Shown here piece after piece: positions 1 to 38,558 of a stretch of DNA of 38,558 bases. The stretch is from contig CABVRW010000003.1 in the NCBI GenBank assembly GCA_902500785.1, positions 97,886 to 136,443 on the forward strand, in the 5' to 3' direction. The stretch comes from an uncultured Nitrospira sp. (GTDB lineage: Bacteria; Nitrospirota; Nitrospiria; Nitrospirales; Nitrospiraceae). Positions within the stretch are counted from its first letter, which is position 1. Every line of letters begins with the position of its first letter. The notes under the pieces were generated by a model. The model was given only the letters and a program-made list of their open reading frames with translations. It was not told where the DNA came from and did not search any database. The translations under genes were made by a program, and so were the position numbers.

Positions 1-1
1 C

Positions 2-121
2 CATCACCTCAGTGATCATGGAATGAATTTATTGAAAGAAGCCTTGATCGTGAATCAACAGCTCACTCAGCAAACGTCCGCCTCATCTCGCAAAGGAGCA
101 TTCACCCCATGCATTCGCTAA
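2..121 (+). CDS. Possible 3' end of an upstream gene (partial)
   Basis: One frame stays open from the window edge to a TAA at 119-121, giving about 39 residues rich in Leu, Gln and Ser (a LKEALIVNQQLTQQ stretch looks helical). It would overlap the start of the next gene by 13 bases, and the Shine-Dalgarno of that gene (AAAGGAG, 92-98) lies inside it. The open frame is short enough to be chance. The sequence left of the window would decide whether this is a real C-terminus. Confidence 0.25.
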   Translation, partial: HHLSDHGMNLLKEALIVNQQLTQQTSASSRKGAFTPCIR

Positions 122-327
122 AACAGCCCAACGGACAAGTCGCACTCAACATGTGTAGCTGCGGCAGTCTTCACTTCAGGTACGGATCAATCACCTTACA
201 TTTCGAACTCGATGATTTCACTTCGTTTGCAAACGCCGTGGCGTATCTACACGCGCGGTATAAGGAAATACACCAGCCACAACCGTCCAGCTCGACCCCG
301 TCGCTACATAATGATACCTGCCACTAA
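109..327 (+). CDS. Small conserved-looking hypothetical protein
   Basis: This encodes a 72-residue cytoplasmic protein of unknown function. The ATG at 109 is preceded by AAAGGAG with about 10 bases spacing, a convincing start. The N-terminal half carries a CSCG pair (residues 16-19) followed by a hydrophobic/aromatic segment (LHFRYGSITLHFELDDF), which suggests a small beta-rich fold around the cysteine pair; the last 20 residues are Pro/Ser-rich and probably disordered. No signal peptide or membrane segment is visible. The next gene begins 14 bases downstream, so the two are probably co-transcribed. I recognise no named family with certainty. Confidence 0.65.
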   Translation: MHSLKQPNGQVALNMCSCGSLHFRYGSITLHFELDDFTSFANAVAYLHARYKEIHQPQPSSSTPSLHNDTCH

Positions 328-341
328 ATCAGGAGACTGCC

Positions 342-680
342 GTGAAGATCTATGATTGCCCTCACTGTGGGCACCACAGCCTTGCCCCCACGGGAGCTTC
401 TTATCCTGCAGACGGTGCGATTATGCCATCACCGCCCATGCCCTGGCCGTCAAACAACGTCTCCGAAAGGATTCATCGCATAGATCAGAATCTTGATCGA
501 TTCAACCAGGAACACTATGGTATCAAACGATCACACCAGAACAGACTCCTTGCGCAAAATGGTACGCGATCTTCCGGCCGCCGTCAGTCTAGTCGCGTCA
601 CTGCTCATGGTTCTGGCTGCGATCGTAAGTTCCATCCTTGGCTGGACGTGATTCATATTCAAAAAATATGCGTGCATTGA
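342..680 (+). CDS. Zinc-ribbon protein, possibly frameshifted
   Basis: GTG start at 342 with AGGAGA at 331-336, 5 bases upstream. The product begins MKIYDCPHCGHHS, a single CxxC zinc-knuckle of the kind found in short metal-binding regulatory or membrane-anchored proteins. The first ~60 residues look like real protein. After about residue 60 the composition becomes Arg/Ser/His-rich and unlike a folded domain. In the +1 frame relative to this one there is a good ATG (517) leading into a hydrophobic membrane helix. Two readings are possible: a real 112-residue protein overlapping a small membrane gene, or one ancestral zinc-ribbon plus membrane-anchor protein split by a frameshift. The true 3' end is therefore uncertain. 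Confidence 0.5.
   Translation: MKIYDCPHCGHHSLAPTGASYPADGAIMPSPPMPWPSNNVSERIHRIDQNLDRFNQEHYGIKRSHQNRLLAQNGTRSSGRRQSSRVTAHGSGCDRKFHPWLDVIHIQKICVH
517..651 (+). CDS. Small single-span membrane protein (44 residues)
   Basis: ATG at 517 with AGGA at 508-511 and TGA at 649-651. The 44-residue product starts with a polar stretch (MVSNDHTRTDSLRKMVRD) and continues with one strongly hydrophobic segment of about 24 residues (residues 19-42, LPAAVSLVASLLMVLAAIVSS and onward), ending Gly-Trp-Thr. This is the pattern of a single-pass membrane protein with a cytoplasmic N-terminus. It lies inside the 3' half of the zinc-ribbon gene in another frame. It may be an independent small gene, or the true C-terminus of that gene after a frameshift. 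No family is recognised. Confidence 0.45.
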   Translation: MVSNDHTRTDSLRKMVRDLPAAVSLVASLLMVLAAIVSSILGWT

Positions 681-984
681 TCGAGACACAAACCAGTTTT
701 ATGACTTCGCCACTGCTATGCGTCCCTATGCCGTTCACGCTCAAACTGCATAGTGTTATCCAAATAGATGCTGTCGTTATCGAATCAGATACAACATGAT
801 TCTGTTCGCTGAGAGAACCCGCCTCAACCAATTGATCGTACGGTCACTCATTACAAGAAAAACAATATGTTCGGCCAAGACTGCGAGGTCCCGCGAAAGT
901 GGTACGCGAGTTGCTTGACTCAAGAGTGTGGTGACAACGACACTTGGACGAAAATGTGGACGATAACAAAAGGAGGGCAAGACC
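652..984 (+). other. Intergenic stretch without a convincing gene
   Basis: Only short, compositionally random open frames are present on either strand. No hairpin, tRNA or repeat stands out. The last bases (971-976, AGGAGG) are the ribosome binding site of the small membrane gene at 985. A further 229 bases at 1063-1291 are similarly empty. Promoters for the downstream small genes could lie here, but I could not pick one out. Confidence 0.5.
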
Positions 985-1062
985 ATGCTCTGGGCCATCG
1001 TGATCGCGGGAACCTATGTCGCGGGGATATATCTCATTCGCCTGGTGTGGTGGCAGGAATAA
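985..1062 (+). CDS. Candidate 25-residue membrane micropeptide
   Basis: ATG at 985 follows a perfect AGGAGG (971-976) with 8 bases spacing; TAA at 1060-1062. The peptide (MLWAIVIAGTYVAGIYLIRL, then VWWQE) is one hydrophobic helix of about 17 residues followed by an Arg and a Trp-Trp-Gln-Glu tail, the typical architecture of single-span micropeptides that act as accessory subunits of membrane complexes. Trp at the membrane interface and a positively charged residue near the C-terminal end fit a transmembrane placement. The Shine-Dalgarno makes translation likely, but the length prevents family assignment. There is no large membrane-complex gene next to it to name a partner. Confidence 0.45.
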   Translation: MLWAIVIAGTYVAGIYLIRLVWWQE

Positions 1063-1291
1063 TGTCCCCTCACGGATTGCATCTGAGGAGTGTCCAGAAC
1101 AAGTCATCTACCGACTGTTCCCATAGATTTTTGCGGCTCGCTTACAGCTCACCCCTTCGACTTGCTCGCAGTCGTCCATTGGGAACGATTGTTGTGCATG
1201 ACAACGGGGGACCGGACACCCGGCAACCTCACGTCGTTCGTACGGCTGTTCACGCCGTCGACCGTGCACTCCCGAAGCAAAGATTTATCAA

Positions 1292-1549
1292 ATGACTTCT
1301 TCGTTAGGTGATCGGCACTCATTGGACTCCATCGCCGAAGCTCCTGATTCCTGTCCAGTCTGTACCGGAACCATACGTCGCTCTGAACGTCATGGATGGC
1401 GAGACTTCATCAGGTTTCTCACGGGTCGATACCCCTGGCGATGCCGGACCTGCAGCCACCGTTTCTATACCACCAGCCGCCAGTATATTGTCCATCCACC
1501 ACCTACCATGACCAGCCCTCCGACTTCCCCGCTCGGCTCGACCAAATGA
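1292..1549 (+). CDS. Small zinc-ribbon protein
   Basis: This encodes an 85-residue protein with two CxxC pairs: CPVC at residues 21-24 and CRTC at residues 51-54, about 26 residues apart. Between them lies a basic, aromatic segment (GWRDFIRFLTGRYPWRCRTC) followed by SHRFYT. Two CxxC knuckles flanking a basic aromatic loop indicate a four-cysteine zinc ribbon. The C-terminal ~20 residues are Pro/Ser/Thr-rich and probably disordered. The ATG at 1292 has no good Shine-Dalgarno, so the start is the weakest part of the call. The function is unknown; nucleic-acid or protein binding is an inference from the fold type. It is the second small cysteine-knuckle gene within 1.2 kb. Confidence 0.6.
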   Translation: MTSSLGDRHSLDSIAEAPDSCPVCTGTIRRSERHGWRDFIRFLTGRYPWRCRTCSHRFYTTSRQYIVHPPPTMTSPPTSPLGSTK

Positions 1550-1610
1550 GGCTCTGGCCCCTCCAAGGCGGGATATTGTTGCGCCCCTTCTCAGGATTAC
1601 ACTCTCTCCT

Positions 1611-1985
1611 ATGCACCCGCACCACTCAGCCTCAACCAAACCGCTGAACCTCTTCCCCCGTTCCCAAACAACTCTCATATTTCAGCGGTCGCAAGACCGC
1701 CTTGGTATTGTCTGTCCGGTCATGTTCTCCGGCGCTCCCTTTATCGGAGAGGGCATCATACAGAACTTATCGCAAAGCGGATGTTTGGTGGAGTGCGACC
1801 GCGCAGTGTTGCAGGGCAGTTATATTGCAGTGCGCATATTGCTACCCGACGAGATGCGATCATTGATCGTCGATCTCGCCGCCGTCCGCTGGGTCCGCAG
1901 TCAATGTTTCGGCATTGAGTTCCTACGGCTCCCGAACTCTGAACACACACGCCTGGCGCAATTCTTACGACGGCATCACAGCTGA
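1611..1985 (+). CDS. PilZ domain protein
   Basis: This is a 124-residue protein whose segment from about residue 27 to 118 reads as a PilZ beta-barrel: a basic residue near the domain start (RSQDRLG), then a GEGIIQNLSQSGCLVE strand-turn-strand in place of the usual DxSxxG motif (here NLSQSG), then strands ending in VDLAAVRWVRSQCFGIEFLRL. PilZ domains bind cyclic di-GMP in many bacteria and control motility, exopolysaccharide or pili. The canonical RxxxR arginine motif is degenerate here (I see RSQDR), so binding is plausible but not certain. The ATG at 1611 has only a weak ribosome binding site; the first ~25 residues may be untranslated. It is a stand-alone domain with no output module. Confidence 0.8.
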   Translation: MHPHHSASTKPLNLFPRSQTTLIFQRSQDRLGIVCPVMFSGAPFIGEGIIQNLSQSGCLVECDRAVLQGSYIAVRILLPDEMRSLIVDLAAVRWVRSQCFGIEFLRLPNSEHTRLAQFLRRHHS

Positions 1986-2018
1986 TGAATCCCGCCTCAT
2001 CGTTGAGCACATCGACAA

Positions 2019-2126
2019 ATGCACTTCGGCCATCACGACATGGTCACAGCGAGCGAGGCGTACCGGATGTGGGGAATGTGTAAGACATGCAACGGAGAGG
2101 AAATCGTCTCGGCCGCACAGGTCTGA
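2019..2126 (+). CDS. Possible 35-residue CxxC micropeptide
   Basis: ATG at 2019 (a second ATG at 2040) runs to TGA at 2124-2126, just before the convergent cytochrome gene ends at 2128. The peptide contains a CKTC pair and reads plausibly (MCKTCNGEEIVSAAQV at its end). There is no clear Shine-Dalgarno. It is listed because two other small CxxC genes lie just upstream; on its own the evidence is weak and chance is quite possible. Confidence 0.2.
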   Translation: MHFGHHDMVTASEAYRMWGMCKTCNGEEIVSAAQV

Positions 2127-2127
2127 G

Positions 2128-2580
2128 TCAGCGGCCAAAGGACCGTACATAGAGCAAGATGTGCCACGCCTCTTCTTCCGTGAGGACGAGCGGAACAAAG
2201 GATGCCATATCGGTTCCCGGACTCCCATTCTGCAAAATCCAGAATAATTCTCCATCGGTTCGCGCAGCCTGCCAAATCTTGTCCGTAAAATTTCGCGGCA
2301 GCTTACCGCGCAAGCCCTCGATGTCGCCGAGCCCCTTTCCCTCTCTGCCATGACACGTGGCGCAGAACGCTTTCCCGTGGAAAAGGGACTTTCCCTTCTC
2401 AACATTTTCTTCAGTCGAGGGGTAGGGATTGGTCCAGGCCCGGGCCTCTTCGATTTTGTCGACCGGTACGCGCGGCCTCAAGACCGCCTCATCGGCACCG
2501 AACGCCGACAAGCATCCCAAGCCAATCATGGCGGCGATCCCCAATGTCGCCTTACCACGAAGCTCCTTGCAGTGCGCCAT
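2128..2580 (-). CDS. Periplasmic monoheme cytochrome c
   Basis: This is a 150-residue protein with an N-terminal signal peptide (hydrophobic core around residues 12-28, cleavage probably after the AFGA near 29). One class I cytochrome c domain follows: the heme motif CATCH is at residues 73-77 in the context AFCATCHGREGKG, and a Met near residue 125 (GTDMASF) is the likely sixth ligand. The ATG at 2580 has GAAGGAAC a few bases upstream. It should carry electrons in the periplasm. It lies about 95 bases downstream of the DUF1264 gene on the same strand and close to a di-heme peroxidase, which suggests a shared redox or stress role. The specific electron partner cannot be read from the sequence. 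Confidence 0.88.
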   Translation of the reverse strand: MAHCKELRGKATLGIAAMIGLGCLSAFGADEAVLRPRVPVDKIEEARAWTNPYPSTEENVEKGKSLFHGKAFCATCHGREGKGLGDIEGLRGKLPRNFTDKIWQAARTDGELFWILQNGSPGTDMASFVPLVLTEEEAWHILLYVRSFGR

Positions 2581-2674
2581 AACAGTTCCTTCGTCTCAGG
2601 TTGAGTGGAGTACGACCGAAGAAAGGGCAGGGACCAGCCCTGACGATAGAACCGGACCGGTCCCCGCAGTGAAG

Positions 2675-3196
2675 CTACCTTTCGGAATGTCCTGGAAATT
2701 TATGGCCAAGGGACTGCGGGAATGATACCGTCCCGTCCGGAAACTCCTGGCCAGCTGGCCACAGATGGTAGATGACCCCATCGGTACCTGCCGCCACTTC
2801 CGCAACTTTCGCGGCTTGATCGGGGGGCAGATCGAGCACTTGGACGCGACCGGTTGCAATCTCGACCTTATGGTCGTGAAAGTGACGATGCCATTGAATC
2901 GGAGGCAGTTTCCGCGTCAGATCCTTCGAGACAAAATACTCGATAGCCACGAGTTTGGCTTTGGGATCTGGGGATTCGAAGAGGAGACATTGAAGGATTT
3001 GATCTGAAATGCCTTTGCAATAATGATGATATGGTCCGCCCGGCTCCCCGTTCGCCATGAGATGGGGCGCCTGCACGTGAATATCAAACCCATCGACCGG
3101 AGACTTGGGCTCTCCGCCGACCGCCTTCTGGGGAGCGACTCCCGCACATCCGATCGTCGCCGCTGCAAGAACGGCAAGTAGTCCTTTTCTCATCAC
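2675..3196 (-). CDS. DUF1264 (OBAP-like) lipoprotein
   Basis: This is a 173-residue protein starting MMRKGLLAVLAAATIGC, a signal peptide that could be lipidated at Cys17 (TIGC, a relaxed lipobox). The mature part carries the DUF1264 signature: GFDIHVQAPHLMANGEP, then HHYCKGISDQILQCLLFES, and a His-rich PIQWHRHFHDHKVEI segment. The family includes plant oil-body-associated proteins and bacterial homologues of unknown biochemistry; the dense His/Cys motifs suggest metal or cofactor binding, which is an inference. The GGGAGG upstream of the double ATG supports the start. It sits between a cytochrome c and a di-heme peroxidase, all on the minus strand. Confidence 0.82.
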   Translation of the reverse strand: MMRKGLLAVLAAATIGCAGVAPQKAVGGEPKSPVDGFDIHVQAPHLMANGEPGGPYHHYCKGISDQILQCLLFESPDPKAKLVAIEYFVSKDLTRKLPPIQWHRHFHDHKVEIATGRVQVLDLPPDQAAKVAEVAAGTDGVIYHLWPAGQEFPDGTVSFPQSLGHKFPGHSER

Positions 3197-3316
3197 AGGT
3201 GGCCTCCCGTCTAGTTTAGTTGGTTGATAGAACCGGCCTCAGCAACCGGCTGTTCATAGAGCACCACTGATTTAGAGTCCCATCCGAGAGAAACGATTCA
3301 ACAAACCTCCTTTCGC

Positions 3317-3334
3317 GATCATTTTTTAATGATC
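3317..3334 (-). terminator. Short AT-rich hairpin after the peroxidase gene
   Basis: A perfect 7-base inverted repeat (GATCATT / AATGATC) with a TTTT loop lies 38 bases beyond the stop of the cytochrome c peroxidase gene. It lacks a clear T-run on the minus strand, so it is at best a weak terminator or a transcript-end structure. Confidence 0.3.
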
Positions 3335-3371
3335 ACGAGTCGCCTCCCGCATAGCGGAGCTACGCAGCCTT

Positions 3372-4442
3372 CTATTTCGGCAGTTGTGGCATGCTGAACT
3401 TCATGGTTTCCCCCGTCAATGCCTTCAGAAACGCCACGAGATCGGTTTTCTCCTCAGCCGTCAGATTCAACGGCCTGACGAGTGGACTCAGATTGGGATT
3501 ACTTCCACCCCCCTGATCAAAAAACTCAACAACTTCTTCCAGCGTTTTGAAGGCGCCATCATGCATATAGGGCGAGGTTTCCGTAATACTGCGAAGAGTC
3601 GGCGTTTTAAAGGCCCCCTTGTCCTTCTCCGCCCTGGTCACGACATACCGGCCGAGATCGACCTTCAATGGACCCACTTGAGGCACGCCCAGATTGTGGA
3701 ACTGATTGTCCGTGAAATTCGGCCCGTTATGACAGAGCATGCAGCGGGCTTTCCCTTTAAAGAGGGCCATACCACGAATCGCCCCTTCGTCCATGGCCTT
3801 GCCGTCCCCCAACACATATTTATCAAACGCGGAATTGGTGGAGAGCACTGTGCGTTCGTATGCGGCAATGGCTTCGGCAATGCCCTGCAGGTTGACATCC
3901 GTTCCGAAAACGGCTCGAAACTGTTGCTGATAGCCCTTGATCTTGGCCAGCTTAGGCACAACGTGCTCATGTGTCTCCGCCATCTCGACGGGATTATGAA
4001 TGGGCCCGATCGCCTGTTCCTCAAGAGAACGCGCCCGCCCGTCCCAAAACTGGAAGGGATTGAAGGCCGTATTGAAGACCGTAGGCGACTGACGACCGCC
4101 GATACCTCCTCCCACTCCGATGGAAGTCTGACGAGAATCTGCAAATCCAGTCCCAGGATTGTGACAAAAGGCGCAGGAGACAGCGTTGTCTTTGGATAGG
4201 CGCCCATCAAAATAGAGTTGTTTCCCAAGCTCGACTTTCGTGGCGTAGTTGATATTGGTGGCAGGTGTGGGAATCGCGGTGGGGAGCGGACCGATATCAG
4301 GCACCGTCACGCCATCGATGGTCACGGTTCCGTGAGGTGCATGGCCGGACGGAGAGGCCCGGACCGGAGCGATTCCTGCGACGCAGACACAGACGGCCAG
4401 TAATGCAATGCTGAGGCGTGGCGGCAAGATAGATTGCACCAT
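3372..4442 (-). CDS. Di-heme cytochrome c peroxidase / MauG family protein
   Basis: This 356-residue periplasmic protein probably reduces hydrogen peroxide with electrons from a small cytochrome. The ATG at 4442 (MVQSILPP) is chosen over an in-frame one 60 bases upstream because AGGAGG lies 8 bases before it and a signal peptide follows directly (hydrophobic to about residue 29). Two heme sites are present: CAFCH at 90-94 and CMLCH at 234-238, the spacing typical of bacterial di-heme peroxidases. The family motifs QFWDGRARSLEEQA (131-144), RTVLSTNSAFDKY and FKTPTLRSITETSPYMHDG (Met293 region) are intact. Length is normal for the family. The small cytochrome c downstream is the obvious candidate electron donor. 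Confidence 0.93.
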   Translation of the reverse strand: MVQSILPPRLSIALLAVCVCVAGIAPVRASPSGHAPHGTVTIDGVTVPDIGPLPTAIPTPATNINYATKVELGKQLYFDGRLSKDNAVSCAFCHNPGTGFADSRQTSIGVGGGIGGRQSPTVFNTAFNPFQFWDGRARSLEEQAIGPIHNPVEMAETHEHVVPKLAKIKGYQQQFRAVFGTDVNLQGIAEAIAAYERTVLSTNSAFDKYVLGDGKAMDEGAIRGMALFKGKARCMLCHNGPNFTDNQFHNLGVPQVGPLKVDLGRYVVTRAEKDKGAFKTPTLRSITETSPYMHDGAFKTLEEVVEFFDQGGGSNPNLSPLVRPLNLTAEEKTDLVAFLKALTGETMKFSMPQLPK

Positions 4443-4507
4443 GAAGATAACCTCCTGTTGAGCCCCCCCGACGACACTCCATAGAGCGGGTTCGATCGAC
4501 ACCGGGC

Positions 4508-4536
4508 ATTGTACTCAGATTGAAGCACGTGGTCGA
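4508..4536 (-). promoter_or_regulatory. Candidate sigma-70 promoter of the peroxidase gene
   Basis: On the minus strand TCGACC (4536-4531) and TACAAT (4513-4508) are separated by 17 bases; the -10 matches five of six consensus bases and the -35 four of six. It would start transcription near 4500, leaving a leader of about 58 bases before the ATG at 4442. Prediction by eye only. Confidence 0.4.
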
Positions 4537-4610
4537 GGCTCTCTTTGTTGGCGTGAATACTCAAGCAGTACTTGGTCGAGCGGAACAGCGGGCGCCGTAC
4601 GCAGCGTACC

Positions 4611-5210
4611 TTACATACCTCGCATCGTCGAACGCATGAGACTGTCGGCTTGCGGCGGCAGGAATCCCTGATAGCCCTGATGCCGCTCGGCCAGCTCAAG
4701 CACTGAAAATGGCTGCCCGTCGATCGTCTCAGGAGCCGTAAAGATCTGTCGCAACGTGCCTCCCTGAACACCGACGATCTCTCCGGCAAAGACCACCCCC
4801 TTCGCTTTCATTTTGAGAATGGCCTGCTCAATATCCTCCACCCGCACGGCCACATGGTGAAACACTCGATCACCGAATTTCTCAACCCAGCGAGGAATGA
4901 TGCTGGTCTTGCCTCGGTCGTCCGGATACGCCTGATCAACAAACAGGGCTGGGTATCCAGCCTTCCGGAATACCTTGGCATACCAATCGTCGTAGTGAAT
5001 CGTTTCATCGTACCCATACCCCAGAGCAATGAACTCCTCGGCACGCTGATCGATATTCATCGTCCTGATGGTGAGGTGGTCGATGACCGGCACAAACCCC
5101 ACTCCGATTTCATCCAACGCACGACGAAGCATTCCCGCCGCACGATTATGCGCCAAAAAGTCGGCTGTCATGCGACGAATCACGGCATCGAGGTCAGTTT
5201 CTTTTCCCAT
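4611..5210 (-). CDS. VOC-fold metalloenzyme in a lysine-catabolism operon
   Basis: This 199-residue protein is of the vicinal-oxygen-chelate/glyoxalase superfamily. Candidate metal ligands are His45 (VIDHLTIRT), His118 or His119 ([10 protein letters not shown]) and Glu172 (SVLELAER), the usual two-His-one-Glu set. Conserved-looking blocks include [22 protein letters not shown] and QIFTAPE. The start at 5210 has AGGAGG 6 bases upstream and overlaps the 3' end of the ALDH gene by 17 bases, so the genes are translationally coupled. With lysine-degrading enzymes upstream, a role on 2-oxoadipate or a related keto acid is attractive: the larger DUF1338/HglS enzymes of the same fold convert 2-oxoadipate to 2-hydroxyglutarate. 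That substrate is inference; the protein is far shorter than HglS. Confidence 0.72.
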
Positions 5211-6750
5211 CCTTTCCTCCTTCCGCCCGTCCGAACGTCATCCCCTGAGCAAGCGGCAACTCAGTCCCCCAATTGATCGTGTTGGTCTGCCGGCGCATGT
5301 ACGCCTTCCAGGCATCAGAGCCGGCTTCTCGTCCGCCACCCGTGGTTTTTTCTCCACCGAATGCCCCGCCGATTTCTGCGCCGGACGTCCCGATGTTCAC
5401 ATTGGCAATGCCGCAATCGCTGCCCATCGCGGACAAGAAGGTCTCACTGTTTCGAAGATGCGTGGTAAACAGCGAAGACGACAATCCTTGCGGAACGACA
5501 TTCTGCATCCGGATGGCCTCATCCAGCGTGTGATAGGTCATGAGATAGAGGATCGGCGCAAACGTCTCCCGCTGGACGATGTCCCAGTGGTTTTGAGCTC
5601 GCACGATCGTCGGCTCGACAAAATGCCCGGGACGAGACAAGACCCGTCCTCCGCACAGCACTTCACCGCCGTTTTTTTTCACTTCTTCGAGCGCAGAGAG
5701 ATAGCGCGTCACCGCCGCCGCGTCGATCAACGGCCCCATCAGTACATCCGGCTGGAGCGGATCACCGATCGCCACCTGCGCATAGGCTGAGAGGAGTCGA
5801 GGAACCAACTTCGCATATTGGGACTCATGTACGATTAGACGCCTGGTACTGGTGCAGCGCTGCCCCGACGTGCCGACGGCACCGAATACCACTGCACGTG
5901 TCGCCAGTTCGAGATCGGCCGTTTCGTCCACGATGACGGCATTGTTCCCGCTCAACTCCAAAAGACTCCGACCCAAGCGATGCCCGACCACTTCTGCCAC
6001 ATGCCTTCCGACCGGCACCGAACCGGTAAATGAGATGAGTGGGAGGCGTTCGTCACGAACCATCTGCTCGGCCATTTCGACGCGATCTGTCGCAAACAGC
6101 GCGAACACGCCCGGATACCCGGCCTGTTCCAACACACGGTTACAAAGACGCTGAACCGCCAGCGCACAGAGCGGAGCTTTCGGCGAGGGCTTCCACAACA
6201 CCGTATTGCCGGCCACCGCCGCAATGAAGGCGTTCCAAGCCCAGACCGCCACGGGGAAGTTAAACGCCGTGATGACACCTACCAAGCCCAAGGGATGCCA
6301 TTGCTCATACATCCGATGCCTGGCACGTTCTGAGTGCATGGTCTGTCCATACAGCATACGCGACAACCCGACGGCGAAGTCCGCCATATCGATCATCTCC
6401 TGCACTTCACCATCGCCCTCGGCCTTGATCTTACCCACCTCCAAGGACACCAGCGTGCCCAAGGCATCCTTGTGCTCCCTCAACGCCTGCCCGATCAGAC
6501 GAACCACCTCGCCGCGCTTAGGCGCCGGCACCATCCGCCATGCGGTCTGGACCTCCTGTGAACCGGTTACAATGGCGTCATAGTCCTCTGGGGAGCAACC
6601 GTACACCTGCGCCAACCGCGCTCCCGTCGATGGATTTTGTGACTCGATGACGCCGGCGTTTGTGGTGCGAGTCCACGTGGTGGAGGACAGGCATCCTCCC
6701 GGTTGTTCCGGCGCCAACCCCAAAGTCTTGAACAGTTCCTGTGTCGTCAT
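5194..6750 (-). CDS. ALDH7-type aminoadipate semialdehyde dehydrogenase
   Basis: This 518-residue NAD(P)-dependent aldehyde dehydrogenase is of the antiquitin (ALDH7) branch, which oxidises 2-aminoadipate 6-semialdehyde to 2-aminoadipate in lysine degradation. Catalytic residues are Asn164 ([10 protein letters not shown]), Glu265 (LLELSGNN) and Cys299 ([11 protein letters not shown]). The C-terminal blocks [40 protein letters not shown] and [12 protein letters not shown] are diagnostic of ALDH7 and intact. The start chosen is the ATG at 6750 (MTTQELFK), 7 bases after the stop of the dehydrogenase upstream; an in-frame ATG 123 bases earlier lies inside that gene and adds a non-homologous tail. 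It overlaps the VOC gene by 17 bases. Cytoplasmic. Confidence 0.93.
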
Positions 6751-6757
6751 GATGCCG

Positions 6758-7849
6758 TTAGGCCCGGAAACAGTCTCCGAACCGATTATTGAGCACATCC
6801 TGGAGGTGAAAGTGTTCCTGCGTGATAAAGCCGCGATAGGCTGATGGTTTGGCGAGCACGAGATCGACGACACTGCACAGCGACGACGCCGTGGTGACTT
6901 GGATAGCGGACCAGAGACGCCCGAGAAGAGTTTGCGGATACACCTTCTTCACGTAGGTCTCCTCGAACAATTCTCCCTGTCGAGTCCCGGTGACGGCGGC
7001 ATAAATCAGCACCACATCCTGGTAAGTCTGCGGAATCGCTCCCTCGAGAATACGTTTGAGCGTCGCTCGATCCTCGTTCAGTTTGAGATCTTTCATGAGG
7101 AAGTGGATTTTCTCGCAATGGCCGGGATACCGCAGGGTCTTATAATTCATCGTGCGAACCCGTCCGCGGTAGGTATCGGCCAAGGTGCCCAGCCCGCCGG
7201 ACGTGTTGAAGGCTTCATAGAGAAGACCGTCGAGTTCGATCGTCTCATAGCCTTCCAGTGGTTGTAATGGAACTTCCTCTCCATTTTCGATTCCGACGCA
7301 GACATTTCCATACTCATTGATCAACCCGTCGGTGGACCAGGTAAGGGAATACTTTAACGCATTGCTGGGATGAACGGGCAGCGCACCGACGCGCATCTTC
7401 ACATTATCGATGGACTCGAAATGGCCGATCAGGTCGTTCGTCACGATACTGATAAAACCGGGGGCTAACCCGCACTGGGGGATAAACGCCTGATCAGCGC
7501 CCTCGCTGATCGCCTTGACGCGACCGGTCACGGACACATCTTCGGTCAGATCGAAATAGTGTAATTGATGGGCTCGTGCGATCTCCGCGACGGCCGGATT
7601 ACAAAAGTACGGCAGACTGGAGATCACGGCATCAAACCGATGGGAAGTCACATAGGCCACAACCGAGTCAGGCCGGCGCACATCCAACGCACAGGGGGTG
7701 ACCGCCGAAAGCGACAATTCATCAACCAGTCGCTTCGGCACATCCAGGGTGAGATCGGCCAGGTGAATGTGATACTGCCCCCTCGCGGATAGCAATCCTG
7801 CGACGAGAGACCCAATTTTCCCCGCTCCCAGCACCAATACCTGAGGCAT
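6758..7849 (-). CDS. Lysine 6-dehydrogenase / saccharopine dehydrogenase-like oxidoreductase
   Basis: This 363-residue protein begins with a Rossmann fold ([17 protein letters not shown], residues 4-20) and continues with a saccharopine-dehydrogenase-type C-terminal domain: [45 protein letters not shown] and [12 protein letters not shown]. The length and the last two blocks recall bacterial lysine 6-dehydrogenases (L-lysine to aminoadipate semialdehyde with NAD), which share this fold; a saccharopine dehydrogenase is the alternative, but no lysine-ketoglutarate reductase is present here. Followed at 7 bases by an ALDH7 gene, it would supply exactly that enzyme's substrate. GAGGTG precedes the ATG at 7849. 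First gene of the operon; no clear promoter found in the 137 bases upstream. Confidence 0.82.
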
Positions 7850-7986
7850 CCCGTCACCTCACGGCTCATTATACTCTTTATCTTCTCTCAGGCGAAAAGC
7901 ACGGCCTTTTCTTACTACGAGGGCGAAGGCAGGTAGCGAATAGGTTAGGACGGCAGGGGAGGAGGACGGTTCGACCCTACTGCGGG

Positions 7987-8739
7987 CTACGACGATGCCA
8001 GGCCAGAACGCGAGGGGGTAATCAGCCCCGACGATGTTGAGGAGGGATTGTCCATCGCCTCGAACAAGAGACAACACTTGAGGCGACCGCAGACACCAAG
8101 CAACTTGGGGTCATCGACGGGAAAACCCAACACCCGGGCTTGCTTAACGGTAACCGGCTTGACCTCAGTGAGAAAGGCGGCGCAGCACAGTACGAGACCG
8201 CACGTGTCGATTCCGCCCAATCGACTTGCTTCGTCACGCACTCCGACCTGACGCATTTCAATGCGTCCGCCGAATCGGCGCGCTAACAAGCGAACCAGTT
8301 CGCGGAAGTCGATTCGATCCTCAGCCGTATAAACGAAGGTCATCTGCCGGCGATGGAACGAGCAGAACACTTCCACGAGCTTCATTCTGAGGCCGAGGGC
8401 CGCCGCCTGCTCCCGACAAGCCTTCATCCCTTCCGCTGCCAACCGTTCATACCGATCGATCGTCGCACCATCTTCCGCCGTCGCCTTCCGAGCAATGGAC
8501 TGTATCACGCGCATAGGCGGAACGAACGGCATGACCTGAGGAACCCCATAGACAACCCCATAACTCAACTCTCCGGCCACATCGAGCAGCACACGATCCC
8601 CGCTGGCCAGGAGCACTTCCCCGGCGTCGAATTTCTTCACCTCTCCCCGGTCACGGATCTTTACGCTCACGATCCTGACGGCTGAGGGGTAGGGCTTCGC
8701 GAGTTCTTGCGCAAGAAGTTTCTCGACCATGGAATGCAT
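7987..8739 (-). CDS. RicT-like PSP1 domain protein
   Basis: This 250-residue protein has the PSP1/RicT signature: FCSFHRRQMTFVYTAEDRIDFRELV (124-150) leading to two cysteine clusters, DTCGLVLCCAAFL (178-190, Cys180/185/186) and GVCGRLKCCLLFE (215-227, Cys217/222/223). In Bacillus, RicT (YaaT) is part of the Fe-S-binding Ric complex that supports RNase Y-dependent mRNA processing, biofilm and sporulation. Here the protein ends about 23 residues after the last cysteine cluster in a Ser-rich tail, lacking the longer C-terminus of Bacillus RicT. No RicA or RicF partner is in view. ATG at 8739 with a second in-frame ATG three codons on; both lack a strong Shine-Dalgarno. Confidence 0.85.
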   Translation of the reverse strand: MHSMVEKLLAQELAKPYPSAVRIVSVKIRDRGEVKKFDAGEVLLASGDRVLLDVAGELSYGVVYGVPQVMPFVPPMRVIQSIARKATAEDGATIDRYERLAAEGMKACREQAAALGLRMKLVEVFCSFHRRQMTFVYTAEDRIDFRELVRLLARRFGGRIEMRQVGVRDEASRLGGIDTCGLVLCCAAFLTEVKPVTVKQARVLGFPVDDPKLLGVCGRLKCCLLFEAMDNPSSTSSGLITPSRSGLASS

Positions 8740-8830
8740 GATACACCATCCAATCTTTCAATTGAAATGCTAGGCGCGTTCAGGTCGCTGTTGAAATCTG
8801 TTCCAGCACCACGGTCACTCACTCGACAAC

Positions 8831-8860
8831 TCAGTTGAATATATTTCAGTTGAATATATT
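8831..8860. repeat. Two perfect 15-base tandem repeats
   Basis: The 15-mer TCAGTTGAATATATT occurs twice back to back (8831-8845 and 8846-8860) in an AT-rich 230-base gap between the RicT-like gene (minus strand) and the HExxH gene (plus strand). The placement between divergent genes would suit a tandem operator, or it may be a recent slippage duplication. Confidence 0.8.
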
Positions 8861-8969
8861 CCATAACATGCTGATAAAAATGAATATTCTGACAGGAAGA
8901 CGAAACAGGAAATATGTTAGGCTATCCGGGGACAGGAATTCTTGACAGGGGTCACCCATTGTTACGACC

Positions 8970-9227
8970 GTGAGGGAAATGGTGCGAATACCAAATAAAG
9001 TGATCCTTCCATTCGGCTATCACATCATGATCCGGCAGGTTACCGACTCAGAGATGGACCGGCAGGATGCCAATGCGGATGGGATTTGGGACAACGAAGC
9101 CAAAGTAATCTATATCCGCAAACGACTTCCCGTCACGCGACGGAGATACATTCTGGCCCACGAATTGGGACACGCATGGCTGGACTGGCAGCATCGCTAT
9201 TTGGATGATGGAAAAGCTCGTAGCTGA
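8970..9227 (+). CDS. Small HExxH metallopeptidase-like protein
   Basis: This 85-residue protein has a zinc-protease active-site helix YILAHELGHAWLDW (HELGH at about 65-69) preceded by a beta-hairpin-like segment (AKVIYIRKRLP) characteristic of the ImmA/IrrE-type gluzincin core. Only the minimal core is present: there is no helix-turn-helix, no GAF domain and little after the HExxH helix, so the third zinc ligand is not obvious. It may be a genuine mini-metallopeptidase or a remnant of a larger IrrE-like protein. The start is uncertain: GTG at 8970, ATG at 8979 or GTG at 8982. It stands alone between divergent and convergent neighbours. Confidence 0.6.
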   Translation: MREMVRIPNKVILPFGYHIMIRQVTDSEMDRQDANADGIWDNEAKVIYIRKRLPVTRRRYILAHELGHAWLDWQHRYLDDGKARS

Positions 9228-9289
9228 TCTTTGGTCGGTGGGTACGCGAACGCCTTTCCCGATCGGATTCGACTCTTTCCTCAACACAC

Positions 9290-9775
9290 CTACCTGTCGG
9301 CTTGCGTCCGTTCGAGCCGTAGAATTTCATTCCACTCTTCGGCCCGCACCGGCTGAACCGATAGGCGCGATCCTTTGCGAAGCAATTCCATACCCTTCAG
9401 GCCAACCTGCCCTCGCAACAGGTCCAATGACATCGGAGCCATGAATTTGCGAACGAATCGAATGTCGACCATCACCCAACGTGGTTGATCGGGGTCGCTG
9501 TCCGGATCGTAGTGCGTATCCAGCCGATCGAACTGCGTGGCATCCGGATAGGCGGATTTCACCACTTCGGCAATCCCCACCACTGAAGGAGGATCGGCAT
9601 TACTATGATAAAACAAGACCTCATCGCCCACCCTCATTGTCCGCATGAAATTCCGCGCCTGGTAATTGCGCACACCATCCCACGAGGTTGTTTTCTTGGG
9701 CGATCGAGCAAGGTCGTCGATTGAGAACGCCTCGGGCTCAGATTTCATCAACCAATACTGCCGTCCGCCTGCCAT
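9290..9775 (-). CDS. EVE domain protein (THYN1-like)
   Basis: This 161-residue cytoplasmic protein is a single EVE domain: YWLMKSEPEAFSIDDL at the N-terminus, then TSWDGVRNYQARNFMR, VGDEVLFYHSN and VVGIAEVVK, all hallmark blocks of the THYN1/EVE family. EVE domains share the PUA-like fold and are thought to bind modified bases in DNA or RNA, as YTH and other readers do. The start is the ATG at 9775 because AGGAGG lies 4 bases upstream and homologous sequence begins there; an in-frame ATG at 9826 adds 17 unlikely residues. It converges with the small HExxH gene. Confidence 0.92.
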   Translation of the reverse strand: MAGGRQYWLMKSEPEAFSIDDLARSPKKTTSWDGVRNYQARNFMRTMRVGDEVLFYHSNADPPSVVGIAEVVKSAYPDATQFDRLDTHYDPDSDPDQPRWVMVDIRFVRKFMAPMSLDLLRGQVGLKGMELLRKGSRLSVQPVRAEEWNEILRLERTQADR

Positions 9776-9855
9776 CGAACCTCCTGAACACTTGGTGTCT
9801 CCGCGCACACAGTGTATGCTGAGCACTCCGTCTCGCCTGTCAACCGGGAGCGTCT

Positions 9856-10668
9856 ATGGATCTTACGCCTATGTGGTTCGGTGTGTATAAGGCCGTGAAA
9901 TACTTGCTGTACCCTCTGTCCTGGATTGCCATCACAGGACTATTCGCCCTGCTGACCGCCTGCTTTCCCGTGACTCCCGGGAGAACAACCTGGGTCAGAC
10001 GGTTCACCCTCTGCACGGTGCTGCTCCTGCTGCTGACCGCCACCCCGATTCTCTCCGCCATATACTTGGCGCTGCTTGAAACTCGCTATCCGCCGTTCCA
10101 GCCCACATCCACATCACAATTCGACGCCGTGGTCGTCCTGGCAGGCGGCGTCTTTCAGAAAGGATCCCTCCGTCCAGCCGACGACGTTTCTGATGCGTCG
10201 CGCCAACGCACCGCCTGTGGCGCAGATCTGTGGATCAAACACCTTGCCCCTAAATTGCTGCTGACGGGAGGCGACGCCACCGTACTCAGGACCGGCCCGC
10301 TGGAATCCCACGAGATGAAACGGTGGGCGCTACGACTCGGCGTGCCGGAAGCCGCTATCCTGATCGAGGAGAAGTCCCGAACCACCTATGAGAATGCCAT
10401 AGAGACCAAGGCGATTCTGGGTGCAGGACACATCCTGTTGGTGACCGCCGCCTATCACCTACCCCGTGCCGTGGGCCTGTTCGAAAAACAAGGCTTTGTC
10501 GTGACACCCGTCCCGTGCGGCTATGAGTCGAAACACACGCCGCAACAAGCTTGGGAACAACGGACCTTCTTCGATTTCCTTCCCACAGCCAAGGCCTTGC
10601 TCATCACCAGCCAGGCCATCGAGGAAGTCGCCGGAATGATGATCTATGGGCTTGCCGGAAAATTATGA
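9856..10668 (+). CDS. YdcF/SanA-like DUF218 membrane protein
   Basis: This 270-residue inner-membrane protein has two hydrophobic helices near residues 13-37 and 50-72, followed by a DUF218 domain from about residue 89 (FDAVVVLAGGVF). Domain motifs present are LLLTGGDA, EEKSRTTYENAIET and LLVTAAYHLPRA, which form the conserved acidic/His active-site region of the family. The E. coli relatives ElyC and SanA act in envelope integrity and cell-wall precursor metabolism, with the catalytic reaction not well defined. GGGAG lies 5 bases before the ATG. It is transcribed alone, divergent from the EVE gene (80 bases apart) and convergent with the PQQ-type dehydrogenase (20 bases). Confidence 0.9.
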   Translation: MDLTPMWFGVYKAVKYLLYPLSWIAITGLFALLTACFPVTPGRTTWVRRFTLCTVLLLLLTATPILSAIYLALLETRYPPFQPTSTSQFDAVVVLAGGVFQKGSLRPADDVSDASRQRTACGADLWIKHLAPKLLLTGGDATVLRTGPLESHEMKRWALRLGVPEAAILIEEKSRTTYENAIETKAILGAGHILLVTAAYHLPRAVGLFEKQGFVVTPVPCGYESKHTPQQAWEQRTFFDFLPTAKALLITSQAIEEVAGMMIYGLAGKL

Positions 10669-10688
10669 GAACCAGTCGACTGTTCTGG

Positions 10689-11870
10689 CTAACGACCCGA
10701 TTCCACGCGATAGATACCTCCCCCATGATCCACCACATAGAGTTCGCCTTCTTGATCTTCTCCGAACGAAGAAATTCGAAGACCTGACCGGAACAATACC
10801 TGGGCTCCCTCAGCAACACCCGAATAGGCGCCGCCTTCTACCCGTGCACCCATTATCTCTCCGGTACAGTAGTCTCCATAGACATACACGTCTTTGAGCG
10901 CCGCCTGGATCTGCCCGCGGTACACGTATCCACCAGTGATCGAACAACGACCGGCCTCATGTCCATACTCAAGGACCGGAAGCTGGAGTCCGGACCCATC
11001 GCAGTCCGTTTTGGGAAGAAAGCAATGTCGGCCTTCCATGAGACGCCACCCATAGTTACCTCCCCGTACCACCGCATCCACCTCTTCCCAGGCATGTTGC
11101 CCGACATCACCGACCCACAAGACGCCGGACTTGCGGTCGAACGAGAACCGCCAAGGATTGCGAAAACCAATCGCATAGATCTCTGGCCGTCCTCCGCCAG
11201 ACACATAAGGATTGTCGACAGGAATGGCGTAGGGCTCTCCACCATCCACTTCAAGACGGAGAATCTTTCCCAATAGATCGTCCGGATTCTGAGCGCGATG
11301 ATCCGGATCGCCGCGCCCGCCCCCGTCCCCTCTCCCGATATAGAGTGCGCCGTCTGGCCCGAATGCGATCATGCCTCCATTGTGATTGGCAAAGGGTTGG
11401 GCCAGGGCCATGAGCACGCGTTCCTGACGACCCACCTGATCGATCTTGGAGTCTCGCCGGTACTCCGCGACAACCGTTGCACCGTCAGGCTGTCGGGTAT
11501 AACTCACGAACAGCCGTCCGTTTCGTGCAAAGTCCGGATGAAACGCCAGTCCCAGCAACCCACGCTCTCCCCCGGCCAGCACTCGGTCGCTGAGATCCAG
11601 AAACGGGGCAGGCTGCAACAGCTCGTGCGCCAGAACACGGATGCGGCCGCCTTGCTCCACAACGAACAGCCGTCCGCTGCCGTCTCCCGCATGGGTCAAA
11701 TAGAGCGGCTGTACCAACCCCGCCGTCACGATCGGCCTCAACGCCAGCGCGGGTCGATGGCCATCCTGGTCTGTGAGGGGTTGGGCCTGCCCTTCAACCG
11801 ACGTCATTCCCGCTATCAGAACCACCACCAACAGGACGACAGGAGCCAGTTGAGATCCAGCCATTCGCAT
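10689..11870 (-). CDS. PQQ-dependent sugar (aldose) dehydrogenase-like protein
   Basis: This 393-residue secreted protein has a signal peptide (hydrophobic core residues 8-25, probable cleavage before AQPLTD). The rest is a six-bladed GSDH/YliI-type propeller: PLYLTHAGDGSGRLFVVEQ, RGLLGLAFHPDF, FANHNGGMIAFGPDGALYIG, DDLLGKILRL, IGFRNPWRFSFD and VGQHAWEEVD. The HNGG histidine and the Arg of FRNPWRF are positions used for PQQ/substrate in soluble glucose dehydrogenase. It probably oxidises sugars or related compounds in the periplasm; the substrate is unknown, and some family members lack catalysis. The stop of the preceding gene lies 3 bases upstream of the ATG, so the two are probably one transcript. 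Confidence 0.88.
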   Translation of the reverse strand: MRMAGSQLAPVVLLVVVLIAGMTSVEGQAQPLTDQDGHRPALALRPIVTAGLVQPLYLTHAGDGSGRLFVVEQGGRIRVLAHELLQPAPFLDLSDRVLAGGERGLLGLAFHPDFARNGRLFVSYTRQPDGATVVAEYRRDSKIDQVGRQERVLMALAQPFANHNGGMIAFGPDGALYIGRGDGGGRGDPDHRAQNPDDLLGKILRLEVDGGEPYAIPVDNPYVSGGGRPEIYAIGFRNPWRFSFDRKSGVLWVGDVGQHAWEEVDAVVRGGNYGWRLMEGRHCFLPKTDCDGSGLQLPVLEYGHEAGRCSITGGYVYRGQIQAALKDVYVYGDYCTGEIMGARVEGGAYSGVAEGAQVLFRSGLRISSFGEDQEGELYVVDHGGGIYRVESGR

Positions 11871-11873
11871 GGG

Positions 11874-12245
11874 TCACTCTCCAGAAGGCTCACGCTCAAG
11901 ATAATCGATCACGGACGCATATGTCAGCTCGCGGACACGAGCCTTAGAAGGGCCAGGCGGACCGATACTGATTTCAAGCCACACACGATCGGAGATCTCG
12001 CTCCGTGCTTCGTTGCAGCGCCGCCACATGTCATGTAAGAACTCGATGGGCAATCCGACCTGCACCCCTTCCGACTCGATGCGGTCATCTAAAATCGCCA
12101 GTAAATCGGCAATGGCATGGTCAGGCTGATAGGGCGGCGCGGAGAAGCCGAACGTCTGCTGCGCTTGCGACTCTTGACGGGCCTGCTCAACCAGGTCCCG
12201 CATGTATTCTTTCAGCAAACCGATGATATGGCCGGACAAACGCAT
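11874..12245 (-). CDS. Hypothetical protein upstream of the PQQ-type dehydrogenase
   Basis: I do not recognise this gene. With the ATG at 12245 it encodes 123 residues starting MRLSGHIIGLLKEYMRDLVE, predicted mostly helical, with acidic and aromatic content (ADLLAILDDRIES, FLHDMWRRCNEA) and no signal peptide or membrane segment. The frame stays open to an ATG at 12401, which would overlap the divergent gene and add 52 basic, low-complexity residues; the shorter form leaves a 154-base divergent promoter region and is preferred, although no good Shine-Dalgarno is seen. The stop lies 3 bases before the dehydrogenase start, implying co-transcription. Confidence 0.6.
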   Translation of the reverse strand: MRLSGHIIGLLKEYMRDLVEQARQESQAQQTFGFSAPPYQPDHAIADLLAILDDRIESEGVQVGLPIEFLHDMWRRCNEARSEISDRVWLEISIGPPGPSKARVRELTYASVIDYLEREPSGE

Positions 12246-12399
12246 TGTCGAAAGAGTAGCCGCAATCGTCCCGCGGAGCAAGGGCCGAATCGCCGATCTC
12301 TTGGTTGACCGCCGATTCGGTCGTTCACTATGATAGCGACAATAGCCGGCCCTTGGGGCTTCAGTGGACATTCCACCCGGAAGAGTGCAATCGACCCCC

Positions 12400-13206
12400 A
12401 TGAGTAACCAGACGCTCGTCGAACATTTCGAAATTTCCCTTCACACTCCGAGTGGCGAGGTAACCACTGCCGTCGGCGTGCCGACAAGCTTCGTACCGAT
12501 CACGGCGATACTGCCGCTCATGCGAAGCCTTGGGGAAGAGGTTCAAGCCCTGGAGCAACGCCGGTTGGTTGAGGCCGGGCGAACAGTCTCCTGCCAAAAA
12601 GGTTGCGCAGCCTGTTGCCGCATGCTGGTGCCAATTTCGGTACCGGAAGCCTTTGCGCTGGCACAAGCCATCGACCGATTGGAGCAGAGCGAACGCAACC
12701 GGCGGCTGGCAAAACTCGACCTGGCTCAGCAACAGCTCGCCAGGGCCGGGTTACTCACGAAACTCTTCTCGTTTGCCGAGTCTCCAGACCCGGTCAACGA
12801 TGAGGCCATCGAACCGTTGAACCGGGCGTACTACGCGCTTCGCATGCCCTGCCCGTTCCTGGACGACGAAGTCTGCAGTATTTACGCCGATCGACCCGCG
12901 GCATGTCGCGAACTCGCCGTCACCTCGCCGGCCACAGAGTGTCAGGACATGACCAAACACACGGTTCAGCCGATTCCCGTCGCTGTTCGCATCAGTACGG
13001 CCCTGAGTCTCCTCTGGGCGGATCTGACGGCCACGACACCTCGCCTGATCCCACTCCCGTTGGCGATTGACTGGGCCAAACGGCATCAGGCCGAACAGAC
13101 GCAGAGATGGGCCGGGACGGAACTCTTCGAGAAGGCGCTCGACAAAATCGGGCGGTATCTCGGTCAGGAAACGGCCCGCCGCAGTAGCGGGTCAGAGCGA
13201 GAGTGA
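12400..13206 (+). CDS. YkgJ-type CxxCxxCC cysteine cluster protein
   Basis: This 268-residue protein has the first cluster CQKGCAACC at residues 65-73 (Cys65, 69, 72, 73) and a second region MPCPFLDDEVCSIYADRPAACREL. This spacing is the YkgJ/UPF0153 pattern, thought to bind zinc or an iron-sulfur centre; the reaction is unknown. Between the clusters is a helical, charged segment (QAIDRLEQSERNRRLAKLD). The C-terminal third is larger than in minimal YkgJ proteins. The ATG at 12400 is chosen because protein-like composition begins there; an in-frame ATG 36 bases upstream is less likely. The thrH gene follows 64 bases later on the same strand. Confidence 0.85.
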   Translation: MSNQTLVEHFEISLHTPSGEVTTAVGVPTSFVPITAILPLMRSLGEEVQALEQRRLVEAGRTVSCQKGCAACCRMLVPISVPEAFALAQAIDRLEQSERNRRLAKLDLAQQQLARAGLLTKLFSFAESPDPVNDEAIEPLNRAYYALRMPCPFLDDEVCSIYADRPAACRELAVTSPATECQDMTKHTVQPIPVAVRISTALSLLWADLTATTPRLIPLPLAIDWAKRHQAEQTQRWAGTELFEKALDKIGRYLGQETARRSSGSERE

Positions 13207-13270
13207 CGACTGATTTCTGAATTCGTTCCGTCCCAGCGATGCCACTCTCATGATGCGAAGAGGAGACTTC

Positions 13271-13891
13271 ATGCAGAACCCCGTGATTGTGTGTCTGGAC
13301 CTCGAGGGCGTGCTCGTCCCTGAAATCTGGGTCAACTTTGCCCTTAAAACCGGCATCGAAGAACTGAAAATCACGACCCGCGAAATGCCAGACTACGACG
13401 CGCTGATGACGCGACGTTTGCGCATCCTTGATGAGCATGGATTGACCCTTGCGGATATCCAATCCGTGATCGACGCCATGGGCCCGATGGACGGCGCGGC
13501 TGAGTTCATGGCCTGGCTGCGAGAGCGAGTGCAGGTCATCATCTTGTCGGACACGTTCTACGAATTTGCCCTTCCGTTGATGCGGCAACTGACCTATCCG
13601 ACGATTTTCTGCAATCAGCTGGAGATCGGACCGACCGGCAAGATCGTGAGCTACAAACTACGGCAACCGAGTCAGAAAAAGCATGCGGTCGCGGCACTGA
13701 AAAATCTGAACTTCCGCGTGATGGCTGCCGGAGACGCCTACAACGACACCGCGATGCTGGGAGAAGCGCACGCCGGTTTCTTCTTTCGCCCCCCCGACCA
13801 TCTCCCGAAGGAATTTCCTCAGTTCCCGGTGACGCAGACCTATGCTGAGTTACAAGAGCAGTTTCGTCAGGCAGGTGGCTTGCGGAGGTAA
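13271..13891 (+). CDS. thrH: ThrH phosphoserine phosphatase / homoserine phosphotransferase
   Basis: This 206-residue HAD-superfamily enzyme begins MQNPVIVCLDLEGVLVPEIW; Asp10 is the nucleophile and Glu12 takes the place of the usual second Asp (DLEG), which is the ThrH hallmark. The rest of the HAD machinery is present: VIILSDTFYEF (motif II Ser), a Lys in the KKHAV segment, and AAGDAYNDTAMLG (motif IV). Characterised Pseudomonas ThrH dephosphorylates phosphoserine and transfers the phosphate to homoserine, linking serine and threonine synthesis. AGGAGA lies 4 bases before the ATG at 13271; a start at 13250 is less good. Length matches the family (about 205). Confidence 0.92.
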   Translation: MQNPVIVCLDLEGVLVPEIWVNFALKTGIEELKITTREMPDYDALMTRRLRILDEHGLTLADIQSVIDAMGPMDGAAEFMAWLRERVQVIILSDTFYEFALPLMRQLTYPTIFCNQLEIGPTGKIVSYKLRQPSQKKHAVAALKNLNFRVMAAGDAYNDTAMLGEAHAGFFFRPPDHLPKEFPQFPVTQTYAELQEQFRQAGGLRR

Positions 13892-13969
13892 TCCCTGACT
13901 AATTATTGACCATTCCCCCTCGCTTCCGTGGAGGCCCGGGGCAGATCCGGTCATAGAACGGCGACAGGC

Positions 13970-15943
13970 CTACCCGCATTCCTCGTTCACCACGCCGAGC
14001 ACTCGACGGCCATACCGCTCTACCTTCACCTCTCCAATCCCCGGGATTTCCTTCAAAGCGGCCAGGGTCACCGGTCTGTGCCCGGCAATCGTTCGGAGGG
14101 TCTTGTCGTGAAAAATCACAAACGGCGCGACTCCTTCTTCCTCAGCCAGCTCCCTCCGTAGTCGGCGAAGCCGTTCAAAGAGCTGCGGGTCGACTGCGGT
14201 CGTATACAGAGGCGGTATCACGTTGTCTCGCTCGCGAGGTTGTGGCTTCAACGCCGACGTTGGCGGAGGCTCGGCTTGCTGGTGCCACATCAGCGGCTTG
14301 ATCCCCTGCAAGACCTCTCGCCCCTGCCGCGTCACGTCGAGCGTGGGATACTCCAGACCTTCGACCTGCAGGTATCCGGCGTCAATCAAGGCCTTCACCA
14401 GACGAGTCATGGCCGTCTTCGACCAGGCGTGGTACTCTCCATACCCCGGGCACCCTTCGGCACCAGAGGCGAGCACCGCCTTCGATCGGCTCCCGCGGAG
14501 CATATCCACGATCCGACTCGCCCCAAATCGTCCCAGACACCAAGAAACCGCTGCCAAGACGGCCTTTGCGCAGGCGTCCTCATCGCCGGTACTCTCCACG
14601 CTGAGTCGGGGTATGCTCACGCAACGATCACAGAGACCGCAGGGTCCCAAGGCCCGTTCGGCCTCGTCGCTGAAGTAGTCAAGAATGGCGAGCTGTCGGC
14701 AGGTCGGCACCGACACATACTCCAGCAAATCCTGAAGCAACGTCTTCATGCGATCGGCGCGGGCCGAATGGCCGGATTCTTTCGAGGCTTGCTGAATGAA
14801 GTACTCCTGCGTGGCCACATCCCGTTCATGGAAGAGCAGCAGGCAGGCGGCGGGCCGCCCGTCACGGCCCGCCCGCCCGACTTCCTGATAGTACGCCTCC
14901 AAGCTCCCTGGAATATCGAAATGAACGACCAACCGAACGTTCGACTTATCGATCCCCATGCCGAATGCATTGGTGGCCGCCAAGATGCGAACCGATCCCA
15001 CTCGAAACTCGTCATGAACCGCGCGACGCTCTTCATCGGACAAGCCGGCGTGATAGTACCCGACGGACGCATGTGACTCCCCCAGGTACGCCGCCACCTC
15101 TTCAACCGCGCGACGCGTGGCGCAATAGACCAGCATGGTGCCCGTTTCGTACTCACGGACCGCGCGATCCAACGTGGCGAGCTTTTCCTGGCGGGACCGG
15201 CAGGGACGGACGGAGAGCGCCAGATTAGGCCGGCGAAAGCCGGTCACCAATCGAAGCGGGTCGTGGAGCGACAGCCGCTCACAAAGATCTGCTTGCACCC
15301 GCGCGGTTGCCGTGGCCGTCAAGGCCAGGCAAGGTGGACTTTCGAGTTCCCGACGCAAGCGACCGATGTTCAGATAGTCGGGCCTGAAATCGTGACCCCA
15401 CTGGGAAATGCAGTGCGCCTCGTCGACGACGAGGAGGGAGACCCACAGCGACCGTAAGAGCCGAAGAAACCGCTCATGCTGCATCCGTTCAGGAGCCAAG
15501 TAGAGCAACTGTAATCGGCGCAGTTTGAGATCCAACACCACACGATCCCGTTCCTGCTCGGATAGCCCAGAATGGAACGCCGCGGCCGCAATCCCCTTCG
15601 CCTTCATACTATTCACTTGATCTTGCATCAGCGCGATCAGCGGAGAAATCACCAGGGTCAATCCTGGCAAGACGGTCGCCGGAAGCTGATAACAGAGAGA
15701 TTTCCCTTGGCCGGTCGGCATGACCGCCATCGCATCGCGACGGGACAGCACGGCATCGATCACCTCGCGCTGACCGGAGCGGAAATCAGAGAACCCGAAC
15801 TGTCGGTGAAGCTGTGTGGTCAGATCGTCCACGGTGAGGGCACGCACAAACAGATGATGATATGCGATCGCGAGTGAGCCGAGTATAAGACGAGCGACTG
15901 AGTTCGAGCAAGCCGGCAATCTGAGTCTCGCCAGGGTGACCAT
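13970..15943 (-). CDS. recQ: RecQ-family ATP-dependent DNA helicase
   Basis: This is a 3'-5' superfamily 2 helicase of 657 residues in the longest form. Motifs: FSDFRSGQREVI (51-62, motif 0), MPTGQGKS (75-82, Walker A), VVDEAHCISQWGHDFRPDY (172-190, DEAH plus aromatic loop), LTATAT, and QEVGRAGRDGR (motif VI). A zinc-binding RecQ-Ct follows with cysteines at VPTCRQL and GPCGLCDRC, a winged-helix region, and a C-terminal HRDC domain (LFERLRRLRRELAEEEGV to VKVERYGRRVL). It unwinds forked and recombination intermediates in DNA repair. The first ~32 residues look non-homologous; a GTG at 15847 (VRALTVDDL) is a good alternative start, but neither has a clear Shine-Dalgarno. Confidence 0.95.
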   Translation of the reverse strand: MVTLARLRLPACSNSVARLILGSLAIAYHHLFVRALTVDDLTTQLHRQFGFSDFRSGQREVIDAVLSRRDAMAVMPTGQGKSLCYQLPATVLPGLTLVISPLIALMQDQVNSMKAKGIAAAAFHSGLSEQERDRVVLDLKLRRLQLLYLAPERMQHERFLRLLRSLWVSLLVVDEAHCISQWGHDFRPDYLNIGRLRRELESPPCLALTATATARVQADLCERLSLHDPLRLVTGFRRPNLALSVRPCRSRQEKLATLDRAVREYETGTMLVYCATRRAVEEVAAYLGESHASVGYYHAGLSDEERRAVHDEFRVGSVRILAATNAFGMGIDKSNVRLVVHFDIPGSLEAYYQEVGRAGRDGRPAACLLLFHERDVATQEYFIQQASKESGHSARADRMKTLLQDLLEYVSVPTCRQLAILDYFSDEAERALGPCGLCDRCVSIPRLSVESTGDEDACAKAVLAAVSWCLGRFGASRIVDMLRGSRSKAVLASGAEGCPGYGEYHAWSKTAMTRLVKALIDAGYLQVEGLEYPTLDVTRQGREVLQGIKPLMWHQQAEPPPTSALKPQPRERDNVIPPLYTTAVDPQLFERLRRLRRELAEEEGVAPFVIFHDKTLRTIAGHRPVTLAALKEIPGIGEVKVERYGRRVLGVVNEECG

Positions 15944-15985
15944 CGCGGCGATACCCGTGCAATGAAGGTCAGCGCTTGCAAAAAG

Positions 15986-16016
15986 AAACCCCGCCGGGGA
16001 TCTCCCGGCGGGGTTT
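15986..16016 (-). terminator. Strong Rho-independent terminator
   Basis: This is a perfect 13-base-pair stem (AAACCCCGCCGGG / CCCGGCGGGGTTT) with a 5-base loop. On the minus strand it is followed by TTTCTTTTTGC, a proper T-tract, so it ends transcription coming from the small secreted protein (16075-16503) before recQ. A second, imperfect hairpin (16031-16048) lies between it and the gene. It may also partly stop plus-strand reading. Confidence 0.9.
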
Positions 16017-16074
16017 CAACGTTCGAGACAGGCAGGGGATCTCCCGCCCGCCTCTCGTAGGCGTCGACTCTCGG

Positions 16075-16503
16075 CTACGGTGCGGTATAGCTGCCGTACT
16101 TCGGCGCCTTATCGCAGCCTGGTCCTTGATCCTGATTGGCCACACAGAGATGACGCAGAGCGCCCTGTGCGGACAACCGGGCTTCCTTGTGCATCCGCGC
16201 CTTGCCGTAATCCACGGCCAATCTCAGCTGACGCATACCATCGGCGCCGACTCCGCCTGACTGGGCCTTGCTGAGCCCATCCTGCAGCTTCGCCGTCGCA
16301 CTATCGATCACGGTCACATCGGACCCCCATCGCTTCGTGAGATCGACGGTCGTTCGCAGACCGCGCCCCGGGGCATCGGTCAATTCGACGATTGCATCGT
16401 TCACTGCCTGAATCGCATCCGCGACCTGGGCCTGCGCGACGATCGGCGTGCTGCCGATCGCCAACGCTGCGACGCCCAGCGTAACGAACATGAGTTTCTT
16501 CAT
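16075..16503 (-). CDS. Small secreted protein of unknown function
   Basis: This 142-residue protein has a clear Sec signal peptide (MKKLMFVTLGVAALAIG, cleavage probably after AQA near residue 25). The mature part is helical and charged (VADAIQAVNDAIVELTDA, then MRQLRLAVDYGKARMHKEA) and ends in a short segment with two cysteines (HLCVAN, GPGCDKAP) that could form one disulfide. No family is recognised; periplasmic location is the only firm statement. AAAGGAGA lies 8 bases before the ATG. It lies 85 bases downstream of the porin gene on the same strand and is closed by the strong terminator, so it may be an accessory of that transcript. Confidence 0.8.
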   Translation of the reverse strand: MKKLMFVTLGVAALAIGSTPIVAQAQVADAIQAVNDAIVELTDAPGRGLRTTVDLTKRWGSDVTVIDSATAKLQDGLSKAQSGGVGADGMRQLRLAVDYGKARMHKEARLSAQGALRHLCVANQDQGPGCDKAPKYGSYTAP

Positions 16504-16530
16504 TGCGTGTCTCCTTTGTCTGGCTGTACC

Positions 16531-16582
16531 TGTCAGCCTACAGCGTTCAGCAGCTGACGGCGGACAGCTATGAGCTGATGGC
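16531..16582. repeat. Degenerate CAGCTGA-rich inverted/direct repeats
   Basis: The 85-base gap between the porin and the small secreted gene contains several near-copies of the word TCAGC/CAGCTGA and its inverse (TGTCAGCC, GTTCAGCAGCTGACGG, ACAGCTATGAGCTGATGG). They can fold into small alternative hairpins. Such words resemble intergenic repeat debris; only a genome-wide count could show whether they are a dispersed family. Confidence 0.4.
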
Positions 16583-16588
16583 TTCTCC

Positions 16589-18244
16589 CTAGAAGTTCAT
16601 CCACAGTGACATGTAGGCCCAGTGCTGATTCTGGGTCTGATTCAGGGTGCTGGTCAGATAGCCACCGCTGAAAATCGTGCCATAGGCCGCTTGGAGCGCC
16701 ACTTTCCCATCGGCGAACATTCGGGTGTAGGCAACGTCGATTTCATCACCGATGTGCGTCTTGGTGTTGTTGGCGTTCGAGAAGACGTAGCATCCCTGAG
16801 CACCTCGATACCAACAATCCTTGGAATTGGCGAGGTTCAAGTTCGTGTACCACAACTCAATATGGTCACGGGCGGACGGACGAGCCTGCAGGTTGACAGA
16901 TGGTGACAGCATGTTCTTCCAGGCTTGCACATCCATGTACCCCATGTGGATGTGGTTCGTCGGGAAGAAGTTTTCAAAGGTATTGGCTGTCTTACAATTC
17001 GTCCCGTTGGTGCAGGTATTGTTCCGGCTGTCGCCGGAGGCGTAGTCCAGGTTGAATGCCAACCGGGTTTTCCATGCCGTGTCATAGAAGGTATAGCCGA
17101 TCCAGTTTCTGGTCGCCCAGGCATTGATGTGCAAGCACTTTTGTTCGCCTTGGCAAGCTCCGACCTGGCCCATTTGACCGAACTGCCAGGCAACCTCGTT
17201 CGAGAAATCGAACCCGCCCTTGCGCACTTCGACCCTGTTCCCGATCATATGGCGGGTCTGATTCGAGTGCTTGGCCGTGCCGAGTCCCTGACCTGCGTTG
17301 TCCGCGGACCCATACCGATTCGAGTACAGGACGTAGAACGGCTCGATGACCATTCCTGGCACAACCTTGATTTGGTTATAGAAAATGAACATGTCGGCAT
17401 CGCGGTTGGCATCTTGGCCACCGGTTCCAGCGATATTGGGTCCTCCACTCCCCACGGGAGCAGCCTGGCCTAGATCACTTTCTGAGTTCCGGAACCAGCC
17501 AAAGTAGCTGTCCCACTTCTTAGTCTGGTATGCCAACATCACACCGTCATGCGAATAGCCGGTATTGGCCCAATCGAAGTGGCCGAACAGAGAGTGGTTG
17601 CCGAAAATCACGTACTGACGACCGACCTTCAAGCTCAGGCCCTGCACATCAGCCAGGTTTCTGATCAACATGTAGGCCGCACGGACCCCCAGGCGGCCAT
17701 TGTTTCCACCGCCGCCCGCGATCCCACCGTTATGGTTCAAGGGATCGCCACCGTTACCGGCATTGACCGCACTGCCGTTGCCGCCCCACGTGGCGCTGTC
17801 GATGATTTCCACATAGAAGTTCACGTCCGGGGACAGGTCGTACCCGATGCCCAAACGCATCCATTGCTGCACGAACATGTCGTTGCCCTTGTTTCCAGAA
17901 CCCGGCGCGGTTCCTCTTGTTCCGAAGGAGTTACAAGTTCCGCCGGCCCCCTGGGCACCGCCGAAGCAGGCATTGTTCCGCATTTCCGGCCGCACGCGAA
18001 GATCCGCGCGCATCCAGAGGTTCTTGATGTCGAAATTCCGGCCGATGATCGGATCGTACAGTTCGTACGCTTCTTTTTGCGGCATGTTACGAGGAATGGC
18101 GGGAAGATTCGTGATGCGCTCGCCCGGGGGAAGTTCGAATCCGGCAAAAGCCGGAACTGTCAGACACTGCAGAGCCGTCACTGCCGCAGCGCCGAAGATG
18201 GCGGCCAACCGGCCCCATCTGGTCCGTCCATGGATGCGTTTCAT
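16589..18244 (-). CDS. Outer-membrane beta-barrel porin (alginate-export-like)
   Basis: This 551-residue protein has a signal peptide (MKRIHGRTRWGRLAAIFGAA, cleavage probably after AFA) and then a long alternating barrel. Visible strands include LWMRADLRVRPEMR, FVQQWMRLGIGYDL, VNFYVEIIDSATWG, AYMLIRNLAD and LSLKVGRQYVIFG. The protein ends in ...YMSLWMNF, the aromatic C-terminal residue that outer-membrane barrels need for BAM recognition. The AEL/alginate-export-like segment GRQYVIFGNHSLFGHFDWAN is typical of this porin group in Nitrospira-type bacteria. Substrate is unknown. The ATG at 18244 has AGGAGG 6 bases upstream; an in-frame ATG at 18292 would spoil the signal peptide. Six cysteines in predicted surface loops (for example NNACFGG, GGTCNSF, NTCTNGTNC) are unusual for a porin. 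Confidence 0.88.
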   Translation of the reverse strand: MKRIHGRTRWGRLAAIFGAAAVTALQCLTVPAFAGFELPPGERITNLPAIPRNMPQKEAYELYDPIIGRNFDIKNLWMRADLRVRPEMRNNACFGGAQGAGGTCNSFGTRGTAPGSGNKGNDMFVQQWMRLGIGYDLSPDVNFYVEIIDSATWGGNGSAVNAGNGGDPLNHNGGIAGGGGNNGRLGVRAAYMLIRNLADVQGLSLKVGRQYVIFGNHSLFGHFDWANTGYSHDGVMLAYQTKKWDSYFGWFRNSESDLGQAAPVGSGGPNIAGTGGQDANRDADMFIFYNQIKVVPGMVIEPFYVLYSNRYGSADNAGQGLGTAKHSNQTRHMIGNRVEVRKGGFDFSNEVAWQFGQMGQVGACQGEQKCLHINAWATRNWIGYTFYDTAWKTRLAFNLDYASGDSRNNTCTNGTNCKTANTFENFFPTNHIHMGYMDVQAWKNMLSPSVNLQARPSARDHIELWYTNLNLANSKDCWYRGAQGCYVFSNANNTKTHIGDEIDVAYTRMFADGKVALQAAYGTIFSGGYLTSTLNQTQNQHWAYMSLWMNF

Positions 18245-18497
18245 AGCGTTCCTCCTGTGAATTGGATGGCAACCCTTTGTGTACCCATTCACTCCGGGTG
18301 CCGCCTATACATCCAACCGCTATTGCACTACAAAGCCCAGTCGGGTGCGTGATGTCGGGATGCTCGAACCTGAATGGTGCCCACCATCCGGCCCCGATCC
18401 TTGCTTCCATTCCGAAGCAAGCTCCTCACACCGTAAGGTCTTGTATTGTTGCTGTGGTCACCTCCCTTCACAGCCGTAGAGCGAATATGAAATGGTA

Positions 18498-18797
18498 TTA
18501 GGCCTGCTTGGGCAAACCCGATTCCTCTGCCCCGTGCTCTACGCCCGATGTTGCATGGTTGATCTGTTCTTCTGCTTCCTTCATCGACGACTCGAAATCC
18601 TGTTCCACCATCTTCATTTCCTGCTGGATCATGTTGAGTTCAGGCTCGACCGTCTTCTTCAGGTCATCGGCCGTTTCCTTGAAACCTTTGACCGCCTTGC
18701 CGACCTGACGACCGATCTCGGGCAACTGCTTGGGCCCGAACAACAGGAAGGCAATCACCAGAATGATAAGAATTTCTCCAGCGCCAAGACCAAACAT
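18498..18797 (-). CDS. tatA: TatA/TatB-type Sec-independent translocase subunit
   Basis: This 99-residue protein has an N-terminal membrane helix (GAGEILIILVIAFLLFG, residues 5-21), the FGP(K)QLPEIGRQVGKAVKGFKE hinge and amphipathic helix (20-41), then a long charged helical tail (about 50 residues) ending GLPKQA. The TatA/B family forms the twin-arginine export channel. The FGP hinge and long acidic tail leave TatA versus TatB open; TatC is not in this window. A second, related gene lies 94 bases upstream on the same strand. Confidence 0.9.
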   Translation of the reverse strand: MFGLGAGEILIILVIAFLLFGPKQLPEIGRQVGKAVKGFKETADDLKKTVEPELNMIQQEMKMVEQDFESSMKEAEEQINHATSGVEHGAEESGLPKQA

Positions 18798-18891
18798 GGT
18801 GTTCCATACTGAGGCGGTTCTCCTGAAGACCGGGCGGCGTCTCTCCGAGGTCGCCTCGCCGGACTTCAGCCTCTTCCCTCAGTCTCGCAAG

Positions 18892-19179
18892 TTACCCCTG
18901 CGTCGTCCGTGGCGGTGGAGCCGCGCCGGCCTGCTGCTGCGAGGGCGGCGGTGTAACCTGCTGTTCTGGTTGCGGGATCTGTGCCGATGGCGGCGGCGCG
19001 GGGGGTTCCGCCTCGGTGGCCGTCACATCAATGGCATCCGCTTCGTGCACCGACTTCTTGAACCCCTTGATAGCCTTACCTAATCCCTCACCGAGCTGAG
19101 GAATTTTTCCCGCGCCGAAGATGATCAACACGATGATAAGAATCAGCAGCAGCTCCATCCAGCCGAATGAACCAAACAT
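18892..19179 (-). CDS. tatA: TatA-type translocase subunit with Pro-rich tail
   Basis: This 95-residue protein has an N-terminal helix MELLLILIIVLIIFGAGKIP (8-27), the FGAGKIPQLGEGLGKAIKGFKK hinge/amphipathic helix typical of TatA, and then a tail of about 45 residues dominated by Pro, Gln and Ala (PPAPPPSAQIPQ, PPPSQQQAGAAPPP) that is certainly disordered. TatA oligomers form the conducting part of the twin-arginine pathway, here needed for folded periplasmic redox proteins. AGGAG lies 12 bases before the ATG, rather far. A candidate promoter and a 13-base tandem repeat lie in the 290-base gap upstream. Confidence 0.93.
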   Translation of the reverse strand: MFGSFGWMELLLILIIVLIIFGAGKIPQLGEGLGKAIKGFKKSVHEADAIDVTATEAEPPAPPPSAQIPQPEQQVTPPPSQQQAGAAPPPRTTQG

Positions 19180-19307
19180 GGTACTGTATGCTCCTTGTTA
19201 CAGCTGTGCGATTATTCGCACGACGAATGTTCACGCATCGGCCAACGATAGACCATATCGTGAAACCACTCGTCTGATCTGAGATGATCGTACCTGCGAG
19301 CGCCCAT

Positions 19308-19333
19308 CTCTTGTGAATTCCTCTTGTGAATTC
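19308..19333. repeat. Two perfect 13-base tandem repeats
   Basis: CTCTTGTGAATTC occurs twice in direct succession (19308-19320, 19321-19333) between the first tatA and the MidA-like gene. Each copy contains an EcoRI-type GAATTC palindrome. It may be a slippage duplication or part of the tatA control region. Confidence 0.8.
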
Positions 19334-19383
19334 TCGCGATGCGCGGAGGGGAGACTGAATTTGTATCTTAAATCGCGGGAAAG

Positions 19384-19410
19384 GCTATAGAAATGCAATT
19401 AATTAGTCAA
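19384..19410 (-). promoter_or_regulatory. Candidate promoter upstream of tatA
   Basis: On the minus strand TTGACT (19410-19405) precedes TATAGC (19389-19384) with a 15-base spacer inside the most AT-rich part of the gap. The hexamers are good (five and four of six) but the spacer is shorter than the optimal 17. It would give a long leader of about 200 bases that includes the tandem repeat. Confidence 0.35.
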
Positions 19411-19469
19411 GTTCTTTCTCCTGCAAACAACGCCTCCAGGACACTTCCGACTCGACTGACCAGAGGATC

Positions 19470-20954
19470 TTACGACCGAAACATGAAGTGATAGTACTCC
19501 ACCGGACTCGGAGGCGCTCCGAGCGCCATCAGTACAGCCTCGCGCTCGTACCCCAGATTCTCCAACTCCGTTTGCGCCTGGTTCAACTCTTCTTCCGTCA
19601 CATATGCGATGGTATCGGGAATCCCGTTGGGTTTCAGCGAGCGCAAAATCCCCTGCGTCGCCTCATGCTCTTCCACGGGCATCTCACGGCGCAACGGGAA
19701 CTCGATCGTCCGTTGATAGGGGCTGTCGTAGGAATCATTCAACGTGCGAATGGTCTGTACCGTCAGTCGATCTAATTCCCATGGCTCAACCTTTGACCCG
19801 ACCATCGGATGGCAGGCCAGCACATCCATCAGCGTCATCACATTCGTTCCCAGCCGACTCCCGACGAACTCTCGCTGCGTTTCAATCGTCACCGCGGTGA
19901 TCCCCAGATGCTTGGCCACGGCCTGAATCAGGGCCAGGTTAACCATAAAGCTGTACTGGCCGCCGAATAACCCATAGCAAGGTTTATCGGGATCATTGAG
20001 CACGCGCATGTCCGCCGTCCCGGCATCGAAGCTGCTGAAACCCACGGCATCCGGGGCCAACACCCGCTTCGCTTCCTTGATCGATGCGCAGGCGCCGAGA
20101 TTCACCGGCACCAACACCTCGTCGTCGATCGCCTTCATGAACTCGGTGATCGTCTTGCGATAGGGGACGTCTTTCCATTCCACCTTATGGTATTCGCGCT
20201 CCCAGATCAGGTCGTCCAGAAAAGGCGGGAACTGCTTGAGTCGTTCGATATCCTTGGCCTCAAAAGCGCGGACAAATCCTGACCAATCGGTAATGGCTGC
20301 CGCCTTGCGCTCATTCAGGTTCGGCCGGAGATGCTCCTCTTCGTACTCGGCGTCTTTCTTGACCATGAGTTTCGTCGCTAATTCGTTCCAGAGTTCATTG
20401 CACAGAATGCGATCGACGACGCCGTCGGCGACAGTCGTCAAGCTCTGGACATCGGCGCACAGCGACTCCACTTTCGCCAGGTGGGGGGCCAGATCAGGAT
20501 GGGCGCGCGCCTGCTCCAACGCACGGGCCTGGGAATCGACCAACATATACCGTACCCGCGGATAAACCCGTCCATCCTTATCGAGCACCTGCAGATGGCT
20601 CAAAAAGCAGGCGGCCAGATTGCCGTTGCCGGGCCCCCACTCCATGACCGTCAACTGCGAGGAAGAGGCTGGTTTGAGGGACGGCGTCGTCGTCGGTCCA
20701 TTTGACGTCGCACGTTTCGCGGCGACTTTCTGGTCGCGTTTCACGACCTGCTCGAAATAGTCGGCAGCCAACGCATGCGCCAATCGATAATCGGCGGACG
20801 TAAAGGTCTGGTAGAAGCTGCGTTGCTGATCGCCCCGTAATTGATAAAACAGGGAATTAATATGGGCCTGCCAATAATCGACCGGCATATACTCCCCGAG
20901 CGGTTGCGGCAATGCGTCGGGATCGTCTACCTGCGCCATGAGGTGTTGTTCCAT
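19470..20954 (-). CDS. MidA-like SAM-dependent methyltransferase (DUF185)
   Basis: This 494-residue cytoplasmic protein has a SAM-binding motif VMEWGPGNGNLAACFLSHLQ (103-122), matching the E(I/W)GPGxGxL block of the MidA/NDUFAF7 family. Downstream are a motif II-like acidic strand (RYMLVDSQARALE) and CNELWNELATKL, corresponding to the family NELxDxLP motif in altered form (ELWNEL). NDUFAF7 methylates an arginine of a complex I subunit during assembly; a bacterial target is not known. The protein is about 100 residues longer than many MidA proteins, with extra N- and C-terminal helical regions. The start at 20954 is preceded by GGGGACAG; an in-frame ATG at 20939 is the alternative. Confidence 0.75.
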   Translation of the reverse strand: MEQHLMAQVDDPDALPQPLGEYMPVDYWQAHINSLFYQLRGDQQRSFYQTFTSADYRLAHALAADYFEQVVKRDQKVAAKRATSNGPTTTPSLKPASSSQLTVMEWGPGNGNLAACFLSHLQVLDKDGRVYPRVRYMLVDSQARALEQARAHPDLAPHLAKVESLCADVQSLTTVADGVVDRILCNELWNELATKLMVKKDAEYEEEHLRPNLNERKAAAITDWSGFVRAFEAKDIERLKQFPPFLDDLIWEREYHKVEWKDVPYRKTITEFMKAIDDEVLVPVNLGACASIKEAKRVLAPDAVGFSSFDAGTADMRVLNDPDKPCYGLFGGQYSFMVNLALIQAVAKHLGITAVTIETQREFVGSRLGTNVMTLMDVLACHPMVGSKVEPWELDRLTVQTIRTLNDSYDSPYQRTIEFPLRREMPVEEHEATQGILRSLKPNGIPDTIAYVTEEELNQAQTELENLGYEREAVLMALGAPPSPVEYYHFMFRS

Positions 20955-21140
20955 TCTGTCCCCCTATAGAAAGCCGAAAGTCTAACAGGAAGCAAATTTC
21001 ACTCGCAACCTACCTCGCACGATCTATCGTCCCCGCTCTGCCGTCCGAACCTCTCATCCACTAAGACATTGCATTCGACCGAGCCCCTGCGCAGCAGCCT
21101 TTTCTTGACAGGCCTGCCGGGCGGAGTGTACCAAGACAAG

Positions 21141-21716
21141 ATGAGACCGCTGCGCTGGTGTTTCTGTCCCCTCTTCCTACTCGCAGGCTCGCTCCTCTGG
21201 GCCGAGGATCTCCCGCTCACCCGCAATGTGCCGATTCCGGATGTCCAGAGCCCCAACGAGAGCCCTAAGCCCTACGACTTCGACGCTCCGCCTGGAGGGA
21301 TGTTTCGCAATATCGTGCTGGCCGAAGGGTTTGAAGAGGAACTGGGCTTTCAGCGAACGCATGAAATCGTTCCTGTCAGACCGACCGAGCAATTCCCCGC
21401 CGGGAGATCACCGATCTTCATCGTCTTCGAGTTCCACCAACATTACCAATCATTCCAGGTATTCGGACGCTGCTACCCCGAGGAGGTGGCTGGGCTGGAC
21501 GGGCGAACCGTGTTCGCTGAAGATGCGATGTATATCGCCCTGGAAGACCAAACCGGCTATCTGAAGCTGTTCCCCGCGGAGGGCCCCTGGAAACCCGGCC
21601 GGTACAAAGTGGAAATTCACGCCGGCGAACAGGTCAACGACACGAGCCTGATGGGCACCATGCGCTTCACCGTCGTCGCCTCGTCGGAGTCACAGGTCTC
21701 GTCCGATCCTCGCTGA
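21141..21716 (+). CDS. Periplasmic protein of unknown function
   Basis: This 191-residue protein from the ATG at 21141 has a signal peptide (MRPLRWCFCPLFLLAGSLLWA, cleavage before EDLPLTRN). The mature part has a beta-sandwich look with alternating strands (PIFIVFEFHQHYQSFQVFGRC, AMYIALEDQTGYLKLF, GRYKVEIHAGEQVND, TMRFTVVAS), similar in outline to Ig-like domains that report on stress or carry ligands. I cannot name the family. The upstream in-frame ATG (21069) would place a long tail before the signal peptide and is rejected. The Shine-Dalgarno is weak (GGAG, 12 bases upstream). It is alone on its transcript. Confidence 0.75.
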   Translation: MRPLRWCFCPLFLLAGSLLWAEDLPLTRNVPIPDVQSPNESPKPYDFDAPPGGMFRNIVLAEGFEEELGFQRTHEIVPVRPTEQFPAGRSPIFIVFEFHQHYQSFQVFGRCYPEEVAGLDGRTVFAEDAMYIALEDQTGYLKLFPAEGPWKPGRYKVEIHAGEQVNDTSLMGTMRFTVVASSESQVSSDPR

Positions 21717-22047
21717 TCAGTCCTACTCCCGAACAGGTCGATTGCCTGCATTGTTTTCAGTCTTCCGCTGATCATGAGGCCTACGGTGAATATCGGCAGG
21801 CTCGTCGAATAATTCGGATCCGGCGTCGCTCACGCACTTCTTTCACCGTGAGAGACATCACCCATGTCCCGACCAACTCCATCGGCTCATTCTCTCTCTC
21901 CGGCACCGTCGTGATTCTCATACATACGTGACTCGGTAGATGCCGCGCAGGCAGAGTCAGAACCGTTTGACCACTCCTCTATATGTTTTGTAGAATGTGC
22001 GCCGTGCACACCGACAAACTGCGGCGTGAAGGAACTGTTCCCGCTCC
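21717..22047 (+). other. Intergenic stretch upstream of the glycosyltransferase trio
   Basis: 331 bases with no credible gene; only frames of 12-16 codons occur. The right part contains the promoter candidate at 21967-21996 described separately. No terminator hairpin was found after the gene ending at 21716. Confidence 0.5.
21967..21996 (+). promoter_or_regulatory. Candidate sigma-70 promoter of the glycosyltransferase operon
   Basis: TTGACC (21967-21972) and TAGAAT (21991-21996) are separated by 18 bases; each matches five of six consensus bases. Transcription would start near 22003, about 45 bases before the ATG at 22048. This is the best promoter match seen in the window. Confidence 0.55.
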
Positions 22048-22824
22048 ATGACTGTCGTGACCCGCCCATGGGCCTCCGTAATCATCCCCATCAAGGATGA
22101 GCGCGACAATCTGGTTCCACTGACTGAGCAACTCGTGAAGGTCCTGGACAGCCAGGAAGAATCACGGTCGGCCTCGTTCGAGTTGATTTTTATCGACGAC
22201 GGCAGTTCGGACGGTAGTTCGGAAGTGCTCGATCGTCTGGCCGCTCAATACCGCACGGTGAAAGTCTTTCACTTTGATCGCAACTACGGGCAGTCGGCGG
22301 CCTTCGATGCCGGATTCAAGCAGTCTGCAGGGGAACTGGTGATGACCATCGACGGCGACCTGCAAAACGATCCGGCGGATATCGCCACGCTGCTTCCGCA
22401 CATCCGGACGTTCGACCTCGTCTGCGGCTGGCGCAAAGATCGTCACGACAATCTGACCCGCAAGATTTCCTCTCGTATTGCCAACAGGGTCCGCAGCGCG
22501 GTGACCGGCGACCGGGTGCATGACACCGGCTGCTCGCTGAAATTGTTTCGCCGCCCGGTGGTGGAAAAAATGCAACTGTTCGAGGGCATGCACCGATTTT
22601 TTCCCGCCCTTGCCTTGATGCATGGATTCACGGTCACCGAGGTGCCGGTGCGCCATTACCCACGCACCCGCGGCGCCTCGAAATACGGTGTGGGCAACCG
22701 CCTCTTCAAAGGTCTGTACGATTTGGTGGCCGTGCGGTGGATGCAGCACCGATGCCTGCGCTACCAGTATCGGGCCGCCGCGACGGCCTCATCGCCCTCG
22801 ACCTCGTCCGCCGCACCATTATGA
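22048..22824 (+). CDS. GT2 polyprenyl-phosphate glycosyltransferase
   Basis: This 258-residue family 2 glycosyltransferase has a GT-A fold: VIIPIKDERDNL (11-22), FIDDGSSDGSSEVL (48-61) with the nucleotide-sugar aspartates, FDRNYGQSAAFDAGF (76-90), and MTIDGDLQNDPADI (99-112) with the metal-binding DxD. DTGCSLKLFRR and RHYPRTRGASKYG are the conserved acceptor-side blocks of the DPM1/ArnC/GtrB group, which attach a sugar to undecaprenyl or dolichyl phosphate. Unlike ArnC and GtrB there is no C-terminal membrane domain, so it resembles soluble DPM1-type enzymes. It shares a 4-base overlap (ATGA) with the next gene, indicating coupled translation in a three-gene operon. Probably cytoplasmic face of the inner membrane. 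Confidence 0.92.
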   Translation: MTVVTRPWASVIIPIKDERDNLVPLTEQLVKVLDSQEESRSASFELIFIDDGSSDGSSEVLDRLAAQYRTVKVFHFDRNYGQSAAFDAGFKQSAGELVMTIDGDLQNDPADIATLLPHIRTFDLVCGWRKDRHDNLTRKISSRIANRVRSAVTGDRVHDTGCSLKLFRRPVVEKMQLFEGMHRFFPALALMHGFTVTEVPVRHYPRTRGASKYGVGNRLFKGLYDLVAVRWMQHRCLRYQYRAAATASSPSTSSAAPL

Positions 22825-23120
22825 CACTCGACACCCTGTGGTTGATGATCGGATTCCTGGGGCAGGGCGTCTTCTTCATGCGCTGGGTCGTCCAATGGAT
22901 CGCCTCAGAGCGCCACGCGGAAAGCCGCGTGCCCACCGCCTTCTGGTATATGAGCCTGATCGGCGGACTGATTACGCTCGCGTATGCGATCTATCGGAAA
23001 GACCCGGTCTTCATCGCCGGGCAGAGCATCGGCAGTATCGTCTATCTCCGCAATCTCATGCTGATTCATCGCCCCAACTCGGTAGACCCCGGCACAGCCT
23101 CCTCGGCTACGAAATCGTAA
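22821..23120 (+). CDS. Small LAB_N / PQ-loop-like membrane protein
   Basis: This 99-residue protein has three hydrophobic helices (about residues 6-27, 42-59 and 65-83) and the LAB_N hallmark GQGVFFMRWVVQWIASERHAESRVP followed by FWYMSLIGG. LAB_N was named for the N-terminal domain of some lipid A disaccharide synthases and also exists as free small proteins; its fold is thought to be related to the three-helix MtN3/PQ-loop transporters. The ATG at 22821 overlaps the GT2 stop (ATGA) and its stop overlaps the next start (TAATG), so expression is tightly coupled. A role in handing over or flipping a lipid-linked sugar is an inference from this context. Confidence 0.85.
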   Translation: MTLDTLWLMIGFLGQGVFFMRWVVQWIASERHAESRVPTAFWYMSLIGGLITLAYAIYRKDPVFIAGQSIGSIVYLRNLMLIHRPNSVDPGTASSATKS

Positions 23121-24919
23121 TGGAACCTCACCTGAACGGACAGTTCCCGTCTTCGCAGATGCCGGCGCACGCCGACCGATCAATCCAACCGCTGGCACTC
23201 GTCCTCTTGTTGGCACTGGCCGCCGTACTGTTCTTTGTCGGACTCGGCTCCCTCGGTCTGACCGATCGTGACGAAGGACGGAACGCCGAAGCCGGCCGCG
23301 AAATGTACGAAACGGGCAATTACATCAGTCCCACCTTCAATTACGAGCCGCGTTTCGCCAAGCCGGTGTTTGTCTATTGGTTGATGAGCCTCTCCTATCA
23401 CCTCTTCGGCGTAAGCGAATTCGCCGCGCGATTCCCGTCGGCGATCTTCGGGATCGGCTTGATTCTGCTCCAATACCTCTTTCTGACACGCAGCCGGGGA
23501 CAGGTGATGGGCCTCTTCGGCGCGGCCATGCTGTTACTGAATTTGGAAATCATCGGCCTCAGCCGCATGGCGCTGACCGACAGCGTCCTGATGTTCTTCA
23601 CCACTTTGTCGCTCTATGGATTCTGGCTGGGCTTGTATGGAGAAGGCCGTGAACGTCACTACCTGTGGTTCTTCTACATCGGCATGGCGCTCGCGACCCT
23701 GACGAAAGGTCCGATCGGCTTTCTCATTCCCATGCTGGCCGTTGGACTCTACCTTTGGCTGACCCGCTCCTGGCCACTCTTTTGGCGCAGGGGATTTCCC
23801 ATTCCAGGATTGTTGCTGTTCCTGCTCCTGGCGGCGCCGTGGTACCTGATGATGCTGAGTATTCACGGGCAGCGATATACCACTTCTGCGCAGGGCGACA
23901 CGATCGGCCGATTCTTCGGCACCATGGAAGGGCACGGCGGCACGCTGCTCTTTTACCTGCCTGTGTTCTTGCTCGGGTTTTTCCCTTGGAGCGGCCTCTT
24001 GCCATTCGCCTGGTACCAGGCCTACCGCAGCTGGCGGGACTCGAAGCAGACCGGCACCCTCCCCCCTTCCCCGTCTTCGGTTCTGGATTCCCATCTGTCG
24101 CCCCATGCGCTCGATTGGTTTGCCGCCGCCTGGGTCCTGGGAGGGTTGGTATTTTTCAGCCTGTCTTCAACGCGCTTGCCGCACTATATCGGGCCCTTGT
24201 TTCCCGCTGCGGCGATATTGACGGCTTCCTACTGGAATCGCTGCGTGGCCGACCAGACCACCCCTGGGCTGCGGGCCGCGATCCATACCATGACCGCCGT
24301 GGGCTACGTTCTGGCGCTGGCCTTTGCCTCATTGCCGCCGCTCTATGCCAAATTCGCCGGGAAACTGGTCGATGAATTTCCCCTTGCGGGACAAGTGACT
24401 CTGGGACCGGGCCCCTATACCGTCGCCTCGATCTTCCTGGTGGGTATGGGGCTCGTCGCCTACTTCGGATTCAGCGAGACGAGGCGACCGGCTGTCTTCT
24501 GGGTGGCCGGAGGATCGCTGGCTCTCGTCGTACTCGCGACGACCCAATTGACCTTTCCATTGGTCAATCACTTTGTGATCGAACCGCCGCAGCAATTGGC
24601 GGAAGTCGCAGGCGTCAATCTCGGCCCCAACGACCGACTGATCCTCTACGGACAGCCGCGGCCCTCGTTGGTCTTCTATGCCAAGCGGAAAGCCATCGTG
24701 GTCCCGAAGAATGAAGAGGCGAACATCAAGCCCTATCTGACGCAACCCGGACGCACGATGATCCTCTTACCGGAGGCGCTGAGAAACCGGTTACCGCTGG
24801 AAACGATGGACTACCCGGTCTTACTGGCACGCTACGGCTACATCCTGCTGGCCAACCAATCGCTGATCCACGTGCCTGAACCGACAGAGCCACCTCCGGT
24901 TCGCATTCCAGGACACTGA
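23120..24919 (+). CDS. ArnT-like GT39 glycosyltransferase
   Basis: This 599-residue polytopic inner-membrane protein has a first membrane helix at about residues 24-45, then the catalytic periplasmic loop LGLTDRDEGRNAEAGREMYE (46-64) with the acidic pair of GT39/ArnT enzymes, the FAKPVFVYWLMS motif (79-90), and a further ten or so hydrophobic helices. The C-terminal ~120 residues form a soluble periplasmic domain. ArnT transfers a sugar from undecaprenyl phosphate to lipid A; PMT proteins use the same fold for proteins, so the acceptor here is open. The start is the ATG overlapping the previous stop; a frame open to 22622 simply runs through the GT2 gene. It ends the three-gene operon. Confidence 0.92.
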   Translation: MEPHLNGQFPSSQMPAHADRSIQPLALVLLLALAAVLFFVGLGSLGLTDRDEGRNAEAGREMYETGNYISPTFNYEPRFAKPVFVYWLMSLSYHLFGVSEFAARFPSAIFGIGLILLQYLFLTRSRGQVMGLFGAAMLLLNLEIIGLSRMALTDSVLMFFTTLSLYGFWLGLYGEGRERHYLWFFYIGMALATLTKGPIGFLIPMLAVGLYLWLTRSWPLFWRRGFPIPGLLLFLLLAAPWYLMMLSIHGQRYTTSAQGDTIGRFFGTMEGHGGTLLFYLPVFLLGFFPWSGLLPFAWYQAYRSWRDSKQTGTLPPSPSSVLDSHLSPHALDWFAAAWVLGGLVFFSLSSTRLPHYIGPLFPAAAILTASYWNRCVADQTTPGLRAAIHTMTAVGYVLALAFASLPPLYAKFAGKLVDEFPLAGQVTLGPGPYTVASIFLVGMGLVAYFGFSETRRPAVFWVAGGSLALVVLATTQLTFPLVNHFVIEPPQQLAEVAGVNLGPNDRLILYGQPRPSLVFYAKRKAIVVPKNEEANIKPYLTQPGRTMILLPEALRNRLPLETMDYPVLLARYGYILLANQSLIHVPEPTEPPPVRIPGH

Positions 24920-25031
24920 CAGATGTTGCCCGGACGGGCAAGAATGAGGACAATTCGCCTCTACGCCACTGCCGACTCGCGGGCGTCCACACACGTGACG
25001 CTCATTCTGCTTCGCGGCGCGGACTTCGTTG

Positions 25032-25055
25032 CGGCCTTTCTGGCCGGCCTTTTTG
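25032..25055 (+). terminator. Weak terminator after the GT39 gene
   Basis: A 5-base stem (CGGCC / GGCCG) with loop TTTCT is followed by GCCTTTTTG, a short T-run. It sits between the convergent GT39 and PAP2 genes. The stem is short, so termination may be inefficient. Confidence 0.35.
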
Positions 25056-25070
25056 AATATCCGCCCTCCT

Positions 25071-26156
25071 TCATTGCAACGGCACGAACCCTTTGAGTGC
25101 CTGGATCCCAAGCCCCGCAGCAATGACTCCTGCCGCAAGGAGGCTGTCGTGTGCCCAGGAAGGCGGAGCAGCCGAGCGAGGAGCCGTGGGGGCGGAGGCG
25201 GCGTGCCATCGCGCAAAACACAACAAGCCGGCCAACCCGATGACCACTGGTGCGCCGGTCACCACACCCAATCCCAACCCCACCAGGCTTTCCGAGGTAG
25301 CGATTCTGGTGGCCTCGTCGCCAAACGCCGCCTTGCGATGTCCCGCTATCCGCAGCGCCAAACCTCCGGCCATCAGCATCATTCCGGACGCAAACAAGAT
25401 GTGGTCCGTCAGGGGATCAACAATGCGATGCGTGAGCACCCAGAAGACGCCCGTCAACGACAGGACGATCGGCGCAATACGGACGAAGGCGTGAGCGCAG
25501 GACCGACCCCACCAGCGGAGCGGTCCATTGAAGATCGATCCCACCACAAACCCCACCACCATCCCGGCCACCACATCGCCGGGGAAATGAGATCCTCGCC
25601 AGATTCGGCTCGCCCCGACCCACGCGGCCAGAACATATGGCACCCATCGAAACCGAGGAAGCCCCCGCGCCAACACGGTCGCCACAGCCACCGTTGCTGA
25701 GGTATGACCGGACGGAAACGAATCCAGCCCAGAATCCAACGACGGCCACCATTGCCACCCTCCCGAATGTGTGAGCCGTGGCCTCGGTCGACCAATGATG
25801 TGTTTGAGCGCATTCACGAGAATCGCCACCACCCCGTGCGCCAGCAGACTGTCCAGCGCTGTGCGGATGAATGCGCGGCGCTTCATCATGTATCCTGCGC
25901 CCAACAGGAGCAGGCTGATCGTCACCAGGGTCCCGCCATTACCGAGCTTTTCGCCCAGATCTCCAAGCGGTTGGAGCGCCGACAGGTTATGCGACCGGAG
26001 AAACCACAGAATGGGGATATCAATCTGAAAAAGCGAGGCGAACGACCCGAGCAAGACGACGAGGGAGAGGACGACCGACGGGATTGGTGGACAGGCTGGT
26101 GGTGGCTCCGGCTGCGCCGCTGGCAGCGCAGCCGATCCCTCACCTGGTTCGATCAT
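25071..26156 (-). CDS. PAP2-family membrane phosphatase
   Basis: This 361-residue inner-membrane protein has all three PAP2 motifs: C1 KHIIGRPRP (118-126), C2 PSGH (148-151) and C3 SRIWRGSHFPGD (183-194). The active site faces the periplasm and dephosphorylates lipid phosphates such as undecaprenyl pyrophosphate or phosphatidylglycerol phosphate. It is longer than minimal PAP2 enzymes: after the catalytic part there are about four more hydrophobic helices up to the C-terminus and a Pro/Ala-rich linker near residue 330. The start overlaps the stop of the TolB-like gene by 4 bases (ATGA), so it is coupled to that operon. It converges with the glycosyltransferase trio and may recycle its lipid carrier (inference). 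Confidence 0.9.
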   Translation of the reverse strand: MIEPGEGSAALPAAQPEPPPACPPIPSVVLSLVVLLGSFASLFQIDIPILWFLRSHNLSALQPLGDLGEKLGNGGTLVTISLLLLGAGYMMKRRAFIRTALDSLLAHGVVAILVNALKHIIGRPRPRLTHSGGWQWWPSLDSGLDSFPSGHTSATVAVATVLARGLPRFRWVPYVLAAWVGASRIWRGSHFPGDVVAGMVVGFVVGSIFNGPLRWWGRSCAHAFVRIAPIVLSLTGVFWVLTHRIVDPLTDHILFASGMMLMAGGLALRIAGHRKAAFGDEATRIATSESLVGLGLGVVTGAPVVIGLAGLLCFARWHAASAPTAPRSAAPPSWAHDSLLAAGVIAAGLGIQALKGFVPLQ

Positions 26157-27283
26157 GGAACCCAGTCGGCGAGAAACACATTAAACTCTCCGGGCTCTTT
26201 CGCCTGTCGATCAGACACCCAGACAAGGGTCTTGCCGTCCGGCGAGAACATGGGGAAACTATTGAACTGTCCCTCAAACGTCAATCGCTCCAGACCGGAC
26301 CCGTCTTCATTGATGAGATAGAGATGGAACTCCGGTCGGCCTGATGGGTTGCGTGTCTCCACATTGGACGCGAAGATCAGACGATGGCCGTCGGGATGGA
26401 AATACGGAGAAAAGTTCGACGCGCCGTTATTCGTCACTTGCTGCTTATTCGACCCATCGGCGTTCATGATGAAGAGTTCAAGCCGGCCAGGCTCCACGAG
26501 CTTTTGATCCAGCAGCGCCTTGTAATGTTCCAGCTCTTCTTGGTTGCTCGGATGCTGCGCGCGATACACGATGCGCTTACTGTCGGGGGAGAAGAACGCC
26601 CCCCCTTCGTAGCCAATGTCCTGGGTCAACCGCCTGGCATGGGTCCCATCCAGATTCATCGCATAAATGTTCAAATCACCGTCTCGCAGGGAAGTCCAGA
26701 CGATCGTCTTTCCGTCTGGAGACACCGTCGCTTCAGCATCGTAGCCTGGCGAAGTCGTCAATCGCTGCGGGTCCTGTCCGTCGATCCGGACGGAAAACAG
26801 ATCATAGTCGTCCAACGCCCAACGGTACGCCCCATCCCGCTTCGGTTTTGGCGGGCAGTTGGGACTTCTGAGATGGGTGGAGGAATACAATACCCGACGG
26901 TCGCCGGGAAAGAAATATCCACAGGTCGTCGTGCCGACCCCGGTGCTGACCATACGAATGGCCTCGCTCCCAAGATCCATGACGTACATTTGGTAACAGC
27001 TGAGCGGCTGGTCGGCCGGTTTCATCGCGGCGGCAAACGTATCCTTCATCCAATTATTCGTGGATTGAAAAATGAGCTTGTTGCCGCTGAACGAAAAATA
27101 GGCTTCGGCATTCTGTCGTCCGAAGGTGAGCTGCCGAATATTCGTCAGATGCCGCTCGGCCGAGAGCGTCGGTTTCACCGGGGTCGGCGACAGCTTCGGC
27201 GCAGCCGCTCCCGCCGGAACCGTAGAAGCGACGGACAATGCGAGTGTCAGCATCCCCAGCATGAACGTCTTAACGTGTTTCAA
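26153..27283 (-). CDS. TolB-like WD40 (PD40) propeller protein
   Basis: This 376-residue secreted protein has a signal peptide (hydrophobic residues 8-26, cleavage after AGA). The rest is repeated PD40 blades, seen as SFSGNKLIF, VSPDGKTIVWTSLRDGDLNIYAMN, FSPDSKRIVYR, FHPDGHRLIFASN and FSPDGKTLVWVSDRQ, each carrying the xSPDGxxI pattern of TolB and periplasmic protease partners. A protein-binding scaffold is the likely role. The start is a TTG at 27283 preceded by GAGGTG; it lies inside the last codons of the M1 peptidase gene (14-base overlap), so translation is coupled. The PAP2 gene overlaps its stop. Confidence 0.92.
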   Translation of the reverse strand: MKHVKTFMLGMLTLALSVASTVPAGAAAPKLSPTPVKPTLSAERHLTNIRQLTFGRQNAEAYFSFSGNKLIFQSTNNWMKDTFAAAMKPADQPLSCYQMYVMDLGSEAIRMVSTGVGTTTCGYFFPGDRRVLYSSTHLRSPNCPPKPKRDGAYRWALDDYDLFSVRIDGQDPQRLTTSPGYDAEATVSPDGKTIVWTSLRDGDLNIYAMNLDGTHARRLTQDIGYEGGAFFSPDSKRIVYRAQHPSNQEELEHYKALLDQKLVEPGRLELFIMNADGSNKQQVTNNGASNFSPYFHPDGHRLIFASNVETRNPSGRPEFHLYLINEDGSGLERLTFEGQFNSFPMFSPDGKTLVWVSDRQAKEPGEFNVFLADWVP

Positions 27284-29462
27284 TTCTCACCTCTGCACTC
27301 ATCGTATCCTCCCAATCTCCCCGTGTCACCACGGCCCCATCATCAAACACCACATAACTCTGCCACCCATAAAAAAACAAGAGCCGAGCCACGCGTGCCA
27401 GCGCCTGCGGCGTCACCCCGTAGAGCAAGGTCACCACGCTGCCAGGGTGGTCGTCGCGCCGACAGGACAGCAAGAGCGCCTTGGCGGCCCCTTCAAATGT
27501 CTTGCCATCCACCGTAAACCCGCCCTCGATGAAACGCAGACGATCGCCGCAATACCGCAACGCTTCTGTCGCCGCCGGATGCTCGCGCGGATCACCCAAC
27601 AGCAAGAGCGATCCCGCCGGCAGAGCCCTGCTGAAATCCCCCGGTTGGAGCAAAATCGTGCGTTGAGCGGCCGGCTTGGCCATCTCTTGGGCAACGATAC
27701 GTTGAACAATGTCGCCGAACGTGTCCGGCTGCCCGGAAGAAACAGCCGTGGGCAGCACGACAGTGCGCCGTGCATCCGTCACATAGAGATTCAACATGGG
27801 AGCCATCTCGCTCCGCGCCACGCGACGAAACAGATGATAGCCTGGATCCAACCGGACGGCCGACGGCCGTTCGGGAAGAGACACGACCACATCATGGTGC
27901 CTGTCGATCACCTGAATGCGGACGCGCTGAGTGCGCCCCTCGCTCAAAACAAACTCCAACTCGACCGGAACCCGATAGGGGGTGTCTCCCTGGGCAATAT
28001 GTATCGTCGCCTCGACTGCGCTCCCTGGCCCGGAGGCGCCAGAAGAACTCTGCACGCGGAAACCGGACAAGACAAGTTCCGGCGCGCCGGCTCGCTCCAC
28101 CCACTGGGAAAAAAACCATCGGAGATCCCGGCCCGCCTCTTCCTGAAAGGTTCGCTCCAGGTCACTCCAATCGGCAACCGCACCGAGGTACTCTGCCGGT
28201 ATGCGCTTCAATGCCCGCCAAAAAACCGTATCCCCCACTTCCTGTCTGAGCGCATGAAAGACCATCGCGGATTTCTGATACCCGATGGCATTGTCTTTTT
28301 CGTCGCGTTTCTGGGCAAATTTCCTGAGCGGATACCCCTCGCCCGGACGCACGTAGACGGAATACCCCAACAACATCAACCGTCGTTGTTCGCGGGCCTG
28401 AACCTCGTCGCCGATGAGTTCGTGATAATAATAATTGGACAGATAGGTCGTCAGCCCTTCGACCCAATTGCCCTGACTCACCCGGTTGAACACCCCGTTG
28501 CCGATCCAGGAATGCACGATTTCGTGACCCAACGCGTATGGCTGCGTGTAACGGCGCTTGATCACCCCGCCCCCCAGCAACGTAAAGGACGGCATACCCA
28601 GTCCACTCGAGAAGAAATTTTCGACGACGGCAAATTGTGAAAACGGGTAGGCGCCAAGCAGCGGAATATAGGCGTCGAGATATCTGGCCGATGCATCGAG
28701 ATACTCGTCGGCCAGCGCGGCGTTATCCGGAAACAGATACGTGGCCAATCGAATCGCCTGCCCGGATTCCGCCGTCCACGCGCGGGTCTTGATCACAAAT
28801 CGGTTGGCCACCAGCGTCAGCGCTTCACTCTTCATCGATACGACCCACCGCGAGGGATCAGATTGAACCGTGCCCTGGGTCACGGCAGCCCACCCGTCAG
28901 GCAGCGAGACGGTCACGTCATAGGTGGCCAACGACTCGTCGAGGTCTGGGTACCACTGGCTTTCGCTGCTGAGATACACCCCTTCCGGACCGATGTGGCC
29001 GGCCGTTTCACTCGGAGTCACAAACCGCAGGTTGCGGGAATCTCGCGGAGGATCATCGATCGTACCCTGATAGACAAATTTCAGCCGTATCGATCCGTCC
29101 GCCTGGGGCGCGGGTGGGTGCGTCAAAATTATGCGCTGCAGATCCGGCCGGTCAGGTGCCTCACCCCTCCCGAACGCCACCGCTGGGGAGGAGTCACAGG
29201 GGTCCTGACAGTGAGTGAGATCCTCGATTCGTTCCACGCGAAGAGTCGGCGCGAGGGAAAACGCCAATTCTCGCCCGGGGGATCCCCCGGCCACGGTCAG
29301 TCGATCCGTCGCAATCAATTGATGGGAGTGAGGGCGCACCTCAAGCGTAAGCTGATGATGCTCAATCGTCGGAGAGTGGGGGACACGCTCAGCGACTGCA
29401 GGCGCAGGAAGGAGACAACTCGCGAACAGACTAAAACGGATGAGGCGATGCAAACAATTCAC
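27270..29462 (-). CDS. M1-family zinc metallopeptidase
   Basis: This 730-residue secreted protein has a short signal peptide (cleavage near PAVA, residue 24). An N-terminal beta-sandwich (about 35-225) is followed by the catalytic domain with HEIVH at 313-317 and the distant zinc ligand Glu335 in WVEGLTTY. The spacing is 17 residues, one shorter than in classical aminopeptidase N, and the substrate motif is VENFFSSGLGMPS instead of GAMEN. The last ~200 residues include a Rossmann-like flavodoxin-type segment that is not usual for M1. Probably a periplasmic or surface peptidase. The start GTG at 29462 lacks an ideal Shine-Dalgarno; a TTG three codons later is possible. It follows the response regulator gene by 33 bases and overlaps the TolB-like gene. 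Confidence 0.88.
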   Translation of the reverse strand: MNCLHRLIRFSLFASCLLPAPAVAERVPHSPTIEHHQLTLEVRPHSHQLIATDRLTVAGGSPGRELAFSLAPTLRVERIEDLTHCQDPCDSSPAVAFGRGEAPDRPDLQRIILTHPPAPQADGSIRLKFVYQGTIDDPPRDSRNLRFVTPSETAGHIGPEGVYLSSESQWYPDLDESLATYDVTVSLPDGWAAVTQGTVQSDPSRWVVSMKSEALTLVANRFVIKTRAWTAESGQAIRLATYLFPDNAALADEYLDASARYLDAYIPLLGAYPFSQFAVVENFFSSGLGMPSFTLLGGGVIKRRYTQPYALGHEIVHSWIGNGVFNRVSQGNWVEGLTTYLSNYYYHELIGDEVQAREQRRLMLLGYSVYVRPGEGYPLRKFAQKRDEKDNAIGYQKSAMVFHALRQEVGDTVFWRALKRIPAEYLGAVADWSDLERTFQEEAGRDLRWFFSQWVERAGAPELVLSGFRVQSSSGASGPGSAVEATIHIAQGDTPYRVPVELEFVLSEGRTQRVRIQVIDRHHDVVVSLPERPSAVRLDPGYHLFRRVARSEMAPMLNLYVTDARRTVVLPTAVSSGQPDTFGDIVQRIVAQEMAKPAAQRTILLQPGDFSRALPAGSLLLLGDPREHPAATEALRYCGDRLRFIEGGFTVDGKTFEGAAKALLLSCRRDDHPGSVVTLLYGVTPQALARVARLLFFYGWQSYVVFDDGAVVTRGDWEDTMSAEVRIETR

Positions 29463-29495
29463 CCTTCACCGGCACCCCGAGGTGGACGATGAAGA

Positions 29496-30281
29496 TTAAC
29501 ACTCCCGGCAGACCATCACAAGCTGGATAGCCATCAAGGCCCGCTCCAAATCAATGGGCTTGTCCAACACCTCTTGCGGGCCTAACGCCCAGGCCTCCGC
29601 CAGCAAGGGATCGTTCTGATGTCCGCTCAAAATGATTGTCCTGCCGACATAGTCTCGCGCGGCCAGCGCTCGCAACACGTCCACACCGTTCATCTCCGGC
29701 ATGACCAGATCCAGAATCAGCAGGTCGGGCGCCGATTCTTCGATCAGCCGCAACGCGTCACGGCCATCTTTCGCAGCACGAACGCGATACCCACGCAGGC
29801 TGAGAAACCGTACCAGAAGATCGCGCGCCATCACGTCGTCATCGACCACAAGGATCTGCTCATCCGGAGGCTGCTCCGCCTCATCGCCGACGCAGGACTG
29901 CGCAGGTGAGGCCTGTCGCCTGGCCTGCTGCGCCACTCGGTGCACCGCACCGACCAGCACATCCAACGACAACCCCTTCCTCAGAAAATCCGTCACACGC
30001 AACTCGCGCGCTCGATTCTCCAACTCCTCGGTAGCGCCGCCACCCACAATAATGACACCTGCGCGAGGGTCCTGCGTCCGGATTTCCTTGAGGACCGCCA
30101 GGCCGTCCATTTCCGGCATCCGCAAATCAAGCAGCGTCACGAGCGGACGCAGCTGCCGAAACAACGCGACGCCCTCACGCCCGCTGGTCGCAATACTGAC
30201 CTCATACCCGTGACGCGCCAGTGCCATCTGCAGCAAGTCGCAGTGCAACCGATCATCATCGATCACTAATAACGTGCTCAT
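29496..30281 (-). CDS. Double-receiver response regulator without output domain
   Basis: This 261-residue protein is made of two CheY-type receiver domains. REC1 (2-118) has the acidic pocket VIDDD (6-10), phospho-Asp52 (TLLDLRMPEMDG) and Lys102, but the conserved Thr/Ser is replaced by Gly80 (VIIVGGGA). REC2 (142-256) is complete: VVDDD (145-149), Asp191 (LILDLVMPEMNG), Ser219 (IILSGH) and Lys241 (LDKPID). A linker of about 20 residues joins them. With no DNA-binding or enzymatic output it probably acts as a phosphate relay or by protein contact; no histidine kinase is adjacent. The start at 30281 (MSTLLVIDDD) is preferred over an in-frame ATG at 30311. It leads into the M1/TolB/PAP2 operon, 33 bases ahead. 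Confidence 0.9.
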   Translation of the reverse strand: MSTLLVIDDDRLHCDLLQMALARHGYEVSIATSGREGVALFRQLRPLVTLLDLRMPEMDGLAVLKEIRTQDPRAGVIIVGGGATEELENRARELRVTDFLRKGLSLDVLVGAVHRVAQQARRQASPAQSCVGDEAEQPPDEQILVVDDDVMARDLLVRFLSLRGYRVRAAKDGRDALRLIEESAPDLLILDLVMPEMNGVDVLRALAARDYVGRTIILSGHQNDPLLAEAWALGPQEVLDKPIDLERALMAIQLVMVCREC

Positions 30282-30319
30282 AGTCTTGTCTCGCCCCTGT
30301 GTAATTGCCAATAGCGACA

Positions 30320-30340
30320 GGCATGCAAGAAGAGCATGCC
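30320..30340 (-). other. Perfect hairpin between ftsY and the response regulator
   Basis: A 7-base stem (GGCATGC / GCATGCC) encloses a 7-base purine loop. It follows the ftsY stop (30436) by about 95 bases and has no T-run, so it may be an attenuator, an mRNA-end structure or chance. Confidence 0.35.
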
Positions 30341-30435
30341 CGCTAGAAAGAGCCTAGCATGGGCTCGGCAGGATGAGAAGAAATTGAGCGAAACTGTCTG
30401 ACGTGGACCGCCGGACCGCCGTCCGTCACGAGAGA

Positions 30436-31350
30436 CTAGAACAACGCGTCGACGAACGCCTTGGCGTCAAAGTCCTGGAGGTCGTCGACGGATTCTCCGA
30501 CTCCGATCAGCCGGACGGGAATCTTGAAGGTGTCGGCAATGGCCACCACGATACCGCCACGGGCGGTTCCATCCAGCTTGGTCAGGGCGATTCCGGTTAT
30601 CCCCACCGCCTCGTGGAATTGTCTCGCTTGGGAAATGGCATTCTGGCCGACCGTCGCGTCTAACACTAACAGCACCTCATGGGGCGCCCCGGGGCACTCT
30701 TGCGCGACGACGCGTTTGATCTTCCGCAATTCGTCCATGAGGTTGGTTTTCGTATGCAACCGACCGGCGGTATCGATCAGGACGACGTCCGAACCACGCG
30801 CTTTCGCGGCGGTCATCCCATCATAGGCGACCGCAGCCGGATCAGCACCCGGTCGATGGCGAATCACATCGACTTCAATACGGTCCGCCCATACCTGCAA
30901 TTGGTCGATCGCGGCCGCCCGGAAGGTATCGCCGGCCACCAGTAAAGGGGTTTTCCCTTGTTGACGAAACCGTTGTGTCAGCTTTGCCACCGTCGTGGTC
31001 TTGCCGACACCGTTCACCCCTACGACGAGAATCACAAAAGGGCGTGACCCCTGCCCGACCAGTTGCTCCATGGAAGCAGATTGTGCGGGGAGAAGAATGT
31101 CCAGCACGGATTGCCGCAGGAGCTCCCGCACTTTCTCGGGGGATGAGAAATTGCCGCCCCGCATCTGTGCCCGTAACTGCCCCATGACACGTTCAACAAC
31201 CGGCAGCCCAAGGTCGGCGCTGATCAGCGCCACCTCCAGATCATCCAGCAGCGCCGGGTCGGCCGCCCGCCCGAGCAGTCGGTCCAGTTGCCCCGTGACC
31301 GCATCACGCGTTTTTGAGAGCCCCTCACTCAGTTTCTGAAACCAACCCAC
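30436..31350 (-). CDS. ftsY: Signal recognition particle receptor FtsY
   Basis: This 304-residue NG-domain GTPase docks the SRP-ribosome complex at the inner membrane for co-translational insertion. N domain: GWFQKLSEGLSKT to about residue 90. G domain: G1 GVNGVGKTT (111-119), DTFRAAAIDQLQ (141-152), the DTAGR motif (193-197) and TKLDG near 265. The acidic A domain of E. coli FtsY is absent, as in many bacteria. The GTG at 31350 is chosen as start because GAGG lies 6 bases upstream and homologous sequence begins with the amphipathic GWFQKL segment; an ATG at 31362 is the alternative. It is the last gene of phoH-ybeY-ftsY. Confidence 0.95.
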   Translation of the reverse strand: MGWFQKLSEGLSKTRDAVTGQLDRLLGRAADPALLDDLEVALISADLGLPVVERVMGQLRAQMRGGNFSSPEKVRELLRQSVLDILLPAQSASMEQLVGQGSRPFVILVVGVNGVGKTTTVAKLTQRFRQQGKTPLLVAGDTFRAAAIDQLQVWADRIEVDVIRHRPGADPAAVAYDGMTAAKARGSDVVLIDTAGRLHTKTNLMDELRKIKRVVAQECPGAPHEVLLVLDATVGQNAISQARQFHEAVGITGIALTKLDGTARGGIVVAIADTFKIPVRLIGVGESVDDLQDFDAKAFVDALF

Positions 31351-31459
31351 CGCACACCTCATCCTCTCTCTGCCCAGCCCGCACTCGTTATGAACGATCC
31401 GACTAGGGATCACCAGACGCTGCGGTCAACGCCAGTTATCCTACCCGATCCGATTCGCA

Positions 31460-31909
31460 TCACACCAATAGCCGCGGAACCGGACCAACATCGCGAAGCA
31501 CAGCCCTTTCACGCCGGCCCATTCGTCGCGCCTCCGCTTCGCCACGTTCGTGATCATATCCACACAAATGCAGAATCCCATGAATCAGGAGCACCACTAG
31601 TTCATGATCAATGCCCTGTTGATGGCGACGAGCTTGACGAACGGCTTGCGGCAGTGAAATCACGACGTCCCCGAGCAGAGTGGAGGGCGGCCCAGGCCCT
31701 TCCCTGGTCGCAAAGGCCAGCACATCCGTCGTCTTGTCATGATGACGAAACGTGTGATTGAGACGTCGCATTCGGGTATCGCCGACGATCTCAAGGCTGA
31801 GCAGCGCCTCGGCTTCGCCCACTGAATGCAAGATGTGCGCAGCGAGTCTGTGAAGGATATCGAGGCGGAGTTGCCACCTCGTCAGCCGCATGCCGATCAC
31901 AACCGGCAT
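31460..31909 (-). CDS. ybeY: rRNA maturation endoribonuclease YbeY
   Basis: This 149-residue zinc endonuclease acts in 16S rRNA 3'-end maturation and ribosome quality control. The zinc site is HGILHLCGYDH with His110, His114 and His120 (HxxxHxxxxxH), and the family blocks RRLNHTFRHHDKTTDVLAF (48-66) and GDVVIS (80-85) are intact. Length is normal. The ATG shares one base with the phoH stop (TAATG), so it is coupled to phoH, the usual neighbour of ybeY. The ftsY gene follows about 110 bases later. Confidence 0.95.
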   Translation of the reverse strand: MPVVIGMRLTRWQLRLDILHRLAAHILHSVGEAEALLSLEIVGDTRMRRLNHTFRHHDKTTDVLAFATREGPGPPSTLLGDVVISLPQAVRQARRHQQGIDHELVVLLIHGILHLCGYDHERGEAEARRMGRRERAVLRDVGPVPRLLV

Positions 31910-32970
31910 TAATGCGACTGACCCCAGGAATCTGTAGCAGGAGATGTGGGGCGCGCAGACTTAGGACCCGAACGATGGCCCTTCGCCTGAGACTCGCCTT
32001 TTCGCGGCGAGGCAGGATTCGCATGGTTCACCGTATGTCGATCGTAGGCTTTGATGATTTCCTGAACGAGGCGGTGCCGCACGACATCTCGCTCATCGAA
32101 GTAGACAAACTCGATGCCGGCAATGTCCTGCAAGATGTCGCGGACCTCGATGAGGCCCGACACTCGATCGGAAGGCAAGTCGATCTGCGTGATGTCCCCC
32201 GTCACGACGGCTTTCGAATGAAAACCTAAGCGCGTGAGGAACATTTTCATTTGTTCCGCAGTCGCATTCTGCGCTTCATCCAAGATCACAAATGAATCAT
32301 TCAGTGTGCGGCCCCGCATAAAGGCGAGCGGTGCAATCTCGATATCCCCGCGCTCAATCAGACGATTGGCCCGCTCCATGTCCATCATATCGAACAGGGC
32401 GTCATACAGGGGCCGGAGGTACGGATTGACCTTGGCATACATGTCCCCAGGTAGATACCCCAGCTTCTCTCCGGCCTCCACAGCCGGCCGTGCGAGGATG
32501 ATACGGCTGACATCCTTTTTCATGAGCGCGCTGACCGCCATGGCCATCGCCAAGTACGTCTTGCCCGTACCAGCCGGACCAATCCCAATCACAATGTCGT
32601 GCTTTTCGATCGCGTCCAGGTAGTACTTCTGGGTCGGAGTCTTCGGAACGATGAACCGCTTCTTCGTAACAATCGGAGAGGCACTGAACAGCAGATCTTT
32701 GAGAGAGGCGTCGTGGTTATGCCGGAGTGCGGTCAGCGCGTGGGTGACATCGTCCGACCTGAGATCGTAGCCTTCATTCGTCAGGGAGGCGAGTTCATTG
32801 AGCACTCGTTCGGCCTGCTTCACGGTTTCAGGCGTACCCTCCACCGTGACTTCCTCGCCCCGCGCCGAGCATCGCACTCCGAACTCTTCCTCAATCAGTT
32901 TGAGGTGGCAATCGTGGTGCCCAAACAGGGCTGCGGTATTCGTGCCTTCCCGTAGTTTGATCTTGCGCAC
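31909..32970 (-). CDS. phoH: PhoH-like (YbeZ) ATPase
   Basis: This 353-residue cytoplasmic ATPase functions with YbeY in RNA/ribosome metabolism. A KH-like N-terminal part (residues 1-70, LIEEEFGVRCSARGEEV) precedes the PhoH ATPase with Walker A GPAGTGKT (131-138), ARPAVEAGEKLGYLPGD (160-176) and Walker B VILDEAQN (228-235). The last ~40 residues are basic, Ser/Pro-rich and disordered. The start is a GTG at 32970; its nearest purine-rich site (GGAAGGAG) is rather far, 15 bases. The stop overlaps the ybeY start by one base. A promoter candidate lies at 33010-33039. Confidence 0.94.
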   Translation of the reverse strand: MRKIKLREGTNTAALFGHHDCHLKLIEEEFGVRCSARGEEVTVEGTPETVKQAERVLNELASLTNEGYDLRSDDVTHALTALRHNHDASLKDLLFSASPIVTKKRFIVPKTPTQKYYLDAIEKHDIVIGIGPAGTGKTYLAMAMAVSALMKKDVSRIILARPAVEAGEKLGYLPGDMYAKVNPYLRPLYDALFDMMDMERANRLIERGDIEIAPLAFMRGRTLNDSFVILDEAQNATAEQMKMFLTRLGFHSKAVVTGDITQIDLPSDRVSGLIEVRDILQDIAGIEFVYFDERDVVRHRLVQEIIKAYDRHTVNHANPASPRKGESQAKGHRSGPKSARPTSPATDSWGQSH

Positions 32971-33009
32971 GCCGGTGTCGAAAACTCCTTCCGCCAGGAC
33001 GATAGGGAG

Positions 33010-33039
33010 ATTCTAACAAACCGGGAAAGGAAGGAACAA
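33010..33039 (-). promoter_or_regulatory. Candidate promoter of phoH-ybeY-ftsY
   Basis: On the minus strand TTGTTC (33039-33034) and TAGAAT (33015-33010) are separated by 18 bases, with a good -10 and a poor -35. The expected start near 33003 leaves a leader of about 33 bases. Confidence 0.35.
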
Positions 33040-33083
33040 GATCGAAGGGGTCATGCGAGAAAATAAGGGCCCCTGGCAACAGG

Positions 33084-34121
33084 CTAACCTTGAGACGGGG
33101 AAGCAGCCGGTGATTGTGCCGTGGAGGGAATCGACAACTCGAACTCTTGCCATGCCGTACCGCCCTGCCCATCTTCCGCCATGATCTTCACGCGATGAGT
33201 TCCCGCGACACCTGGCGTTACATTCCAGGTCACGTGCCCCGTCGTCTTGTCGATCATCATCCCTGGAGGTGCCGTCTCTAGCCCATAACTCACGCTATCG
33301 CCATCGACGTCCTGAGCTTGGACGACATACTCGTAGCGCTCCCTATTCGTCAGCGCCGCCGGACTCGATACGATCTGCGGCGGTGAATTGCCCAAGACGA
33401 TCGGCACTGACCGAGCCGGCGCGGCCGCCTCATCCTGATCTCGCGCGATCACTTCGACTGCCACAATATCTTTTCGCCCGAAGCCAGTCGTATCCAGGAA
33501 GCCTTCCTCGCCCTCTTTCACCTGCTTGTCGTTACGCCACCAGCGATACAGATATCGGATATCATCATGATCGGGATCCAGAGCCTCGACTTTGGCGAGG
33601 ACCCGACTCCCCTTTCCAGCCGAATCTGTCTCGATCGCCACATGCGAGACGAGCGGTGGCGTATTCACAACCGTGACCGGCTCAGTACGATACGGAGCAC
33701 TCTCTAGTTGGCCATCAGACGCCACCACTTCAAGCGCAACCGTATCGCCACGTTTCACATGATCCGTCTGAAGCTCTGGCCCTGTCGCACCCAGTAGCGG
33801 CGCTCCGTTGACGAGCCATTGGAATCGTTTGGTAGGCTCGGTACCGTCAGGGTCGTCAGCGGCCACATGAGCCGTGATGGGTCCGGCCAATAGGAGAGGA
33901 TTGGGAACGATGGTCACGAGACGGACTGCCGGAGGGTGGTTATTGTTCGTGCCGCCTCCGGACACGGCCGCGTCCTGCGGAGAAGCTGAACAACTCCAGC
34001 AGGCAAGCACCACAACGGCAGCACAGCCGAGAGAAGACGCCTGGGGGAAGGCAAGAGAACGGAGTTCCCCCACCCTCCCATGTATTGCGTGTCCTAAGGC
34101 TGTCGTCACATGTTCGTCCAT
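33084..34121 (-). CDS. Ig-like/cadherin-like lipoprotein next to pilY1
   Basis: From the ATG at 34121 this encodes 345 residues with a probable lipoprotein signal (CAAVVVLAC, lipid Cys41; positions 33-41). The mature protein is a string of beta-sandwich domains: one around VRLVTIVPNPLLLAGPITAHV, one or two with NTPPLVSHVAI and NSPPQIVSSPA boundaries, and a final putative-Ig domain (YEYVVQAQDVDGDSVSYGLE to HRVKIMAEDGQGGTAWQEFE). VDGDS and DPDGTE loops suggest calcium sites. It probably sits on the outer membrane and supports the pilus-tip protein. Its start overlaps the pilY1 stop by 16 bases. The start is uncertain (no strong Shine-Dalgarno; a GTG at 34073 would still leave a lipobox). Confidence 0.78.
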   Translation of the reverse strand: MDEHVTTALGHAIHGRVGELRSLAFPQASSLGCAAVVVLACWSCSASPQDAAVSGGGTNNNHPPAVRLVTIVPNPLLLAGPITAHVAADDPDGTEPTKRFQWLVNGAPLLGATGPELQTDHVKRGDTVALEVVASDGQLESAPYRTEPVTVVNTPPLVSHVAIETDSAGKGSRVLAKVEALDPDHDDIRYLYRWWRNDKQVKEGEEGFLDTTGFGRKDIVAVEVIARDQDEAAAPARSVPIVLGNSPPQIVSSPAALTNRERYEYVVQAQDVDGDSVSYGLETAPPGMMIDKTTGHVTWNVTPGVAGTHRVKIMAEDGQGGTAWQEFELSIPSTAQSPAASPSQG

Positions 34122-37100
34122 GAAAAGTACCGGCTCCGTGGATCGATCGCAACATTGGCACCGATGTTCGAACTCGGAAGACCTCCAGGCGGTCCTCCCC
34201 CGAACCCGCAAGTCGCACAGTCGCCGAAGTTTCCTTGGCTCATATTGATGAGGAGACCGAACGGACTACCGCCGTCGCGGCCTGAGCCCATGTGCACGAC
34301 GATACCGAACGCCAAGCCCTCTCCCAAAGAGCCGAACTTATTGACCGTTTGGTTCGCACCGGATGCCGCGGTTCCGATGATCGGCTCTTGATACGCACTC
34401 CCTGTCTTATAGAAGAGTGCCCAGAGTCGGCTTGTTCCGGAAGAGACGCAGATGTCGTTCGTCGGGATAAAGGTGGGGAAAAATACCACCCCTCCGAATA
34501 CCGTCGGACTACTCACCGCCCGTTCACCGATGCCGTATGGGACCGGCTGCGATGGTGGGTTGGCCGGTTCGACTAACTTAGTTACCCATCCGTCCTTGCT
34601 CTGCACCAGTCCGATCAGCCCGGTAAAGGTCGTCGCACCGGTGACTCCCGACACCTGGTTGGTGCCGCTTGCCTGCCCGCAATCGCCGATTCCGACTACA
34701 CAAACCGTGGCATTTGAGACATCCACGAGATCATTCACCATGCAATTGGTTATGCCAGCTGATTGATTGCAGCCGGCATTCAGCACCGAGTCTTTCAACC
34801 CGACGAAATACTGGGTCGACACATCTGTCTTATCGGCCTTGCTGTAGTATCGCCCGCTGCCCGCAAAGACCCACACATTGGCAGCATCGTCAACCGTAAC
34901 AGATGGGGCAGTCGCAACCGGGCCCATCTCCGCCCCGGAGATAAACGTATCCAACATCTCGGTGGGCACGCGGCCACCTCCTGACGCAATGCCCCACTGA
35001 GCAGGATTGGTGACCGTGCCGAACTTTGCCGTGACTCCACCGGCTCCCATGGTCAAACGATACATCTTCCCACGCCAGGGCGGAGCACCATCATTGATCA
35101 CGCGCCCGAAATAGACCACGTCATGACGATAATCGAGATCTCGATCGAATGCCGTCATATCGCCGAGATAGGAATTCCAAGAACCGATCGAATACGATGT
35201 CACCAGGCTGTTGCTGCTGCCTGGTCCTGTCGCGAGATCGATAACAAAGACCTTTGCGCCTTGCGCCACGCTGGCATCGTACCCGGTCGGGCCAGAACCG
35301 ACCACCATATGCCACTTCGCATTCGTATTACTGGCCTTCGCATCGGCGGCAGGATTCACGCGGACGACAGTCGGCACACTGGTCGTAAGCCCCAAATTCG
35401 AACTACTGAATGACCAGAGTAGTTTTGGAGCATCCGGATTGGTGATATCCATCGCAAAATACGAACTATAAAAGGTGTAATCCGTTCCGCTGACATTGAC
35501 CGTCATCGGCGGCGCACCGGTTCCAGCCGAACAAGCGCCACAACTCCCACCCATTCTGAATCCGCCGATCAAGATCGTGCCCCATCCGTTGGGATGATCG
35601 GTATCCGCAGTGAAGATCCGCACATCCGCCACTTTGAGCGGCAGGTCGACATAGTAGGCATGTTGGTAGTCGGCGCGGCTCAAAAAATCCAGCTGCGGAA
35701 GGAGTTCATAGGGCACAAACCCCCACAACTCATCCCCCAATGGGGCTCCGCTGGAATTGTCCGACGGAGCCGTGGTGAACCAGCCGTGTTCAGTCGTATT
35801 CGCGGGAGCGGAGGAACTCACATCATCGCCGGGGTGGTAATAGCCGGCGTTGAACGCATGCAGCATCCCGTCGTTTCCTCCGACATACGCCACCTGTCTG
35901 CGGTTGTACCACTTCTGGAGGAACGCCGAATAACTCTGATCTCCATAGATCGCGTCATGTCGATCCCTGGGGCCCGCCACAACCGTCGGAGTCGAGTGAA
36001 TTACGTCCCCCAGTTTCCAGACTTTTAACGTCCCGCTCCCGGCCGGAACCTGGAGACGGCGATCCCTGGTCCCAGCCTGTTCCGGACAAGTGGCCGGATC
36101 ACAACCACGCACAAAATTAATGATCTTGGTTCCCTCGGCACTCGACGTAGCGCGAAGGTATGGTCGAAGGGTCGTCTCGTTCGTCGTTGAAAACGCCATC
36201 TGCTCACCGGAATCAACCACCCCATCATGATCCGAATCGACCCACGTAAGGATGGTACGAGTTGAGGAATCCTTCAGGGCCAGCCGTTTACCGGCTTCCC
36301 AGATCGGCAGAATATCGCTCAACGCTTGCCCGCAGGGATTGCAGTCCGCCACCGTCACTTGGTTGTCGCCATTTTGGTCGTTCGGCAACCCGTCTCCGTC
36401 GCCATCGACATATTTATCGACTTTTACGGAATTCGATACCGAATCAAAACGCGTCTTGATGATCTTGTCGACCTTGTAGTCGAGACGACCATCTTGATTC
36501 GTATCCTCACGGGTATTGCCGAAGGTATCGATGAACAAGGCCTGCGTATAACCTGTCCATTTCACATCACTGAGCGTGGAGGGTTCGATGGTGCTCGGAT
36601 AGAAATAGGATTGGTACAGCGCGCCTTCACCCGTCGAAGCCGTCGCCAGCACAGAGACGGATGAACCCGAGGCGCTCCGCCTGAGAATACTCGCGATCGT
36701 TGCAAGGAGTTTATCCTGCAGGTCATCAACATTGGAAGATTCAAAGTAAGCATCCGGAATGCCGTCTGGCGTTGCTGCCCCGGTGAGATTGTTCTCCTTG
36801 TCCCACTCGCTGGTTTGCGGAATACCATCTCCGTTCGAATCCTCGAATCCGCCCAACCGAGCGGTTTGAGCCAGAATCCCTCGACCATTCATGTTTCCGA
36901 AGGCGAAGAATGAGTACACCGTCAGGCTCTGAGTGCCGGCGATGCAGTGCCCGGTCACCCCTAACCCTACGATCGTGCCGTTACTCGTACCGCTGCAAGG
37001 GCGCAGATCGCTCGTATGGGCCCAATAGGCCACGTCGTCCAAATAGTGGCTGCCGCTGTCGGCATAGTCGGTCTTGTGCTCGGCGAGCAAATCGCTGAAC

Positions 37101-38521
37101 GGCGTCGCCGCATTCGTATTGCACGTCCCGTTGATCGGACGCGGAGGCGCTGCGCTATCACTCCCATTGCAATGCTGCCCATGGTGAGTATGCGCATAGT
37201 CCTGGAGTGCCGTCGGAATATTCTGGTCTTGGGTCGGTTCGCCGTCTGTAAACACAATCACAAACGTTCGACAACAGGCCACGACCTGGGAACTCGCGGA
37301 CCAAGGCGGCGTGTGGTTTTGTCCAAAAAAATACGGATCGCGGCCGCAGGCATTCGTGATGTATCCTGCCGGACACGTTTCAGAGCCGACCAATGCCGTG
37401 ACTTCACTCGTTCCAATAGATCCAGCGCCGTTCGTGGCAAAGTTGACGCCGTTCGAAATCCCCCCCGAGAACGCGATCGGATAGACATAACCGGTTGCGA
37501 AGGTGGATTGGATCTGCGCCACATAGCGAGCCGTTTCATACAGGGCTTCACTGAGAGGAGTCCACGTCGAGGGGTATGACTCCTGTACCGCATCGACCAT
37601 GGCTGCGGTGTTCGTCGTGAACGTTTCGACACCGGTTCCAGACCAATCGATAGACTGGCGTGACCCGGCCCCGACCAGCATGCGCGCGCCTTCACTGCTG
37701 GACTTAAACTCCACTAATCCGAACCGTGCCTTGCTCCCGATTTGCTGAATAACACCGGTCGGTTCGGTCGAATACCCGACTTTCAATTCGTACTTACGAA
37801 CACTGTATGAATCGCCGCAGTTGTTATTGAAGGTCGTGTCGTTATCGACGCAAAAATATGCGCTGTCCACACCAATCGAAATCGTTGCTGGATTACTCCC
37901 TCTGTCGGCCAATGGTATTCGTCCCACATAGGTGTTCGCGCCGGTGCCCCCGCCATAGTTGACGTCAGCGCGTTCGGTATTCACCCCGCTAAACTGTGCA
38001 CGAACAGTCTTCAGGGCCGGCGTCCCGCTGGTTGGGCAAGTTCCATCCGTCGCCCGGGTGCTGAAACAGTCTCCGCCGATCATTGCTCGCTTTACCGCAT
38101 CAAAGCGGCGCAAGGTGGCCCAGTTTAAGAAATTCCCGTCCCACTCCGTATCCGGACAGGCGGTAGCCACTGTCGCCTTGCCGGTGCCGCTCTCGAATCG
38201 AGTATCAGTCGTGTCATAGCCATAACAGCGCAACGAATCAAAGTACCCGGAGTATCGTGTAGTGTTGGTCCATGTCGTTGTCGTTGAGGTACTGCCATCC
38301 GCCAATGTTCCGCACGACGTCGATTCACAGGCTCGGTTGCTCATGCTGCCTGAGTTGTCCATCACGACAATGATATTGGGCGTGGTCGCGTTCGACACGA
38401 AGGCCGGCACGGCGGTGTAGTCGGCATTGGAGACGACTGCTGCGGCATCCCCGGGCCTCAGCAGGGCAGCACTCAGGCTTCCGGCCACCAGCATCACAGC
38501 AACAAGGGTTCGTCGATTCAT
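34106..38521 (-). CDS. pilY1: Type IV pilus tip protein PilY1
   Basis: This 1471-residue secreted protein has a signal peptide to about residue 27, then a von Willebrand A-like domain with the MIDAS motif DNSGS (55-59) in VVMDNSGSMSNR and a later FVIVFTDGEPT. The C-terminal part is the PilC/PilY1 beta-propeller with the diagnostic block RRQVAYVGGNDGMLHAFNAG. Several calcium-type loops are visible: DSNGDGIPQTSEWD, DTNQDGRLDYKVD, DGDGDGLPNDQNGD and DSDHDGVVDSGEQM. PilY1 primes pilus assembly, acts as tip adhesin and surface sensor, and is calcium-regulated in Pseudomonas and Kingella. AGGAGG lies about 8 bases before the ATG. The gene is complete; minor pilins would be expected to the right, outside the window. 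Confidence 0.95.
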   Translation of the reverse strand: MNRRTLVAVMLVAGSLSAALLRPGDAAAVVSNADYTAVPAFVSNATTPNIIVVMDNSGSMSNRACESTSCGTLADGSTSTTTTWTNTTRYSGYFDSLRCYGYDTTDTRFESGTGKATVATACPDTEWDGNFLNWATLRRFDAVKRAMIGGDCFSTRATDGTCPTSGTPALKTVRAQFSGVNTERADVNYGGGTGANTYVGRIPLADRGSNPATISIGVDSAYFCVDNDTTFNNNCGDSYSVRKYELKVGYSTEPTGVIQQIGSKARFGLVEFKSSSEGARMLVGAGSRQSIDWSGTGVETFTTNTAAMVDAVQESYPSTWTPLSEALYETARYVAQIQSTFATGYVYPIAFSGGISNGVNFATNGAGSIGTSEVTALVGSETCPAGYITNACGRDPYFFGQNHTPPWSASSQVVACCRTFVIVFTDGEPTQDQNIPTALQDYAHTHHGQHCNGSDSAAPPRPINGTCNTNAATPFSDLLAEHKTDYADSGSHYLDDVAYWAHTSDLRPCSGTSNGTIVGLGVTGHCIAGTQSLTVYSFFAFGNMNGRGILAQTARLGGFEDSNGDGIPQTSEWDKENNLTGAATPDGIPDAYFESSNVDDLQDKLLATIASILRRSASGSSVSVLATASTGEGALYQSYFYPSTIEPSTLSDVKWTGYTQALFIDTFGNTREDTNQDGRLDYKVDKIIKTRFDSVSNSVKVDKYVDGDGDGLPNDQNGDNQVTVADCNPCGQALSDILPIWEAGKRLALKDSSTRTILTWVDSDHDGVVDSGEQMAFSTTNETTLRPYLRATSSAEGTKIINFVRGCDPATCPEQAGTRDRRLQVPAGSGTLKVWKLGDVIHSTPTVVAGPRDRHDAIYGDQSYSAFLQKWYNRRQVAYVGGNDGMLHAFNAGYYHPGDDVSSSAPANTTEHGWFTTAPSDNSSGAPLGDELWGFVPYELLPQLDFLSRADYQHAYYVDLPLKVADVRIFTADTDHPNGWGTILIGGFRMGGSCGACSAGTGAPPMTVNVSGTDYTFYSSYFAMDITNPDAPKLLWSFSSSNLGLTTSVPTVVRVNPAADAKASNTNAKWHMVVGSGPTGYDASVAQGAKVFVIDLATGPGSSNSLVTSYSIGSWNSYLGDMTAFDRDLDYRHDVVYFGRVINDGAPPWRGKMYRLTMGAGGVTAKFGTVTNPAQWGIASGGGRVPTEMLDTFISGAEMGPVATAPSVTVDDAANVWVFAGSGRYYSKADKTDVSTQYFVGLKDSVLNAGCNQSAGITNCMVNDLVDVSNATVCVVGIGDCGQASGTNQVSGVTGATTFTGLIGLVQSKDGWVTKLVEPANPPSQPVPYGIGERAVSSPTVFGGVVFFPTFIPTNDICVSSGTSRLWALFYKTGSAYQEPIIGTAASGANQTVNKFGSLGEGLAFGIVVHMGSGRDGGSPFGLLINMSQGNFGDCATCGFGGGPPGGLPSSNIGANVAIDPRSRYFSWTNM

Positions 38522-38558
38522 GCGTTCTTCCTCCTTATCTCAAGCAGGACAACAGCCG

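Follow-up and report, generated by a model that had tools for sequence, protein, structure and literature searches.

DUF1264 (PF06884), the domain of the OBAP family (oil-body-associated proteins), is of unknown function and has been described chiefly from the oil bodies of plants; our literature searches on DUF1264 found no biochemical activity for the family. One paper (PMC4679880) names the domain in cold-shock-domain proteins, which has no bearing on the case described here. Two other well-described types of protein are relevant to this locus. Cytochrome 579, which the available part of PMC8126622 describes as a periplasmic electron conduit of iron-oxidising Leptospirillum with an unusual haem spectrum and an octameric assembly, is a small mono-haem protein with a CXXCH motif, as is the cytochrome considered below. 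The bacterial di-haem cytochrome c peroxidases and MauG combine a PF03150 domain with two CXXCH motifs. In the available portions of papers on DUF1264 and on Nitrospira cytochromes (PMC10654088, PMC8126622, PMC12342949, PMC6606698) we found no description of a DUF1264 protein paired with a cytochrome, and we found no literature combining Nitrospira, periplasmic and OBAP. Herein, the pairing of a short DUF1264 protein with a c-type cytochrome is well supported; from it, and from the residues that the protein conserves, we infer a metal and redox role.

The locus in Nitrospira

The locus lies in a window of 38,558 nucleotides, the whole stretch of DNA that was analysed, from the 3.9 Mb genome of an uncultured Nitrospira sp. 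(contig CABVRW010000003.1). Its three genes are all on the minus strand, and their order of peroxidase, DUF1264 protein and cytochrome is that given in a preliminary description of the window. The first gene (4442–3372) encodes a 356-residue peroxidase of the di-haem CCP/MauG type, with CXXCH motifs at residues 90 and 234, that scores 206 bits against PF03150 (cut-off 25.6); with 267 bits against the MauG equivalog TIGR03791 it falls below the cut-off of 444, and it differs from MauG in this respect. The second gene (3193–2675) encodes the secreted short DUF1264 protein, which has 172 residues if translated from the ATG at 3193 and 173 if the GTG at 3196 is the start, and which is 99% identical to its counterpart in a Nitrospira MAG (locus L158). 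The third (2580–2128) encodes a mono-haem cytochrome c (PF00034) with one CXXCH, the CATCH at residue 73. A scan for promoters and terminators returned two promoter-like sites where 1.8 were expected and six terminator-like sites where 3.5 were expected, and was not used.

A shortened DUF1264 subfamily

The DUF1264 protein matches PF06884 with 68 bits (E = 1e-18) against a cut-off of 25, and the alignment spans positions 2–128 of the 171 in the profile. The canonical bacterial copies that we have seen are approximately 220–310 residues long, compared with about 172 here. Judged by its score and by the residues that it shares with the family, the protein is classed in a shortened subfamily and not as a full-length member. 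We aligned 165 proteins, comprising 111 from Nitrospirota, 40 from Nitrospinota and 14 canonical copies, and found that H57, E85 (2939–2941, minus strand), H108 and E111 (2861–2863, minus strand) are invariant where aligned, while H56 and H106 each fail once, the exception at position 106 being a glutamine. H56 and H57 belong to an HHYC stretch with Y58 and C59 (3017–3028, minus strand). C59 and C69 (2987–2989, minus strand) are either both present or both absent, with four of the 14 canonical copies carrying valine and alanine in their place.

The preliminary description had singled out an eight-residue metal-type motif, WHRHFHDH, in this protein. Its second half, HDH (H106-D107-H108; 2870–2878, minus strand), is near-invariant at both histidines and appears as HxH in the canonical copies as well, but its first half is variable: position 102 is histidine in 60 and asparagine in 49 of the 111 copies from Nitrospirota, with histidine, tyrosine, phenylalanine or asparagine predominating at position 104. 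As conservation is confined to HDH, we ruled out the eight-residue motif as a unit. The set H57, E85, H106, H108 and E111 is common to the group of the window and to the 14 canonical copies, and the near-invariance of these five residues makes a role in metal binding plausible.

The same description called the protein a lipoprotein. A signal-like hydrophobic N-terminus is present in the window copy and, by a crude test, in 107/111 Nitrospirota, 37/40 Nitrospinota and 11/14 canonical copies, the last of which thus also look secreted. A lipobox-like cysteine is patchier, with a crude pattern found in 63/111, 7/40 and 7/14 copies, respectively, and that of the window (TIGC) is weak. By these patterns secretion is therefore general, and lipidation is not.

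Two predicted models of the protein, with mean pLDDT values of 80 and 85, did not lead to a convincing solved fold. Foldseek searches of the PDB gave best E-values of 0.23 and 0.14, with nothing at E ≤ 0.001, and the comparison with viral models gave no match at E ≤ 0.001 either; a VIA comparison of the two models reached best Z-scores of 4.4 and 3.8, and a sequence search of the PDB with the DUF1264 protein gave no match. A likeness to cytochrome c' beta (Z 2.3–2.4 with the first model), absent among the matches shown for the better model, was dropped. In both models C59 falls in one strand and C69 in the other of a single hairpin (51–61 and 66–72), a secondary structure that would allow a disulfide, and the two cysteines probably pair across it. 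In the second model HDH is flanked by two helices.

Pairing with a cytochrome in two phyla

The preliminary description had suggested, from the single window, a link between DUF1264 and c-type cytochromes. To place this link on a broader footing we fetched 100 stretches around DUF1264 genes of Nitrospirota and those for 40 of the 46 Nitrospinota matches, with genes assigned by a simple codon-usage caller. Left out of fetching were G068, a match at a contig end (G299:C45) and nine genomes that had matched in a separate scan only (G002, G007, G009, G016, G017, G030, G034, G037 and G039), and two stretches in which the caller found no DUF1264 gene (L100 and L136) were excluded, so that 98 Nitrospirota stretches were counted. 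Amongst these 98, a same-strand protein of fewer than 200 residues with one CXXCH is encoded by the next gene downstream in 90, to which a frame scan adds two. In Nitrospinota the cytochrome is the next gene in 30 of 40 loci and the next but one in two, and the frame scan adds three. By gene calls and frame scan together, the cytochrome thus lies downstream of DUF1264 in 127 of 138 loci (92/98 Nitrospirota and 35/40 Nitrospinota), a stronger link than one window could show. As the loci come from related species, these are not 127 independent events. For Nitrospirota, the same arrangement was found in 33 of 1536 other gene pairs, a background drawn from the same cytochrome-rich stretches. The gap between the two genes has a median of 91 bases over 90 loci, and its range of 19–239 bases leaves co-transcription unproven.

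The 11 loci without the partner (L105, L116, L129, L130, L146, L157, L270, L278, L280, L285 and L286) include a canonical long copy (L130), a divergent copy (L157) and a locus scored as a miss whose contig ends only 891 bases downstream (L116). Five of the 11 come from Nitrospinota, and for four of these the genome holds another DUF1264 copy.

Canonical relatives outside the two phyla present a different picture. We chose by hand, for variety, 13 of 39 hits to loci of the OBAP family on Pseudomonadota plasmids, whose gene tables are incomplete; the pairing was not found in these 13, one of which (L321) has an annotated c-type cytochrome no more than 5 kb away. The preliminary description had named the absence of any link between bacterial DUF1264 genes and c-type cytochromes or peroxidases as the outcome that would speak against it; as regards cytochromes, this absence is thus largely true of the plasmid copies and clearly false for Nitrospirota and Nitrospinota. 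It is the secreted short subfamily, rather than bacterial DUF1264 as a whole, that has the cytochrome link. When genome contigs were scanned, the records with the best 80 of 268 loci bore the names Nitrospirota or Nitrospinota, apart from a single one (L190) named Nitrosospira.

The partner cytochrome

The best NCBIfam match of the partner is cytochrome 579 (NF033864; E = 2.8e-30), with 105 bits of the 280 that the equivalog cut-off requires. In the window's own genome two paralogues score higher against this model (142 and 139 bits, with the partner at 104), which indicates that the DUF1264 neighbour is one specific paralogue. Both its score and these paralogues set it apart from the Leptospirillum protein, and by sequence it is a distant homologue of cytochrome 579 rather than cytochrome 579 itself. 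C73, C76, H77 and M125 are invariant across 22 aligned partner cytochromes, the methionine being a candidate sixth ligand. Profile searches matched 17 solved structures at E ≤ 0.001, among them a 'conserved hypothetical cytochrome protein' (6h5l, E = 7.5e-19) and the cytochrome c-552 Ks_3358 (5mxz, E = 5.6e-7).

Probable common history and unequal loss

We compared maximum-likelihood trees of the two proteins, midpoint-rooted and built from 81 dereplicated pairs of 122, with five partners known only from the frame scan left out. The Nitrospinota rows split identically in both: 20 make up a separate deep clade and nine are nested among the Nitrospirota. Their finer placement differs, the nested nine forming groups of five and four in the DUF1264 tree and falling within a single clade of 11 rows in the cytochrome tree. 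Some branches have moderate support, and there is a long-branch warning for the DUF1264 tree. One Nitrospinota genome (G314) holds both kinds of DUF1264, each with the matching cytochrome (L275 and L291). Pairwise distances of the two proteins correlate with r = 0.77 over all pairs, 0.54 without the deep clade and 0.50 inside it, values that include a contribution from shared species history and that none of 999 permutations reached. Given the identical 20/9 split, the two genes have probably been inherited and transferred together.

The two phyla concerned, those of Nitrospira and of its marine counterparts, include the main nitrite oxidisers. Of the 295 Nitrospirota genomes 91 have a PF06884 match, as do 37 of the 77 from Nitrospinota, and the match is present in 63 of the 69 Nitrospirota genomes with an nxrB of at least 92% identity and 14 of the 20 Nitrospinota genomes with one of at least 66%; as at most five candidates were scored per genome, the nxrB counts are lower bounds. 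Twelve nxrB-positive genomes, several of them small, have no PF06884 match, and 28 further Nitrospirota genomes, the window's own among them, have PF06884 and no strong nxrB match. We rejected nitrite oxidation as the fixed function of DUF1264, since the overlap follows clades and has exceptions both ways.

We also searched for the partner cytochrome with a profile built partly from the genomes tested, orthology being judged by score alone. All ten DUF1264-positive genomes tested gave 202–242 bits at the DUF1264 locus, with next-best matches at or below 177. Five of the six nxrB-positive Nitrospiraceae without PF06884 gave 156–169 bits and the sixth (G189) gave 202; of the corresponding six Nitrospinota, five keep a match of 180–198 bits and one is at 95; and ten further DUF1264-negative Nitrospirota genomes gave 61–172. 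The cytochrome is therefore found without DUF1264 in 6 of 12 genomes, compared with DUF1264 without the cytochrome in 11 of 138 loci, and, as far as these scores identify orthologues, the cytochrome survives without DUF1264 more readily than the reverse. In one genome (G330), the DNA adjoining the retained cytochrome still encodes approximately the last 29 residues of DUF1264 (19 bits), which points to secondary loss.

Possible functions of the pair

A functional tie very probably lies behind the pairing. What the tie consists of can be stated with less assurance, and our first choice, put forward tentatively and at somewhat less than even chances, is that DUF1264 serves in the periplasm as an accessory of an electron carrier resembling cytochrome 579, probably binds a metal and exchanges electrons with that carrier. 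Together with the cytochrome c encoded directly downstream, DUF1264 would form a two-gene periplasmic module, with the cytochrome as the small electron carrier of cytochrome-579 type and DUF1264 as an accessory working on it or with it, possibly in direct contact. The five conserved histidines and glutamates would probably form a metal site, and DUF1264 would most likely swap electrons with the cytochrome, either in the direction of a small reactive substrate being oxidised into the cytochrome or in that of the cytochrome being drawn on for detoxification.

We rank redox exchange through a metal site first and a docking or maturation helper a close second. Under this second reading, which we regard as rather unlikely, DUF1264 would serve a non-redox purpose in docking, anchoring or maturation, holding a soluble carrier at the membrane or protecting its haem. 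The constant pairing together with the asymmetric loss, in which the cytochrome is kept without DUF1264, fits such a helper, as do the lipobox-like cysteine in part of the copies and the cytochrome itself, which by eye resembles an ordinary soluble secreted protein. The same cysteine is limited to fewer than two thirds of the Nitrospirota copies and seven of the 40 from Nitrospinota, however, and the near-invariant His/Glu set, which canonical relatives without a cytochrome also keep, suggests metal binding or catalysis.

The preliminary description placed DUF1264 between a peroxidase and the peroxidase's probable electron donor, and on the corresponding reading the three genes would serve in peroxide defence, the cytochrome supplying the di-haem peroxidase with electrons and DUF1264 playing an assisting part. 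The peroxidase is directly upstream of DUF1264 in 21 of 98 Nitrospirota loci and somewhere in the fetched stretch in 24/98 Nitrospirota and 9/40 Nitrospinota; the window's genome has only two PF03150 matches, so that the placing of one beside DUF1264 is above chance, and a Mn catalase lies near 2 of the 13 canonical plasmid copies (L318 and L322). Most loci nevertheless keep the pair without a peroxidase, and of the 21 loci with the peroxidase directly upstream, 17 belong to the window's genus. Upstream of DUF1264 we found 28 cluster-and-strand types across 97 loci, most often a PSP1-domain protein (30 loci), followed by the peroxidase (21 loci). With the upstream gene varied and the cytochrome fixed, the peroxidase is a passing, facultative neighbour and the cytochrome the constant one; we ruled out the former as a constant partner of DUF1264, a part-time association that is a further difference from MauG. 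The peroxidase link is limited to certain lineages. The fixed neighbour of the cytochrome is DUF1264 rather than the peroxidase, and none of these observations establishes the cytochrome as the peroxidase's donor; we consider the peroxide-defence reading improbable.

The contexts of the pair diverge overall, with a peroxidase in 33 of the 138 stretches and sulfur-type genes in 30. A periplasmic function in sulfur metabolism, with electrons coming from the handling of sulfite, thiosulfate or persulfide, or with the pair guarding against persulfides, would draw on the sulfite-oxidase-like, SoxA/TsdA-like, DsrE, YgaP-like, rhodanese or MBL genes found in 18/98 Nitrospirota and 12/40 Nitrospinota stretches, counts that stand without a background rate. 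Two of the 13 plasmid copies, from Azospirillum and P. fluorescens (L314 and L321), likewise lie in Dsb/rhodanese or sulfur transferase/MBL/TauE/YeeE islands. Such genes are too patchy to carry the argument, being absent by the models used from 108 of 138 stretches, and the genes of the islands occur in clusters and are unevenly spread over the phylogeny; we give this reading the same low probability as peroxide defence. DsrE copies number one to eight matches per genome across 31 genomes, and the 'tetrahaem cytc' row of the neighbourhood count was unspecific and was ignored. Gene order inherited without any functional tie, to which the relatedness of the species lends some weight, is very unlikely, given that the genes on the far side of DUF1264 vary freely next to a constant cytochrome and that both trees contain the same nested subset.

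Redox exchange through a metal site, our preferred reading, may also be extended to the whole family. On this bolder view, which we offer as a long shot, DUF1264 would represent a new class of periplasmic metalloprotein that, in nitrite-oxidising bacteria, gives electrons to or takes them from a dedicated carrier of the cytochrome-579-like kind. The oil-body proteins of plants would have retained this metal site, and their function in seeds would accordingly be redox chemistry rather than structural alone.

With the pairing, the DUF1264 family gains a specific candidate partner, a few defined residues as targets for mutation, and an assay that is direct. Nitrospira and Nitrospina are major players in the nitrogen cycle whose periplasmic electron transfer is little known, and if the pair carries electrons, it would be an unrecognised component of periplasmic electron transfer in both.

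Genes neighbouring the DUF1264-cytochrome c pair

Close to the paired genes for DUF1264 and mono-haem cytochrome c (in the window at 2675-3193 and 2128-2580, both minus strand), a secreted-looking protein of approximately 170-182 amino acids (cluster 37), which has no Pfam match, recurs at L268, L274, L138 and other loci. It was found near the pair in seven Nitrospirota loci, all belonging to a single sister family (f3), and in two Nitrospinota loci a gene whose product resembles it by eye separates DUF1264 from the cytochrome. The cluster 37 protein may be a third component.

Upstream of the pair in the window lies a minus-strand run of glyoxalase-like, aldehyde dehydrogenase and saccharopine dehydrogenase-like genes (4611-7849) that possibly functions in lysine catabolism; the corresponding clusters are located within five genes in 27-28 of the 98 Nitrospirota loci. 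A PilZ-domain gene (1611-1985, plus strand) is oriented towards the cytochrome gene, and its lookalike by eye, cluster 24, is near the pair in 16/98 loci.

Variation among DUF1264 copies and genomes

Two tandem DUF1264 genes precede the cytochrome in 13 loci of the window's genus (L065-L077), and in those copies seen, WNKxYHDH replaces WHRxFHDH. Both conserved cysteines (C59 and C69) are jointly absent from four canonical copies, which are plasmid-borne in Erwinia, Pantoea, Acinetobacter and Chimaeribacter (L318, L323, L325 and L326) and retain the His/Glu set (H57, E85, H106, H108 and E111).

The nitrite oxidation marker nxrB had no match at E <= 1e-100 in the window's genome (G000, 99.6% complete), where assembly gaps may account for the missing match, or in a single-contig relative (G008; only five of eight candidates scored). 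In addition to the short form, one genome of the family (G293) encodes a full-length canonical DUF1264 (L130; PF06884, E 2.4e-69), perhaps of foreign origin, that lacks the cytochrome partner.
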